Below the pieces are notes generated by a model. That model saw nothing but the letters and a program-made list of their open reading frames with translations. It was not told the DNA's origin and ran no database searches. From NCBI GenBank assembly GCA_014804615.1, contig JAAUZL010000024.1, positions 197,963 through 255,363 of the forward strand: a stretch of 57,401 bases of DNA, read 5' to 3'. This DNA is from Lachnospiraceae bacterium (GTDB taxonomy: Bacteria; Bacillota; Clostridia; Lachnospirales; Lachnospiraceae). Below, piece by piece: positions 1-57,401 of this stretch (position 1 is its first letter; every line of letters starts with the position of its first letter). The translations under genes were made by a program, and so were the position numbers.

Positions 1-663
1 AGTGTATTTCGACTGTCCCGCCTCTCTTGCCTTCACATCGAAATAAACCACATCGGAGGGAAATCCCATGGTAGGGATCAGTCCCCGTAAAAACAGATTC
101 GTCTCCTGATACTCCGACAGCGCGTCCAGCGCCTTCTTCGACATAAGCCGATAATCTGCGTGATTTGTCATCACCTGGCTGCCCAGCAGATGCATCAGAT
201 TGTAGTATGCCGTGGCCGTGGCCTTCTTAAACATCCCGTCGGAATGTCTGTCATTGCGCACACCATAGACCACCTCACACCCCGCCATATAGCTTTCCAA
301 AAAGAGATCCAGCGCCTCAATATCCTGCTGCAGGTCCGCGTCAATGGTGATTACCACGTCCGCATGCTCTCTCGCCGTCATCATACCGGCAAGAATCGCG
401 CTCTGATGCCCGTAATTGCCTGCCAGACTCACCACAGCAAAGCGTTTGTCCTTTGCCGCGATCTCGTGCAGAAGTCGAAGAGTCTTGTCCTTGCTCCCGT
501 CATTCACAAACATGATTTTGGAGCCGGGCGCGATCTTGCCCTCCCGCTCCAGGCGGGCTTCCTTTTCGCCCATGACGGCGGCAGATTTCTCCACCACCTC
601 TTCCTCGTTATAGCAGGGTACCACCAGATATAAAATGGGAATCTCTCTCTTTGTCTCTGTCAT
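1..663 (-). CDS. Family 2 glycosyltransferase, DPM1-like (3' part lost at window edge)
   Basis: The frame opens with ATG at 661-663 and runs off the left edge, so only the first 221 codons are seen. The N-terminus carries the GT-A opening (LVVPCYNEEEVVEK), then VNDGSKD and the metal-binding region IDADLQQD, which is the pattern of polyprenyl-phosphate hexosyltransferases and related bactoprenol glucosyl transferases. Such enzymes usually move a sugar from a nucleotide donor to a polyprenyl phosphate on the cytoplasmic face, and many have two C-terminal membrane helices, which would lie outside the window. The start is 7 bp after the stop of the epimerase gene, so it is the last visible gene of the 5204-to-1 operon. 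The GT2 family is certain; the acceptor is inferred. Confidence 0.88.
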   Translation of the reverse strand, partial: MTETKREIPILYLVVPCYNEEEVVEKSAAVMGEKEARLEREGKIAPGSKIMFVNDGSKDKTLRLLHEIAAKDKRFAVVSLAGNYGHQSAILAGMMTAREHADVVITIDADLQQDIEALDLFLESYMAGCEVVYGVRNDRHSDGMFKKATATAYYNLMHLLGSQVMTNHADYRLMSKKALDALSEYQETNLFLRGLIPTMGFPSDVVYFDVKAREAGQSKYT

Positions 664-670
664 CTTATCC

Positions 671-1666
671 TTATTCTCCGTAATATTCTCTATACCACTC
701 CACAAATTTCTCAAGCCCTTCCTGAATGGATGTGGATGGTTTAAAGTCATAATCCCGCATCAGATCGCTGACATCCGCATAGGTCTGATACACATCTCCC
801 GGCTGCATGGGCAGATACTCCTTTTTAGCCTCCCTGCCCAGACATTTCTCCAGCGTCTCTATATAATCCATCAGTTTTACCGGCTTATTATTACCGATAT
901 TGTAAAGTTTATAGAACGCTCCCTTCTGATTCTCTGCCGGCGGATTACACAGAACGTTCTCGATTCCCTGTACGATATCATCGATATAGGTAAAATCCCG
1001 ATACATATCGCCCTGATTGTAAATCTGAATCGGTTCTCCCGCCAGAATTTTCTGGGTAAATTTATAATAAGCCATATCCGGTCTTCCAAAGGGCCCGTAA
1101 ACGGTAAAGAAACGCAGCCCCGTCACCGGAATATGATAAAGCTTGCTGTAGGCATGCGCCATCAACTCGTTGGATTTTTTCGTAGCCGCATAAAGACTCA
1201 CCGGCTCGTCCACTTTATCCTCCGTGGAGAAAGGTACTTTGTCATTGCCCCCATAGACAGAACTGGAAGAGGCATACACCAGATGCTCCACCGGGAAATA
1301 ACGACAGCCCTCCAGAATATGGAAAAATCCCATCATATTAGACTGCATATAGGCCGCAGGATTATCGATACTGTACCGAACGCCCGCCTGCGCTCCCAGA
1401 TTCACCACAATCTGGGGCCTGTACTCCTGAAAGATCCGAAACACATCTGCATTATCGGAAAGATCCCCTCTCACAAAACTATATTGCTCGAAAGTTTCCA
1501 GAATCGCCAGACGGTCCTCCTTCAACTTCACATCATAGTAATCGTTCATATTGTCAAAGCCGATCACCCGTGCGCCCCGCTCCAAAAGCTTTTTCGACAA
1601 ATGAAAACCGATAAAGCCCGCACCCCCGGTAATCAGATATATCTTAGAGGGATCAAACGCTCTCAT
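671..1666 (-). CDS. NAD-dependent epimerase, UDP-glucuronate 4-epimerase-like
   Basis: A 331-residue extended short-chain dehydrogenase. The N-terminal NAD-binding loop is TGGAGFIG, the serine motif is SSSSVYG around residue 135, and the catalytic YxxxK appears as YAATK around residue 160. The stretch FDNMNDYYDVKLKEDRL after the first beta-alpha unit is typical of UDP-glucuronate 4-epimerases (CapI/LpsL type) that make UDP-galacturonate. The gene directly upstream makes UDP-glucuronate, so the two form a two-step route from UDP-glucose to UDP-galacturonate. The ATG has AAAGGA seven bases upstream. A UDP-glucose 4-epimerase or a related C4 epimerase is the alternative. Confidence 0.86.
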   Translation of the reverse strand: MRAFDPSKIYLITGGAGFIGFHLSKKLLERGARVIGFDNMNDYYDVKLKEDRLAILETFEQYSFVRGDLSDNADVFRIFQEYRPQIVVNLGAQAGVRYSIDNPAAYMQSNMMGFFHILEGCRYFPVEHLVYASSSSVYGGNDKVPFSTEDKVDEPVSLYAATKKSNELMAHAYSKLYHIPVTGLRFFTVYGPFGRPDMAYYKFTQKILAGEPIQIYNQGDMYRDFTYIDDIVQGIENVLCNPPAENQKGAFYKLYNIGNNKPVKLMDYIETLEKCLGREAKKEYLPMQPGDVYQTYADVSDLMRDYDFKPSTSIQEGLEKFVEWYREYYGE

Positions 1667-1678
1667 TATCCATTCCTT

Positions 1679-3001
1679 TCATCGTCCAATGCTGTAATAT
1701 TCGATTCCTGCCTCTTTCATCCGCTGCACATCGTAGACATTCCGCCCGTCATATACGAGAGGAATCCGCATCCGCTCTTTAAAGGTCTCCGGAGACAGTC
1801 CCCGAATCTGCTCCCACTCCGTAAAAATAAAACAGATATTCGCATCCTGCAGAGCCTCTTCGGGCGTTTCCACATAAGTGATACTGCCTTTTCCGCTTGC
1901 TCCCGCAGGATAAAATCTCTGAAAGTTCTGTGCCGCCACCGGATCGTAGGCCATGATCTGCGCCCCGTTTTCCAGAAGCAGTTCGACATTGTCCAGAGAG
2001 GGCGCCTCACGCAGATCGTCGGTTCCGGGCTTAAATGCCAGTCCCAACACCGCCACCTTCAATCCATCGAAAGTGATCATGCGCTTGCAGGCTTTCTGGT
2101 AGAGCCTGGTCTTCTGGACCGCGTTCACATCCACTGCCGCCTCCACCGTCTTTAACTGATAACCATACTGCCCGGCCAGATATTTGAGTGCTTTCGTGTC
2201 CTTGGGAAAGCAGCTGCCGCCATAACCGATCCCGGCCTTCAGGAAATTCGCGCCGATCCTTGCATCATAGCTCATGCCCTCCGCCACTGCATCGATATCC
2301 GCTCCCACCAGCTCACAGAGATTGGCAATATCATTCATATAAGAAATCTTTAACGCCAGAAAATCGTTGCTGGCATATTTGATCATCTCAGCTGACCGCC
2401 TGTTCACAGAGACGATGGGTAATCCAAAAGGCTCATATATCTTTTTGAGAAGCGCCTCCGCCTCCCTGCTCTCCGTACCGATGATGATACGGGCGGCGTG
2501 CAGCGTGTCGCGCACCGCCGAGCCCTGTGCCAGGAACTCCGGATTGGAGGCCACCTCCACCTTTACATCCCGGACCAGAAAATCGTGGATGAACTGTTCC
2601 ACCTTATCATTGGTTCCCACCGGTACCGTGGATTTTACCACCACCAGACAGTCCCGCTCCACGGACTCCGCGATCTGTCTGGACACCGTAGCAATATAAT
2701 TTAAGTTAGCGGAACCGTCAGGCTGTTCCGGCGTACCCACACCGATAAAGATCGCATCCTTATCTCGATAAGCCCCGGCATAGTCCGTAGTATAATGGAG
2801 CCTGCCTGCAGCATTGTTTTTCTGCATCAGCTCCTCCAGCCCCTCCTCATAGATGGGGCTCTCGCCCGCCTCCATCCTCTTTACCTTGGCCTCGTCTACA
2901 TCCACGCAGGTGACGTCATGCCCCTTCTCTGCGAAGCAGACGCCCGCTACCAAGCCTACATATCCTGTTCCCGCCACTGCTATTTTCATGGGTTTCACCA
3001 T
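1679..3001 (-). CDS. ugd: UDP-glucose 6-dehydrogenase
   Basis: A 440-residue protein with the standard layout of UDP-glucose/GDP-mannose dehydrogenases: N-terminal Rossmann domain (MKIAVAGTGYVGLVAG), central dimerisation helix region, the catalytic cysteine in GGSCFPKDTKAL around residue 265, and a C-terminal UDP-binding domain (VLGLAFKPGTDDLREAPS). It oxidises UDP-glucose to UDP-glucuronate in the cytoplasm with two NAD+. It lies 12 bp upstream of the epimerase gene in the same operon. The start is uncertain between ATG at 3001 (close to AAAGGG), GTG at 2998 and ATG at 2989, the last giving the family's usual MKIAV beginning. Confidence 0.95.
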   Translation of the reverse strand: MVKPMKIAVAGTGYVGLVAGVCFAEKGHDVTCVDVDEAKVKRMEAGESPIYEEGLEELMQKNNAAGRLHYTTDYAGAYRDKDAIFIGVGTPEQPDGSANLNYIATVSRQIAESVERDCLVVVKSTVPVGTNDKVEQFIHDFLVRDVKVEVASNPEFLAQGSAVRDTLHAARIIIGTESREAEALLKKIYEPFGLPIVSVNRRSAEMIKYASNDFLALKISYMNDIANLCELVGADIDAVAEGMSYDARIGANFLKAGIGYGGSCFPKDTKALKYLAGQYGYQLKTVEAAVDVNAVQKTRLYQKACKRMITFDGLKVAVLGLAFKPGTDDLREAPSLDNVELLLENGAQIMAYDPVAAQNFQRFYPAGASGKGSITYVETPEEALQDANICFIFTEWEQIRGLSPETFKERMRIPLVYDGRNVYDVQRMKEAGIEYYSIGR

Positions 3002-3046
3002 TTCCCTTTCCGTATTTCCATATTCTACATTTTACATGGATACCCC

Positions 3047-4144
3047 CTAAAAAGCAAGGGCGGCAAGCTCCAGAAATCTCTCCGCACAAGCCTTATTGGA
3101 GATCTTGCATCTGTAGGCAAGACAATTCGCCACGTATCGCTCGTTTTCCGAAACAATTCTGACAAGTGTGTCAGCTGACCAGTCATCTTCCACAATACCC
3201 AGCTTCTCCCGCCTGATATAGGATGCATTGTAAGGAACGGAAGTAGTTACCACCGGCGTGCCCAGCGCAATGCTCTCCACGATGGAAACCATGTTGTTAT
3301 CCTTTTCCGTAGACACTAAAAGCGCTTTGGCGGAAGCCACCATGGGAAGTAATTCCTCGTGAGAAAGTTTTCCCAAAAAATCCACCTTTTCTTCCATCCC
3401 CAGCCTGCGGGTCAGATTCTTAAGCGCCTCTTCCTCCTCACCGGTTCCAATCACCTTTAACCGGTAGGAAAAATGACCCATCTTCACAAACCTGGCAAAA
3501 GCCTCTATCGTATGATCGATCCGTTTGCGGGGAATGAGCTGGGACACCACCGCAAAGCAATCCTCTCGTTCTCCACACAGCGAAAACCTTTCCAAATCCA
3601 CGCCGTGATCAATGGGGTCCTTTTCCACTCTGGGTAAAAACTGCCCGATAAAAGCCCCCGCCTCCTCCGATCGGGGCACCACCCGCGCCCGGCGCATCAG
3701 ACAGCGCGCCACCAGATGATACCAAATCTTAGATGGTAATTTATGCAGCATATTGTTGTGCGCTGCCAGCTCATGCCAGATAATCGTCTTTTCCGGAACA
3801 AGTCTTGCAGCCGTATAGGACCATGTCGCAAAAACCTCACTTGTGATAATTATGTCATATTCTTGATGGTTTTTTAAATATTTATGGAGCCCGGGCATAT
3901 AGGGAAAGCACCGGGGCAAAAACAGCTTATGAAAAATTGTCCGAAACCAAAGCACCGGAAAATCATACTGTTCCTTGACCGTAGGTCTGTAATCCTCGGC
4001 GGCAGCAAGCGTCACCTCATGTCCTATCCGCAAAAAGCCGAGACACAGCGTATAAATCATGGTATCCTTGATAGAATCCACCTGAGGAATCTGATTTGTC
4101 TCCGCCGTATATAAAATAGGATTGATCACCAATACCTTACTCAT
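3047..4144 (-). CDS. GT-B glycosyltransferase, family 4
   Basis: A 365-residue GT4-like enzyme. The frame is open further upstream, but ATG at 4142-4144 (protein MSKVLVINP) gives the normal family N-terminus and overlaps the previous gene by 8 bp (ATGAGTAA), so I chose it. The N-domain contains a conserved-looking LGFLRIGHEVTL segment, and the C-domain has VSQLIPRKRIDHTIEAF, VIGTGEEEEALK and the donor-site region VESIALGTPVVTTS. It should add a sugar from a nucleotide donor to a lipid-linked intermediate on the cytoplasmic side. The donor and acceptor cannot be told from sequence. It is the second gene of the operon that starts near 5204. Confidence 0.87.
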   Translation of the reverse strand: MSKVLVINPILYTAETNQIPQVDSIKDTMIYTLCLGFLRIGHEVTLAAAEDYRPTVKEQYDFPVLWFRTIFHKLFLPRCFPYMPGLHKYLKNHQEYDIIITSEVFATWSYTAARLVPEKTIIWHELAAHNNMLHKLPSKIWYHLVARCLMRRARVVPRSEEAGAFIGQFLPRVEKDPIDHGVDLERFSLCGEREDCFAVVSQLIPRKRIDHTIEAFARFVKMGHFSYRLKVIGTGEEEEALKNLTRRLGMEEKVDFLGKLSHEELLPMVASAKALLVSTEKDNNMVSIVESIALGTPVVTTSVPYNASYIRREKLGIVEDDWSADTLVRIVSENERYVANCLAYRCKISNKACAERFLELAALAF

Positions 4145-5204
4145 AAATATTTGCCGCCTCCAGAAAACGTTCTGCGATCTTGTCAAGCGAATACTGTTCC
4201 CTCACCTTCGCCCCATTCACGGAAAGCCGTTCCGCCAAGACGTCGTCCTGTGCTATCTTGAGCATGGCTTCCGCCATCGCCCTGCGGTCTCTCACCGGCA
4301 CAAGCAGACCGCTCACACCATCCTCTATATAAACTCTGGCACCGCCGATAGGACAATCTGTGGATATCGTGGGAATTCCCATAGCCAGCGCTTCCAGCAT
4401 GGAATTTGATATCCCTTCATAATCCGAAGGAAGCACAAACATACGGCTGTCTACGATTTCTTCCTTGACCCGTCTGGAAAAACCATGCCATACAACGCTC
4501 TTTGCAATTCCAAGCTCCTCAGCATAAGCCTTCAGTTTTTCTTCCAGCTCACCCTCTCCGTAGATATGCAGCTCGTAGTCCTCTCTCTGTTCTCTGAAAT
4601 CCGCAAAAGCTTCCAGAAGCAACGCATGATTTTTCTCACCGTGCAGCCTGCCCACCGCCACAATCTTTTTTGCCCGTTCTCCCTCATACCGCAGCGGAAT
4701 ACTTGCATCAACGGGATTGGGAATGATCACTGCCTTCCGCGCGATATCCTTCGGGAAATAACTGATACCGTCCGCTGTCTGGAAGGTGATCACATCGGCG
4801 CGCCGATAAGCCCAGTTACGCAATCCTTTCAGGTTCCAACTCTCAGGGTTACTGCGTTCCGCCACCAGCAAAGGCCGTCTCATCCCGATCGTCGCAATGG
4901 TCGAAAACACTGCTCCCATAACCGCAAAAGCAAAAATATGGCAGTCCGGATTTTCTTTAAAGTAGCGGCGCATGTCCAAAATCCGTTTGCCCCAGACCAG
5001 AGGATTCCCTCTCGACTGCTCCCCAACCGAAAAATCTTCCACCCGATCATCCAGTTCATAGGCATGCTCATATCCCGCAAACTGCATGATCGCCACCTGA
5101 CAGCCACGTTTCACATACTCGCCGCTCAGAAGGGAAACAACTCGTTCTGTCCCCCCGCCGGTCATATTGTGAATGATAAATACGATCTTTTTCTTCTTTT
5201 CCAC
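4137..5204 (-). CDS. GT-B glycosyltransferase, family 4
   Basis: A 355-residue GT4 enzyme. The N-terminus has the glycine-rich acceptor-side loop MTGGGTERVV; the C-domain has AVGRLHGEKNHALLLEAF, IYGEGELEEKL and the EX7E motif (EGISNSMLE), followed by LAMGIPTISTDCPIGG. This is the GalNAc/Glc transferase-like pattern common in capsule loci. It is the first gene of the leftmost operon. The upstream region, shared with a divergent XRE gene, carries several dyads that could control it. The sugar specificity is not readable. Confidence 0.9.
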   Translation of the reverse strand: MEKKKKIVFIIHNMTGGGTERVVSLLSGEYVKRGCQVAIMQFAGYEHAYELDDRVEDFSVGEQSRGNPLVWGKRILDMRRYFKENPDCHIFAFAVMGAVFSTIATIGMRRPLLVAERSNPESWNLKGLRNWAYRRADVITFQTADGISYFPKDIARKAVIIPNPVDASIPLRYEGERAKKIVAVGRLHGEKNHALLLEAFADFREQREDYELHIYGEGELEEKLKAYAEELGIAKSVVWHGFSRRVKEEIVDSRMFVLPSDYEGISNSMLEALAMGIPTISTDCPIGGARVYIEDGVSGLLVPVRDRRAMAEAMLKIAQDDVLAERLSVNGAKVREQYSLDKIAERFLEAANIYE

Positions 5205-5430
5205 TCTTTGTCACTCATTTCCTTCATGTCCCAGCGATACTCTTATTCATTCTACCCTGTTTCCCCGGAAAATACAATATAAGTGCATTGTTTGCCATAC
5301 AATGTTTTGTTGTATTTCTTTTCTTCCCTCTTCTTTTTGTAGTTTCCTTTCTACAACTTTTTGTTGTGTGATAGCATTTAAAACAACGAAAGTGTCAATC
5401 ATGATAGTCAGAAGGGGGTCCTGTATCACC
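5205..5430. promoter_or_regulatory. Divergent control region with several dyads
   Basis: This 226-bp AT-rich gap lies between the glycosyltransferase operon (minus) and the XRE gene (plus). It holds two similar 15-mers, ACAATGTTTTGTTGT (5299-5313) and ACAACTTTTTGTTGT (5353-5367), the second being a perfect dyad ACAAC-5-GTTGT. It also holds a perfect dyad TTGTAG-8-CTACAA (5337-5356) and CATTG-9-CAATG (5286-5304). They look like operators for a dimeric repressor, most simply the adjacent XRE protein. A weak minus-strand promoter, TTGTAT-17-TATTGT, overlaps the CATTG dyad. The dyads are seen; the regulatory role is inferred. Confidence 0.5.
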
Positions 5431-5775
5431 ATGAAGGAGCTGCGTCGGATCATCAGAGATTTGCGGGAAGATAATGACATCAAGCAAAAGACAATCGCCG
5501 AATATCTGGGCGTATCACAGCAAACCTACTCCAACTATGAAAACGGTCATAGAGACATTCCGATCTGGGCCGTGGTCAAACTTTCAAAATATTATCAGGT
5601 CAGCACCGATTATCTCTTGGGCGCTGATTCCGGATATCTTGGCAACACAAACCTGAACGGAAAGTATCTGGGCGATGTTACCATGCACGATGTGGTCTAC
5701 GATCTTCAAAAGCTGAACGCCAAGGACAGGCGTGATCTGTTGAAATATATTCGGTTTTTAAAGAACGGGGACTAA
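5431..5775 (+). CDS. XRE-family transcriptional regulator
   Basis: A 114-residue DNA-binding protein. Residues 1-60 are a Cro/C1-type helix-turn-helix (IKQKTIAEYLGVSQQTYSNYENG, split here as IKQKTIAEYLGVSQ and QTYSNYENG), followed by STDYLLG, a common end of this domain, and a short C-terminal helix (LNAKDRRDLLKYIRFLKNGD). I chose ATG 5431 because AGAAGGGGG lies 12 bases upstream and the helix-turn-helix starts straight after it; the frame is open further upstream without a good site. It is the only regulator in the window and is transcribed away from the glycosyltransferase operon. It probably represses itself and its neighbour. No ligand-binding or peptidase domain is present. Confidence 0.88.
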   Translation: MKELRRIIRDLREDNDIKQKTIAEYLGVSQQTYSNYENGHRDIPIWAVVKLSKYYQVSTDYLLGADSGYLGNTNLNGKYLGDVTMHDVVYDLQKLNAKDRRDLLKYIRFLKNGD

Positions 5776-5804
5776 AAAACAGCGGTCAAATGACCGCTGT
5801 TTTT
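5775..5804. terminator. Bidirectional rho-independent terminator
   Basis: A perfect 8-bp stem AGCGGTCA/TGACCGCT with a 2-base loop is flanked by an A-run on the left and a T-run on the right. It sits just after the XRE stop codon and just before the end of the convergent leucine-rich-repeat gene, so it can stop transcription from both sides. Confidence 0.92.
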
Positions 5805-5807
5805 CTT

Positions 5808-8800
5808 TTACTTATTGATCTTCACATTCATGGTGACCGGCGTACCTGCCGTATTCGTTCCCTGATTCTCGAACTGAATATACATGGTAATCTTATTGGT
5901 CGTATTACATCCATAAGATACACCCGATTTCAATTTCATATGAACCAGCAAAGAACCATTCTCCTGTGGCTCAAATCCGGTAATATCAAAGGAGCTTTCA
6001 GCTTTCTCATCCTTCTCTCCAAAGGCAATACCCTTTATTGCACCAATCGACTTCACATCCGACTTCTGCACCTCAAAGGTCGCCTCATAGTCCTTGTTGG
6101 ATAAATAAAGATCTACTGCCGTCTTATCTGTCTTCACCTTGGGAAGAACTTGTGCTGTTTTGACCTTGATCGGCGTATTACACATCAATCCATGATTCAA
6201 TGCTTCTATATACTTAAAGTTTTCCATCTCCACCCAGACATACAGCGTATAACTCTTGTTATTCTCCAGTTTAACACCATCCTCCGGCACAATATAGAAG
6301 GACTTTTTGTCCAAGGTTTTCTCCGCTCTAAACAATGTGCTCACTTTACTGTCATCCGTCAAGTCATCAAGAGTCGGATAGGTCTCATACAACTTAACCT
6401 CCTTTAGGGTATCCTTCAAATTGGCTACAGTAGGCGTATAACGAATCGCATTCTTTTCCGTAATCTCCCCATTTCGATCCAGAAGATTGATCTTGCCCTT
6501 CGCGCTTAATTTGACAGAAGAAATGGTTCCGCTATATACCTTGATATTGATGCTGACCTCCTTGGTAATGATAGTATTCTCGCCATTCTTATAAATCGGC
6601 TTCATTTTCAGACTATAGGTCTTGGCGGGCATTTGTTGCAACAAGGAAATCTGAAGCCTACCGCCTGCACCCTCATCATCCTCAATCCACTCGAAGTCAA
6701 AATAGTCTCTCGGAATACTTTCCTTATATCCATTGGTTATAAATCTAAGACTATTAAAAGTCTCGCTGGGGTCCAGTCTATAGAACTTAGGGTTAACCGA
6801 CTGATTCGGCTCCGCCAATGCAGAGACTGTCTTTGGCTCAGTCAAATCACCATTGTCGCCACTTGATCCATTACCGCCTTGCTCCGTGCCACCGCCTGTA
6901 CTGGTTTCGCCACCGCCCGGCTGTACAGGCTGCGGAGTGCTGTTCTCCACATACTTCTGATACTCCGGCAGATTCTTCACCGTCATCGTCATTTCCGAGA
7001 CTTCTACATACTCGTCACCGTTCTTTGCCGCCAGATTAAATGCATTTGTTCCCTTGAGCGTGACTGTCGGCATGGTCCTGGTGACTTTTACCGTCAGAGT
7101 GACCTTATTTTCCTTGCCCTCCTGCATATAAGTATAAACATATTTATAGTTGCCAGTTTTGATATCCGCTCCTTGAGCAGCCAGTTTGATCGTTCCCTCT
7201 CCATCTTCGCAAGTCACAGCCAGTTTGTTATATTGCTCCACGGTTTTATCCGTAGACTGCGCCTTAAACTCCTGTACCCCGGTGATTTTCTCGTCCAGAT
7301 GATTCGATACCAGTTCAAAGGATGCTTCTGAATCCGGATAAGTTGCATTTAAGGTAATCGTTGCCTTCTTCAAACTCTGTTTGCTTGCCTTGGTATCTAT
7401 CTTAATATTGTAGGTGAACTTGAACTCCTTACCCTCTGCCCAGTTCTTGTTGCTGACCTTCATGACCAGCTTGCCGGTTGAGCCTATAGGAAGAATCGAC
7501 ACCTTGATACCGGTACAACCATCTTCACCTTCCTCAACTCTTGGGTTGGTAAACATATATGTAGTACTACTCGTATCTACCTCCACCTTATAGTCTTCAT
7601 CCCACGCAATAGGCTGCTTCGTTTTTTTATCCAAAAGTTTCAGAAAGACTTCCTGGCTGCCCTCGAATCGATTACCAAAGGTATCTGTCGTTCTGTCCAG
7701 CACATAGGACGGCGCCACCGTCTGCGTCGGGATCGTGATCTTATACTTCTTCACAAGATTACTGCTATAGCCCTTAAACTTCAGCACCAGATAACCCGTC
7801 AGTACCGGTTTCCCGGATTTGTTTTTAAGTAACTGCTCCGCCTTCTGAGTGATCGTTCCGCTTACAGGATCTATCCGGAAATTCTCTGTAAACTTGACAT
7901 CATCTTCATAATTTTTGTGATCGCTCTCAGTCAACGGCTCCAGGCTGTACTCCGAGATCTCAGCGTCCCCCAGCTTACCGATGATCGGCTGAATCTCTGT
8001 CTTATCATTGGCATAGAAAAGATTGATCTTCGTTTTCTTGTCAAAGCTCACCGTCGGATTCGGCGTTGATTTCTTGACTACAATGGTAAGTGCAGGCTCG
8101 AAGACGCTCTTACTATTTTCTCCCACCTGAACCTTCAGCTTCACATTGTAGGTTTTCTCCGGCACCGTTGACACCGCAGATACCTTATAAGTCAAGACTG
8201 AACTTGTTCTCCTTAAAAACTCAAACCTAATTCCACTGACTGGCTCCCCATTGTTCTTATCACTAATCTCGATCGTCAGATTCTTATTCTCATCAATCTT
8301 TTGTCCATAAGCTTCAATGAGACCTATGGTCGTAGCCCCCGCCTCCTGATTGGGATTGACCGTAATCTTCGTGGCCGTCAGACGGGGTTCATAACTCTGC
8401 ACGCTGACTACAAACTGCTTTGTCACTTTCTTCTTATCTGCCCCTACAGCCGCCACAGTGATCGTCGCTTCGCCATCCGCCCCTTTCGGAATCGTGATCT
8501 CGTTTTCCGATGAAGCCGTCGTGGTAGATGTTTTTTTCAGTTTGGCCACCTTTGCGTCACTGCTGCTCCATGTAAAGGAAACCGCCATCTCTTCATCGTC
8601 CTCTTTCGTTCCGAATGCAGACGCTGTAATTCCAAATGTATAACCCTTTGCAACCGATGTCGTCGGGACGGAAACCCCTTTGATCCCCGTCTCATCCTTC
8701 TCAATCGTCAAGACGTCACTTACACTCGGATCCGCCAATAATACGCTGATATGATTGATCGAGGCATCCTCTACATCAATATCCACCTTCTTCGTAACCA

Positions 8801-10817
8801 GTTCATCGTTCTCTGTCTTGACCGTTGCTGCCACAATGGCATCACCCTTCTTCAAGGCTTTGATCGTTCCGTTCTTATCAACAGACACCACACCCGTACC
8901 GGTCGTCACTTTATAAGTAATCTTGGATGTGGGAATTCTGACTTCGTTCTCGCCCTGAGTGTTGACCAGATAAAACTTTGCAGACTGCCCCACCTTCATT
9001 TTGGCTGCTTTAGCATTATAATCGTAGTTCGACTCGGAGGACAGGCGTCCCTCAATCGTCTCACTGCTTCCCTCGATCTTAATGTTGGAAGAAGCGAGCT
9101 CAAACTCCGCTGTGATCGCCGCACCGCCAATCGGCATACTAAAAGTATAGGTACCCTTCTCATATTTAACGTCCTCCCCGTTACATTTGAGTGATACCAG
9201 TTTTACTCTCTCTTTCCATGTTCCATAGTCGATGATCACATAACATTTCGTACCAGCCTTAACACCACGCCCACCTGAATTAACAATCTCGTTGATATCC
9301 TTGGGAGAAGTACCCGTCTCTGTCGAGACAATAAGTTTGATATCTTCCGCCACGAGATCGAGACCTGTCAACTTCTTAGTATAAGTGTAATATTCTGTCT
9401 CGTTCCCTTCCGCATCGTCAATGGCAACAAATCGCGGCCTTCCGTTTTTAGGATATTTAGATGCATTCGAACCCTTTTCTCCAACGATACACAAGCCATC
9501 ATTATCCGGAAACGCACCATCTTTCAACTTTATTAAAAAGTTCTTGATATATACTCTCTGCAATCCTGTGCAGCCATTAAAGGCATTCTCCCTTACTTCT
9601 ATTACCCACTGAGGCAGTTCCACATTTGTCAACTGTTTGCAGTTTTCAAAGGCATACGATGCTATTGTCACCGAGACAGGATTCCTCATGCTGAATGTCA
9701 ACTTTATCAGGTTAGTACAATTTGCAAATGCAGACTGCGATACTGCTTCCAGACCCGCAGCTATCGTCACTTCCCGAATGCCGGAACAGCCCTTGTACGC
9801 CGCCTCTCCCAAGGAGGTAATCCCATCCGGCATCTTTACTTCTTCTATTTTCTTACAGTCCTTAAATGCGTTGGCGCCGATCGTTGTGACACTGTCCGGC
9901 AGCTTATATGCTTCGTCCGAACAGAAAAATTCCAGCTTGGAACAGCCCTCAAAGGCGCTGCTGTCAATGGTCGTTAACTTAGCATAATTCGCGCTTACCA
10001 TATTGACCATAAACAATTTGCTGTCACCCTTGAAAGCGTTCGCCCCGATCTCCGTCACGCTGTTAGGGAGTGCTATCTGTGTCAATGCGATGCATCCGCT
10101 AAAGACGCTATTTCCGACAGCTGTTAATCTGGAGGGTATGGATATGCCCTTTAACGCCACACAGCCTTGAAAAGCCCCATCCGCCATGCTTGTTACTGTT
10201 TTGGGCAGCATAACATAGGTGATATTTTCGTTAGATTTAAAAGCTTCTCCGATAGATGTGATCTCCGTCTTCTCACGCAGATCGACAACGCCTTTCACAT
10301 CACTCGAGAACTTCGTCAGTACACCATCCGTGATGACCGCCGCATCTGCATTACTTCTCGCCGCATTGGCATCGTAGGTGATCTGCAGTCCGGCATCGTC
10401 CGTGAAGGTCATCATCCGAACCTCAGCACGCTGCTCTTTCTCCACATCTTCTTTTTCTTCCGCGTCAGCAGTTATATCATTCTCAGAAACAGAATCATCC
10501 TGCGCAGCTTCCTCCTGCCCAGGATCTTCTGTCTCCTCTTTTTCAGAGCTCTCATCCGTATCGCTTTCGTCCTTCGACTCACCTGGATCCGTTTCTCCGG
10601 TCTCCCCTGTTTCTTCGGATTTATCTTCCCCCGCAGACGATTCCTCCCCTGCGGCTTCCTCCGTCAGTTCCTCTTCCTCTGACGCGGTCTCTGTTGGTTC
10701 ATCCTGCGTTGTCAGAGCCGGCTCAATCCCCTGCTCCGCCGCCAGAACCGTCATGCTGTTTCCGCTCACTGTCAGACTGAGTGCCAACAATAATGCCAAT
10801 ACTCTTCTTTTTCTCAT
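5808..10817 (-). CDS. Giant secreted leucine-rich-repeat / Ig-like surface protein
   Basis: A 1669-residue exported protein. The start at 10817 is chosen because AAAGGTGG lies 7 bases upstream; an ATG 21 bases earlier is in frame but has no site. A signal peptide (MRKRRVLALLLALSLTVSG, cleaved near VLAAE) is followed by about 100 residues rich in E, D, S and T, then BspA-type LRR_5 repeats at roughly residues 175-450 (repeats of the type LPNSVTEIGANAFKGC). The rest is a string of beta-rich segments, some Ig-like group 2 (SFTWSSSDAKVAKL), and a Gly/Ser/Pro/Gln linker near residue 1290. There is no LPXTG signal, S-layer repeat or C-terminal membrane helix, so how it attaches is unclear. It has its own promoter. 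Adhesion or matrix function is inferred from the family. Confidence 0.85.
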   Translation of the reverse strand: MRKRRVLALLLALSLTVSGNSMTVLAAEQGIEPALTTQDEPTETASEEEELTEEAAGEESSAGEDKSEETGETGETDPGESKDESDTDESSEKEETEDPGQEEAAQDDSVSENDITADAEEKEDVEKEQRAEVRMMTFTDDAGLQITYDANAARSNADAAVITDGVLTKFSSDVKGVVDLREKTEITSIGEAFKSNENITYVMLPKTVTSMADGAFQGCVALKGISIPSRLTAVGNSVFSGCIALTQIALPNSVTEIGANAFKGDSKLFMVNMVSANYAKLTTIDSSAFEGCSKLEFFCSDEAYKLPDSVTTIGANAFKDCKKIEEVKMPDGITSLGEAAYKGCSGIREVTIAAGLEAVSQSAFANCTNLIKLTFSMRNPVSVTIASYAFENCKQLTNVELPQWVIEVRENAFNGCTGLQRVYIKNFLIKLKDGAFPDNDGLCIVGEKGSNASKYPKNGRPRFVAIDDAEGNETEYYTYTKKLTGLDLVAEDIKLIVSTETGTSPKDINEIVNSGGRGVKAGTKCYVIIDYGTWKERVKLVSLKCNGEDVKYEKGTYTFSMPIGGAAITAEFELASSNIKIEGSSETIEGRLSSESNYDYNAKAAKMKVGQSAKFYLVNTQGENEVRIPTSKITYKVTTGTGVVSVDKNGTIKALKKGDAIVAATVKTENDELVTKKVDIDVEDASINHISVLLADPSVSDVLTIEKDETGIKGVSVPTTSVAKGYTFGITASAFGTKEDDEEMAVSFTWSSSDAKVAKLKKTSTTTASSENEITIPKGADGEATITVAAVGADKKKVTKQFVVSVQSYEPRLTATKITVNPNQEAGATTIGLIEAYGQKIDENKNLTIEISDKNNGEPVSGIRFEFLRRTSSVLTYKVSAVSTVPEKTYNVKLKVQVGENSKSVFEPALTIVVKKSTPNPTVSFDKKTKINLFYANDKTEIQPIIGKLGDAEISEYSLEPLTESDHKNYEDDVKFTENFRIDPVSGTITQKAEQLLKNKSGKPVLTGYLVLKFKGYSSNLVKKYKITIPTQTVAPSYVLDRTTDTFGNRFEGSQEVFLKLLDKKTKQPIAWDEDYKVEVDTSSTTYMFTNPRVEEGEDGCTGIKVSILPIGSTGKLVMKVSNKNWAEGKEFKFTYNIKIDTKASKQSLKKATITLNATYPDSEASFELVSNHLDEKITGVQEFKAQSTDKTVEQYNKLAVTCEDGEGTIKLAAQGADIKTGNYKYVYTYMQEGKENKVTLTVKVTRTMPTVTLKGTNAFNLAAKNGDEYVEVSEMTMTVKNLPEYQKYVENSTPQPVQPGGGETSTGGGTEQGGNGSSGDNGDLTEPKTVSALAEPNQSVNPKFYRLDPSETFNSLRFITNGYKESIPRDYFDFEWIEDDEGAGGRLQISLLQQMPAKTYSLKMKPIYKNGENTIITKEVSINIKVYSGTISSVKLSAKGKINLLDRNGEITEKNAIRYTPTVANLKDTLKEVKLYETYPTLDDLTDDSKVSTLFRAEKTLDKKSFYIVPEDGVKLENNKSYTLYVWVEMENFKYIEALNHGLMCNTPIKVKTAQVLPKVKTDKTAVDLYLSNKDYEATFEVQKSDVKSIGAIKGIAFGEKDEKAESSFDITGFEPQENGSLLVHMKLKSGVSYGCNTTNKITMYIQFENQGTNTAGTPVTMNVKINK

Positions 10818-10869
10818 TGCTTTTCCACCTTTTCTCATGCGTACATTATGTCACCCTATGATGGTTCTG

Positions 10870-10898
10870 ATTATAACATCTGTAATTGTATTATGCAA
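10870..10898 (-). promoter_or_regulatory. Sigma-A-type promoter for the LRR protein gene
   Basis: On the minus strand TTGCAT (10893-10898), a 17-base spacer and a perfect TATAAT (10870-10875) lie about 50 bases upstream of the start at 10817. The match is good and the position fits a separate transcript for this large gene. Confidence 0.75.
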
Positions 10899-10901
10899 GA
10901 G

Positions 10902-10928
10902 AAAAAGACACAACATCTTGTGTTTTTA
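10902..10928 (-). terminator. Probable rho-independent terminator
   Basis: A short dyad ACACAA-4-TTGTGT (10908-10923) with an A-run on one side and a T-run on the other lies just downstream of the glucosaminidase gene stop at 10937. On the minus strand the stem is followed by CTTTTTCTC. The stem is weak but well placed. Confidence 0.55.
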
Positions 10929-10936
10929 AGAAAATC

Positions 10937-13900
10937 TTAATACCACCACAGCTTTTTTGCACCAATAGTGTAGGTAATGGTCTTCTCACCTCCATAGTTC
11001 CCGATGCCCTGCAGAGTCACCTTCGCTTTCCCCTTTTTCGCGTGGTTTACATAAGTTTTTTCCTCTATGATATAATCCTTCCCTAAGATCAGCGGCTCCT
11101 CTGCACCGCCTACAGTCAGAGTCAGATCCTCCGCCGTCAGAAGGACAGGACGGCCATTCTGATAAACCTTTGCGCTCACCTTTACCTTCGCCTTCGTAAA
11201 ATCCGCCGCCACGATCCGATAGACTGCAGAGCACTCCGCATCACCGTTTCCCTGATAAGCGCCTATTCCCCATGCCGTTACACGGATCGATGTCCCTGCC
11301 TGCGGAATATCTCCCTCTTTCACAAAATCTTTCGCTTTGCGCAGCTCCAAGGAAGATTCTCCATCCATCGAAACCAGTACCTCTGTATCTTCCTCATAGG
11401 TATATTCCAGATTTTTATCGTAATCCTTGCCAGCCGCCAGTGTCTTACCGCTCACATCCTTCAACACCGCTTTCGTCTTATAGGCGTCTTTCTTCTCCCG
11501 GTAAACCACGTCCTTTAATGTCATGGTAACTTTATCATTTATCCTGCCATCCGTGATCGTAAAGGTTCCGGTAAGTTTCCCTTTAAAACTGCCCTTACCG
11601 GTAATCGTAAATGCCGGCAGCTTTTTCTCCTCCATCTCTGCCGTTGTCAGAGCATTGTTATTCCGATAGCTGATACTGTAGTCCTTGCCGGGTGTGAGCG
11701 CCTGCCCTCGGAAGGACAGAAGGACAGTAGGCTTACTGCCGCCTTTTACATAGGGCGTGGTGATTCCATTGATATTGATTCCATCGAAACCGGCCGTCTT
11801 TTCCACCTCCGGCTCATCCTGTGTATAATAATTGACCGTAATATCCTGTCCGGTTCCCATCCGCTCCGGCTTAAATTCATAGGGCAGAATCCGGTAGGTT
11901 TTTTTCAACTGACCGCTGTACTCATTGATACCCTTAAAAATGATGGTGGCAGTCCCTGCCTTAACTGCGCCTTTTTTCGCCGCGCCAGTATAAGACACTA
12001 CATAGTCGCCATTAATGCCATCCGTACTTTCCACAAGAACACGATCATTCAGCGTCAGGCTGTATGTCCCGGAGGTTTGCAGCACTTCCTGATAGGTCTT
12101 TTCGTATTCCTCGCTCTCTGTACCCTGCGTCTGATCCATTTGCACATATGGTTTGTTTTCCAGCCCTGCTACCTTCGCCTTGGTGATGGATGTTCCCACG
12201 ATCTGATAGGTCACACTCTTGCTGCCGATATAGCCGCTGCCCTCCACCGCTGTGAGCGTGGCCGTTGCCTTGCCGACACTCTGGTCATTATTGTAGGTGA
12301 CAGTGTAATCCTGCCCTTCCACCAGCGGCTCCTTTTTATAGGTCACTTTCAGAGACGCAGGCCTAATGCCGCCCTCCTCCTTCATCTGCTCATTAGTGTA
12401 GGTCTGCTTCGGAATCGCCGACACACTGACTTTGCTGAGAAGTACCTCTTTCGTGATGTTCTCATAGACCGTGATCTTTCCTGTATAGCCTCCCTTGCCC
12501 GTAATCACGATGGGATGAATCCCCGCCGTCTGATAAGCGCCCTTTTCTGTCAACGGGTAAGTCACCGTATAATCCGTATTTCTTATCAGCTTTTTCCCGT
12601 TCCGATATACTGTAGGCACACTCTTAATGACTTTGCCATTGTACGCCACAATAATATCGTCCGCTGTGATATCCGTATCTGTCAGTGCCTTCGGAACAAT
12701 ATTAAAGGTCACTTGTTGTGTTCCAGTGTAGTTGCCCTTTCCCTTGACAGTAATGGTGGGGACAGGCTTCCCGTCCAGATTGACATTTTTATTATTTTTA
12801 TAAGACACCGTATAATCCCGGTTCAACACCAATTCAATCAGGTCTTTGTCACCGGTTTCATAGGATACACTGTCATAGACCTGCATCGCCGGTTTGATCC
12901 CGCTGCCGGTATAGGTCTGATCCCCTATAGGGAGAACATAAAAGCCCTCTCCCAGCTTTGCATAATAGGGATACAGCGTAACATTTTTGTCGTGAACCGT
13001 GGTATTCTCGTCAAATCTGTTGCCTGTACCGTTCTCGCCCGTATACCAGCCGATAAAAAGCCTGTTCTCGGGTTCCGCCCCAAGCATCTCCTCTCTGGCC
13101 CGTATCGTCTCCGCAGGCAATGTACCGCCATAGGACACAGTCTCCGTCTGCCCCAGCTCTGTCCACTTTGGCTCTCCCTGCGCCGTTGTGCCATCCTGTT
13201 TCATAAACGTAACCGTACATCTCTCCAGCACGATCGTATAGCTCGCTTCATACCCCGCCACCGCCGCCGTGATGACCGCCGTATTTTTCTTGGGATCAGT
13301 TCCCACCGCCGTCACTTTACCATTCGCCACCGCAGCCACATTTGTGTCCGAACTGCTCCAGGTCACCTTGGTATCCGAGGTGGTATCCTTAGGCCAATAC
13401 TCTGCCGACAGATTGATGCTCTGTCCCGCAAATACTGTGGCCCGATCTGTCGGATCTGTTTCCTGCGCGTTCCGATTCGTCAATACCAGACGGTAAATGG
13501 GCGCGCTGACAAATACCTTGCAGGTTGCCGTCTTATTGCCTGCCTTGGAAGCTTTGGCTGTTATCTTCACTTCTCCTGTACCAACTGCAGTCACCACGGC
13601 TCTGGTCGGATCCTCTGCGTCTGCCTTCACTGTAGCGATCTTTGAATTCGACGAGGCCCAGACAATGGTTCGATCCGCCGTCGTGTCAGCCGGGTCAAAA
13701 GATACCTGCAGAGCGGCAGTCGCTGTATTCTCTGCTTTCTCCGTCGGGCTCAAGCCCGTCGTATCGGTAACCACGGTATCAGGCCGGCGCAATCGGATCT
13801 CTGTTTTATCCAAAGAAATGTTCTGCAGCGGAATCTTTACCGTCACCTTACAGGAAACCTCCACCTCCTGAAAAGACGCCGTGATCACAGCCTCGCCTTT

Positions 13901-15775
13901 ATCCACTGCCGTGACCAGTCCATTATTTTCTACCTTCGCTACAGAAGAATCGCCGCTCGTCCACTTCGCTTCACTACCGTCCAGAGCAATGCCATCTGCA
14001 GACAGAATCAACTGCTGCGAATCCCCCTTATTCATCGTCAAATTTGTCTTATTCAAACTCAGTGTCGGATAATACGTATCATCCGGCATATTTTCGTAGA
14101 CCGGGATCTTGAACACAAAGGCACTGTTTAAAGAGCCTGCATTACTATACATTTTCCTCGTGCTTGTAGACTCGCTGGCAGGCGCTTGGATATTCTGCAT
14201 GTATTGATGATTATAAACACCATAAGGACTGTTTTTATCCACATTAAATTTTTCCAGATAAATCGTATCCTGATATTTTAAAATATAATTATTCCCGATT
14301 GTGGCAGCGCCGCCCTCCAGAGATTTATAGCGGGTGTTCCACCCCTGACTCTTCGCATATTCCAGGCCCTTTTTGATCTTCTCCTCCGAGGAGGATCCAT
14401 TGACGCCCACATTAAAATAATTATAATAACCCACATATCCCGGATAGGTGCCGGAGATCAGCCCGGAAGTGCCCTGCCCCTGCTCCTGGTAAACACGAGA
14501 AGCCAGATGGATTGGGCTGAGTTTTCTGCCGCTACCGATCTCATAAAATGCCCGGGCATAGGTGCGTCCCGCCGAGTCATCCGAAAGTGTTCCTTTCATA
14601 AAGGTTCCGTTCAGGAAAGTCTGCACTGCGGATTCCGTGTGATAAGAGCTGTTAAAGGTCAACTGCTCAAACTGGAAAATATAGCTTTCTGTCAGGAAAT
14701 TGCGAGGATCCATGTAATATGCCACCGCCGGCTGCTTGGCATAATACCAGCCACTCTCGGTGGGACAGGCATTCCCCACCCAGCCTTTGGAAACATTACT
14801 GTCCGTCTTCTGGATCAGACTCTTATCTCCCATCTCCTTGGAGACCGCCGTATTAAAATCCAGCCCCGTCTTCATGGGCACAAAGGTCCAGTTCGGATGC
14901 GCGCTTTTCAAACTTCTGAGCGCAGACTGATAAGACCCCGGAAAAGCGGAGACATCGGAAGTATCCACCGCATACAGAGAGATCATGGACTGTGCCGCCA
15001 TGCCATAGGCAGTGCTCTCATATTCATCCTCGCCTAATGCCAGAATCGGGAAAAGATATTCCTCCTCCCATGCAAGCCAATCCTCATCCGAGTAAGCCAG
15101 ATAATAGCTCTGCACATATCCTGTGCCCTCGGCACCATTCAACCAGTACTGCGCCTGATACCAGACATCATTCTCCGTGATTGTAACAGCATTGATATAC
15201 AGGGTCTGTCCAATCTCCAGTTTTGCTCTGTCCGCACTGTTTTCATCCGCCTCTTTGCGAAGGTCGTATTGCTCCGTATTGTAAAGAAGCGCCATCAAGG
15301 GCTTTTCAGAAAGCAACTCATCAAAAGCCGCCTCCGCCTTCTTGATCAGCGCCTGCCGCTCCTCGTCCAGACTGTTTTCAGAAATACTTTCCAATGTATT
15401 TTCAGAGATCGTGTCCAACGTATTCTCCGAGACCTGCTCTGGCTCTTCATCCGGATTGCCGTTCTCCTGTTCAGACTCCTGTTCCTGTCCGTCCTCCGGA
15501 TCACCGTTCTCCTGTCCGGACTCCTGTTCCTGCTCACCATCCGGATCACTATCCTCCTGATCAGACTCCGATTCCATGTCATCCTCCTGATCGGTATCTC
15601 CCTCGTCCGAAAAGCCCTCCTCTGTTGCCGCTTGGGACTCTTCCGCCATCACAGGCTCTGCCGCCCGCGTTGTCAGAGAAGCATTCTCCAGACAGAGAGC
15701 AAAACAGAGCAGCAACGCAAAGCCTCGAATATTTCTTTTTCTTCGTGTACTTATAAAATCTTCTATCTGAAACAA
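10937..15775 (-). CDS. Secreted GH73 glucosaminidase with SH3 and Ig-like repeats
   Basis: A 1612-residue exported wall hydrolase. I place the start at TTG 15773-15775, because AGGAGGA lies 5 bases upstream; the in-frame ATG 81 bases earlier has no site and would put a long tail before the signal peptide (RGFALLLCFALCLENA). After it come an acidic repeat region (about residues 45-135), a bacterial SH3-like domain (about 175-230), and a GH73 endo-beta-N-acetylglucosaminidase domain (about 270-540) with the probable catalytic Glu in SRVYQEQGQG. Then follow three Ig-like group 2 domains, an InlB-type repeat (GWYTGENGTG), and several repeats of the type TITVKGKGNYTGTQQVTFNI. It probably cuts peptidoglycan glycan strands. 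It lacks LPXTG and GW anchors. Confidence 0.88.
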   Translation of the reverse strand: MFQIEDFISTRRKRNIRGFALLLCFALCLENASLTTRAAEPVMAEESQAATEEGFSDEGDTDQEDDMESESDQEDSDPDGEQEQESGQENGDPEDGQEQESEQENGNPDEEPEQVSENTLDTISENTLESISENSLDEERQALIKKAEAAFDELLSEKPLMALLYNTEQYDLRKEADENSADRAKLEIGQTLYINAVTITENDVWYQAQYWLNGAEGTGYVQSYYLAYSDEDWLAWEEEYLFPILALGEDEYESTAYGMAAQSMISLYAVDTSDVSAFPGSYQSALRSLKSAHPNWTFVPMKTGLDFNTAVSKEMGDKSLIQKTDSNVSKGWVGNACPTESGWYYAKQPAVAYYMDPRNFLTESYIFQFEQLTFNSSYHTESAVQTFLNGTFMKGTLSDDSAGRTYARAFYEIGSGRKLSPIHLASRVYQEQGQGTSGLISGTYPGYVGYYNYFNVGVNGSSSEEKIKKGLEYAKSQGWNTRYKSLEGGAATIGNNYILKYQDTIYLEKFNVDKNSPYGVYNHQYMQNIQAPASESTSTRKMYSNAGSLNSAFVFKIPVYENMPDDTYYPTLSLNKTNLTMNKGDSQQLILSADGIALDGSEAKWTSGDSSVAKVENNGLVTAVDKGEAVITASFQEVEVSCKVTVKIPLQNISLDKTEIRLRRPDTVVTDTTGLSPTEKAENTATAALQVSFDPADTTADRTIVWASSNSKIATVKADAEDPTRAVVTAVGTGEVKITAKASKAGNKTATCKVFVSAPIYRLVLTNRNAQETDPTDRATVFAGQSINLSAEYWPKDTTSDTKVTWSSSDTNVAAVANGKVTAVGTDPKKNTAVITAAVAGYEASYTIVLERCTVTFMKQDGTTAQGEPKWTELGQTETVSYGGTLPAETIRAREEMLGAEPENRLFIGWYTGENGTGNRFDENTTVHDKNVTLYPYYAKLGEGFYVLPIGDQTYTGSGIKPAMQVYDSVSYETGDKDLIELVLNRDYTVSYKNNKNVNLDGKPVPTITVKGKGNYTGTQQVTFNIVPKALTDTDITADDIIVAYNGKVIKSVPTVYRNGKKLIRNTDYTVTYPLTEKGAYQTAGIHPIVITGKGGYTGKITVYENITKEVLLSKVSVSAIPKQTYTNEQMKEEGGIRPASLKVTYKKEPLVEGQDYTVTYNNDQSVGKATATLTAVEGSGYIGSKSVTYQIVGTSITKAKVAGLENKPYVQMDQTQGTESEEYEKTYQEVLQTSGTYSLTLNDRVLVESTDGINGDYVVSYTGAAKKGAVKAGTATIIFKGINEYSGQLKKTYRILPYEFKPERMGTGQDITVNYYTQDEPEVEKTAGFDGININGITTPYVKGGSKPTVLLSFRGQALTPGKDYSISYRNNNALTTAEMEEKKLPAFTITGKGSFKGKLTGTFTITDGRINDKVTMTLKDVVYREKKDAYKTKAVLKDVSGKTLAAGKDYDKNLEYTYEEDTEVLVSMDGESSLELRKAKDFVKEGDIPQAGTSIRVTAWGIGAYQGNGDAECSAVYRIVAADFTKAKVKVSAKVYQNGRPVLLTAEDLTLTVGGAEEPLILGKDYIIEEKTYVNHAKKGKAKVTLQGIGNYGGEKTITYTIGAKKLWWY
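15451..15575. repeat. 45-bp tandem repeat in the acidic linker
   Basis: Three imperfect units with a 45-bp period begin with CCGGAT at 15451, 15496 and 15541 (the last is partial). They encode Gln/Glu/Asp/Gly-rich 15-residue units of the glucosaminidase linker, such as EQESEQENGNPDE. The repeat is in frame, so copy-number change would alter linker length without breaking the protein. Confidence 0.75.
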
Positions 15776-15826
15776 AATATTCCTCCTGCGAGTGGTTGCA
15801 ATGTTATGTCTACCATTATCCTTATT

Positions 15827-15835
15827 ATCATACCA
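15827..15835 (-). promoter_or_regulatory. Extended -10 promoter candidate for the glucosaminidase gene
   Basis: On the minus strand TGGTATGAT (TG-N-TATGAT) lies about 50 bases upstream of the TTG start and directly after the upstream terminator T-run. A TTGTGT lies 18 bases before it as a weak -35. Placement after a terminator supports a fresh start of transcription here. Confidence 0.5.
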
Positions 15836-15836
15836 C

Positions 15837-15876
15837 AAAAAAGAGAATTGACACAAGCAATCTTTGTCAATTCTCT
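15837..15876 (-). terminator. Rho-independent terminator after the DUF4956 gene
   Basis: A perfect 12-bp stem (AGAGAATTGACA / TGTCAATTCTCT, 15842-15853 and 15865-15876) with an 11-base loop is followed on the minus strand by TTTTTT. It ends the operon that starts near 21435. A 14-bp palindrome ATTGTTGCAACAAT (15884-15897) lies between it and the stop codon. Confidence 0.88.
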
Positions 15877-15896
15877 AAAAGCTATTGTTGCAACAA

Positions 15897-16577
15897 TTAT
15901 ACCCTGCACTCTCCATCGTGGGAGATGCAGTTGATCTGTGTCATACACTTGATCTTGGAAAATTTCTCCAAAAGCTCTTCCTTCTTAGCTGTCCTGATCT
16001 CAATGATCAGCTCCGTCTCGCCGTTTTTGATACTTCTGGACTTCTCCTTATGGTATTTACAGAAGCTCTTTAAAATGTTCTCGACCTCCGCATAGTCGAT
16101 CTCTGTCGCCAGCGCTCTCAACACCAGAAGATCCGGCGCTTTTGCATTCGGCACCATATCCAGCAGCAAAAGCAGGATCGTCATCACGATACAGAGCACC
16201 AAAGAAAGCGTATAAAGCCCGACTCCCACAATAATGCCCGCACTGATAGACCAGAACAGATACAGAAGATCCAGCGGATTCTTGATCGCATTACGGAAAC
16301 GGACAATGGAAAGCGCACCCACCATACCCAGAGACACCAGCAGATTTGACTGCATTGCGATCATGATCGCCGCCACAATGACCGGCATGCCTGCCATCGT
16401 CACATTCAGATCCTTTGAGTAGAACGCGGACTTAGAGGACGTCCTGTACACCGCATAGATATACAGTCCCACCAGAACTGCTATCACCATGAGAAGCAAT
16501 ATACTTTTGACAGACAGATTCGTACCGCCGCCCAGGCTCTCATATACGCTATTTTTGATTACATCTTTAATTGACAT
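15897..16577 (-). CDS. DUF4956 family membrane protein
   Basis: A 226-residue protein with about four N-terminal membrane segments (residues 25-45 and three between about 65 and 150) and a soluble C-terminal domain of about 75 residues. The conserved core GMVGALSIVRFRNAIKNP is the hallmark of DUF4956. Start 16577 has AAAGGAG seven bases upstream; an ATG 6 bases earlier is too close to it. In many Firmicutes this family lies beside VTC-domain and CotH-like genes, as here beside the VTC gene with a 25-bp gap. No biochemical role is established that I know of; a membrane partner of the VTC enzyme is a reasonable inference. It is the last gene of its operon. Confidence 0.88.
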   Translation of the reverse strand: MSIKDVIKNSVYESLGGGTNLSVKSILLLMVIAVLVGLYIYAVYRTSSKSAFYSKDLNVTMAGMPVIVAAIMIAMQSNLLVSLGMVGALSIVRFRNAIKNPLDLLYLFWSISAGIIVGVGLYTLSLVLCIVMTILLLLLDMVPNAKAPDLLVLRALATEIDYAEVENILKSFCKYHKEKSRSIKNGETELIIEIRTAKKEELLEKFSKIKCMTQINCISHDGECRV

Positions 16578-16602
16578 GGTCATTCTCCTTTGTGTATTAA
16601 AT

Positions 16603-17283
16603 TTATGAAAGATCCATTCTCTCCCGACATAGTTGATACTTAGAGTACGCAGACTGCTGCATATTGCCCACTTCCAGTAATTGCAGCAGAAAATCCGGTA
16701 TGAACTCGTCATACTTCACCTCTAATACCTTATCATACTCCTGTAAAAAATCATAGCTGATATTTCTTTGTCCAAAATCTTCTACCCGACTGCTGGCACG
16801 CACATTGCGGTCAAAGGTGATTCGCACATTACCCGGCTCATACACATATGCCTTGCGTTCATAGGCCACGATCACTTTCGGCCTGAGCCCTCCGTTTTTG
16901 ATCGCCACATTAAACAATGTCGCCGGATCCTCAAAAGAGTTCTCCTCCGCAATACACTCCCCCCGCATCAGGCTCTCCATCTCCGCCTGGGAAATTGTCT
17001 TCGACTTCTTCTGAATTCGGTTATCCTGCTTGGTCTTCACTTCCAGCTTGATCACATCCAGAGAATCGTTATAGATCCTGATCCTGTACTTATTACGCCG
17101 ATTCACACCATCTTCCGTATCCTGCAGACAGGAATCCTGAAGATCGTCAAAATAAAGACTTACAATGCTGTAGCCTTCCGGCCCGCCCTCATTGATGTCC
17201 GGTCGAAGCGCAGCTTCCATCCGGGATTGCAGTATCACGAGCTGTGTTTCGCTGCAATTATATTTATCTTCTACGCGATACAT
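16603..17283 (-). CDS. VTC-domain protein (polyphosphate polymerase-like, TTM fold)
   Basis: A 226-residue cytoplasmic protein matching the VTC domain, a triphosphate-tunnel metalloenzyme fold. Features seen are the N-terminal RVEDKY (the ExK signature), the basic strands YRIRIYND and IKLEVKTKQ, and FDRNVRAS and LEVKYDEF near the end, which supply the Arg, Lys and Glu residues of the tunnel. In yeast Vtc4 this domain makes polyphosphate from ATP. Bacterial copies with DUF4956 are often called polyphosphate polymerase domain proteins, but their product is not settled. GAGGAG precedes the ATG. It lies in an operon with DUF4956 and a sugar-transfer membrane protein, hinting at a phosphate-containing surface polymer; that is inference. 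Confidence 0.87.
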   Translation of the reverse strand: MYRVEDKYNCSETQLVILQSRMEAALRPDINEGGPEGYSIVSLYFDDLQDSCLQDTEDGVNRRNKYRIRIYNDSLDVIKLEVKTKQDNRIQKKSKTISQAEMESLMRGECIAEENSFEDPATLFNVAIKNGGLRPKVIVAYERKAYVYEPGNVRITFDRNVRASSRVEDFGQRNISYDFLQEYDKVLEVKYDEFIPDFLLQLLEVGNMQQSAYSKYQLCRERMDLS

Positions 17284-17311
17284 CTTAGGTTCTCCTCTTT
17301 CACAAATAACA

Positions 17312-19054
17312 TTACTCTATAATAGTACCATAAGTTGTCAAATGGATGTGTTTATATTCTTCTTTTATACGAAATCCATCTTGGATCGTGTCTCCCCGCA
17401 GTTCCAGATACGGAAGCCGCCCAGGATATGTTGCGCCCGGGAAACAATAATATCCGGTATTGCAATTCTCTATTGGTGTATACATCGTTATGCCCTCCCA
17501 TTCCAGCTCGTCACACTCACGGCGCACATAATAGGAAGACCTTTTTAATGGTATCTTCTCGATAATTGTGACGGTCCGATAGGTAAAACACAGCAAGAGT
17601 ATTCCCACCATAACAGCTGCCGATTTTGCGTAAATCCGCTGAAACCCATCCTTACTCATTTCTAATACATGAATAATAAACATACCGGGAACTAAAAACA
17701 ATACAACACTTCCATATCTGCTGTTCGGAGCCGTCATTAACCAATAGATAAACTGAATCATTACTGTCATATTAACTACAATATCATAAGAAACATCTTT
17801 TCTGGCTACCCTGACTATATTAATTCCGAGAAAAACGGGCAGCAGCGCAATATTTACTACAAGCATTATCTTAAGCCAAAGTTCTTTGGCACTCCACCAA
17901 ATCGGAAGCCATTCTAAGAGACTCATATTACATGCTTCGCTGTAGCGTTCCATATCAAATATCCCTCGCGCCCGTGATGTAATCTCCTGTTTGTCAAAGT
18001 TCACGGAATACGGAAGCATTTTCCAATCTACATCAAAAAAACCCGTTATAGTTGCGGGATATAAAAAATAACCCGATATAAAAAAGTTTCTGAAACAAAA
18101 CGGCAATAATATAAATATCCCCGCAAAAATCATAAGAATAATTGACTGATACCGTTTTTCTTTCAGTAATTTTACCGCAGGTTTTATTACCAACAACATG
18201 ATCATGGCAACAGAAACTTTCACTGTCAGTGCATATAACGCCAACAAACACAATATCCCATAAGCTTCTGCCTGTTTGTCTTTTTCCTCGACATAATCAC
18301 ACCACTTACTTAATATATAGAGCAAAAACAGCAATACAAAATTATCTGTTCCCGGTGAGGCCATCAGAACTACATTCATAATATTGTATAAAAAAATCAC
18401 CAGTTTGAAGCAGTCCGAACCTTTATGCTTTCCTTGCAGACAAGAACATGTTATCAAAGCATACAGTGACACCAGCATACATAAATATGCATTCATAACA
18501 TGCATGGACTGGTCAATCAGAAATCCCCAACTGTATAATGCCTGCAAAGGCATAAAAGCGCTATTATATGCCAGACGATGATGCAGATTTCCAAGCCCTT
18601 TTACTAGACCATATTCTTCAATCCACCTGATGGACTGGGCATGATATAAATCAGTATCCGCATGATAAGCTCTCTGACACGCAATTATCCAAAATAACAC
18701 AAATACCGCTATAACAAATATGCCTCGCATAACGGCCGATTTAGACAGTTTATTCTCTCGTATTGATCCTGCTTTACTGATAACTGCTTTTAATAAATCC
18801 CTCATTCTTTTTCTGCACAAGATACATATCAATATGCAGATCAATATCAAAACCATATTGGCCAATCCGGCCACTTTACAAAATAAACTAAAGCCCTCCG
18901 CATACGCTGTTACCAGTGCAATTCCGATAAAAAGACAGACATCTATCTCTTTGCATGCATACCCTGTTACTTTATGTAACAATATCAAAAAACCGATACC
19001 TATGATACCAACCGTCAATGTTATATAAATCCAGTTCATCAACGTTAAAATCAT
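17312..19054 (-). CDS. Polytopic membrane protein, LIC_10190 / GT-C glycosyltransferase-like
   Basis: A 580-residue protein with about 12 membrane segments. The first outer loop, about residues 125-165, has ADTDLYHAQSIRWIEEYG followed by KGLGNLHHRLAYNS, which closely matches the LIC_10190-type family and resembles the acidic catalytic loop of GT-C enzymes. These enzymes use polyprenyl-phosphate sugars on the outer face of the membrane. The final 80 residues form a soluble domain. The start overlaps the SGNH gene stop (ATGA, 4 bp), so both are translationally coupled. Base composition is more AT-rich than in the flanking secreted proteins. Family assignment is fairly sure; catalysis is inferred. 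Confidence 0.75.
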   Translation of the reverse strand: MILTLMNWIYITLTVGIIGIGFLILLHKVTGYACKEIDVCLFIGIALVTAYAEGFSLFCKVAGLANMVLILICILICILCRKRMRDLLKAVISKAGSIRENKLSKSAVMRGIFVIAVFVLFWIIACQRAYHADTDLYHAQSIRWIEEYGLVKGLGNLHHRLAYNSAFMPLQALYSWGFLIDQSMHVMNAYLCMLVSLYALITCSCLQGKHKGSDCFKLVIFLYNIMNVVLMASPGTDNFVLLFLLYILSKWCDYVEEKDKQAEAYGILCLLALYALTVKVSVAMIMLLVIKPAVKLLKEKRYQSIILMIFAGIFILLPFCFRNFFISGYFLYPATITGFFDVDWKMLPYSVNFDKQEITSRARGIFDMERYSEACNMSLLEWLPIWWSAKELWLKIMLVVNIALLPVFLGINIVRVARKDVSYDIVVNMTVMIQFIYWLMTAPNSRYGSVVLFLVPGMFIIHVLEMSKDGFQRIYAKSAAVMVGILLLCFTYRTVTIIEKIPLKRSSYYVRRECDELEWEGITMYTPIENCNTGYYCFPGATYPGRLPYLELRGDTIQDGFRIKEEYKHIHLTTYGTIIE

Positions 19055-19953
19055 TTTGGCTCATTCCTCCTTCGGCTTTCGTTCATTATTCTTTCCTTGA
19101 TTCCTTCTCTGTTCTTTTCCAGAAAAGAATCACTCATATGAACACCATCTACCAGTTCATCTTTCTGCACGTATATTATGCTGTCAGCACATTCCCGAAT
19201 CAGTTCCTCTTTCCCCTCAAAATCCAGTCTCTCTTCCATCTCCTCAAAAGAATACTGATAACCCTCCGGAAGCGGTGCCGACAACAGATGAAAATTTATA
19301 TTCTTTTCATCGCAAACCGCTTTCATTTTTCCAAGATACAGCGCTGCCATATCCGCTTCTTCTGCATCGCCTGTCCATTTACGAAACTGTAAGATGTTCC
19401 TACAATCGTTTTGATAAATATCCAACAATTTAGGATATTTTGCAAGCAGCCATTTGGGGAATTCCTTCTGCGAACAAAACCTGCCAAAAGTAGTCTCAAT
19501 TTCCTCCCTTGTTTCTGGTTCTAAGTATTGCCTCATCGACTCATTATATAAAGGCGTCACAAAATAACTATATGTGTATATAAAATTGACATTTCCCATA
19601 ATGCTGTCCGGCCTTGCCACATAATATACATCTTCGAGCTGCGGATTATTTTCTATAAACCTTTCCAGCAGCATAAAGTTCCCGACTGTCGTGACAGCCT
19701 GATTTGTCGCGAGATAACATATATCATCACTTTCGTCCTGATATTTCGGTTGAAACACCTGCCTTGCCACACTATCTCCTAAAACCAGCCCTGTATATCC
19801 TTCATTGACACCCGCTCTGTCAACCGCGTCATATACCTCAAACGCAACCTGTCTCTGATCATTTGTTACTTTATAATATGCTATATTTATCAGCAGAAAC
19901 ATAAGGAGCGCTCCGAAGACAATCCCTGCTGTTCTTACCAGAAATTTTTTCAT
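19051..19953 (-). CDS. SGNH-hydrolase-like partner of the MBOAT acyltransferase
   Basis: A 300-residue protein with one N-terminal membrane anchor (residues 7-27) and an extracytoplasmic domain. A GDS-type motif is seen as VLGDSVARQ around residue 58, and near the C-terminus DGVHMSD supplies the Asp-x-x-His pair. That is the layout of AlgJ/AlgX and DltD-type proteins, which take an acyl group passed across the membrane by an MBOAT protein and transfer it to a polymer. The gene directly follows the MBOAT gene (40-bp gap), which supports this role. Overall similarity to AlgJ or DltD looks weak, so the polymer and acyl group remain open. Confidence 0.72.
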   Translation of the reverse strand: MKKFLVRTAGIVFGALLMFLLINIAYYKVTNDQRQVAFEVYDAVDRAGVNEGYTGLVLGDSVARQVFQPKYQDESDDICYLATNQAVTTVGNFMLLERFIENNPQLEDVYYVARPDSIMGNVNFIYTYSYFVTPLYNESMRQYLEPETREEIETTFGRFCSQKEFPKWLLAKYPKLLDIYQNDCRNILQFRKWTGDAEEADMAALYLGKMKAVCDEKNINFHLLSAPLPEGYQYSFEEMEERLDFEGKEELIRECADSIIYVQKDELVDGVHMSDSFLEKNREGIKERIMNESRRRNEPK

Positions 19954-19993
19954 TTATATAACCATGTCCTTTGCTCAGTCTGCACGACCGCTT

Positions 19994-21406
19994 TTAAAAC
20001 TGAAAATAAATAAAAGTGCTGCTGTCAATTCCATATTTGCAATAATATAGCATCGCAATCAGAAGCACAATACTTACCTGATATCCATGAAATACTTTCA
20101 TTTTTCCCTTTTCCTGCATCCAGTCGAAAAAGAATAATATCACTAAAAATACCGCCAACAGACAAACCTGCATCCGCGGAAGCGACAATAATCGAATCCC
20201 TCCCACTATATATGCACCCAATGCGCCGATCCCGTCCAGACAATGCCCTATGACAAAGACCGCATCTGCTAAGGAATCCATCCTGAAAAAGACCCACATA
20301 ATGCTCACCAGCACAAATGTGAGTATCTGCCTGACGATTTTAGGGCAAGCCGACAAACCTTTTCCTTTCCCCAGTATCCCCTCTGCAATCTGCAATACGC
20401 CGTTCATTCCTCCCCATACTAAAAACGTCCAGTCCGCTCCATGCCATAGACCGCTTAATAAATACACACACATCACATTTCTTCCGTTTTTCCAAGCAGG
20501 CACTCTGTTACCGCCCAGCGGGATATAGACATAATCACGAAACCATGAAGTCAGGGAGATATGCCACCTCTTCCAAAAGTCCTTAATCGAATCAGCAAAA
20601 TACGGCTGCTTAAAATTAGGGTGTATCGTAATTCCGAATAGTCCTGCCGTACCGATCGCAATATCCGAGTAACCGGAAAAATCACAATAAATCTGGATTG
20701 AATATAATAACATTGCCAAAAGCAAAGGAAAACCCCGATATGTCTCCAAATCAGAGTAAATCCGGCTAATGACAGCCGCAAGACTGTCCGCAATAATCAT
20801 CTTCTTCATATATCCTAATAGCATACGCTGTAATGCCATACAGGAGTCGTCATAGGAAAACAACTTTTCCTGCTTAAACTGTGCCGTCAAATACTGAATT
20901 CTTTCAATCGGCCCCGCCAGTAAAATCGGAAAAAAGATAACGCTCTCCAGAAAATAGCCGAAATGTCTTTCCGCCGGAATCCTACCCGTATATACGTCTA
21001 TCACATAAGCAAGCGTCTGGAAAATATAAAAAGAAATGCCAACCGGAAGAACCAATTGAAAAATAGAAATCTGTGCAGAGCTTCCAAGCAAAGATAAAAT
21101 ATCGTTATATATTTCCTCAAAGAAGCCAAGGTATTTAAAAACGAATAGGATAACCAGTTCAAAAATAATATTTGCCGTGAAATATATTTTTCTTCTGCGC
21201 CCCGTCTCCTTTTCTATACAGCGTGCCATCACATAAGAAAAAGCGGCCGCTGCAAAAACTAACACAATATACTTTACATTCCATAAAGAATAATAAAAAC
21301 ATCCTGCCGCCAACATCAGGCACCATCTGTAATGCGGCGGCATTTTCCAATAGCATACCCATATTACCAAAAGAAAAACTATAAATGCAAAAGACTGAAA
21401 TAACAT
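19994..21406 (-). CDS. MBOAT-family O-acyltransferase (AlgI/DltB-like)
   Basis: A 470-residue polytopic protein. It shows the MBOAT landmarks: PIERIQYLTAQF, the long central region with YSIQIYCDFSGYSDIAIG and FKQPYFADSIKDFWKRWHISL, WFRDYVYIPLGGNR, and the probable catalytic His in SGLWHGADWTF. Members move an acyl group, usually acetyl or D-alanyl, from a cytoplasmic donor to an extracytoplasmic acceptor. With the SGNH protein next to it, O-acetylation of a glycan is the likeliest job. AAGGAG precedes the ATG and a strong promoter lies just upstream, so this gene opens a five-gene operon running to DUF4956. Confidence 0.93.
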   Translation of the reverse strand: MLFQSFAFIVFLLVIWVCYWKMPPHYRWCLMLAAGCFYYSLWNVKYIVLVFAAAAFSYVMARCIEKETGRRRKIYFTANIIFELVILFVFKYLGFFEEIYNDILSLLGSSAQISIFQLVLPVGISFYIFQTLAYVIDVYTGRIPAERHFGYFLESVIFFPILLAGPIERIQYLTAQFKQEKLFSYDDSCMALQRMLLGYMKKMIIADSLAAVISRIYSDLETYRGFPLLLAMLLYSIQIYCDFSGYSDIAIGTAGLFGITIHPNFKQPYFADSIKDFWKRWHISLTSWFRDYVYIPLGGNRVPAWKNGRNVMCVYLLSGLWHGADWTFLVWGGMNGVLQIAEGILGKGKGLSACPKIVRQILTFVLVSIMWVFFRMDSLADAVFVIGHCLDGIGALGAYIVGGIRLLSLPRMQVCLLAVFLVILFFFDWMQEKGKMKVFHGYQVSIVLLIAMLYYCKYGIDSSTFIYFQF

Positions 21407-21434
21407 GGTATGCTCCTTACTTTTTTATTTTTCA

Positions 21435-21463
21435 ATTATATACTACAAGTCATCTTTTTTCAA
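21435..21463 (-). promoter_or_regulatory. Sigma-A promoter for the MBOAT-VTC operon
   Basis: On the minus strand TTGAAA (21458-21463), a 17-base spacer and TATAAT (21435-21440) lie 29 bases upstream of the MBOAT start. The -35 overlaps the stop codon of the preceding radical SAM gene. It is among the best promoter matches in the window. Confidence 0.78.
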
Positions 21464-22299
21464 CAGTTCCCCACAAACACAAAGTCCAGATATTTTCTGG
21501 CAGTATCAGCCAACAGATGTATCTGCGCTACATCTGTTGCGTCTTTATCAAGCATATGAAAGCGCGGAAAAAAGCGCGTCACATGGAGCGGAATCTTTTT
21601 CCCGGCGGAATCTTCCACAGAAGCGATCCATGCCGCTTCCTCTTCCATTTCGGAAACTTCGTCATTTTCCCCCTGCACGATCAAAGTAGTAAGTTCCACA
21701 TGACAGTCCGCGGCTGCATGCGTAATGAATTCTTTCACGGTTTCCAGACTGCCGCCGAGTTTTTCATAGTATTTCTGCCGAAAGCCTTTTAAATCAATAT
21801 TCATCGCATCCATGTAAGGCAAAAGTTCTTCCAATATCGAAAGTTCAACCGTACCATTTGTCACCAGTACATTTTTCATTCCGGCTGCTTTCACTAAGAC
21901 GGCAGTATCACGCACATACTCCCAGCCGATCAGAGGTTCGTTATAGGTATACGCCACCCCGATATTTCCGGCGTCTTTATATGCCGAAGCCTTATCGACT
22001 AACATTTGCGGAGTCATTTCCATTGTATAGGCACCCTCGCTGTCTGTCATGGAAATCTCGTGGTTCTGGCAAAAAGGACAGCGTAAATTACAGCCAAAAC
22101 TTCCGACGGATAAAATCAGGCTTCCCGGATAAAACATCTGCAGCGGCTTTTTCTCAATCGGATCAAGCGCAATGGATGTTATCCGCCCATAATTTATACA
22201 TACAATTTGACCGTTCTCATTTTTTCTTGCCCTGCAGAGTCCTGTCTGCCCGGGAGATAAGGTGCAATGATGCATACAAACCTGACAAACCATGTTCAT
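21460..22299 (-). CDS. amrS: AmmeMemoRadiSam system radical SAM enzyme
   Basis: A 279-residue radical SAM protein. The [4Fe-4S] motif is CNLRCPFC (C-x3-C-x2-C) within SFGCNLRCPFCQNHEIS around residue 75, and a second cysteine set lies at the N-terminus (C5, C8, C12, C22). The pattern GRITSIALDPIEKKPLQMFYPG is typical of AmrS and pyruvate-formate-lyase-activase-like proteins. It lies 10 bp downstream of a fused AmrB/AmrA gene, the standard genomic setting. The system is found across bacteria and archaea with no settled function that I know of. Start 22299 has GAGAGG 5 bases upstream; an ATG 6 bases later is possible. Confidence 0.93.
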   Translation of the reverse strand: MNMVCQVCMHHCTLSPGQTGLCRARKNENGQIVCINYGRITSIALDPIEKKPLQMFYPGSLILSVGSFGCNLRCPFCQNHEISMTDSEGAYTMEMTPQMLVDKASAYKDAGNIGVAYTYNEPLIGWEYVRDTAVLVKAAGMKNVLVTNGTVELSILEELLPYMDAMNIDLKGFRQKYYEKLGGSLETVKEFITHAAADCHVELTTLIVQGENDEVSEMEEEAAWIASVEDSAGKKIPLHVTRFFPRFHMLDKDATDVAQIHLLADTARKYLDFVFVGNC

Positions 22300-22309
22300 A
22301 CTAACCTCT

Positions 22310-23617
22310 CTAATAATGACGGACTACTTCAAACCTTTCCAGTTCCACCTCTTCCTGCGCGCTGATTCCCGCCTTATCCTTTGCTATCGCTATCTGCTCC
22401 TCTACCGTATCCACACCCTCTAAGTTTGGAAGCAGCAGTCCGCGTTTATAGCCCCTTGTCACAATGACACCGTATCGTTTTACATCCAGATCATCCGGAG
22501 AATCGATACGTTCCGTCTCCCCAAGTACATCTACGCTAATCGTCAGTTTGTCCAGTTCCTCCGATTCAATAGGGTAAAATCTGGGGTCTCTTACAGCCGC
22601 ACTAATCGCATTATTAATGATTTCCTCCGCTATAGATGCCTGTACCGCCTGAATCGTGCCGATACAGCCGCGAAGCCCTCCGTTTTCCTTAATGGACACA
22701 AACGCTCCCGCCTGACGCTCGTACATTTCCTGCGGCAGTCCATCGGGCACTTCTATCTTTTCCCCTGTCCGGACATAGGCTTCTATTGTCTCGCGGGCAA
22801 GCTGTACATAGGCGTCTTCACATACGTTATAGGTACAAATTCCATATCCTACGCCAAACGGTCCCTCGTAGGAAAGCTTTTCAGCCGTCACATTTTTTCC
22901 GTCTAAGGCACCCGCCATGATCGTAAAAGAGCGGTGCCCGCACTCTCCCGCCTTTTCACAGAAATCCTCGGGAAATTCCGTAAGCTCTCCAAAAGCAGCT
23001 CTGCCCATTACATCCATAATACGGGCATCGTATGCCGGTCCTTCTTCCCGATATCCATACGGTCCGTCTTCTTTCAGCCGGTGTGACAAATCCCCGCTAG
23101 CGATAATAACAACCTTTCGGTTCAACGCATTCGCTGTTCCCTGAATACACTGTCCCAACTCATAGTGCATGCTGAGAGGCTGCCCTGATAACCCGACTCT
23201 GACAAGCTGATACTCCGTCCAATATTGATTTACAAAATACAAGGGAACCATGGTGCCGTGGTCTAACCTCTTGTCATGTTCGCCCAAAGTACCTGCAGGC
23301 AAATCTTTTTCCTCTGCCAATACACACAGTTTCTCTACAAAAGCAGTATCGTAAGAAACCGCCATTTGTTCTCCGGGCGCGCGGAACTGTCCAAAATCTC
23401 CGTCAGCGCCTTTCCCCGGCGAAATATGGAAATAATCGGCATACATGATCTGATGCGGGGAGATGAGAACAATCGTCTCCGGCCGGCACGCTGCAATTCT
23501 GCGCGCAGCTTCATGATATGCGTCGATTGTTTTTTGAATATTTCGCTCCTCGCCCCTGCCAACAGCCGGAATGATCAAGGGCGGATGAGGGAGCATGCAG
23601 GTAAATATGATTGGCAT
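22310..23617 (-). CDS. AmmeMemoRadiSam protein: Memo/LigB-like domain fused to AMMECR1 domain
   Basis: A 435-residue fusion. Residues 1-255 are a class III extradiol dioxygenase/Memo-like domain (LPHPPLIIPAVG, VLISPHQIMY, HDKRLDHGTMVPLYF, IIASGDLSHRL), with His residues that would bind metal. Residues 260-435 are an AMMECR1 domain (GAFVSIKENGGLRGCIGTI, RDPRFYPIESEELDKLTISVDVL). The two domains are separate genes (AmrB, AmrA) in many genomes and fused in others. With AmrS next door the whole three-part system is present. A possible promoter, TTGTAA-17-TATACT, lies in a large dyad upstream. Its relation to the glycan genes on either side is not evident; it may only be a neighbour. Confidence 0.92.
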   Translation of the reverse strand: MPIIFTCMLPHPPLIIPAVGRGEERNIQKTIDAYHEAARRIAACRPETIVLISPHQIMYADYFHISPGKGADGDFGQFRAPGEQMAVSYDTAFVEKLCVLAEEKDLPAGTLGEHDKRLDHGTMVPLYFVNQYWTEYQLVRVGLSGQPLSMHYELGQCIQGTANALNRKVVIIASGDLSHRLKEDGPYGYREEGPAYDARIMDVMGRAAFGELTEFPEDFCEKAGECGHRSFTIMAGALDGKNVTAEKLSYEGPFGVGYGICTYNVCEDAYVQLARETIEAYVRTGEKIEVPDGLPQEMYERQAGAFVSIKENGGLRGCIGTIQAVQASIAEEIINNAISAAVRDPRFYPIESEELDKLTISVDVLGETERIDSPDDLDVKRYGVIVTRGYKRGLLLPNLEGVDTVEEQIAIAKDKAGISAQEEVELERFEVVRHY

Positions 23618-23689
23618 GGTAGTGGGTTCCTTTCGTTAGCTATAGTTATAGATTCCGGTATAAGAAGAGGATTCATCCTTCATGACCAT

Positions 23690-23737
23690 AGTATACAGGT
23701 AACTTCACATTATTACAAATGTGAAGTTACCTGTATA
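23690..23737 (-). promoter_or_regulatory. Promoter within a large perfect dyad
   Basis: Arms at 23692-23710 and 23719-23737 are perfectly complementary over 19 bp, 20 with the next pair, leaving a 6-base loop. On the minus strand TTGTAA (23713-23718) and TATACT (23690-23695), spaced by 17, form a good promoter inside it, pointing to the Memo/AMMECR1 gene. The dyad could be an operator or an RNA hairpin. There is no T-run, so it is a poor terminator. Confidence 0.55.
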
Positions 23738-23768
23738 TTATCTTAAAATTAATGGAGGTATTATTTGT

Positions 23769-23906
23769 ATGTATGAAGAAGTTATTCCGATTGATGATAG
23801 AAATTGCTTTATTCCGTGTAATTTGATTTGAATAGGACCAGATAATAAAGAGAATCTAATAGATCTCTGGGACAGTATATCTGCAAAATGGCCAGAAGGA
23901 AACTAG
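23769..23906 (+). pseudogene. Small reading frame broken by TGA
   Basis: After GGAGG (23754-23758) an ATG opens a frame reading MYEEVIPIDDRNCFIPCNLI, meets TGA at 23829-23831, then continues in the same frame as IGPDNKENLIDLWDSISAKW and a few residues to TAG at 23904. The composition on both sides of the TGA looks protein-like, which suggests a decayed gene or gene fragment rather than chance. I do not recognise the protein. Alternatives are a real 20-residue peptide, or no gene at all. Confidence 0.35.
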
Positions 23907-23963
23907 CTAGTCCGCTAAGCTTATATAACCTTTTTTAGTACAGCACAGAATAACTGAAATTAA

Positions 23964-23993
23964 GGAAGGATGGCGCTCCCTTACAATCCTTCC
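23964..23993 (-). terminator. Hairpin terminator candidate after the MBL-fold gene
   Basis: A perfect 8-bp stem GGAAGGAT/ATCCTTCC with a 14-base loop is followed on the minus strand by TTAATTTC. It lies 25 bases past the stop at 24018. The U-tract is poor, so this is tentative. Confidence 0.45.
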
Positions 23994-24017
23994 CTATGCC
24001 CCTATTCTTAAGCATTT

Positions 24018-25673
24018 CTACCCCCAGTAGTCAATTACAATATTGCCATTTTCAGTATAATCTGCAGTGCTTGGTGAATTCCAATTTTTATAGTCACTTA
24101 ATTTTGAAGGATGGTGATACGTATTTCCCTTTCCACAACTTATAATTAACCGATTGTCGTTGCCCCGCAATGGGTCCGGGATTTCTGTATGGCATCCCGA
24201 CCTCGTTGAATGCGTGTATGTACCTCCGTGGTGAGTTGCTACGAGAATGTTTAAGTGCCCATTCTGTTTACATGCATCCTGCATATAACAATATTCCTGA
24301 TCTCCTGCAATCAGTATTCTCAAATCCTTTTTAAACGCATCTTTGCCACAGACCAACATAGACATACCATTTTTATGCGAATTGGCACTACATATAATAC
24401 TTGTATTTGATATATCAAAATTAAAGATTTTTATATTCTTATTCACCACGACTTCCGGAGTCAATCCTATGTTCTCTACCTTTCCGCCTGACACATTGAT
24501 TTTTGCCACTAAATTATTAAACCTTACTGATGACTGCCTCGGCATGATCCAATGACAAGTCAATGCAAGCGGATTCAATGAATATGCATACCAGTGATCC
24601 ATATCTCTGTGTGAAATCACTATTCTAGTGTTCTTATCTGTCGGCAGATCAATTGGCACTCCCGCTCTTGTAAATAAATTTTTCCCATATGCACATCCAT
24701 AATCAAAATACAAAAACGGTATATTCTCTCTATCAGCTCTGACGGAAACCGCCTGTCCCTGCCCCACGTTGTGGATCGTCAGTTTGTAATGCGCACCCTT
24801 GGAAATCCGCTGTATTTCATTAGCGCATTTTTTCATTTTTAAACAAAAAGTCCTGAATATATGTCGAATATTTTGTATTTTCTCTTCTCTATGCGCACTA
24901 CTAATTTTGAGATAATTTCTCTCTATTTCATTCTGTCTCAGTCTTACGCCATCATTCAACATCATATCCAATTCCGGAATGCTGAACATTGCAAGTTTAT
25001 CCCTTCCCCGCAATTCCCATTCTGTATTGTCGCTTTCGCGAATCATTCTGCCCTTAATCCGAATACAAACAAACCTTACCTCGGACAGTTCATACGGCAA
25101 TACTTCTTTTAGAACTTCCTCATCATAAAAGGCTTCATAAGAATCCATGTAAAGAGATAACTGTATTTGCCTGTTCTGCATATAATCACGATTCAGTGGT
25201 GTGGCATCTAATCCACCCTCCATCGCCTCAGCGTGTTTTACAAAATACTGCTCCGTATATCTTCTTGCCATATTCCAAATATTTGATTCGTCGCTAGTTA
25301 CATTTCCGGCTGCAAAAATTTCAAGATCATTTTGAACTCTGCTATAATCTTCTATATCCACCAATTCCATATGATATTCCGGATCTATAAAAAGGTAGTA
25401 TTCCATATCCCTTCTCGCAAATATATGATTGGCTGATTGCAGCTGCTCTTTTCCAGCGAAAAGGGGCTTCAATTTTTTACCCATCACACGTAAAGTCTGG
25501 CTGTCAACACTGTTAAAAAGTTTATACTCAATAAACTCTCTTTCCACTCGAATTGATTTCAAATTATCGCCAAAGTATTCCTGCAACACCTCACTAATAC
25601 GTGAATACTCCCTCAAATCTATATCTTTCCGCCATTCCTTTTTACTAATTTGATATCTATATATCCATGCCAT
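24018..25673 (-). CDS. Unfamiliar N-terminal region fused to a metallo-beta-lactamase-fold hydrolase
   Basis: A 551-residue protein, apparently cytoplasmic. Residues 1 to about 290 are a mixed alpha/beta region I do not recognise. From about 295 a metallo-beta-lactamase fold starts (LTIHNVGQGQAVSV, FLYFDYG), with the metal motif SHRDMDHWYA (H-x3-DH) near 350, IAGDQEY around 450, and THHGG soon after. This version resembles ComEC-like and defence-island MBL proteins rather than beta-lactamases or RNase J. AAAGGA precedes the ATG. It follows the ABC flippase gene by 20 bp and closes that operon, with a hairpin beyond. Substrate is unknown; a nuclease or phosphodiesterase is one option. Confidence 0.7.
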   Translation of the reverse strand: MAWIYRYQISKKEWRKDIDLREYSRISEVLQEYFGDNLKSIRVEREFIEYKLFNSVDSQTLRVMGKKLKPLFAGKEQLQSANHIFARRDMEYYLFIDPEYHMELVDIEDYSRVQNDLEIFAAGNVTSDESNIWNMARRYTEQYFVKHAEAMEGGLDATPLNRDYMQNRQIQLSLYMDSYEAFYDEEVLKEVLPYELSEVRFVCIRIKGRMIRESDNTEWELRGRDKLAMFSIPELDMMLNDGVRLRQNEIERNYLKISSAHREEKIQNIRHIFRTFCLKMKKCANEIQRISKGAHYKLTIHNVGQGQAVSVRADRENIPFLYFDYGCAYGKNLFTRAGVPIDLPTDKNTRIVISHRDMDHWYAYSLNPLALTCHWIMPRQSSVRFNNLVAKINVSGGKVENIGLTPEVVVNKNIKIFNFDISNTSIICSANSHKNGMSMLVCGKDAFKKDLRILIAGDQEYCYMQDACKQNGHLNILVATHHGGTYTHSTRSGCHTEIPDPLRGNDNRLIISCGKGNTYHHPSKLSDYKNWNSPSTADYTENGNIVIDYWG

Positions 25674-25693
25674 ATACTTTTATCCTTTTATTA

Positions 25694-27496
25694 TTACCCC
25701 AACTCCTCATATTTCCTCTCCACCGCCTTGCCATCGACTATCTCATAGATCTTATCGCAATTCCTAATGGTGGTAAGCCTGTGTGCTACAATAATCAAAG
25801 TCTTATTCCCTTGCAAAGAGTCTATGGCTTCCATGACTGCATTTTCTGTTTCCGTATCCAATGCAGAAGTTGCTTCATCCAAAATCAAGATAGCCGGATT
25901 ATTATATAATGCCCTGGCAATTGCCACCCGCTGTTTTTGTCCGCCGGAGAATTTAACGCCTCTGTCACCCACGATTGTATCCAGTCGATTCGGCAATTCC
26001 ATAACAAACTCTTTCAACTGTGCCTGCTCCAATGCCTGCCAGATCAGAGCATCGTTCGGTTCCTCAACACCAAACGCTACATTATTCCGGATCGTATCAT
26101 CTGTCAGATATACCGATTGAGGAATATAGCCTACATAATGACACCATTTCTGCGGCATAGTCCGGATATCTCTTCCTTCCAATCTGATACACCCTTCCTG
26201 TGGTCTGTATAATCCCAGAATAATATCCGCAAGGGTTGTCTTGCCAGCACCGGAATGCCCAATAAAGGCAACCGAAGTTCCCTTTTGAATTTTCAAGGAA
26301 ACTCCACTTAAGACTTCATTCTCGGAAGCAGGATATCTCCAGTGAATATTTTCTATTTCGAGATAATAATGTGCATCATCTGTCGAGCTCTCTATTCCGG
26401 ACTCATTTCCCTCATCCTTCTCTGTCAGAGTCCTGATACTCTGTTCCATCTCTCCTTCAGCTTTTCTTACTTCTTTCAGATTCTCATAAGTTATATTGAG
26501 TGATGGTACAAAATATACCATCTGATTAACACTGCTTGTGATCCTTCCCAAAGACGGTAAAATACGAAATGCACCGACTGCAAAAGCAGCCAGCTTTGGA
26601 ACAACTTCTACAGCATCCATCCCCCTAACCCGCAAGCTGACAGTTAAGATCAATCCCACTACACAGACAGCTTCAATAATGTATGTAGGGCTCTCTGAAG
26701 CAACGATCTGCCCTATCAGCGCTTTCTGCTGCCTTCCAATAGCGTTTTCATATCGTTTAACAAAGAAATGCTGTCTGTGCATGACAATCACCTCTTTGAT
26801 CCCCTGGAATGCCTGCAAAGAATGTTTCTGCATTTCTCCGTAACTTTTCTGATATTCAAGTCCAAGCCTCTGCATCGGCCCACGGAAGCCCTGGGTAACA
26901 CATATAAAGCAAACACCCGCCAATACAATAACGCTCAACGCCATCTTAAAATCTGTAACCATCATAAAGATAATAATAGCAAATGACGTGAACAGTTCTG
27001 CAATAACACGAAATGCATGATATATCAACAGATATACCGATTTGACATCCTCAATAATACCTCTGAGCAAATCACCCGCATTCGCCTGCACGAAGAAAAG
27101 ATAGCCTCTTTTCATATAAGATTCCATCATCAATACGCTCAACTCACGCTGAACCTTGGTAGAATATTTCACTCTGTAATAGGATAACAATGTGAGATAC
27201 AGATTCTTGATAATATATACCAATGCAATGCCAATCCCCAACAGCAATATCAACTGTGAAGCAGACTCAATATGCAGTATACGAACCAGCGGCTTAAGAT
27301 ACTTATTTTGCATTAGTTGTTCCGGCTCCACCATAGCCTGAACAAACGGTATGATAATAGAAACTCCCAGAGTTTCCACTAATGCACCGATCAAAGTCAT
27401 GCATAAAATCACAAATCCAAACTGTTTTTGTTTTCTTGTCAGAATAAATCGAAGCTTATTCCAAGCATCCTTTACTTTGTCCAGTTCATGAAACAT
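25694..27496 (-). CDS. ABC transporter, fused membrane and ATPase domains (PglK/MsbA-like flippase)
   Basis: A 600-residue half-transporter. Residues 1-330 form a six-helix exporter domain. The nucleotide-binding domain (about 355-600) has Walker A GHSGAGKTT, Q-loop region YIPQSVYLTDDTIRNNVAFG, signature FSGGQKQRVAIARAL, Walker B ILILDEATSALD and switch HRLTT. In glycan loci this type flips lipid-linked oligosaccharides, as PglK does. A close relative lies at 41166-42950. It sits between a Rossmann-fold gene and the MBL-fold gene on one strand. A flippase for a second glycan is likelier than drug export, given the setting. The site before the ATG is weak (AAGAGAAAG). Confidence 0.9.
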   Translation of the reverse strand: MFHELDKVKDAWNKLRFILTRKQKQFGFVILCMTLIGALVETLGVSIIIPFVQAMVEPEQLMQNKYLKPLVRILHIESASQLILLLGIGIALVYIIKNLYLTLLSYYRVKYSTKVQRELSVLMMESYMKRGYLFFVQANAGDLLRGIIEDVKSVYLLIYHAFRVIAELFTSFAIIIFMMVTDFKMALSVIVLAGVCFICVTQGFRGPMQRLGLEYQKSYGEMQKHSLQAFQGIKEVIVMHRQHFFVKRYENAIGRQQKALIGQIVASESPTYIIEAVCVVGLILTVSLRVRGMDAVEVVPKLAAFAVGAFRILPSLGRITSSVNQMVYFVPSLNITYENLKEVRKAEGEMEQSIRTLTEKDEGNESGIESSTDDAHYYLEIENIHWRYPASENEVLSGVSLKIQKGTSVAFIGHSGAGKTTLADIILGLYRPQEGCIRLEGRDIRTMPQKWCHYVGYIPQSVYLTDDTIRNNVAFGVEEPNDALIWQALEQAQLKEFVMELPNRLDTIVGDRGVKFSGGQKQRVAIARALYNNPAILILDEATSALDTETENAVMEAIDSLQGNKTLIIVAHRLTTIRNCDKIYEIVDGKAVERKYEELG

Positions 27497-27565
27497 TTTT
27501 CTTTCTCTTTACTTTCATAATCGTTAAATACCGCTTTGTCTATCATGCACCTCGCCCGGGTAAAT

Positions 27566-28282
27566 CTAATTCATGCTGCAGACAAACTTTCTTGATTTGC
27601 TGGCAATAACTGTAAAATTTTTCTCTCCCACATATTCGGAAAATACATAATCTATATTATTCTGTTTTAAAATTCTACATAATTCCTCACACGTATTTTT
27701 CTCGCCTTTACGCTCTGTATCATCTACCATAATTACAAAGTCATCCGCAAGGCATTCAGGCACAATACTCAAAATGTCTATTCTTGAAAACTTTCCCCCG
27801 GAACCAAATGGGCCATCAATTAAAATCAACTCATATTTGTCAGTACCTACTTTATCAGAAAAACCTTCGTACGCAATTCCGGAACTTCCTTTGTATTCTT
27901 TTTGTATCAAGGGCAAAATGATTAGTTTTGATTTCTTTAAATCAACACTATTTTTCATAAAATCAGCCCATTCTTCATCATGCTCAACAATATTATGAAT
28001 TGTTGCATTTGCATTCAATCCAGATTTCATATAAGCTGTAGTCATCTTTGTACTTTGCCCTAATCCTACTTCCAATATAGATGCCGGGCGAAATTCATCT
28101 AATACCCGATACAAAACACACAAAAATGCAAAGCCTACAGCCCAACCGCCGGGAAATACCCCTCCTTTAAACCAATTACTTCCCATACACAATAGTTGCA
28201 GTCTTTGTCCCCATTGTATATCTCCAACTTTTAATCCATCAATTCCTAATATTAAACTGATCAGTTTTCTAATTTTTTTCAT
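27566..28282 (-). CDS. Rossmann-fold protein, probable SAM-dependent methyltransferase
   Basis: A 238-residue protein. Start 28282 is chosen because AAAGGAGAG lies 8 bases upstream; it overlaps the preceding GT4 gene by 14 bp. The fold signs are SILEVGLGQSTKM (glycine-rich nucleotide loop), HNIVEHDEEW (acidic end of the next strand), ELILIDGPFGSGGKF and DDFVIMVDDTER, in the order expected for class I methyltransferases of the Methyltransf_24 kind. It could methylate a sugar, but SAM binding is not proven and similar folds exist without methyl transfer. It is the third gene of the operon that starts near 31318. Confidence 0.6.
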   Translation of the reverse strand: MKKIRKLISLILGIDGLKVGDIQWGQRLQLLCMGSNWFKGGVFPGGWAVGFAFLCVLYRVLDEFRPASILEVGLGQSTKMTTAYMKSGLNANATIHNIVEHDEEWADFMKNSVDLKKSKLIILPLIQKEYKGSSGIAYEGFSDKVGTDKYELILIDGPFGSGGKFSRIDILSIVPECLADDFVIMVDDTERKGEKNTCEELCRILKQNNIDYVFSEYVGEKNFTVIASKSRKFVCSMN

Positions 28283-29525
28283 TTGATTTTCTCTCCTTTG
28301 AAACAATTTCGTCCATAATTTCCCTATACAATTTCATATAATTATTCAACATCCGGACTTCAGAATAATTATCCTCTATATATTTTCTACACAAAGCAGT
28401 TTTTCTTTCCAATTCTTTGCGGTTAAGAAAGATATCATTGATCTTATCTGCCAACGCTTCACTATCTCGTGAAGGAACCAACCATCCTGATTCCTCTGTG
28501 ACAATTTCCGGTATCCCGCCCGTATGAAATGCCAAGACAGGCGTTCCTGATGCCATCGCCTCAATTGCTGTAAATGAAGAAGTATCTGCAACACTGGGTA
28601 AAATAAACAAATCCGCTGCCGCATACATTTCACTTAGCACAACCTCATTCTGTATATAACCCATATCATATATATCAAAGGGCAGATCAATTTTTTCCTG
28701 CTTTCCATTGCCTACGATCAGCAATGCATATTTTTCCTTATCCGCTATTTTAAGCAATGCATCCTGCAAATATGGAAATCCCTTGTAGACATTATGAATT
28801 CCGTTTGCAGCAAATAATAGGATATGTTTATTTTCCGGCAAATGATATTTCTTTCTTACTCCGCTTTTCTTGTGGCATTTAAAATTTTCCAATGCGATCC
28901 CATGGCTGATTACTCGGATATTCTCTTCTTTCAAATAGCTTTCCCTGCAAAGTTCATATAACCATTCAGACGGCGTAACAAAATAGATTCCTTTCTTTTT
29001 AAAAGATCGTATCTTGCGTTTTAAGAGTGACGGCGCGTAACGCATGCCCCTGCGCATACTTTCATTTCCCTTACAGGTATGACAGTACCGATCTATTTCC
29101 CAATTTTTACATTCAAATGCATGCGCGCACCCTCCGGTCAGCATCCACATATCATGAAGGGTAATGACAATATTGCTGCAGTATTTGCGAATCTCCTCCA
29201 TGTCCGAAAGTCCTATATAATTACTGTGGATATTATGAAAATGAACGATATCTATTTTTTCTCTCCGGATACATTCAATAATTGCGTTCTTTGCACGCCT
29301 GGTCTTTAACAGCGTATTGTTCAGGTGCCCTCCCATCAAAGTAGTCACGCATCTGCCGGTAAAATCCTTATAAATAATTTCCACATCGTCCGGCACATTT
29401 TTTTGCAATCTGCCTACCATGCAGTATGTCTCTGCCTCTTCCCCTTTTATTCCATAATACAATTGACGCATTACTTTTTCCGCGCCGCCGCCATTAAAAT
29501 AAGTGTTGATATATAAGATCTTCAC
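28269..29525 (-). CDS. GT-B glycosyltransferase, family 4
   Basis: A 418-residue GT4 enzyme that begins with GTG, overlapping the previous stop as GTGA. N-domain: KILYINTYFNGGGAEKVM and the cysteine-rich insert GGCAHAFECKNWEIDRYCHTC, common in WcaC-like and related capsule transferases. C-domain: LFAANGIHNVYKGFPYL, IVGNGKQE, and a variant EX7E with Asp first (DTSSFTAIE), then EAMASGTPVLAFHTGGIPE. The cysteines may form a structural zinc site. It works with the GT2-propeller fusion encoded directly upstream. Sugar and linkage are unknown. Confidence 0.9.
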   Translation of the reverse strand: MKILYINTYFNGGGAEKVMRQLYYGIKGEEAETYCMVGRLQKNVPDDVEIIYKDFTGRCVTTLMGGHLNNTLLKTRRAKNAIIECIRREKIDIVHFHNIHSNYIGLSDMEEIRKYCSNIVITLHDMWMLTGGCAHAFECKNWEIDRYCHTCKGNESMRRGMRYAPSLLKRKIRSFKKKGIYFVTPSEWLYELCRESYLKEENIRVISHGIALENFKCHKKSGVRKKYHLPENKHILLFAANGIHNVYKGFPYLQDALLKIADKEKYALLIVGNGKQEKIDLPFDIYDMGYIQNEVVLSEMYAAADLFILPSVADTSSFTAIEAMASGTPVLAFHTGGIPEIVTEESGWLVPSRDSEALADKINDIFLNRKELERKTALCRKYIEDNYSEVRMLNNYMKLYREIMDEIVSKERKSNEKN

Positions 29526-31318
29526 TTCTGCTTACCCCAGTCATCCTGTGAATCATGTATTCCCAACAACCGCCACGCTTTCATAAACAATCCGCCGACA
29601 GAAAATCTCTGCACCCGCAAGGTTACTGTCTCGCAAAATTCATTTTCGCCGTAACCGTACACACCGTATTTTCGATACAGAAAGGGAGGCAGCTGCGCAT
29701 TGATATCGGTAAGTCCTATCTTTCTGACTACCTTTTCCGCAAAACCCTGCTCATTCATTTGAGTGATCTCGTTTAAAGTAACAAATCTGCCGTATGCATG
29801 TTCAGAATCGTTTCGTACACTCCTGTACATTATGCCGTTTTTCTCATATATGGGCCCGCCGTTCAGGGCAGTATAGGAGTATTCATTCTGCTGCCACAGC
29901 TCTTTTAATGTAACCGCTTTTTTATGTTCTAAATTTTCCAATTGGAAGAGCCTCAGCTTCGACTGAAAGCCCCTTTTTTCTCCCGCTTCACTTACCAGAA
30001 CATGCAGCTTGTCCTCCGCCTTTTTATAGACAACCGCATTGATCATATTGATGCCGCATTTTATTTTACAATAGGGCTTCCACCGGACGATATCCTTATC
30101 CATGATATAAAACCGAATGTCCCTTCCATGCTCAGGTGTCAGCATCATATATGTCTGGTTTTTATATATAAATATGCAGGGAATGGCACCTTTCGACATT
30201 TTCATATTCGTCTTATAAGGTTTGGTCAAGTTTCCGTCAGCTTCTATGCGGGACACCCCCACAACGCTGTGCCCGCTCAGTTTATGATAGACTGCCATAA
30301 AAAGATACTGTCCATTATTCCAATGGAAGGGAATCGCATTCGTATACCATTCTCTGAAATTGGGTTTTAGTACGCGATACTGCTCGCTTTCCTTGCAACG
30401 ATATGCCAAGCAATATTCATACTCCGTAAGCGCATACCATAATGCCCCTAGTTTTTGTCTAACAAATAATTTTGCATAATGATTCCACCATTCCTGATAA
30501 ACCCAATTATCATTTTCATCATATTCAAAATTCCACTGCTTCTCTGCCCTCAATGTAGCTTTATAAACAGCATCTGCACCAGAATTGGTGCCGGAACCAT
30601 CCATTCCAATATTTTTTACCTTGGAATTTCTCGGAAAGATCGTAAGCATTTTTTCTTTATACTGCTGATAGCACCAACGTATCGCCCATGAATGGATCTT
30701 GCCCTCATGCTGCAATTTTAACATAGGAGTCATATCTATGCCGCCCTTGTTAAACTCCCTGATCCGTTTCCGATCCTTGATAAATTCATGATAATCGCTG
30801 ACATTCCAGTCGACCTTATCCCATCTGTCCTTCCAGGTTCCCCATCCCCAGCAGCAGCCGCGGTAACCACAGTACACATCTCGTTTATAGTGCCGCAGCC
30901 GTTTTAAGTCCATGGTAAACCCCGATATCGACCAAATTTTATCATCCTTCTCATAAAAGGTCAGAGCCTCATTCATAAATCGGATAAAATCCGGCGAAGT
31001 CAAATGATCATCTTCTAACACGATAATCTTTCCATACCGGTCAATTATTTGTGTTATACCATCTATAAGCGACTTCTCCAATCCCTTATTTTTTTCCGCC
31101 ATAATGATACTGACTTTTTTAAAATGACAATTTGCTTCAAAATAACTCAGATATCTCCGCACTTCCGCCACATTGGGAACCTCTGCCTCATCTGCAGGAG
31201 CATCGGAAAAAATATATAGCTCGGTTTTGTCTGCATCCTCATTTTTATCAAGCGCCTGTAAAACCAGCTTTGTGTGATCGATTCTATTGTATACAAATAA
31301 TACGACAGGCGCATGCAT
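29522..31318 (-). CDS. GT2-like glycosyltransferase fused to a GINT1-N/propeller-like domain
   Basis: A 598-residue protein. Start 31318 (MHAPVVLFVYNR) is chosen for the GGAGGGG site 9 bases upstream. Residues 1 to about 290 are a GT-A domain (FVYNRIDHTKLVLQAL, FSDAP, KIIVLEDDHLTSPDF with the metal-binding EDD, then GYRGCCWGWGTWKDRW). Residues from about 335 match the beta-propeller-like module also found at the N-terminus of eukaryotic GINT1-type transferases (NAIPFHWNNGQYLFMAVYH, IPCIFIYKNQTYMMLTPE, ALNGGPIYEKNGIMYRSV). It opens the operon below the plus-strand hydrolase gene. The C-domain may be a second catalytic or a glycan-binding unit; that is inference from pattern. Confidence 0.78.
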   Translation of the reverse strand: MHAPVVLFVYNRIDHTKLVLQALDKNEDADKTELYIFSDAPADEAEVPNVAEVRRYLSYFEANCHFKKVSIIMAEKNKGLEKSLIDGITQIIDRYGKIIVLEDDHLTSPDFIRFMNEALTFYEKDDKIWSISGFTMDLKRLRHYKRDVYCGYRGCCWGWGTWKDRWDKVDWNVSDYHEFIKDRKRIREFNKGGIDMTPMLKLQHEGKIHSWAIRWCYQQYKEKMLTIFPRNSKVKNIGMDGSGTNSGADAVYKATLRAEKQWNFEYDENDNWVYQEWWNHYAKLFVRQKLGALWYALTEYEYCLAYRCKESEQYRVLKPNFREWYTNAIPFHWNNGQYLFMAVYHKLSGHSVVGVSRIEADGNLTKPYKTNMKMSKGAIPCIFIYKNQTYMMLTPEHGRDIRFYIMDKDIVRWKPYCKIKCGINMINAVVYKKAEDKLHVLVSEAGEKRGFQSKLRLFQLENLEHKKAVTLKELWQQNEYSYTALNGGPIYEKNGIMYRSVRNDSEHAYGRFVTLNEITQMNEQGFAEKVVRKIGLTDINAQLPPFLYRKYGVYGYGENEFCETVTLRVQRFSVGGLFMKAWRLLGIHDSQDDWGKQK

Positions 31319-31405
31319 AGCTTGTCCCCTCCTACCTATCCACGGTTTCAATCAAAATCAGCTTTCTCAAAACAAAAAAGCCATAATATACCATAGTATA
31401 TACCT

Positions 31406-31434
31406 ATTCTATACTAGTAGTGCATGAAACGCAA
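31406..31434 (-). promoter_or_regulatory. Promoter candidate for the GT2-propeller operon
   Basis: On the minus strand TTGCGT (31429-31434), 17 bases, TAGAAT (31406-31411). A dyad TATAC-4-GTATA (31387-31400) lies just downstream, where an operator could sit. The gap 31319-31535 must hold promoters for both divergent genes, which supports the call. Confidence 0.5.
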
Positions 31435-31476
31435 ATATAAGTTTGTCTCCGCGCGTCAAATTTATATTACATCTAC

Positions 31477-31517
31477 ACAAGAAATTTCTTGTCATTATTA
31501 TAAATCAATGATACTAT
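31477..31517 (+). promoter_or_regulatory. Promoter with a 16-bp palindrome over the -35, for the plus-strand hydrolase
   Basis: TTGTCA (31489-31494), 17 bases, TACTAT (31512-31517). The perfect palindrome ACAAGAAATTTCTTGT (31477-31492) overlaps the -35, as expected for a repressor site. Its ACAA/TTGT ends recall the dyads upstream of the XRE gene. Confidence 0.6.
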
Positions 31518-31535
31518 TTTCCTGGGAGGGAACCG

Positions 31536-32405
31536 ATGAACCATATAACCGACATCGAAACCGGAAAGAAATATTTATACGAAAATTCCAATAATATCGA
31601 AGAAGAAATCGTCAATGAAAAGAACTCTGAATGCTACATCTTCTTTTCCAGTAACGGTTTATATGAGGACTCCTTTGAAAATTTTGATAAAACCATGCTG
31701 AAAGGAAACAGATATGAATGGAAATCCATTGCTGTTTCTTTAAAAAAGCGAAAAGGTATCGGAAAAATTATTTATGTAAGGGATGTTTACAAGAGCCATT
31801 ATCTTATGGGCATAAACTCTTCGCTGTCTTCCATCGAAAAAACCGTAGAATATCTGCGAGAATGCACTAAAGGATATGCAATAACGACTGTCGGCATTTC
31901 CAGCGGCGGATATATGGCTGTAATAACCGGATGCAGGCTGCAGGCAAAAAGAATATTCTGTATTTCCGGACAATTCGATTTGAACAGACATCTATCTGAA
32001 GAAAAACTGCAAGCTTTCCGAAGCGTAAATCCGGAATACTGTAAAATAGACGACATGATTGCAAACCATAACAATATACCAGTGTATTATTTTTGTCCTG
32101 TTAATTGTAAACATGACTATGAGAATTATAGTCTGGTAAAGGATCTCGAAAATGTCAGATGTTTTTTATTCCCGGATAAGATACATGCCGCAACTGTTTA
32201 TCCGTTTAATTTCCCGGATTTACTATGTTTATCAAATGAACGGCTCGACAGATTAGAAAAGCACTACCGCAGAAACACAATAAATAAAAATGAATTTTTA
32301 TTACGGACAATATCGCTTACAGGCTTTTTAGAATTTTGCAGAAGGCTTTGGAAATCCAAGCTGAATATTGGATATCTGAAAGAATCATGGAATGTAAAAA
32401 ACTAG
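31536..32405 (+). CDS. Alpha/beta-hydrolase-fold serine hydrolase
   Basis: A 289-residue protein, one of only two convincing plus-strand genes. The nucleophile elbow is TVGISSGGYMAV (G-x-S-x-G, Ser about residue 122). An acid may lie in the ISGQFDLN region, and the catalytic His is probably in FPDKIHAATVYPF near residue 223. There is no signal peptide, so it acts in the cytoplasm. GGGAGGG lies 5 bases before the ATG. Inserted against the direction of the glycan genes, it has its own promoter and probable operator. Its stop shares the palindrome CTAG with the stop of the convergent gene. An esterase or deacylase acting on a glycan precursor is plausible, but not shown. Confidence 0.75.
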   Translation: MNHITDIETGKKYLYENSNNIEEEIVNEKNSECYIFFSSNGLYEDSFENFDKTMLKGNRYEWKSIAVSLKKRKGIGKIIYVRDVYKSHYLMGINSSLSSIEKTVEYLRECTKGYAITTVGISSGGYMAVITGCRLQAKRIFCISGQFDLNRHLSEEKLQAFRSVNPEYCKIDDMIANHNNIPVYYFCPVNCKHDYENYSLVKDLENVRCFLFPDKIHAATVYPFNFPDLLCLSNERLDRLEKHYRRNTINKNEFLLRTISLTGFLEFCRRLWKSKLNIGYLKESWNVKN

Positions 32406-33487
32406 ATACTATCCATAAATCTATTTAACCGCTTTCCGATTTCTTCTTTATCGAATTCTTCTCTCACAGCACTGTTATCCGGGGCATCTTTTTTTGTAAA
32501 ATAAGAAGAATCCGCCAGGTCCTCTATATTTTTATAGCCTATTCCTTCGATATGGTTTTCTTGAAGCAGCTGTTCCGGCGCAATTGCAGTTGTATTCATA
32601 AACAGACTTTCTATCAATACCCCGGAAGTCCGGCACTGATATTGTTCCATATCATATGGAAGTATTGTATACTTTGCTCCTGCTAACGTTCTATAGTACT
32701 CTTCTTCTGTCAATATTTTATCTTCCATCACAATATTCTGATTTATCTTATGATCTAAATCTCTATAAAAGTTTTTATCGTAAAAATACCCCTTTATTTC
32801 CAATGGATATTCATTCTGATTAAACGCGCTGACAAGCTCATTCAGCTTTTTGTAAGAATTCATCGTCCCGATACAAACAGCTTTATTCTCCTTCTCCATT
32901 CTCCGGTATTTTTCATATTTCTGTGCATCATAATAATAATCAGGAATATATAATGCAGGAATACCCAAATCTTTAAAACCTTTTTGCGTACTGATAATAC
33001 CGTCCGCTTTTTTAAATCCGGCATAATAAATATGATTTAGAATCCGCCCTAAAATATTCTCCCCGAATGAATTTTGGTAGAGCAGTACAACTATTTTAGA
33101 ATTTTTTTTCTTTCTTTTTCCGGAAATAAAAAGATAAGAGTACAATGCAAGAAAAAAATCCGTCCTGTAAAACCACAGGATATCCTGCTCCGCAAGCTGA
33201 AAAACCTGATAAATATTATAGAACAATTTAAATTTATCTTTTAGCCTTTTCCACAGAGACTCCATATTTTCCGTAACGATATTATATTTTAGAGAGTATA
33301 TCCTATGAAAGGCCTTCACATGCTCTTCTGCAATCTCATTGATCAGACAAGGGGACGCCGCTACACTGATTTCATATTCCCCTTTCAGCAACTCCCCATA
33401 TTCTTTCATCACTTTTGACGAATGTCCTATTGCCTGTCCCTTTTTATCACAGGTTCCATAATAATCTATCAATAATAGCTTTTTCAT
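32402..33487 (-). CDS. Diverged GT-B glycosyltransferase
   Basis: A 361-residue protein with a GT-B layout. The N-domain starts KKLLLIDYYGTCDKKGQAIGHSS and contains DILWFYRTDFFLALYSYLF. The C-domain has AVCIGTMNSYKKLNELVSAF, EIKGYFYDKNF, LAGAKYTILPYDM and the donor-site-like SGVLIESLFMNTTAIAP. The usual EX7E is degenerate, with only the second Glu clear, so it is a distant member of the GT4 group. It is the last gene of the long right-hand operon and overlaps the stop of the convergent hydrolase by 4 bp. Confidence 0.7.
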   Translation of the reverse strand: MKKLLLIDYYGTCDKKGQAIGHSSKVMKEYGELLKGEYEISVAASPCLINEIAEEHVKAFHRIYSLKYNIVTENMESLWKRLKDKFKLFYNIYQVFQLAEQDILWFYRTDFFLALYSYLFISGKRKKKNSKIVVLLYQNSFGENILGRILNHIYYAGFKKADGIISTQKGFKDLGIPALYIPDYYYDAQKYEKYRRMEKENKAVCIGTMNSYKKLNELVSAFNQNEYPLEIKGYFYDKNFYRDLDHKINQNIVMEDKILTEEEYYRTLAGAKYTILPYDMEQYQCRTSGVLIESLFMNTTAIAPEQLLQENHIEGIGYKNIEDLADSSYFTKKDAPDNSAVREEFDKEEIGKRLNRFMDSI

Positions 33488-33522
33488 GAATATCCGCCTT
33501 TATCATAATATATTAGCATCCC

Positions 33523-34674
33523 CTATCGCTTCTTCCAAATAGGGTTCTGCAAAAACGCAAGATACTGCTTTGAAATCTGTTCCGGATCATACACGCTGAA
33601 ATTCATAGACTCTTGGGAATAGCCGTTTTGAAGTTTATCAATCCACTCTTCCACATCATAAGGATCGTCTACATAGACCGCTTTCCCCTGAGTCACCTCC
33701 GGAATAGATGCACATCTGGTAGTGATAACACGAGTTTTAAAAAGCATAGCTTCTATAGGCGGCATTCCGAAACCCTCAAATACACTTGGAAATAAAAAAG
33801 TATGGCAATTTTGATACAGCGCATTCCGTTCTTCATTACTGACAAATCCCGTTAAAATAACTGCATCCTGCAGACCCTTATCACGTATCTGCTTCTTCAA
33901 TTCTTCTGCTGCATTGCCATTGACGCCACTGATAAGCAGCTTGTCCGGGAGTTCGTCTACCCCATCTCTGAACCGCTCATGTCCCAGTCCTCTTTTTTCA
34001 CTCACGATCCGCTCCATCACATTAAGCAGTGTTTGCAGATTTTTATGAGGTATCATCTGACTTACTGTATAGAAAAAACGTTTTTGTTCAATATTATATT
34101 TCTTCCGGAGACACTCGAACTTTACTGTCTCGTCTTCTTTGACCGTAACAGGATTATAGATGACCTCAATGTCTTTTCTATGATACTTTTTCTCAATATC
34201 TTTCTTCACCCAATTGGAAATGGCCACAATTCTTGCCGCATTGATAACATCCATCCTCCAGCACAATCTGGAATAAACAATTTCATGGAGCGGATGATAT
34301 TCAGGATAGTGAAGCGCCTGTAAGTCATGAATCACGCAGGTATATTGAATACCTCTGTTCAGCCATGGTTTACAATATACCGGTTCAAAACATTTTCTGA
34401 AACCATTTCTTCTGAGCAGCCTGTTCTGAAAAAGATTCTGCCATATAATACGCTTCCCTATGTTTTCTGACTTGACATCCGCCACCAGCAGATGATATCT
34501 TTGATCTTTTTCATATTTGCGGAAAGTATCTGCATTATCCTTTGACACCAGTAAAGTAAAATCAAACTCTGCTTCAAGCCGTGCCAATCCATCCAGCAAG
34601 TTTCTGATATATGATTCTGTTCCTCCGACCTTACCGGGACGAACCCATAATAAATCAATTGCAATCTTTTCCAT
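33523..34674 (-). CDS. GT-B glycosyltransferase, family 4
   Basis: A 383-residue GT4 enzyme of the mannosyl/rhamnosyl-transferase-like kind. N-domain: EKIAIDLLWVRPGKVGGTESYI; middle: CVIHDLQALHYPEYH; C-domain: FYTVSQMIPHKNLQTLLNVM, LLISGVNG and EX7E as EGFGMPPIE followed by AMLFKTRVITTRCASIPEV. I start it at ATG 34674 because the protein then begins at the conserved strand; GGAGGAAGG lies 14 bases upstream, a little far, so ATG 34713 remains possible. It lies directly after an acyltransferase gene. Confidence 0.9.
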   Translation of the reverse strand: MEKIAIDLLWVRPGKVGGTESYIRNLLDGLARLEAEFDFTLLVSKDNADTFRKYEKDQRYHLLVADVKSENIGKRIIWQNLFQNRLLRRNGFRKCFEPVYCKPWLNRGIQYTCVIHDLQALHYPEYHPLHEIVYSRLCWRMDVINAARIVAISNWVKKDIEKKYHRKDIEVIYNPVTVKEDETVKFECLRKKYNIEQKRFFYTVSQMIPHKNLQTLLNVMERIVSEKRGLGHERFRDGVDELPDKLLISGVNGNAAEELKKQIRDKGLQDAVILTGFVSNEERNALYQNCHTFLFPSVFEGFGMPPIEAMLFKTRVITTRCASIPEVTQGKAVYVDDPYDVEEWIDKLQNGYSQESMNFSVYDPEQISKQYLAFLQNPIWKKR

Positions 34675-34716
34675 TTTTAAGTTTGCGTCCTTCCTCCCGA
34701 TCCCCATGCCCATATA

Positions 34717-35700
34717 TTATTTGCCAAGCAATACCTTACTCCACCATGCAGAAATTCCTATAATTTGTGCAATTCCGGTACATATCCCTGCAATAAGAAA
34801 AGCCGATAAAACTGATAGTATTGATACTATATACGCAGATTCGATCATGCTAAAATAACTCAAATAATCAATAAAAAAACCATGCATCACATATATTGCT
34901 AAAGAATTGCTTCCAAATATACATAGCATTTTATTAAAATAATTTGTTTCGCTCCATTTCTCCCGGAATTTGAAACATACTATGATGACACACAACGATA
35001 ATCCAATTCTAATAACCTGTGTTGTCCAATTCGTATCGTAAAACGAAAATTTTTGAAATACCAAAAAGTAAATTAACAAAGCAAACGATATTGCCCATTC
35101 ACTAATCATCATTTTCTGCAGCACTTCATTATCGACTATGATAACCGCAAAAAAATACGGTATTGCATAACTCAACATATTAATTATATATTGATTCTTT
35201 GTTAACAACGCAAGCAGTACCGTTATAGCTTCAAGGAATCCGCATACACATATGTCTAATATGTAGTTGGATCTATTTCCCATTTTTCTCTTGATCATCC
35301 AATATAAGAAATGCAGAACTTTAAGTCCAAATAACACCGGAAAGAACCATAATCCGCCTTGCTTATATCCTAATAACATTAAGCCAAAATCTTTTATATT
35401 CACTTCCCATATCGATCCTGAGATTACCTCATACAAAATATTCCAGCTTACATATGGAATGAGCAGCCTTTGTACTCTTTTCATCAACATCTGCCATTCC
35501 TTCATCGCATATTTCTCTCGGTTCGATTCTTCAATATATGCAGACACAAACATCAGGAGCGGCATATGAAACGAATAAACCAGATTAAACAGCATATTCC
35601 CCTGCGGAATAACATTGTTTAAACTATGTCCCACAATGACAGCCACAATCGCAATCCCTTTAAGACAATCCATATAGGCATTTCTTTTCCCGCTAATCAT
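34717..35700 (-). CDS. Acyltransferase-3 family membrane protein
   Basis: A 327-residue protein with about ten membrane segments. It begins RNAYMDCLKGIAIVAVIVGHSLN with the family's conserved His in VGHS, followed by SFHMPLLMFVSAY. Members of this family (OafA, WecH and NeuD-independent O-acetylases) use acetyl-CoA or similar donors to acylate sugars in or across the membrane. The start overlaps the preceding GT2 gene by 8 bp (ATGATTAG), pointing to coupled translation and perhaps action on the sugar that GT2 adds. The gene is markedly AT-rich compared with both ends of the window. Confidence 0.88.
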   Translation of the reverse strand: MISGKRNAYMDCLKGIAIVAVIVGHSLNNVIPQGNMLFNLVYSFHMPLLMFVSAYIEESNREKYAMKEWQMLMKRVQRLLIPYVSWNILYEVISGSIWEVNIKDFGLMLLGYKQGGLWFFPVLFGLKVLHFLYWMIKRKMGNRSNYILDICVCGFLEAITVLLALLTKNQYIINMLSYAIPYFFAVIIVDNEVLQKMMISEWAISFALLIYFLVFQKFSFYDTNWTTQVIRIGLSLCVIIVCFKFREKWSETNYFNKMLCIFGSNSLAIYVMHGFFIDYLSYFSMIESAYIVSILSVLSAFLIAGICTGIAQIIGISAWWSKVLLGK

Positions 35701-36457
35701 CTGTCATATCCCTTCTTCTTACAAACTGCCACAGCACCCGCAATGTCCTTTTCAGGTCGATCAGCCACGCGTTTTTGATCCCATTGGACACTAACGCCTG
35801 ATGCCCTTCTTTTACAGATAACCAATAACTCCCCATACTGCCCGTACTGGTGCCGCCGTAATACATCCTCAATATGGTAACCGGAACATAGGCAAGCCGT
35901 ACATCGTTATTTTTTAAAATACGAACCATAAACTCATAATCGGCCGAGCAGCGATAATTGGTATCATACAAACCGTATTTTTCATACACTTCTCTTTTCA
36001 GATACAAGGTCGGATGTCCCGGCATCCACCCCTGTCTGATCTTTCCCCTGCCCATCTTCCAATACCGGATCACCTTATCATCCGTCGCATAGATCAAATC
36101 TGCATGTGCTCCCTCACAGTTTCCTCTATCTATCGCTTCTACCATCCATTTCACAGCATGATCCGACAAAAACAGATCATTAAAAAATGCTATCACTTCA
36201 CCGGTAGATAACCGATATCCTTTATTCATAGCATCGTAAATGCCCTGGTCTTTTTCTGACAGCCATTTTACTTCGTATTTGCTTCGTTTTGCGTACTCCT
36301 GAATCACATCTATCGTTCCATCCGTAGATTGTCCATCTACAATAACAACTTCTATCTTCGGAAAGTCCTGCATCTCAATGCTTTCCAGAGTACGCTTTAC
36401 ATTTTCTATGCAATTATAAGTTGTCAATATCAGTGATACCTTCACCGATTCTCCCAT
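35693..36457 (-). CDS. Family 2 glycosyltransferase with altered metal motif
   Basis: A 254-residue WcaA-like GT-A enzyme (KVSLILTTYNCIENVKRTL, VIVDGQSTDGTIDVI, SEKDQGIYDAMNKGYRLSTG). Where relatives normally have FLNSDD, this protein has FFNDLFLSD, so the metal-binding acidic pair is shifted or lost. It keeps GWMPGHPTLYLKREVYEKYG, a conserved acceptor-side region. Start 36457 has GGGAG 8 bases upstream and overlaps DUF2304 by 44 bp. A GTG 12 bases later is an alternative. It is still probably active, since the fold is complete, but that should be tested. Confidence 0.87.
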   Translation of the reverse strand: MGESVKVSLILTTYNCIENVKRTLESIEMQDFPKIEVVIVDGQSTDGTIDVIQEYAKRSKYEVKWLSEKDQGIYDAMNKGYRLSTGEVIAFFNDLFLSDHAVKWMVEAIDRGNCEGAHADLIYATDDKVIRYWKMGRGKIRQGWMPGHPTLYLKREVYEKYGLYDTNYRCSADYEFMVRILKNNDVRLAYVPVTILRMYYGGTSTGSMGSYWLSVKEGHQALVSNGIKNAWLIDLKRTLRVLWQFVRRRDMTDD

Positions 36458-36827
36458 CGTTTTTACTCCCGGTGTTTTGATTTTCCAATTCTCTGATACG
36501 CTTATCCAGAATAGCGATTTCCTGCACAAGCTGGCGTATTTTCATATTTTGTCTGGAAGCAATGGATGTCAGTGCCATCAAAATCATGAGTATAAAAGCA
36601 ATACACATGATAAAAAGCCCATTCATATTATCTTCAATGCCGAAGATATGGATAATACGTATCAAAAGCTCCGGGAAAATAACAAGGCTTCCCATAACGA
36701 CGCCCGCCAACAACCATAAAAGGGTATATTTTAAGTTCAGCGCCCTCTGCTTCAAAAAGTACAGTATAATGATAAAATAACATATCACCGCAATGATCAA
36801 TGTAACTCTCAATGTAGAAGGAATCAT
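36414..36827 (-). CDS. DUF2304 small membrane protein
   Basis: A 137-residue protein with three membrane segments (about residues 7-25, 33-55 and 68-90) and a C-terminal coiled-coil-like tail (NMKIRQLVQEIAILDKRIRE). The core YTLLWLLAGVVMGSLVIFPELL is typical of DUF2304, which nearly always follows a DPM1-like GT2 gene, as here (36849-37595). It is thought to be a membrane anchor or partner for that GT2; that is association, not biochemistry. AGGAG precedes the ATG. Confidence 0.88.
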   Translation of the reverse strand: MIPSTLRVTLIIAVICYFIIILYFLKQRALNLKYTLLWLLAGVVMGSLVIFPELLIRIIHIFGIEDNMNGLFIMCIAFILMILMALTSIASRQNMKIRQLVQEIAILDKRIRELENQNTGSKNDGRIGEGITDIDNL

Positions 36828-36848
36828 CTCGGTCTCCTAACCTCTCTC

Positions 36849-37595
36849 TTAGTCAATATCCGCAGGGACAATCTTAGCTCTTCTGAATCCGTAACTTAAT
36901 CGGCAGATCAGAATCGCCAACGTCACCTTTATCATATAATAAATGGATCTGCCAAACGTTATAGAGCTTTTACCGCCTTCTCTTGCCCTCATCTGCACAG
37001 GCACTTCCATGACCTTTCCTCTGTGCATGACCGCCGTGACGATTGCCTCCGGTTCCGGATAATCGGTAGGATAGTCTTTGGCATAAATACCGATAAATTT
37101 TTTGTTCACTGCGCGGTATCCGCTCGTTACGTCTATAATTTTGCGTCCTGTCGTTATATTTATCAAAAAACTCAATATACCGATTCCGATCCTTCTCGTT
37201 TGCGAAGATTGGAAGCCCTCTTTCTTGATAAACCGTGAACCGATTACAACGTCCGCCTCTTTTGCCAGCAGCGGCTTCAACATTGCTTCCAAATAGGCAA
37301 TATCATGCTGTCCGTCTCCATCCATCTGCACCGCAATGTCATAATCATTCTTATAAGCATAGACATATCCTGCCTGCACTGCACCGCCGATTCCCAGATT
37401 GATCGACAAATCCAGATATTGATAGCCCCTCTTCTCGCATATTTTCAAAGTATTGTCCGTAGAGCCGTCATTCACGATCAAATAATCATATTGAGGTGCC
37501 TGGTCAAGTAAATGATGTATGACTTGTTCAATATTTGCCGACTCGTTATATGCCGGTATGATAATTAATACCTTTACTTCTTCCTCATTTTTCAT
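36849..37595 (-). CDS. DPM1-like family 2 glycosyltransferase
   Basis: A 248-residue polyprenyl-phosphate sugar transferase. Motifs: IIIPAYNESANIEQVI, YLIVNDGSTDNT, QMDGDGQHD (metal site), VIGSRF, and VTSGYRAVNKKF. It should load a sugar from a nucleotide donor onto polyprenyl phosphate in the cytoplasm, producing the donor used by GT-C enzymes outside. A GT-C-like gene is directly upstream (11-bp overlap) and a DUF2304 gene directly downstream, so the three form a natural set. Confidence 0.93.
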   Translation of the reverse strand: MKNEEEVKVLIIIPAYNESANIEQVIHHLLDQAPQYDYLIVNDGSTDNTLKICEKRGYQYLDLSINLGIGGAVQAGYVYAYKNDYDIAVQMDGDGQHDIAYLEAMLKPLLAKEADVVIGSRFIKKEGFQSSQTRRIGIGILSFLINITTGRKIIDVTSGYRAVNKKFIGIYAKDYPTDYPEPEAIVTAVMHRGKVMEVPVQMRAREGGKSSITFGRSIYYMIKVTLAILICRLSYGFRRAKIVPADID

Positions 37596-39150
37596 TGTCT
37601 TGCCCCTCTATATCCGCTTCTTCATATCTTTTCGTTCTCCCGCCTCTTAATCCGGCTGCCTTTCTCATGACAGAATTCTTAATATAATGCTTCCACATCT
37701 GCAAAAGAAGCAGAAAATATGCAATATAGAAAATGCCGAAATTGTAGAATAGATATCTTTTCTGTCCGAAAAAAACAATGGATATTATCACAACCATGAT
37801 AATATTCGTTCCCAAGACAGCTGCCATGAATTCCGCATAGGCATTCTCTATTTTTTTGTTCCGATATGCCCATACTGTCAGCAATATTGCAGACACATAC
37901 AGAAACAATGTGATTAAATGGCACAGCATATAGATCCGCTCTACCTGAAAAAACACAGTGCTGACAAAAGCCTGCGGCAGCAGCATGACCACATGATATA
38001 GAAATCTTCCCGGATGAGCCTTGATCAGTGTCGTTCCCATGATCATCCAATTATGATTTCTGGCAGCAAGATAGCTGCTGCCCGAAAGAAGCTCCGGATG
38101 TTCCTCATAATAATGCTGTTCCTCACGCATGCATTCAATACCTATTAACGCACTTCCCGTGATATCCTTCCACATCCAGAGTCCCGATCTGGCATAGGAA
38201 TATCTGTATCCCGCCTCATTGATTCTTTCATATAAGCGCAGATACAAATCTTGTATCTGCTCATCTTCAAACAATCGATAATCTTCATAATCCGCTTCAT
38301 ACATACCCTTATCAAAAATCAAGGTAACATACTGGCTCGGCGACGCCTCTTGTCCAGATTTTTGTTTTTCTGCTTCTTCCGATCCCATCTCTGCTGCTGT
38401 TGCCTGCCGTTCACGCATTTCCCGCATCGCTATCTGATATCTGCCGGCAATTTGGGACGTTATCCCAATTCCTACAAGCCCGATGATAAGCGCCCCAATA
38501 GTTCCCAGGAGAAACCGCAGCAGGATCTTCTTCCGGCTTCCAGCATTCTTTCTCATAAGCATGATATAGAGGCAGGCTGCAGCACATATACCAAACAGAA
38601 TCTGGAGTTGCGATCTGATAGACGACATAAATATCGTCACTGCACACAAAATACCAAGCCATTTACCGCTCTTACGCCAAACCGTCTGCAAGAGAGCCGC
38701 CGAAAACAAATAGAATGCCGCATAAGCAATACCCTCTGTGAGAATAACACGAGTCGTCATCACATCCGGTAGATCAGCCGTAAACGTAAGAAGTGAAAGC
38801 AGGAAACATATATAAGATTCCAGATAATTTAGCTGAAATTGTTTTTTTATCGTCCTGATAAAAATAATGACGCATCCGGCAGCAAATATTGATTGTTCTG
38901 CCACAACCGCATACAGATAACTGTTTTCTCCGAATAACAGCCTGTTTCCATACAGAAAAAGCGGATATATCGGCATAACTCCTTCCATTCCACTGGAAAG
39001 GTTCATATAAGTCTCACTATCATCAATCAGATAATAATTCAACTGTCCCAAAAACAGAAAGGCAAGAATGGATAGCAGCACCAGCGACAGATAAAACAAC
39101 CTTTCCGCCAGTCTGCTGTTCGATTGTAGTTTTTCCTTCCATCTCCGCAT
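37585..39150 (-). CDS. Polytopic membrane protein, GT-C glycosyltransferase-like
   Basis: A 521-residue protein with about 11 membrane segments. The first outer loop has YYLIDDSETYMNLSSGM, with the acidic pair expected in GT-C enzymes, and YPLFLYGNRLLFG. A large soluble loop lies at roughly residues 250-370. I start at ATG 39150 because GAGG lies 6 bases upstream; the in-frame ATG 12 bases earlier has no site. Next to a DPM1-like GT2, it is likely to use the polyprenyl-linked sugar made by that enzyme. The specific family is not recognised. Confidence 0.68.
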   Translation of the reverse strand: MRRWKEKLQSNSRLAERLFYLSLVLLSILAFLFLGQLNYYLIDDSETYMNLSSGMEGVMPIYPLFLYGNRLLFGENSYLYAVVAEQSIFAAGCVIIFIRTIKKQFQLNYLESYICFLLSLLTFTADLPDVMTTRVILTEGIAYAAFYLFSAALLQTVWRKSGKWLGILCAVTIFMSSIRSQLQILFGICAAACLYIMLMRKNAGSRKKILLRFLLGTIGALIIGLVGIGITSQIAGRYQIAMREMRERQATAAEMGSEEAEKQKSGQEASPSQYVTLIFDKGMYEADYEDYRLFEDEQIQDLYLRLYERINEAGYRYSYARSGLWMWKDITGSALIGIECMREEQHYYEEHPELLSGSSYLAARNHNWMIMGTTLIKAHPGRFLYHVVMLLPQAFVSTVFFQVERIYMLCHLITLFLYVSAILLTVWAYRNKKIENAYAEFMAAVLGTNIIMVVIISIVFFGQKRYLFYNFGIFYIAYFLLLLQMWKHYIKNSVMRKAAGLRGGRTKRYEEADIEGQDNEK

Positions 39151-39171
39151 AGGATACCTCATATTCTATAT

Positions 39172-40326
39172 CTATACATTTTTATCATTTTCCAACTCCC
39201 CTATGATCCTCTCTATCTGTCCATAATAATTTCCAAACTGAAAATTATCCTTCACATGCTGATAAGCCGCAGCGCCCATTTTCATGAGATTGTCCTTATC
39301 AGATATGATTTTCTCCATCTTCTCTTTCAAGTCTTCTTTATTCTTATCTTCAAATATATACCCTGTTATTCCATTCTTGATATAATTTGCGGTCCCGTTA
39401 TCACTGCCGCTGATAGCAGGAATAGAAAATGCCATAGCCTCCAAATGGGAAACGGCCGCCGGCTCGTCGGTGCTTGGAAGCACAAAAACATCTGCTCTTT
39501 TATACTCCTTTTCCACAGCATCTCTGTCAAGGTTAGTCAAAAGACTAACGGCACCTTCCAGCTTATGTTCCTTCACATAGCTGCTCACTTTCCGATAGTA
39601 TTCCTCATGGAAACGGTTCGACATCTCTCCTGCGATCACAAGGTGCAGGCGATATTTCGGAAGCAGCTCCTCTACGGCTTCTATCATCATCTGCAGATTT
39701 TTCCGTTTCTGATATTTCCCAATGCAAAAAACATTAATGTACTCATCCGCAAAATATATCTTTTCTTCGGGCCTCACTTGTGGTTCCATCAAAAAAGGCG
39801 CCAGATATGCGGTCTCATCCCGCACCAGACCGCTGTAGTCTGTTCCTACGACATCTACCGGCGTAATACGGTACTTGGGCGTCAACTTCCAGACCAATTT
39901 GTGCGCTCTATTCATTACCGTGGGTTTCTCCCATACAGGAGTCTGATTATAGAGGATCGCTGGTATTTTGTAGTGCTTACAAATTGCATTCATACAAATC
40001 GTATACATGGAACGTTCTCTTAAAATGGCCACATCAGGTCGAAAAGCTTTGATATATTTTGCCAGTTTTACCATTGGTGGAATACCATATTTTAGCTTCA
40101 TGTCCGCAGCCACAGGGTCATTCTTTTTCAGAACCTTAACGTACAGATGATCAAACACTTTAAAAATTCCGGAATATCCTATCACATCAGGTTTTACACA
40201 TGTGTAATCTTCCACTTTTCCGGCATACTGGCTTATGATCCGGACTTCATGTCCGTTTTCCTTCCAGCCTTTCATGATGGTTGTCTGATTCGTATGATAT
40301 CTATGAGACATATATAAAACTTTCAT
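39172..40326 (-). CDS. GT-B glycosyltransferase, family 4
   Basis: A 384-residue GT4 enzyme. It begins KVLYMSHRYHTNQTTIMKGW; the C-domain has VFCIGKYQKRKNLQMMIEAV, LVIAGEMSNRF and EX7E as EPAAVSHLE, with AMAFSIPAISGSDNG after it. It is typical of capsule synthesis enzymes. It follows the GT-D gene with a 13-bp gap and precedes the GT-C-like gene by 21 bp, all one strand. GAGG lies 11 bases before the ATG. Sugar unknown. Confidence 0.9.
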   Translation of the reverse strand: MKVLYMSHRYHTNQTTIMKGWKENGHEVRIISQYAGKVEDYTCVKPDVIGYSGIFKVFDHLYVKVLKKNDPVAADMKLKYGIPPMVKLAKYIKAFRPDVAILRERSMYTICMNAICKHYKIPAILYNQTPVWEKPTVMNRAHKLVWKLTPKYRITPVDVVGTDYSGLVRDETAYLAPFLMEPQVRPEEKIYFADEYINVFCIGKYQKRKNLQMMIEAVEELLPKYRLHLVIAGEMSNRFHEEYYRKVSSYVKEHKLEGAVSLLTNLDRDAVEKEYKRADVFVLPSTDEPAAVSHLEAMAFSIPAISGSDNGTANYIKNGITGYIFEDKNKEDLKEKMEKIISDKDNLMKMGAAAYQHVKDNFQFGNYYGQIERIIGELENDKNV

Positions 40327-40339
40327 ATGTCATGAAACC

Positions 40340-41203
40340 TCATATCCTCTTTTTTATCTGGGCAAGATATTCATGATATCCTGCATTTTTATTTGCCTCT
40401 TCTCCGATTACATCATGTTTTGGCACCTTTTCTTTCTGCTTTGCCTGATGAAGATACCATTCATATTCCATATCAAGATTTCCGATGTCAAGCGCTCTGT
40501 AACCTTCCAGGAAAAGTTTCTCCACCAGAAATTTGGCTGCGACTCCCAGGGAAACCAAAAACAACCTGTCCTTCGGATACTTTTTACAACATGTAAATAG
40601 TTCATCCAGCCTTTTATAGGCATCGCTGCTCGGTCCAATGATCCTCTCTATGCTTCTTGCACTGTCTAATAAATCATTACCTACACCATTATGTGTCCTC
40701 TCTCCTTCTACGACAACGATATCTTTATCTTTCCAGATCTCCCTTATCTTCTCTGCCTGTTGTCCGCACACGCTTTTATCTTCCAGAGCATAGTAGAATC
40801 TGGAAACGGAAGTATTGTAATATTCTCTGGTCGGATTACAGTATTTTTCATAGATCTTTCGGGAAAAAAGCAAATGGTCTTTCCAAAATTGTCTGCTTTC
40901 TTTCCGGTAAATGGACAAATCATCAAATATTTCGGGGATTGTAACTAGCATGTTCTCATGTTCATACGCTAGCAGTCTTTTCAGACCATCAATAATCTCC
41001 GGTTCCACCTGCTGCAATTTGAGACTTCTTCCCCGAATCATCGTAACTTCTCCGTCACCGAATCTTATCATGCTCTTATCTGTGTGAATTAGTTCGTCTA
41101 TTGTTTCCTCAACACTGTATACCACAATGGGGCATTTTTTTAACCCTGTCCGGTAAAACAGATAATCAATCTGTGCGAGAATGTCCTTTATCAGTCTTTT
41201 CAT
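40340..41203 (-). CDS. GT-D fold glycosyltransferase (DUF1792 / SP_1767-like)
   Basis: A 287-residue protein. The signature is MIRFGDGEVTMIRG around residue 45, the D-x-E metal site of the GT-D fold first described in a streptococcal adhesin-glycosylating enzyme. Further support: QQAEKIREIWKDKDIVVVEGE, SARSIERIIGPSSDAY and LFLVSLGVAAKFLVEKL, all typical of this family. The streptococcal enzyme extends a glycan on a serine-rich protein; other members sit in capsule loci. The start lies 38 bp inside the upstream ABC transporter gene and has AGAGGA 8 bases before it. Confidence 0.9.
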   Translation of the reverse strand: MKRLIKDILAQIDYLFYRTGLKKCPIVVYSVEETIDELIHTDKSMIRFGDGEVTMIRGRSLKLQQVEPEIIDGLKRLLAYEHENMLVTIPEIFDDLSIYRKESRQFWKDHLLFSRKIYEKYCNPTREYYNTSVSRFYYALEDKSVCGQQAEKIREIWKDKDIVVVEGERTHNGVGNDLLDSARSIERIIGPSSDAYKRLDELFTCCKKYPKDRLFLVSLGVAAKFLVEKLFLEGYRALDIGNLDMEYEWYLHQAKQKEKVPKHDVIGEEANKNAGYHEYLAQIKKRI

Positions 41204-42950
41204 TCAACACATCCTCTTTCTTCCTAATCTCTACTTTTCCATTTCCGACCTCATAGATCACATCGGCATTTTGTATCGTCGTCAACCTGTGCGCAATAAT
41301 AATCATAGTCTTTTCACCATGCAGATTTTCTATCGCTTCCATGACGGCTGTCTCTGTATCATTATCAAGGGCCGACGTTGCTTCGTCAAGAATAAGAATC
41401 TCCGGGTCATGATAAAGCGCTCTTGCAATACCGATACGCTGTCTTTGCCCTCCGGATAATCTGACACCCCTGTCACCCACAAAAGTATCCAATCCTCCCG
41501 ACAGGCTGATAACAAAGTCATATAACTGCGCCTGACGCAAAGCATTGATGACTGCCTGTTCATCAATTTCCTTTTCATCAATACCAAAGGCTACGTTATT
41601 GCGGATCGTATCATCTGATAAATAAATTGTCTGTGGTATATAACCAATTTCTTTCTGCCAAGTAGATAAATTCTTATATACATTCATGCCATCAGCATAG
41701 ATTTCCCCATTCTGCGGCTTTAAAAGCCCCAATAAAATATCCGCCATAGTAGACTTTCCTGCTCCTGACGCCCCAATAAAAGCCACAGTCTGCCCTTTTT
41801 TGATGGCATAGTCGGCATGCTCTATCACATTCGTTTCCCCATCAGGGTAATGATATGTTACATTTTTTACTTCAATTTTTTCCATCAGCTTCCATGCTTC
41901 ATCTTTATTCTGTGTCTCTGCCTCCACGGCACCGCTCAGATTCTCTACTTCCCGTAAATCTTTATAAATCAGCTCAAGCGACGGCATCGCATACAATACT
42001 GCTGATAAATGCTCATTGATTCTGCCGACAGAAGGCAGCAGTCTGAATGACGCTACCGCAAATACCGCAAGCTGCGGAACAAAATCAATCAAATCCTTTT
42101 GTCCGAAAAAGATTTTAAAAATAATCGCTAAAAGCAACCCTGTCATACTGACCATTTCAATAATATACTTCGGTACGACTCCAATCAACCGGTTCAGGCG
42201 AAGCACTCTGACATATTTTGCGAAATAATAGTCATAGTGCTTAATAAAGCTCTCTTCTCTGTTTAAAACCTTAATTTCCTTAATGCCGCCTAAAGACTGA
42301 TTCATCCACTGATAGATTTTGGATTTATGCTGCTGCCCTTCTCTGCCCCATGCACTGGAATATTTTTTAGATATTAGAGAAAAAAACGCTAAACAAAGAA
42401 CAAGCAGTCCTGCAATAATAATAGTAATGGAATGGCTCACAATATAAAGATAAATACCAATGGCAATGCAGACACATATTTCGGCTATCATTTCCATAAG
42501 GTGAATAATCCCTTTTGCGAACTGGTCCGTATCTTCCTGCATACTTCTCTGTAGTACGGAAATATTGTTATTTAAGTGAAATGTATACGGTTCATTCATA
42601 TATGCTTTTAACAAATCCGTTGAAATCGTCCTCTGGATCCGATAGGAAAATTTATAAATTGCATTCTTTTCCACGATTGTATAAACATCTTTTACAACAT
42701 AGATAACAATAATTCCGCCTGCAAGAAGCGCCAGAAAATATTCTATGCTTTGAAAAGAAAAAAGATCATAAATAAATGCGATTGTACTGCTTTTGTCTAT
42801 TGTAGCCGGATCCATGATTAAGTCGATGAACGGTGAAAAAATAGACACTGCCAGCAATTCTAAAAAACTTCCGATGATCACAGCTATCATCAGAAATACT
42901 ATTTTGATCTTATCCGCTTTCGTAAAAATATAGTTTAACTTATGAAACAT
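41166..42950 (-). CDS. ABC transporter, fused membrane and ATPase domains (flippase-like)
   Basis: A 594-residue half-transporter, a paralogue of the one at 25694-27496 (both start with MFH and share ATSALD, DDTIRNNVAFG and the layout of the C-terminal coil). Walker A is GASGAGKST, signature LSGGQRQRIGIARAL, Walker B ILILDEATSALD, switch HRLTT. The membrane domain covers residues 1-320. Likely role is flipping a lipid-linked oligosaccharide outwards. It lies between a GT-C-like gene and the GT-D gene in the right-hand operon. AGGA precedes the ATG by 7 bases. Confidence 0.9.
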   Translation of the reverse strand: MFHKLNYIFTKADKIKIVFLMIAVIIGSFLELLAVSIFSPFIDLIMDPATIDKSSTIAFIYDLFSFQSIEYFLALLAGGIIVIYVVKDVYTIVEKNAIYKFSYRIQRTISTDLLKAYMNEPYTFHLNNNISVLQRSMQEDTDQFAKGIIHLMEMIAEICVCIAIGIYLYIVSHSITIIIAGLLVLCLAFFSLISKKYSSAWGREGQQHKSKIYQWMNQSLGGIKEIKVLNREESFIKHYDYYFAKYVRVLRLNRLIGVVPKYIIEMVSMTGLLLAIIFKIFFGQKDLIDFVPQLAVFAVASFRLLPSVGRINEHLSAVLYAMPSLELIYKDLREVENLSGAVEAETQNKDEAWKLMEKIEVKNVTYHYPDGETNVIEHADYAIKKGQTVAFIGASGAGKSTMADILLGLLKPQNGEIYADGMNVYKNLSTWQKEIGYIPQTIYLSDDTIRNNVAFGIDEKEIDEQAVINALRQAQLYDFVISLSGGLDTFVGDRGVRLSGGQRQRIGIARALYHDPEILILDEATSALDNDTETAVMEAIENLHGEKTMIIIAHRLTTIQNADVIYEVGNGKVEIRKKEDVLNEKTDKGHSRTD

Positions 42951-42964
42951 CTCTTCGTCCTTCC

Positions 42965-44704
42965 TTATTGCTCCGGCAGCGCATCCTCTTCATTCACCGT
43001 TTCCTGTGTATATGTATCAAATGCTCCTGTATTTTCATTCCGCGCAATCATTTTGGCAAACGGCTCCGTATAAGAACCAACACAGACTAACACTGTAATG
43101 ATGAATCCAACGGCCAGTTTTCTCTTCAAGCACTTTCCTGCCTCCGTCTCCCATCCATTCTCCATAATCTCACGCTTACTGTCACAAAGCCATTTCTTCC
43201 ATTCCCCATATCCGCATATGCTTAAAGGAAGCAGCAGAGGAAAATACAAAATAGCATACAAGCCTTCCGCTTCCCAAAATATATGGAACACAAATCCGCC
43301 AATAAACGTAATGGGCAGAATGATTTCTTCCAGACTGCTTGTCTTATAACGGAACAACGCATACATAAATGTTCCTGCCAAAATCCAAGTGTGCAGCAAA
43401 TTAACAAACAGAATATACAAATATCGTCCATTTCCCTGCAGAAGCCAATCGAGCCCATTCGCTCCTTCTCGTTTTTCCAATATCCATAAGGATTGAAATG
43501 TCGGGTTATTCCACTGAGACGATACTTTTTTAACAAAAAAGCTGATAGTTGTCGTAATATCCTGCGGATACTTCGTCACGATCCGCTTTATCTCCTCTTT
43601 TACCGCTGCCTGTGTCTTATCATAATCATAATCATTTTCTATATAGACACCGTTATTATATCCATTATACCATCCCGGAGCCCCTTTGCCATCCTGTAAT
43701 CCCATCGCCACCCATGCAAGCATCGGAATGCCTTTTACTTCATTTCCATCATTTAGCCTAGTAATATACGCATTCACACCGCATCTGCCTGCCAGAAAAC
43801 AAAAAAGAAGCACAGCGACCAGAAGAAGTCTGGGCATGTTTTTCTTTAAATTTGTAATCTTATCAGATATACAGCCAAGCAGCAGATAAATGATCTCCGC
43901 TATCATAAAAATCATATAATTAGATTTTACAACAGTCGCAATCCCCATACTTAATCCGCTAATCAACAGCCAAAGCAGTTTTCTCTGCCGCTCATATAGA
44001 AGCATGGTATAGAAAGATAATAGGGCAAACGCCATGCCGACTACCGTTCCATAGAGGAATGTAACATACAGCAGATAGGGCAGAAACAGCAGGCAAAGAA
44101 CCGCAGTTCCTGTCTCATACCCCTTCTCCTTTTCCCATAAAAGACCGGCAATTTTCATAAAAAGCCACACAGTGAGAACAATCCAGACGGCATTCACAAT
44201 TTCAAACGCTACATAATTCAGATTGCCAAACAAAAGCGATAATAATTGATAGTACAAAATGACGCCCATCTGAAAAGGAAAAACAAATAAATAATTTCCC
44301 ACGGCAAAATCGGAATGATCATGTTCATTTAACGCGGCCGCCGCTTCTATAACATGTTTTTGGTCAAATTTGGGATAGTACTGTCCCGCCGCCACAATCA
44401 GCACAGATAGCACGCCGACAGCAATACATATAACAAATCCAAAATATTTTTTTTCAAAAATTCTCTGCCAGCCTTTCCACCGAAAGAAAAGAAGCAGACC
44501 GGAAAAAGCGAGAAACAACACAATATGCTGCAGATAGGCGTCTCTGATATAAAAAGTATGCTCTACATTGGTTTCCGCGGCTCCCGATGCAGTCATATAT
44601 TGATATTCGCCCAGATAGCATGTACTGAAAATGCTTGCTGTAAGCAGATATCCGATCGTTACGATAAACAGCAGCCATACTGCTCTTTTTATCCACTTTA
44701 CCAT
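42965..44704 (-). CDS. Polytopic membrane protein, GT39/GT-C-like
   Basis: A 579-residue protein with about 12 membrane segments, including a typical core LLWLLISGLSMGIATVVKSNYMIF that resembles GT39/PMT-like and ArnT-like integral transferases. The outer loop after the third or fourth segment has YYPKFDQKHVIEAAAALN and HDHSDFAVGNYLFVFPFQ, acidic and histidine rich as in GT-C enzymes. I chose ATG 44704, which shares a base with the upstream stop (TAATG); the longer frame adds a hydrophilic tail without support. It probably transfers a sugar from a polyprenyl carrier on the outer face. Confidence 0.72.
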   Translation of the reverse strand: MVKWIKRAVWLLFIVTIGYLLTASIFSTCYLGEYQYMTASGAAETNVEHTFYIRDAYLQHIVLFLAFSGLLLFFRWKGWQRIFEKKYFGFVICIAVGVLSVLIVAAGQYYPKFDQKHVIEAAAALNEHDHSDFAVGNYLFVFPFQMGVILYYQLLSLLFGNLNYVAFEIVNAVWIVLTVWLFMKIAGLLWEKEKGYETGTAVLCLLFLPYLLYVTFLYGTVVGMAFALLSFYTMLLYERQRKLLWLLISGLSMGIATVVKSNYMIFMIAEIIYLLLGCISDKITNLKKNMPRLLLVAVLLFCFLAGRCGVNAYITRLNDGNEVKGIPMLAWVAMGLQDGKGAPGWYNGYNNGVYIENDYDYDKTQAAVKEEIKRIVTKYPQDITTTISFFVKKVSSQWNNPTFQSLWILEKREGANGLDWLLQGNGRYLYILFVNLLHTWILAGTFMYALFRYKTSSLEEIILPITFIGGFVFHIFWEAEGLYAILYFPLLLPLSICGYGEWKKWLCDSKREIMENGWETEAGKCLKRKLAVGFIITVLVCVGSYTEPFAKMIARNENTGAFDTYTQETVNEEDALPEQ

Positions 44705-45771
44705 TACATTTTCGTCCTTTCTATGCCTATCCGGATTCTCTCCGTCTGCACTCTTCTTTTTCCGAACAGATACATCACATAGGAAACAATAAGCGTCCCG
44801 CATAAAACAAAACCAAAGAATCGCAGGCCATAGTCATGATGCTCCTCAATCAATGTCCTATAAACAAATTTGAAAATCATATGAACAAAATAAATATTGA
44901 TACTCATCTTTCTTAAAAATACCGTATCTGCCTTTACAGTAAGAGACAGCGCAAACAGTATCAGAAAAAAAACTACCGGAAGCAGCATCAAGTACATATC
45001 CTGCTCTCTCACCGCTCCTATCTTTTGCAAATAAGACACTTCCACAGTAAAGAGCACAATTGATGCGCTCAACCCCAAAAAAGCAGCAAACGTTTTTACT
45101 TTTATATTACATCGGGCAATCCACATTCCCATATAAAGAAAGATGCTGCCAAAAAAAATACCGTTTCTGCAAGTAACCATAGCCATCTTTACCAGTTTCA
45201 TGAACTTCCATAACAAACCATCCACGGGAACGATTTTTAAAAGCAGTCCGAAATATGACTGTGTAAGAAGCCCCATACAAAACAGGATAAACAATATAAT
45301 GATGCATCCCCGCTCACCTGCATATTTTCTAAGTACATACACGATAACAAGTCCCACCGCTGTTGCCGGCAGATACCACAGCTGTGCATAAGAACCGGTA
45401 AAAAAGAAATCCCTGACTATCGCAAATACATCATATACCAACGATGTATCGGAAACAATAATTTTTTCATATATAATGATCGGCAGATAAACAACCGTCC
45501 AGATACAATACAGAATCAACAATTTTCTGATATAAGGAGCAATAATCTCTCTTTTCTCTTTCTGCTGCCCAATCTGTTTTTCCAGCAAGAATCCGGTCGC
45601 TGCAAAGAAAAAGGGAACGGATACTCTTCCCATAATATCGGTCGTCAAAAAGCTGAGTGTATCATTGACATCGACAAAAGGATGTGTATGTAACACCACT
45701 ATAAACAGCGCCATTATGAACTTCATTACATCAATGCCCTGATAGCAGACTTTGTTTTCAGTCTTTTCCAA
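44704..45771 (-). CDS. Acyltransferase-3 family membrane protein
   Basis: A 355-residue protein with about ten membrane segments and the family start GIDVMKFIMALFIVVLHTHPF, containing the conserved His, then RVSVPFFFAATGFLLEKQ. The start codon is TTG (45769-45771), with AGGAG ten bases before it, located in a 35-bp sequence shared with the start region of the next acyltransferase. It should acylate a sugar at the membrane. It ends in a TAATG junction with the GT39-like gene. Both neighbours upstream and this one begin with the residues MEKT. Confidence 0.9.
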   Translation of the reverse strand: MEKTENKVCYQGIDVMKFIMALFIVVLHTHPFVDVNDTLSFLTTDIMGRVSVPFFFAATGFLLEKQIGQQKEKREIIAPYIRKLLILYCIWTVVYLPIIIYEKIIVSDTSLVYDVFAIVRDFFFTGSYAQLWYLPATAVGLVIVYVLRKYAGERGCIIILFILFCMGLLTQSYFGLLLKIVPVDGLLWKFMKLVKMAMVTCRNGIFFGSIFLYMGMWIARCNIKVKTFAAFLGLSASIVLFTVEVSYLQKIGAVREQDMYLMLLPVVFFLILFALSLTVKADTVFLRKMSINIYFVHMIFKFVYRTLIEEHHDYGLRFFGFVLCGTLIVSYVMYLFGKRRVQTERIRIGIERTKM

Positions 45772-45817
45772 TCAACTTATTCTCCTTCAGACCATACTTT
45801 CCATCCTTAACAGATTT
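45758..45817 (-). pseudogene. Ghost of a radical-SAM gene 3' end
   Basis: In a frame different from both acyltransferase genes, this stretch reads KSVKDGKYGLKENKLI, then GKD and TGA. It closely matches the C-terminus of the radical SAM protein encoded upstream (KFLKGGKYSLKENKFI). The similarity is too long to be chance and marks a duplication or cassette-exchange joint. Confidence 0.7.
45774..45808. repeat. 35-bp direct repeat, copy A
   Basis: Thirty of 35 bases are identical to 46842-46876. It starts with AACTTATTCTCCTTCA and, on the minus strand, includes the AAGGAGAATAAGTT ribosome binding site of the acyltransferase that starts at 45771. It overlaps the end of the upstream acyltransferase gene. 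Confidence 0.85.
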
Positions 45818-46833
45818 TGCTGATATTTCTGATACAATTTCTTCTCTATAGGCAATAATACCCTGATGATGACTGCTGCCATAACTGCTGCATATAAGAT
45901 TGCAGGTAAAGCGCCTGTTATTTCTATCTGCATTCCCAGAACCGAAGCCGCTGCCTCCAATATCTTCTTAACTACCATTTCATTCCCACACAGCCAAAGC
46001 GTCTGAGTTCCGGCGTAGGCTAATGGACGAAAACCCTCTAAAATTTTTGCCAGAATCAGATTTAAAAATATAATTAACATTGCCCGTACCACTGCATATA
46101 TCATATGAAATCCCGGAATTGTCCGATTCAGGATACTCCCGATGATATCTTCCTGGAGGTACACAGACACAACATATCCCGCCAAAAGCGCTGTTCCAAT
46201 AATCCAAAATATCGCTGCCTTTTTATCCGTCCCCTGTTTCCAGTTCATCAGTCTCAACAACTTCGTGTGCAGGACACAGCCTAATGCATAATAAATCAAA
46301 TAATAACATGCTGAATCAATGTTCCATATCCAGGATGGCTGCATACTCGGATCGTTCGGAAAAAGCGTAATAGAAATAAAATATAGCGCCGCAGACGCAA
46401 GCAATATCAAGATATTTTTCTTCAAGAGTCTTCGCAATATTTCAAAAAGTACCCCTGCACAAAAAATACAGGAAAAGAACCATAAGGACGATGATGGTAT
46501 CTGATTCCTGATCCCAAAAATAAATTGTTTTATATACTTCAGATAAGTAATAAAATCTTTATCTGATGTTGCAATTATCACTACCATATTAATAACGGTC
46601 AAATAGATATAAGGAATCATAATCTGTCCGAAACGTTTCTTAACTGCATCTTTAAAACTCAGATTTTTTAAATTATCTGCAAAAATACCAGACGCAAAAA
46701 AGAAAAGCGGCACATGATAATAAAATACAAAACCATGGAGTTTTCCGGTCCCTTCACCCAGATGTCCGCAAAAGATTGCAATAATACCCAATATTTTTAA
46801 AATATCAACCCATTCTACTCTTGTTTTCTCCAT
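45787..46833 (-). CDS. Acyltransferase-3 family membrane protein
   Basis: A 348-residue protein with about ten membrane segments. It begins EWVDILKILGIIAIFCGHLGEGTG, with the conserved His, followed by FYYHVPLFFFASGIFADNL, a typical second-helix motif. It starts right after the radical SAM gene and ends with LLRMESMV, whose codons overlap the ghost of a second radical-SAM C-terminus read in another frame. So its 3' end was probably made by recombination. The catalytic core is intact. Substrate unknown; an O-acetylase is the usual role. Confidence 0.88.
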   Translation of the reverse strand: MEKTRVEWVDILKILGIIAIFCGHLGEGTGKLHGFVFYYHVPLFFFASGIFADNLKNLSFKDAVKKRFGQIMIPYIYLTVINMVVIIATSDKDFITYLKYIKQFIFGIRNQIPSSSLWFFSCIFCAGVLFEILRRLLKKNILILLASAALYFISITLFPNDPSMQPSWIWNIDSACYYLIYYALGCVLHTKLLRLMNWKQGTDKKAAIFWIIGTALLAGYVVSVYLQEDIIGSILNRTIPGFHMIYAVVRAMLIIFLNLILAKILEGFRPLAYAGTQTLWLCGNEMVVKKILEAAASVLGMQIEITGALPAILYAAVMAAVIIRVLLPIEKKLYQKYQQNLLRMESMV

Positions 46834-46834
46834 C

Positions 46835-47833
46835 TTATATAAACTTATTCTCCTTCAAACTATACTTCCCGCCCTTCAGGAACTTATGTTTCACAACCCA
46901 CCATCCGGGCACCCAGATATATTTATGCATCGCAGGAGACGCACTGCCTATCATCCAGCAATTCCTGTCGCAGTTTTTCGTACACGCTCTGACTTCCTGC
47001 GCCTGCTTGGAATTCCACAGCTCGTCCCAGTTTTGATTGCGCAGATTTCCCATAACAGCCTTTTTCTCCATGCCGTTGCAGGGAATTACATCGCAGAACG
47101 GGTCGATAAAAAAAGCGTCCTTGGACATATCACAGGGCAGAAGCCTCTTATTGCCATAAATATAATTGATCAGCCCATGATTAAAGTAGGCACGGAACCA
47201 CTTCTTGGGGGATCCGCTCTTCAAAAGCTCGTTGATCAGCTTCTCAAAGTTCTGTGCAACCTTGTATTTATCATCGATCTTATTGTCCGTCTTTCTGAAA
47301 TAAAAGGAATTATGCAGTGTCGCCGTTGCAAATTCCATGCCCATATCATTAGCGATATTATAAAGCGGCACCAGATCTTCACAGTTCATATCCTGCACCG
47401 TCATGCCAAATCCCACATCCGGGTGTCCCATCTCCACCAGAGTCTTCAAGGTCTTATACCCTCTGTTAAATCCATCGGGGATTCCCCTGATCTTATCGTT
47501 CGTCTCCTGCAGTCCCTCGATGCTGATACGGATTCCCACTTTCGGAAACTCCTTACACAGTGCGATGATCCTGTCCGTAAAATACCCGTTTGTAGAAATG
47601 ACAATCCTGTCAGATTTTTTATATAATTCCCGCACGATATCGGGAATATCCTGTCTGATAAAAGGCTCTCCGCCGGTAATGTTAGTAAACGCCATCTCAG
47701 GCAGCTTCTTGATATCCTCCAGCGTGATCTCCTCATCCGGCCTGGTCGGATCCTTAAAGCAGTCACACATGTTGCATCTGGCGTTACACCTGTATGTCAC
47801 AATGACAGTGCCGTATAATGTTCTTCTTGCCAT
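46835..47833 (-). CDS. Radical SAM / SPASM-like protein
   Basis: A 332-residue enzyme. The cluster motif is C16-x3-C20-x2-C23 in YRCNARCNMCDC; then come NITGGEPFIRQD and RISIEGLQETNDKIRG, all standard radical SAM elements. The C-terminal part has cysteines at CDMSKD, CDVIPCNG, CTKNCDRNC, fitting a SPASM-type auxiliary cluster region. Such proteins occur in some polysaccharide loci with unknown substrates; others modify peptides. It lies between a GT4 (3-base gap) and an acyltransferase. AAGGAG precedes the ATG by 9 bases. A copy of its 3' end persists 1 kb downstream. Confidence 0.88.
   Translation of the reverse strand: MARRTLYGTVIVTYRCNARCNMCDCFKDPTRPDEEITLEDIKKLPEMAFTNITGGEPFIRQDIPDIVRELYKKSDRIVISTNGYFTDRIIALCKEFPKVGIRISIEGLQETNDKIRGIPDGFNRGYKTLKTLVEMGHPDVGFGMTVQDMNCEDLVPLYNIANDMGMEFATATLHNSFYFRKTDNKIDDKYKVAQNFEKLINELLKSGSPKKWFRAYFNHGLINYIYGNKRLLPCDMSKDAFFIDPFCDVIPCNGMEKKAVMGNLRNQNWDELWNSKQAQEVRACTKNCDRNCWMIGSASPAMHKYIWVPGWWVVKHKFLKGGKYSLKENKFI
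46842..46876. repeat. 35-bp direct repeat, copy B
   Basis: This is the copy within the 3' end of the intact radical SAM gene; it encodes KYSLKENK and holds the ribosome binding site of the acyltransferase that starts at 46833. It differs from copy A at five positions. Confidence 0.85.
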
Positions 47834-47835
47834 GT

Positions 47836-49047
47836 TCAGCGCTCCTTATATACATTCCTCACTATTTTATCACAGTATTCCTCTATTGTGTCAAAATTTA
47901 TCTTCTTGCAGTTTTCCCGATAGGCTTCACACACCTCCGGGTGCTCCCAGAGTTCCCTGATATGTTCTGTCAATTCCTCCGCATCGCCGCCGCGGAACAA
48001 ATCTCCTGTCACGCCGGCCTGCACCAGTTCCGGCGCACCTCCCAGATCGGATACAAGCACGGGGGTGCCGTACATCTGCGACTCCATCACAGAAAACGGG
48101 CCGTTCTCATACCATTCGGAAGGATATACACTAAATCGTGCCTCCGCAATCAGCTTACGCAGCGCCTCTCCTGTCACAAAGCCGCGATTTTCCACATTGG
48201 GCACCCTGTTAACTTCCTCTTCCAGAGGCCCTGTCCCGGCAAAAACAAAAGGGATCTCCGACAATGCCCTGCATGCTTCCAACAAAGTTCTGGTGCCTTT
48301 TTCTACCGAAAACCGTCCGAAATAGACTACATAATCTTTTTTGGTGTTACTATTTTGCCCGCTGTCATGCTTCTCAATAAAATTGCGCATCATGACCGTC
48401 TTGTCCGCCAAAAGAGGATTGGTATCCAGCTGCTTTTTCATAAACTCGCTGGGACACAGGATAACGTCTACCATACCGTAGGTCTTGCGTCCGGCATAAT
48501 ATTCAGCCTCGATCGTCCCAAGCAGACTCTTCACACGCGAATTGTGAATACAGCGGTTTTTGCTGCACTGCTTGTAATCCCCTCCACGACAGGCAAAACA
48601 GATCTCTCCGCTTGCCGGGATCCGCATCATATGATTGGGACATACCCACTGATAATCGTGCGCCGTATATACGATCCGCACGTGTCTGCCACATTTTCGC
48701 TCGTATGCCTTGACCGCATAGATCACCGACGGTGTCAGTTGAAAATTAATATTGTTTAAATGCACTACATCCGGCTGAAAATCCTCCAGCACAAGGCACA
48801 TTTTCTTCTTAGCCTCCGCGGAATAGATAATGCGGAAGGGATAGAACAGTTTTTTAAGTCCGCCGGCGTGAAAATCCATATCCGACGTATATATTTCCGC
48901 ATGATTTCCCACACTCCGCCCTTCATGCTCCATGCCGAAATACTGCACTTCATGCCCCATTCTCTGTAACTGTTCACCCAATTTGAAAATATAAGTCTCC
49001 GATCCGCCGTTGGGATGCAGAAATTTATTTACCATTAAAATCTTCAT
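47836..49047 (-). CDS. GT-B glycosyltransferase, family 4
   Basis: A 403-residue GT4 enzyme. Start 49047 has GGGAG 7 bases upstream and gives the proper opening KILMVNKFLHPNGGSETYIF. A cysteine-rich insert (HMMRIPASGEICFACRGG, then KQCSKNRCIHNS) may hold zinc. The C-domain has VVYFGRFSVEKGTRTLLEAC, FAGTGPLEEEV and EX7E as ENGPFSVME, then SQMYGTPVLVSDLGGAPE. It lies 4 bp after the CotH gene and 2 bp before the radical SAM gene in the right-hand operon. Donor unknown. Confidence 0.91.
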   Translation of the reverse strand: MKILMVNKFLHPNGGSETYIFKLGEQLQRMGHEVQYFGMEHEGRSVGNHAEIYTSDMDFHAGGLKKLFYPFRIIYSAEAKKKMCLVLEDFQPDVVHLNNINFQLTPSVIYAVKAYERKCGRHVRIVYTAHDYQWVCPNHMMRIPASGEICFACRGGDYKQCSKNRCIHNSRVKSLLGTIEAEYYAGRKTYGMVDVILCPSEFMKKQLDTNPLLADKTVMMRNFIEKHDSGQNSNTKKDYVVYFGRFSVEKGTRTLLEACRALSEIPFVFAGTGPLEEEVNRVPNVENRGFVTGEALRKLIAEARFSVYPSEWYENGPFSVMESQMYGTPVLVSDLGGAPELVQAGVTGDLFRGGDAEELTEHIRELWEHPEVCEAYRENCKKINFDTIEEYCDKIVRNVYKER

Positions 49048-49051
49048 CGTC

Positions 49052-50917
49052 CTACTCCCACTTCCCATTGTACACTTCCATATCCTCATAGACAGGAATA
49101 TAACTGTTTGCACGCTCGCCGGTACGTTTTACGACCCAGCCCTGATACACACTCTCGTCATAATCCGGCGTATAGGGAATAGGCTCTCCGTCCATAACCT
49201 CTATCGTTTCCACCACGCCCTCCTTGACTGCAAAGGTAAGCTGATGCGTTTCCCCGCCCGCGGGTGCAGCAAAGGCTTCATGGTCTATGCCCCACCTTTC
49301 GCACAGGTAATTCAACCGATTTGCCAGGAAATACTTCATGTAACTGACATTCGCGTCATAATCCATATATCTTGGCATCCCATCGTCCGGTCCCCATGTT
49401 TCTTCCCAGCGAATACCATCCATCTTAACAGAAGCCTGAATACGGTTTGCATATTCATCAATTCTACTATTCAAAAGCTCTTCAAAAAAAGGAAGCAACC
49501 GTGCGTATTCTTCCGCCACACACCTCTGCATCTCCGGAGTTTCGTATAATCTCTGATACCAATCAATGACGTAAGCAACCCTTTCATTGTTATGTATAAT
49601 GGTTTCAGTATAATCAGTAAACGCTGTTGCCCCCGCCTCTCCAAAAGCACGGTCGTAATCCCACACAGGACCGGAATACAGCAAATCATCTCCTCTGTCT
49701 TTGTAAAAAAACATACTGGTAAGACCGGCATCTGCCTCCAATGAAATCTCATCCACTAAAAATCGTTTTACAAAACTGTCAAGATCCAGATACTGCCAAA
49801 CTCCGGAATCACTGTTCTGCACCAGTCTGTCAATCTCTTCCACATAAGTCTGAATATAATCTATTTGCTCTCTGGAAGCATGTTTAGGCTCCTTAATCGT
49901 AAAATTTGCTTCGGAAGGCAGGACAAATCCGCACGCCTCCCCCTTCCAGTGTGACGGATAATCCTTCTCGATTAGGTAACCGCCGCTTATATCCGTTCCA
50001 TTCTCTAATTCATATCCTTTGCTGTTTTCCTCCTCATAATGCACCGCCACTCCCTCTGCGATAAGAGCATTTCTGCTCTTATTCTCTTTTTCCAGGTCAT
50101 AAATGTCGATGCGCCCCTCTCCCACTGTCACAGACTCCGCCAGCATATAAATTCCACTGTACTCTCCGTTCAGATACAGATCGATCCAGGTTCCCTGTGC
50201 CGTATAGGAAATTCCCAACGCATCCGCCATGTCCATGGCTATTTTATTGTCCATCTTGCTACTCTCACGCCATAATGCCATAAGCTGCCACCTATCGCTT
50301 CGATCCAGCCCCAGAAGCGGCATTGTATCTTGCAACTTGATAGCGTAAGGCTTTTTCTCATATGGCCAAGTGGTGTTCCCTCTTCCGGATATCCATGATA
50401 ATTCTCCCTGATATTCAGTATTTCCATCTTCTCTGACGATACACATATCTCCTGTTTCTCTGTTCTGCTTATCCTCGTTGAGATATTCCATGCTCCCGCT
50501 TGCGGTACTGATGAAAACCGCCGGAATATTCGCTGATTTCATAAAGGTGATACTATATTCATGTTTCTCATAGTCATCGCCTATAATCTCCATTTGATAG
50601 ACATGATCATCCTCCCACACAAAACGATCCCCTCTCTCAAATAACTGTCCGTCAATCCATACTCTGCTATTACCACAATCCCTCAATTTAATTCTATGGT
50701 GATTCACACAAGAAGGAAGAAAAAAATAGTCTTTTCCCCCTTCTTCACTCTGCCACAGCATAATCGTGTTTTCACTTTGTGCCATACGAATACTGATACA
50801 GGGTGTTTTGTCCACTATCTGCAAAAAAACGGTGTTTGTTCTCAAAAAACACAGATATCCCAGTGTCACTATAGTCATCATTGCCAGTATAATACCCATA
50901 TAGGCTCTTTTGCACAT
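49052..50917 (-). CDS. CotH-family kinase-like protein, secreted or membrane-anchored
   Basis: A 621-residue protein. An N-terminal membrane segment (MGIILAMMTIVTLGYLCF) exports it; the start at 50917 follows GGGAGG. After about 130 residues, a CotH domain spans roughly 140-480: ISGRGNTTW with KKPYAIKL (nucleotide-binding side), SSKMDNKIAMDMADALG, LNGEYSGIYMLAESV, and GPVWDYDRAFG with the probable catalytic Asp. Bacillus CotH phosphorylates spore coat proteins. Extracellular relatives in clostridia are linked with VTC and DUF4956 genes, which here lie 32 kb away in the same window. What it phosphorylates, if anything, is unknown. Confidence 0.87.
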   Translation of the reverse strand: MCKRAYMGIILAMMTIVTLGYLCFLRTNTVFLQIVDKTPCISIRMAQSENTIMLWQSEEGGKDYFFLPSCVNHHRIKLRDCGNSRVWIDGQLFERGDRFVWEDDHVYQMEIIGDDYEKHEYSITFMKSANIPAVFISTASGSMEYLNEDKQNRETGDMCIVREDGNTEYQGELSWISGRGNTTWPYEKKPYAIKLQDTMPLLGLDRSDRWQLMALWRESSKMDNKIAMDMADALGISYTAQGTWIDLYLNGEYSGIYMLAESVTVGEGRIDIYDLEKENKSRNALIAEGVAVHYEEENSKGYELENGTDISGGYLIEKDYPSHWKGEACGFVLPSEANFTIKEPKHASREQIDYIQTYVEEIDRLVQNSDSGVWQYLDLDSFVKRFLVDEISLEADAGLTSMFFYKDRGDDLLYSGPVWDYDRAFGEAGATAFTDYTETIIHNNERVAYVIDWYQRLYETPEMQRCVAEEYARLLPFFEELLNSRIDEYANRIQASVKMDGIRWEETWGPDDGMPRYMDYDANVSYMKYFLANRLNYLCERWGIDHEAFAAPAGGETHQLTFAVKEGVVETIEVMDGEPIPYTPDYDESVYQGWVVKRTGERANSYIPVYEDMEVYNGKWE

Positions 50918-50921
50918 CCCC

Positions 50922-52865
50922 CTACCTCCCTTTGGGGTCTCTTCCCTCATATAGCGCCAGCGTCTCTCTCACCACTTCATCCCAGTTATATTTACCGCAG
51001 ATATAATCCGCACTGTATTTTCTGTACTCATCAACAACTTCCGAATGCGCCAGCATATATTCCAGCTGCCTTCTTAAATCCTGCACATCCCCCTTGCGGA
51101 ATATGAGGGCCTTATCCTCAACGACCTCCGTATTTTCACAGATATCGCTGACAAGACAGCAGTTCCCATAACTCATCGCTTCCAACAGAGTGAGCGCCAT
51201 CCCTTCTACATCGCTGGGAAGTATGAAGGCATACGCATTAGAATATAATTCCTCCAATGCCTGTCCCTGCACAAAATCCGTCATAATGATACGCTCATCC
51301 TGCGCTACCATCCGATGGATCTGATCCATATATTCCACCGCATGGCTGTTGCCCCCGGCGATCACAAGCTTCTTATCCGTATCAATCTTCGCAAACGCCT
51401 CGATCAGATAATGCACTCCCTTCTCCGGCACGATCCGTCCGAGTGACAGGAAATAACCGTCTTTCGTCAACCCGTACTTCTCCGTGATCATCTGTGCTTT
51501 CTTCGGTTCCGGCTTATCGATACCGTTGGGAATATAAATGGTTTCCCTATTGTAAATATCCGCAAAATACTGCTGCACATTTTTGGACAAAACGATCACT
51601 TCGTCGGCATATTTCGCCGCCATCTTTTCGCCCAGTTTAATGAAATAGGAAGCAAAGTTTCCCCATTTTGCCCTCTGCCAGTCCAGCCCATGAACGGTCA
51701 CTATTATTTTCTTATGAAAAAGTTTCGGAAGCCATACCATGACACTGGGACCTTCCGCGTGAAAATGTATCACATCATATCTGCCAAACATCGCCCGCAG
51801 CGTCGCAAAAAAGCTGTAAACGACAGCGTTTAAGCTGCTTGTCCGAAACGTGGGTATAATATATACCCGAACTCCTTTATAAAACTTTCTGCCCTTCCAG
51901 CCATACTCCTGCTCATATTTCTTCCCGGAAACATGATGACCGTACCGGTTATACGCATCCACATGATGTCCCATCGCCGCCATACGCACAGCCAGTTCTT
52001 CCACTACGATCTCTACCCCGCCTTCCCTGGAGGGTATTCTCTTGTGCCCGATCATCGCGATGCGCAGACCACCTTTTCCGCCCTTTCTGCTCTGTCCGCT
52101 CCTTTGTTCTGTTCTCAATTTCTTATTCTCTTTGTGGACATGGTACAGAAAAGAGAAATTCGTGTTCAAATAGCGAGGCAGCATGCGCTTAGGATTCCGC
52201 AAAATGCGGAACACCCACTCCAGACAGAGCTTCTGCATCCACATGGGCGCCCGTTTTGTGGTGCCTGCCGTAAAGTCAAAAGCCGCTCCCACGCCCAGCA
52301 TCAGGGCATGGATTTTATGGCGGTGCTCATACATCCACCACTCCTGCTTGGGGGCACCCAGCGCCACCCATACAAAATCAGCGCCGCTCTCATTGATACG
52401 GCGGATGATCTCCTCATCCTCCTGTTTCGTCAGCTCCCGGAACGGCGGCGAATACATACCCGCGATCTGAAGCGCCGGATAGCGCCTGTGAAGCACCGAC
52501 TCCAACTCCGACAGTGTAGACTCCGTGCTGCCGTAAAAGTAATGACGGTATCCCATCTTTTGCGACAGATCGAGAATGGCCGGCATCAGATCCGGCCCCG
52601 GCACCCGCTTCGCCTGCGAAAATCCCCTTTTTCTGCTGACGATAGACAGGGGCTGCCCATCCGGCAAAGCCATAGCAGCACTGTTCTGTACTCTGCGGTA
52701 TGCTTTATCCCGGTATGCCATCACCGTGGTGTGCACGTTGGAGACACAGATATAGTCCCCCTTAAGCTGATCCAGGTGCTCTGTGATATAGGAAATGGTG
52801 TCCTCCATGTTAGTCACATTGATGTTGGTTCCTAATATTTTACAGTATTCCAGCTCGTTTTTCAT
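50922..52865 (-). CDS. WecG/TagA-type (GT26) glycosyltransferase fused to a GT4 domain
   Basis: A 647-residue two-domain enzyme in one continuous frame. Residues 1-240 are GT26: ALPDGQPLSIV, RVPGPDLM, YFYGSTES, WVALGAPKQEWWM, and FDFTAGTTKRAPMWMQKL. This family adds a ManNAc-like sugar to undecaprenyl-linked GlcNAc. After a basic linker (HKENKKLRTEQRSGQSRKGG), residues 265-647 form a GT4 domain (IAMIGHKRIPSREGGVEIVV, VIHFHAEGPS, FLSLGRIVPEKGVHYLIEAF, EX7E as EGMALTLLE). Both sites look intact, so one protein may add two successive sugars. It follows the Wzy-like gene by 19 bp. Confidence 0.9.
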   Translation of the reverse strand: MKNELEYCKILGTNINVTNMEDTISYITEHLDQLKGDYICVSNVHTTVMAYRDKAYRRVQNSAAMALPDGQPLSIVSRKRGFSQAKRVPGPDLMPAILDLSQKMGYRHYFYGSTESTLSELESVLHRRYPALQIAGMYSPPFRELTKQEDEEIIRRINESGADFVWVALGAPKQEWWMYEHRHKIHALMLGVGAAFDFTAGTTKRAPMWMQKLCLEWVFRILRNPKRMLPRYLNTNFSFLYHVHKENKKLRTEQRSGQSRKGGKGGLRIAMIGHKRIPSREGGVEIVVEELAVRMAAMGHHVDAYNRYGHHVSGKKYEQEYGWKGRKFYKGVRVYIIPTFRTSSLNAVVYSFFATLRAMFGRYDVIHFHAEGPSVMVWLPKLFHKKIIVTVHGLDWQRAKWGNFASYFIKLGEKMAAKYADEVIVLSKNVQQYFADIYNRETIYIPNGIDKPEPKKAQMITEKYGLTKDGYFLSLGRIVPEKGVHYLIEAFAKIDTDKKLVIAGGNSHAVEYMDQIHRMVAQDERIIMTDFVQGQALEELYSNAYAFILPSDVEGMALTLLEAMSYGNCCLVSDICENTEVVEDKALIFRKGDVQDLRRQLEYMLAHSEVVDEYRKYSADYICGKYNWDEVVRETLALYEGRDPKGR

Positions 52866-52884
52866 ATTTTCATCCCACTCTCTG

Positions 52885-54498
52885 TTATTCCGTATCGTAT
52901 CCGGAAATTTCGGTTACTTCCCAAACCCCTTTCTTTCGGAAAAACAACAGCGATATCCCCGCCGCTGCCCCCAAAAAACCTCCGATCAGCACACTCCCCA
53001 CATAGTACCGCACTGTCTCCAGCTTCACCGCATTCCCGGCTATGATCTGCATGGGTGTCTCGGCATTCTGATAATTCATGATCCGATAGGCAGCATAGTC
53101 CGGATCCTCACTGCCTGTAAGATAGACTGAAGATTCCTCCAGACCGTCTGTGTACGCCCTCGGTACCACATAGCCTGCAGGCTCCCGGTAAAGCATAGCA
53201 CAGAGCAGCACGCCAAGGAGCATACCCGCCGCTGCTGCGCCCCGGATCCTGCCTTTATGGCCTCTGTAATATGCCCTCACCCGGAAAAAGAGAATATCCG
53301 GCAGACCGGCGAAAGGAATCCCGAGCTTCTGCCACCGCGCCAAAATCCGGGATAACAAACTGTATTCCCGCTCGCCGTCTCTCTGTAAAAACAATATTTC
53401 ACCTAAAAAAAGCAAGGTGATATTTTTAAAGGATGTATTAAATAACAGCTGTTCCGTCCAGCCCGCCGCCAAAAAACAGACCAGAAGCGCCAGATCTCCC
53501 GTCCGCTGCTTATGTGTATCATAGAACAGCAGGATAAAGTAACCAAGTAAAATGATCACCGTGAAAATCAGACCGTAATTGATATAGCACCAGATATAGG
53601 AATTATCCATCGTCATTGCAGAACTGACTACTTTGGATACATCCGTCCCAAACAGGCTTCTGTAATCTGATTTTAAGAATTGTTCAACCAGCAGGATTCT
53701 TGTATTCAGCATAAAGTTCAGCTGCTGTACATAGGGACTGAGCCAATGACGTCTTTGAAGATAAAAGGGCAGTACAAAGGATAAGATCAGACATACCGGC
53801 AATACCAAATTGACAAGCATTTTCTCCACAATGCAAAATTTGGGACGAAATCTCACATAGAGACATCCTGCCAGCAAAATTGTTACGATCCCGAATCCGG
53901 TGTAGCTGACAGAATAGAGAAACACCAGAAGATTCCCAAGCATCAAAAGAAGGCACTGCTTCCAGTCATATCGCTCCTGCAGTTCATAAATGATCAAGCC
54001 GCAGAGCATCAGATACGTAATATGCAAAATGTTGGGATGGGTGAAGCCCAGACTCCAACGAAAGATATGTCCCAACCCCATCTTGGCATGCACACGATAG
54101 ATCGTATGCTCCAGACGAAAGAAAGAAAATACGGTGAGCGCCACAGTACAGGCCGACCATACCCACAGCTCGATATGAAACACCCTTTTGACCGAGATCC
54201 CTTTCATGCCGAGCACCGTAAAGGCCACGAATAAAATCGCAATCTGATGAGACTGCCAATACACTACCGCCGTCAGCCCCATAAGCAGCACCTGAAGGAT
54301 GGCCTGCCTTTTGGTATAAGGCGTAAAGACGATCTTTAAAAGCCCCAAAAGCAACCCGGGCACTGTCAGCAGAATAAAAAACTTCTGGCCCTCGTAAAAT
54401 CCCAGCCCCTTCGCCAGAGACAACAGGATGAAGAACCCGTAGTAAAGAGCCTCCTGTATGGTGATTTCTTTTTCGTACTTTTTTAATCGCGCTGCCAT
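52885..54498 (-). CDS. Wzy-like polysaccharide polymerase with a C-terminal hairpin domain
   Basis: A 537-residue polytopic protein. About ten membrane segments occupy residues 15-400, with the large outer loop between them (DYRSLFGTDVSKVVSSAMTM and DNSYIWCYINYG), in the style of Wzy/O-antigen polymerases: a conserved H (FTHPNILHITYLML) and a D-x-S-x-x-x-x-Y pattern. Residues 420-530 add two further membrane segments that flank about 75 outer residues, with GGFLGAAAGISLLFFRKK at the end, a feature of Wzz-type chain-length regulators. It lies between the GH88-like gene and the GT26 fusion. Polymerase role is inferred from layout and context. Confidence 0.72.
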   Translation of the reverse strand: MAARLKKYEKEITIQEALYYGFFILLSLAKGLGFYEGQKFFILLTVPGLLLGLLKIVFTPYTKRQAILQVLLMGLTAVVYWQSHQIAILFVAFTVLGMKGISVKRVFHIELWVWSACTVALTVFSFFRLEHTIYRVHAKMGLGHIFRWSLGFTHPNILHITYLMLCGLIIYELQERYDWKQCLLLMLGNLLVFLYSVSYTGFGIVTILLAGCLYVRFRPKFCIVEKMLVNLVLPVCLILSFVLPFYLQRRHWLSPYVQQLNFMLNTRILLVEQFLKSDYRSLFGTDVSKVVSSAMTMDNSYIWCYINYGLIFTVIILLGYFILLFYDTHKQRTGDLALLVCFLAAGWTEQLLFNTSFKNITLLFLGEILFLQRDGEREYSLLSRILARWQKLGIPFAGLPDILFFRVRAYYRGHKGRIRGAAAAGMLLGVLLCAMLYREPAGYVVPRAYTDGLEESSVYLTGSEDPDYAAYRIMNYQNAETPMQIIAGNAVKLETVRYYVGSVLIGGFLGAAAGISLLFFRKKGVWEVTEISGYDTE

Positions 54499-54504
54499 GT
54501 TCCT

Positions 54505-55620
54505 CTACAAAACCTCCAATGCCGGTCCTAACGACCAGGGATACTCGCCGTATTTCTGCGGATAGCAGGAAAATCCTTCACATTCTCCGGAGCAGTGATA
54601 CACCCGGCCATCTCTGACCGATTTTTCCAGCGCTCTTTTTCCGGCGGATAATGCCTTTTCGCAATCCTCTCCCGCGAGAGCTCCCATTTCCATCCCCTGC
54701 CTGATGGCAGCACAGATCATCCCTGTGGCAGAAGTATCCGCCGGCCCTTCCAGTGCCTGCAGCTGCCAGGAAAAATAGCCGTCCGGCCTTTGCCATGGCA
54801 AAACAGCCTTCACCAGCTCTCTGTAAGGCGTTTCCAGACGCTGTCTGCCATAATCTGATGAAAGACAGCCGACCATACCGCGCAGCAGCCAGCCGACAGC
54901 TCTTCCCCAGCCAATGATACCATGTTTACACCCGTCTGTCATGTCGTATCCATGGTAAGGAAGACCCGTTCCGACGTCCATGCCATAAGATAAAAAATTC
55001 ACGATCTGTCTGACTGCCAGTTCTCTGTACTCCATTTTCCCAAAAGTCTCTCCGTATTGGTAGAGAAAAGGACAGGCAAGGCCGATGCCGTCCACAAAAA
55101 CAGCGGTATTGCCATGGGCCGGCCGATAGTAGAAGCTCCCCGCTCCGTCTGCAGGCTGACTCGCCCCATACGCTGCAAGCAGCTCCAGCGCGCCGCCAAG
55201 GGCTTGCCCTGACAGACCCAGTATGTTGTTCGCTCGTGTCCTCTCCATCTCTGAAAAGGCATGCAGCAACACCTCTCCGGAGAGCAGATCGTCTAAAACC
55301 TGAAGGGGCATGCTCCTTTTTTGCCATCTCTCATAATATGCCGCAAGGGCATTCTCTATCATCTCGATCAAACGCTGTGTCTCGGCGGACTCCGGCATTT
55401 CACCCGCCGGTTTTGTTTGACTGCCTTTTATGAGCTCCTCCCTGCAAGTCCACAGTCCTGCTGCCAAAAGTCCGGTGGGCCAGAAAACCAGATCCTCTTT
55501 TGCCATTCTGCTGTGCAAAAGCCAGCGTTTAACCAGATACTTGCACCTCGTTCTGACGTCCCAGACGCCGTAACTGAGCAATTCCTTACAAGCATTTTCT
55601 ATCAAAGGAACTTTATTCAT
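54505..55620 (-). CDS. GH88/GH105-like (alpha/alpha)6 glycoside hydrolase
   Basis: A 371-residue protein without a signal peptide. It matches the unsaturated uronyl hydrolase fold: AVFVDGIGLACPFLYQY (the usual VD-x-x-x-x-x-PFL with a catalytic Asp), HGYDMTDGCKHGIIGWGRAVGWLLRGM (relatives have W-x-R-G-N-G-W, here WGRAVGW), and ADTSATGMICAAI. Classic members cut the unsaturated uronic acid left by lyases. Here a cytoplasmic member lies in a synthesis operon, directly after the flippase gene (4-bp overlap). It could be a trimming or editing enzyme, or have another role. Confidence 0.75.
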   Translation of the reverse strand: MNKVPLIENACKELLSYGVWDVRTRCKYLVKRWLLHSRMAKEDLVFWPTGLLAAGLWTCREELIKGSQTKPAGEMPESAETQRLIEMIENALAAYYERWQKRSMPLQVLDDLLSGEVLLHAFSEMERTRANNILGLSGQALGGALELLAAYGASQPADGAGSFYYRPAHGNTAVFVDGIGLACPFLYQYGETFGKMEYRELAVRQIVNFLSYGMDVGTGLPYHGYDMTDGCKHGIIGWGRAVGWLLRGMVGCLSSDYGRQRLETPYRELVKAVLPWQRPDGYFSWQLQALEGPADTSATGMICAAIRQGMEMGALAGEDCEKALSAGKRALEKSVRDGRVYHCSGECEGFSCYPQKYGEYPWSLGPALEVL

Positions 55621-57173
55621 CGCGACCTCCCTTCCGAGATCCTCTTAAGCGCAGGTACTCTTGCCGCTACAACCTCCCACAGATAGACAAACTCCTCCGT
55701 CCCGTGAAACACCGCCAAAAACACCACATTATAGAGCAGAGTGATGATAACCACCATCACGGCAAAAGTCAGGATCGTAGTCTCTTTCATGACCATATGC
55801 CGTATCGGCAGGACAACGATTCCCACAGCAAGGATCACCGCGATATATTTCAGAGAATCCCGAAAATAAACCCATGCCTTTTTATCAAAGCAGACTCGGT
55901 AAATAATGCCCGGACGGATCAGATTTGCCAAAATACCGGAAACCAGAGTGCCCACGTACACCCCCGCCACGCCAATCCTCTGCACCAACAGAATGGAGAC
56001 CACCAGATTAACGGCACCCTGTATCAACGGCAGGTATCTGTCCTGTTCAAAAAGGCCGGAAGCGATCTTGAAATTTAAGAGCACTGTACGGCCTCCTTTA
56101 AAGTAAAAGTCCGTCACCAAAAGCAGTACCGTGATCTGTGGCAAAGTCCAGCCTTCGTCATGCAGCCACACGCCGCCGATAAAAGGGGTAAGCAGGTGAA
56201 AAAATCCCACTGCGCCAAAGCCATACAGCCAGCAGGCAAAAAACCGATATACCTTAAAGAGACTGTACTGCCTCTCCTTGGATTCTGTAGCCACTACATT
56301 ACCAAATCCCGATATCACAGAGTCAAAAATAATGTTCACAAAATTGCCCACATAAGTGGTGATGTAGAGATAGTTATCCACGACTGCCGCTGTGTCCACA
56401 TTGACGAAAGAGGAAATAATGATCTTATCTGTCTGCAGCCTCGCCACATCCCCGATCTTATGGCAGATAAGCGCCTTCGTCTTGGTGACTATCACCTGCG
56501 TTTCCTCCGCCGTCAGCCGTTTCACATCCCGGTCCCTCAGATAAGGGTAGAGCCTGTTCAGATAGATCGTCACAAAAATTTTCTGTACCAGCTCCACAAC
56601 GGACTGTGCCAGCAGATAAAAGAGAAAATTGCGGGTCAAAAGCAGCACGCTGATCTGTGCCAGTGCCACTGCAATTTTTGTCAAAGTAGTAATGTTTGTC
56701 TGAATATAATTTTTTTGTTCCGCATTCACCAGGCTATATTTGTAGGCAACAAAATAGCTGATGACCGTATTGAACAAAAACAGATAATAGTAGAGTGTCA
56801 GTTCCCGAATGGTAAGGGAACCCGGATTTTTCAGAATGTATTTTAGAAACGGGGAAATCGTGATTCCCAACACTGCGATCACACCAGCGATCGTCAGATA
56901 AGCCCGCTTATAGAACCGCATATAAGACTTGATCTTCTCGTAATCCCGCTCCGCTACTGGCTTATAGAGACTGTAGTTTAAAGCTGTGCCAATCCCCAGT
57001 TCCGTCAGGGATAACACACTTAAGACATCCGTGTAGACGCCATTTACACCGGACAACGTCATGCCCAGCACATAGATAAAAACCGTCCTCTGAATAAAAT
57101 TCACCAGCAGGATGACGAGGTTGCTGATATATCCGAATATGATATTTTTTCCGGCTTTTTGTATTCTGCCCAT
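55617..57173 (-). CDS. Wzx-type oligosaccharide flippase
   Basis: A 518-residue polytopic protein with about 12-14 membrane segments, of the polysaccharide-transport (MOP superfamily) type. It begins GRIQKAGKNIIFGYISNLVI and contains GVNGVYTDVLSVLSLTELG and GTALNYSLYKPVAERDYEKI, usual for Wzx in clostridial capsule loci. It carries lipid-linked repeat units across the membrane for polymerisation by Wzy. The gene lies directly before the GH88-like gene and after the probable pyruvyl transferase. Confidence 0.92.
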   Translation of the reverse strand: MGRIQKAGKNIIFGYISNLVILLVNFIQRTVFIYVLGMTLSGVNGVYTDVLSVLSLTELGIGTALNYSLYKPVAERDYEKIKSYMRFYKRAYLTIAGVIAVLGITISPFLKYILKNPGSLTIRELTLYYYLFLFNTVISYFVAYKYSLVNAEQKNYIQTNITTLTKIAVALAQISVLLLTRNFLFYLLAQSVVELVQKIFVTIYLNRLYPYLRDRDVKRLTAEETQVIVTKTKALICHKIGDVARLQTDKIIISSFVNVDTAAVVDNYLYITTYVGNFVNIIFDSVISGFGNVVATESKERQYSLFKVYRFFACWLYGFGAVGFFHLLTPFIGGVWLHDEGWTLPQITVLLLVTDFYFKGGRTVLLNFKIASGLFEQDRYLPLIQGAVNLVVSILLVQRIGVAGVYVGTLVSGILANLIRPGIIYRVCFDKKAWVYFRDSLKYIAVILAVGIVVLPIRHMVMKETTILTFAVMVVIITLLYNVVFLAVFHGTEEFVYLWEVVAARVPALKRISEGRSR

Positions 57174-57176
57174 AGT

Positions 57177-57401
57177 TTATTCGCTTTCATGCAGAGCCTG
57201 CCACAATTTGCGGATCTCTTCTCCGGCCTTGGCCGCCTCCCCACAGTACGAAGGCATGATCTTGGAAAGCCTTGCGCGAATCTCGCCCTCTCTGGCCATC
57301 ATCCACTCATAGGCATTGATCAGTTCCTCCGGATCAGAGAGCGTCTGCACCGGCAGCACATAATGCTCCTCCGTGCCAAACAGATCCCTGGCAATTCCTC
57401 T
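57177..57401 (-). CDS. C-terminal part of a polysaccharide pyruvyl-transferase-like protein
   Basis: Seventy-four C-terminal codons and the stop are inside the window; the gene begins beyond its right edge. The visible part reads RGIARDLFGTEEHYVLPVQ and ends in a helix (GEEIRKLWQALHESE). This tail and its place in front of a Wzx gene fit the polysaccharide pyruvyl transferase (CsaB-like) family, though a GT4 C-terminus is possible. The short length keeps confidence low. Confidence 0.45.
   Translation of the reverse strand, partial: RGIARDLFGTEEHYVLPVQTLSDPEELINAYEWMMAREGEIRARLSKIMPSYCGEAAKAGEEIRKLWQALHESE

Follow-up and report, generated by a model that had tools for sequence, protein, structure and literature searches.

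A relic of a radical SAM gene 3′ end at the junction of two acyltransferase genes in a Lachnospiraceae surface-sugar cluster, a probable scar of single-gene gain

Introduction

Capsule loci of various bacteria are variable regions with conserved flanks. The same layout is found at the O-antigen locus of Salmonella, which lies between galF and gnd (PMC3715488). Salmonella O-antigen clusters contain remnants of wzy and include D2, a recombinant of D1 and E (PMC3715488). Homology-facilitated illegitimate recombination (HFIR), with joins of 3 to 10 bp, is described as documented in transformable bacteria (de Vries and Wackernagel 2002, as cited in PMC6382021).

Here we describe a scar in a surface-sugar cluster of a gut bacterium, located in a 57,401-nucleotide stretch of a Lachnospiraceae genome (GCA_014804615.1, contig JAAUZL010000024.1, positions 197,963 to 255,363), the whole of which is called the window. 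The scar is a real recombination event of a known, ordinary kind. As with the Salmonella remnants, a polysaccharide locus has been reassorted by recombination and a gene fragment at or near the junction records its history; unlike them, the Lachnospiraceae remnant consists of the terminal codons of a conserved cluster gene, reused as a stop and probably as a ribosome-binding site. The proposed event would resemble HFIR, with the radical SAM/SPASM gene (RS) as the putative long homologous anchor and a putative microhomology join of 3 to 10 bp, but unlike documented HFIR it is deduced from sequence alone. As at other conserved-flank loci, a very variable region adjoins a conserved gene, but RS sits inside the cluster, where it marks the start of the variable part, and the first gene behind it belongs to 19 families in 80 loci.

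Results

The genes concerned lie on the minus strand within a polysaccharide-type cluster, as do the repeat copies and the features inside them. RS (46835 to 47833) is intact, encodes 332 amino acids with Pfam domains PF04055 and PF13186, and serves as the conserved anchor. Upstream of it is a GT4 glycosyltransferase gene (47836 to 49047), the conserved left flank; downstream are two Acyl_transf_3 (PF01757) acyltransferase genes, ac1 (45787 to 46833) and ac2 (44704 to 45771, with a TTG start). These are followed by a GT39-like membrane glycosyltransferase gene (PMT_2; 42965 to 44704) and the cluster backbone, comprising an ABC transporter (41166 to 42950), a GT-D (SP_1767-like) glycosyltransferase (40340 to 41203), and a GT4 glycosyltransferase (39172 to 40326), all assigned by family scans and synteny. 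At 49052 to 50950 is a gene that its sequence marks as CotH-kinase-like, between a glycosyltransferase gene (50922 to 52865) and the left-flank GT4 gene; none is present at the matching position in L032, L039, L054, or L136, and L086 has three in a row.

The comparison set comprised 77 genomes of the same genus and the 80 closest RS loci. RS or a homologue was found in 73 of the 77 genomes (E ≤ 0.001), a few of them distant. Across the 80 loci, RS is 90 to 98% identical, and its tail almost always reads KYSLKENK(F/Y)I or closely resembles it, beyond which both the sequence and the neighboring gene differ. The commonest first gene behind RS is a GT4 gene (39 of 80 loci). In many of the 80 loci (e.g., L035 at 1366), the stop codon of RS overlaps the start of the GT4 gene in TTTATATGA, and near 6984 in L089 the tail reads KYSLKEING-stop, departing from the otherwise conserved KENKFI. 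A search of the literature for radical SAM genes within capsule clusters of Lachnospiraceae gave nothing relevant.

The present 3′ end of RS (46839 to 46876), where the gene ends in KGGKYSLKENKFI-stop, recurs as a direct repeat at 45771 to 45808, at a spacing of 1,068 nt (3 × 356). The repeat, given as 35 bp in the initial annotation, is real and spans 38 nt, 32 of them identical; no other match to this 38-mer in the window exceeds 24/38. Translated in the minus-strand RS frame, the second, lower copy reads KYGLKENKLIGKD-stop (KSVKDGKYGLKENKLIGKD-stop), with the stop at 45758 to 45760, which bears out the claim that a C-terminal RS peptide lies in a silent frame under the 3′ end of an acyltransferase gene. 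This relic (45758 to 45808, ending GKYGLKENKLIGKD-stop), recognized by repeat comparison and RS tails, is out of frame beneath the end of ac1 and the start of ac2. It is a fragment homologous to RS, whose intact copy is elsewhere.

A profile built from 80 RS tails was searched against the window with RS masked. The relic was the sole significant match outside RS (DNA, E = 3.7e-4; protein, E = 0.0027), and the next matches had E values of 5.5 and 1.2, respectively. The degenerate tail motif GGNAARTAYNNNYTNAARGARAAYAAR is matched exactly in many of the 77 genomes, and the relic is the only such match that does not lie at the 3′ end of an RS gene. Mean identity is 27.9/38 between the relic and 82 RS tails and 29.7/38 among the tails themselves, so the relic resembles genuine tails about as closely as they resemble each other. 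No further relics were found in approximately 110 loci when as many as 4 of 13 residues were allowed to differ. RS fragments in G025, G021, and G061 were considered as further scars and rejected, being located at contig ends.

The similarity to RS tails ends at AAGGATGGAAAGTA (45808 to 45795), and the codons upstream match little above chance; beyond GGAAAGTA on the upstream side, mean agreement with RS tails drops to 12.8/30, even counting AAGG. In G020 and G021, the ac1 homologues have TTGAGGTTGGAAA and TTGAGGTTAGAAAGTA as their endings, at a nearly equal distance from the conserved KKLYQ, and the codons upstream of AAGGATGGAAAGTA may be the tail of ac1 itself. Given this low identity and these endings, a few of the 16 codons of similarity originally described are probably part of ac1, and that figure overstates the relic.

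Downstream, the relic extends through IGKD-stop into the start of ac2. The ac2 start, TTG-GAA-AAG-ACT, lies inside the relic, so that the MEKT of ac2 is the relic in another frame, and the nearest ac2 homologue (in G031) starts MENKVCY. MEKT, which had been read as a mark shared by both acyltransferases, is therefore coincidental. The relic also gives ac1 its TGA (45787 to 45789), and an AAGGAG within it (45782 to 45787) lies ten bases before the ac2 TTG. The approximately 50 bases of the relic probably supply the Shine-Dalgarno sequence of ac2, and the relic may show little decay because it supplies the last codons and stop of ac1 and probably this signal.

Relatives with zero, one, and two acyltransferase genes share the same backbone (GT4-RS-...-GT39-ABC-GT-D-GT4). 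L102 has RS-GT39, L054 (genome G031) has RS-ac2-GT39, and L039 (G057) and L136 (G054) have RS-ac1-ac2-GT39 without the relic. L054 and L102 have the arrangements expected before the proposed event. A relative with a single acyltransferase between RS and GT39 had been predicted, and L054, which carries only ac2 on this backbone, is such a relative; nor do all relatives carry both acyltransferases, as would have spoken against the proposal, since L054 has one and L102 none. In L044 (4983 to 6014) and L094 (4969 to 5997), the ac2 family lies directly before RS and not behind it, which means that this anchor has acyltransferase neighbors on both of its sides.

Although both belong to Acyl_transf_3, ac1 and ac2 show no significant pairwise similarity (blastp E = 0.19) and are of separate ancestry; on this value, they were rejected as mutual duplicates and are not recent paralogues from a tandem duplication. 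In the ac2 tree, the window groups with G031, where the order is RS-ac2 (100/100), and G057 groups with G054 (100/98). In the ac1 tree, the window falls with G054 and G057, where the order is RS-ac1 (96/97), apart from loci in which ac1 follows a GT4 gene. Of the original suggestion, a recombination scar and an RS-acyltransferase-GT39 arrangement, seen in L054, are supported; duplication of an acyltransferase is not supported, given the blastp result.

The flanking blocks also differ. To the right of the relic, ac2, ABC, GT-D, and GT4 are 72, 88, 83, and 83% identical to L054 and less similar to L039 and L136. To the left of RS, the window is nearer to L039 and L136 than to L054 and is nearest to L032. 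The relic lies at the seam between blocks of differing affinity. GT39 is an exception (51% to L054 versus 61 to 64% to L039 and L136), and more exchanges therefore occurred.

G036 appears to contain a second, larger RS scar (L127, G036:C11, approximately 84281 to 87095). Approximately 1.36 kb, including a fucosyltransferase-like gene (PF19745) in inverted orientation, separate an intact RS from a remnant of an RS 3′ end, which precedes a further glycosyltransferase-like membrane protein gene. The remnant comprises RS nucleotides 439 to 581 and 682 to 992, which match the intact copy at 97% and 92%; the 100 nt between them are missing. The arrangement points to insertions anchored in RS at other loci too, though this genome is listed with 6% contamination and has another RS copy on contig C145.

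L032 and L004, the two species whose RS genes are nearest to that of the window (92% DNA identity), have tails ending in FIGKN-stop and FIGK-stop. Among the RS tails listed, only these two have the IGK ending; the relic has IGKD-stop, and the intact RS of the window ends in KFI-stop. Of the 39 private differences that set the intact RS apart from both sisters, 8 fall in its last 80 nt (permutation over variable sites, P = 0.012), and the closest relatives of these last 80 bases are mostly loci with KFI-stop tails. The IGK ending, no longer than two to three codons, and the private differences, with their modest P value, suggest with moderate confidence that the relic is the old RS tail of the resident and that the current RS end entered with ac1. 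The initial annotation had the inserted acyltransferase carrying the repeat and its ribosome-binding site; ac1 probably came without the relic, more likely behind an RS 3′ end of its own.

Discussion

The best explanation, which we consider probable, is a scar of single-gene gain in which a fragment with an RS 3′ end and ac1 recombined into an RS-ac2 ancestor through a microhomology join. In the ancestor, RS would have been followed directly by ac2, and the incoming fragment would have carried the 3′ end of another strain's RS together with ac1. Homologous exchange inside RS would have resolved one side; on the other, in the manner of HFIR, a short microhomology (core GGAAAGTA) would have joined the 3′ end of ac1 to the resident RS tail. 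The resulting order would be RS with the 3′ end of the donor, ac1, the relic of the resident tail, and ac2, with the relic then serving both acyltransferase genes as set out above. The probable crossover zone is AAGGATGGAAAGTA (45795 to 45808), which is common to the 3′ end of ac1 and RS tails. Its core occurs in the RS tail of the sister L004, and ac1 homologues have tails ending in TTGAGGTTGGAAA or TTGAGGTTAGAAAGTA, so a similar sequence was probably at hand in ac1. On the anchor side, the private differences are in excess over the last 80 nt of RS, at the modest P value given above. Among the compared loci, none was found to match the junction sequence exactly as a donor would. Two observations stand against single-gene gain as proposed: GT39 does not share the affinity to L054, and the ac1-ac2 order occurs in G054 and G057 without a relic, so that this adjacency would have arisen twice or been re-formed.

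An appreciable but unlikely alternative is the opposite polarity, in which the resident was RS-ac1(-ac2), a block beginning with an RS tail and ac2 from a G031-like donor replaced the region behind ac1, and the relic is the tail of the donor. This would yield the same product, RS-ac1-ac2 is known in G054 and G057, and the right-hand block resembles L054. The IGK ending of the relic, however, fits the window's own RS clade and not G031 (ITKS-stop), and the unusual sequence is in the 3′ end of the intact RS. In-place tandem duplication of the RS 3′ end, or of RS with an acyltransferase, followed by decay of one copy, would account for two copies 1,068 bp apart and has a parallel in G036, where a full RS is followed after approximately 1.36 kb by a 3′ remnant. 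We regard it as improbable: ac1 and ac2 have separate ancestries, the relic ends in IGKD-stop, unlike the intact RS, and the G036 remnant is only 92 to 97% identical to its intact copy.

Very little probability attaches to a maintained switch, in which the repeats would allow deletion and regain of ac1 and so phase variation of the glycan. Both repeats are in the same RS frame and have a 16-nt exact run in common, and deletion would give an intact RS ending in KENKLIGKD-stop and an intact ac2; but no second state was seen, the repeat is short and only 84% identical, and none of the other loci searched has the relic, those with ac1-ac2 included. Least probable of all is chance or convergence around the Shine-Dalgarno sequence AAGGAGAATAAG. 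The longest exact run does contain AAGGAG, but the likeness continues beyond it in both directions and closes with a stop like that of RS, and with the profile matches and a motif unique outside RS in 77 genomes, chance is not a credible account.

Relatives with zero, one, and two acyltransferases, the G036 scar, and the 19 families of first genes would permit a broader reading, which we offer only as a speculation with a small chance of being right: the conserved RS 3′ end could be a recurrent docking site that adds single transferase genes behind RS across the genus, with its AAGGAG tail as a ready ribosome-binding site and the repeat permitting clean loss of the newest gene. For single-gene gain at this locus, the findings bear on how glycan loci are reassorted in gut Lachnospiraceae: a conserved enzyme gene would provide the homologous anchor, a few bases would suffice for the second join, and the gene end left over probably now works as a signal for translation. 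Through their nested arrangements, the relatives make the order of gene gain testable.
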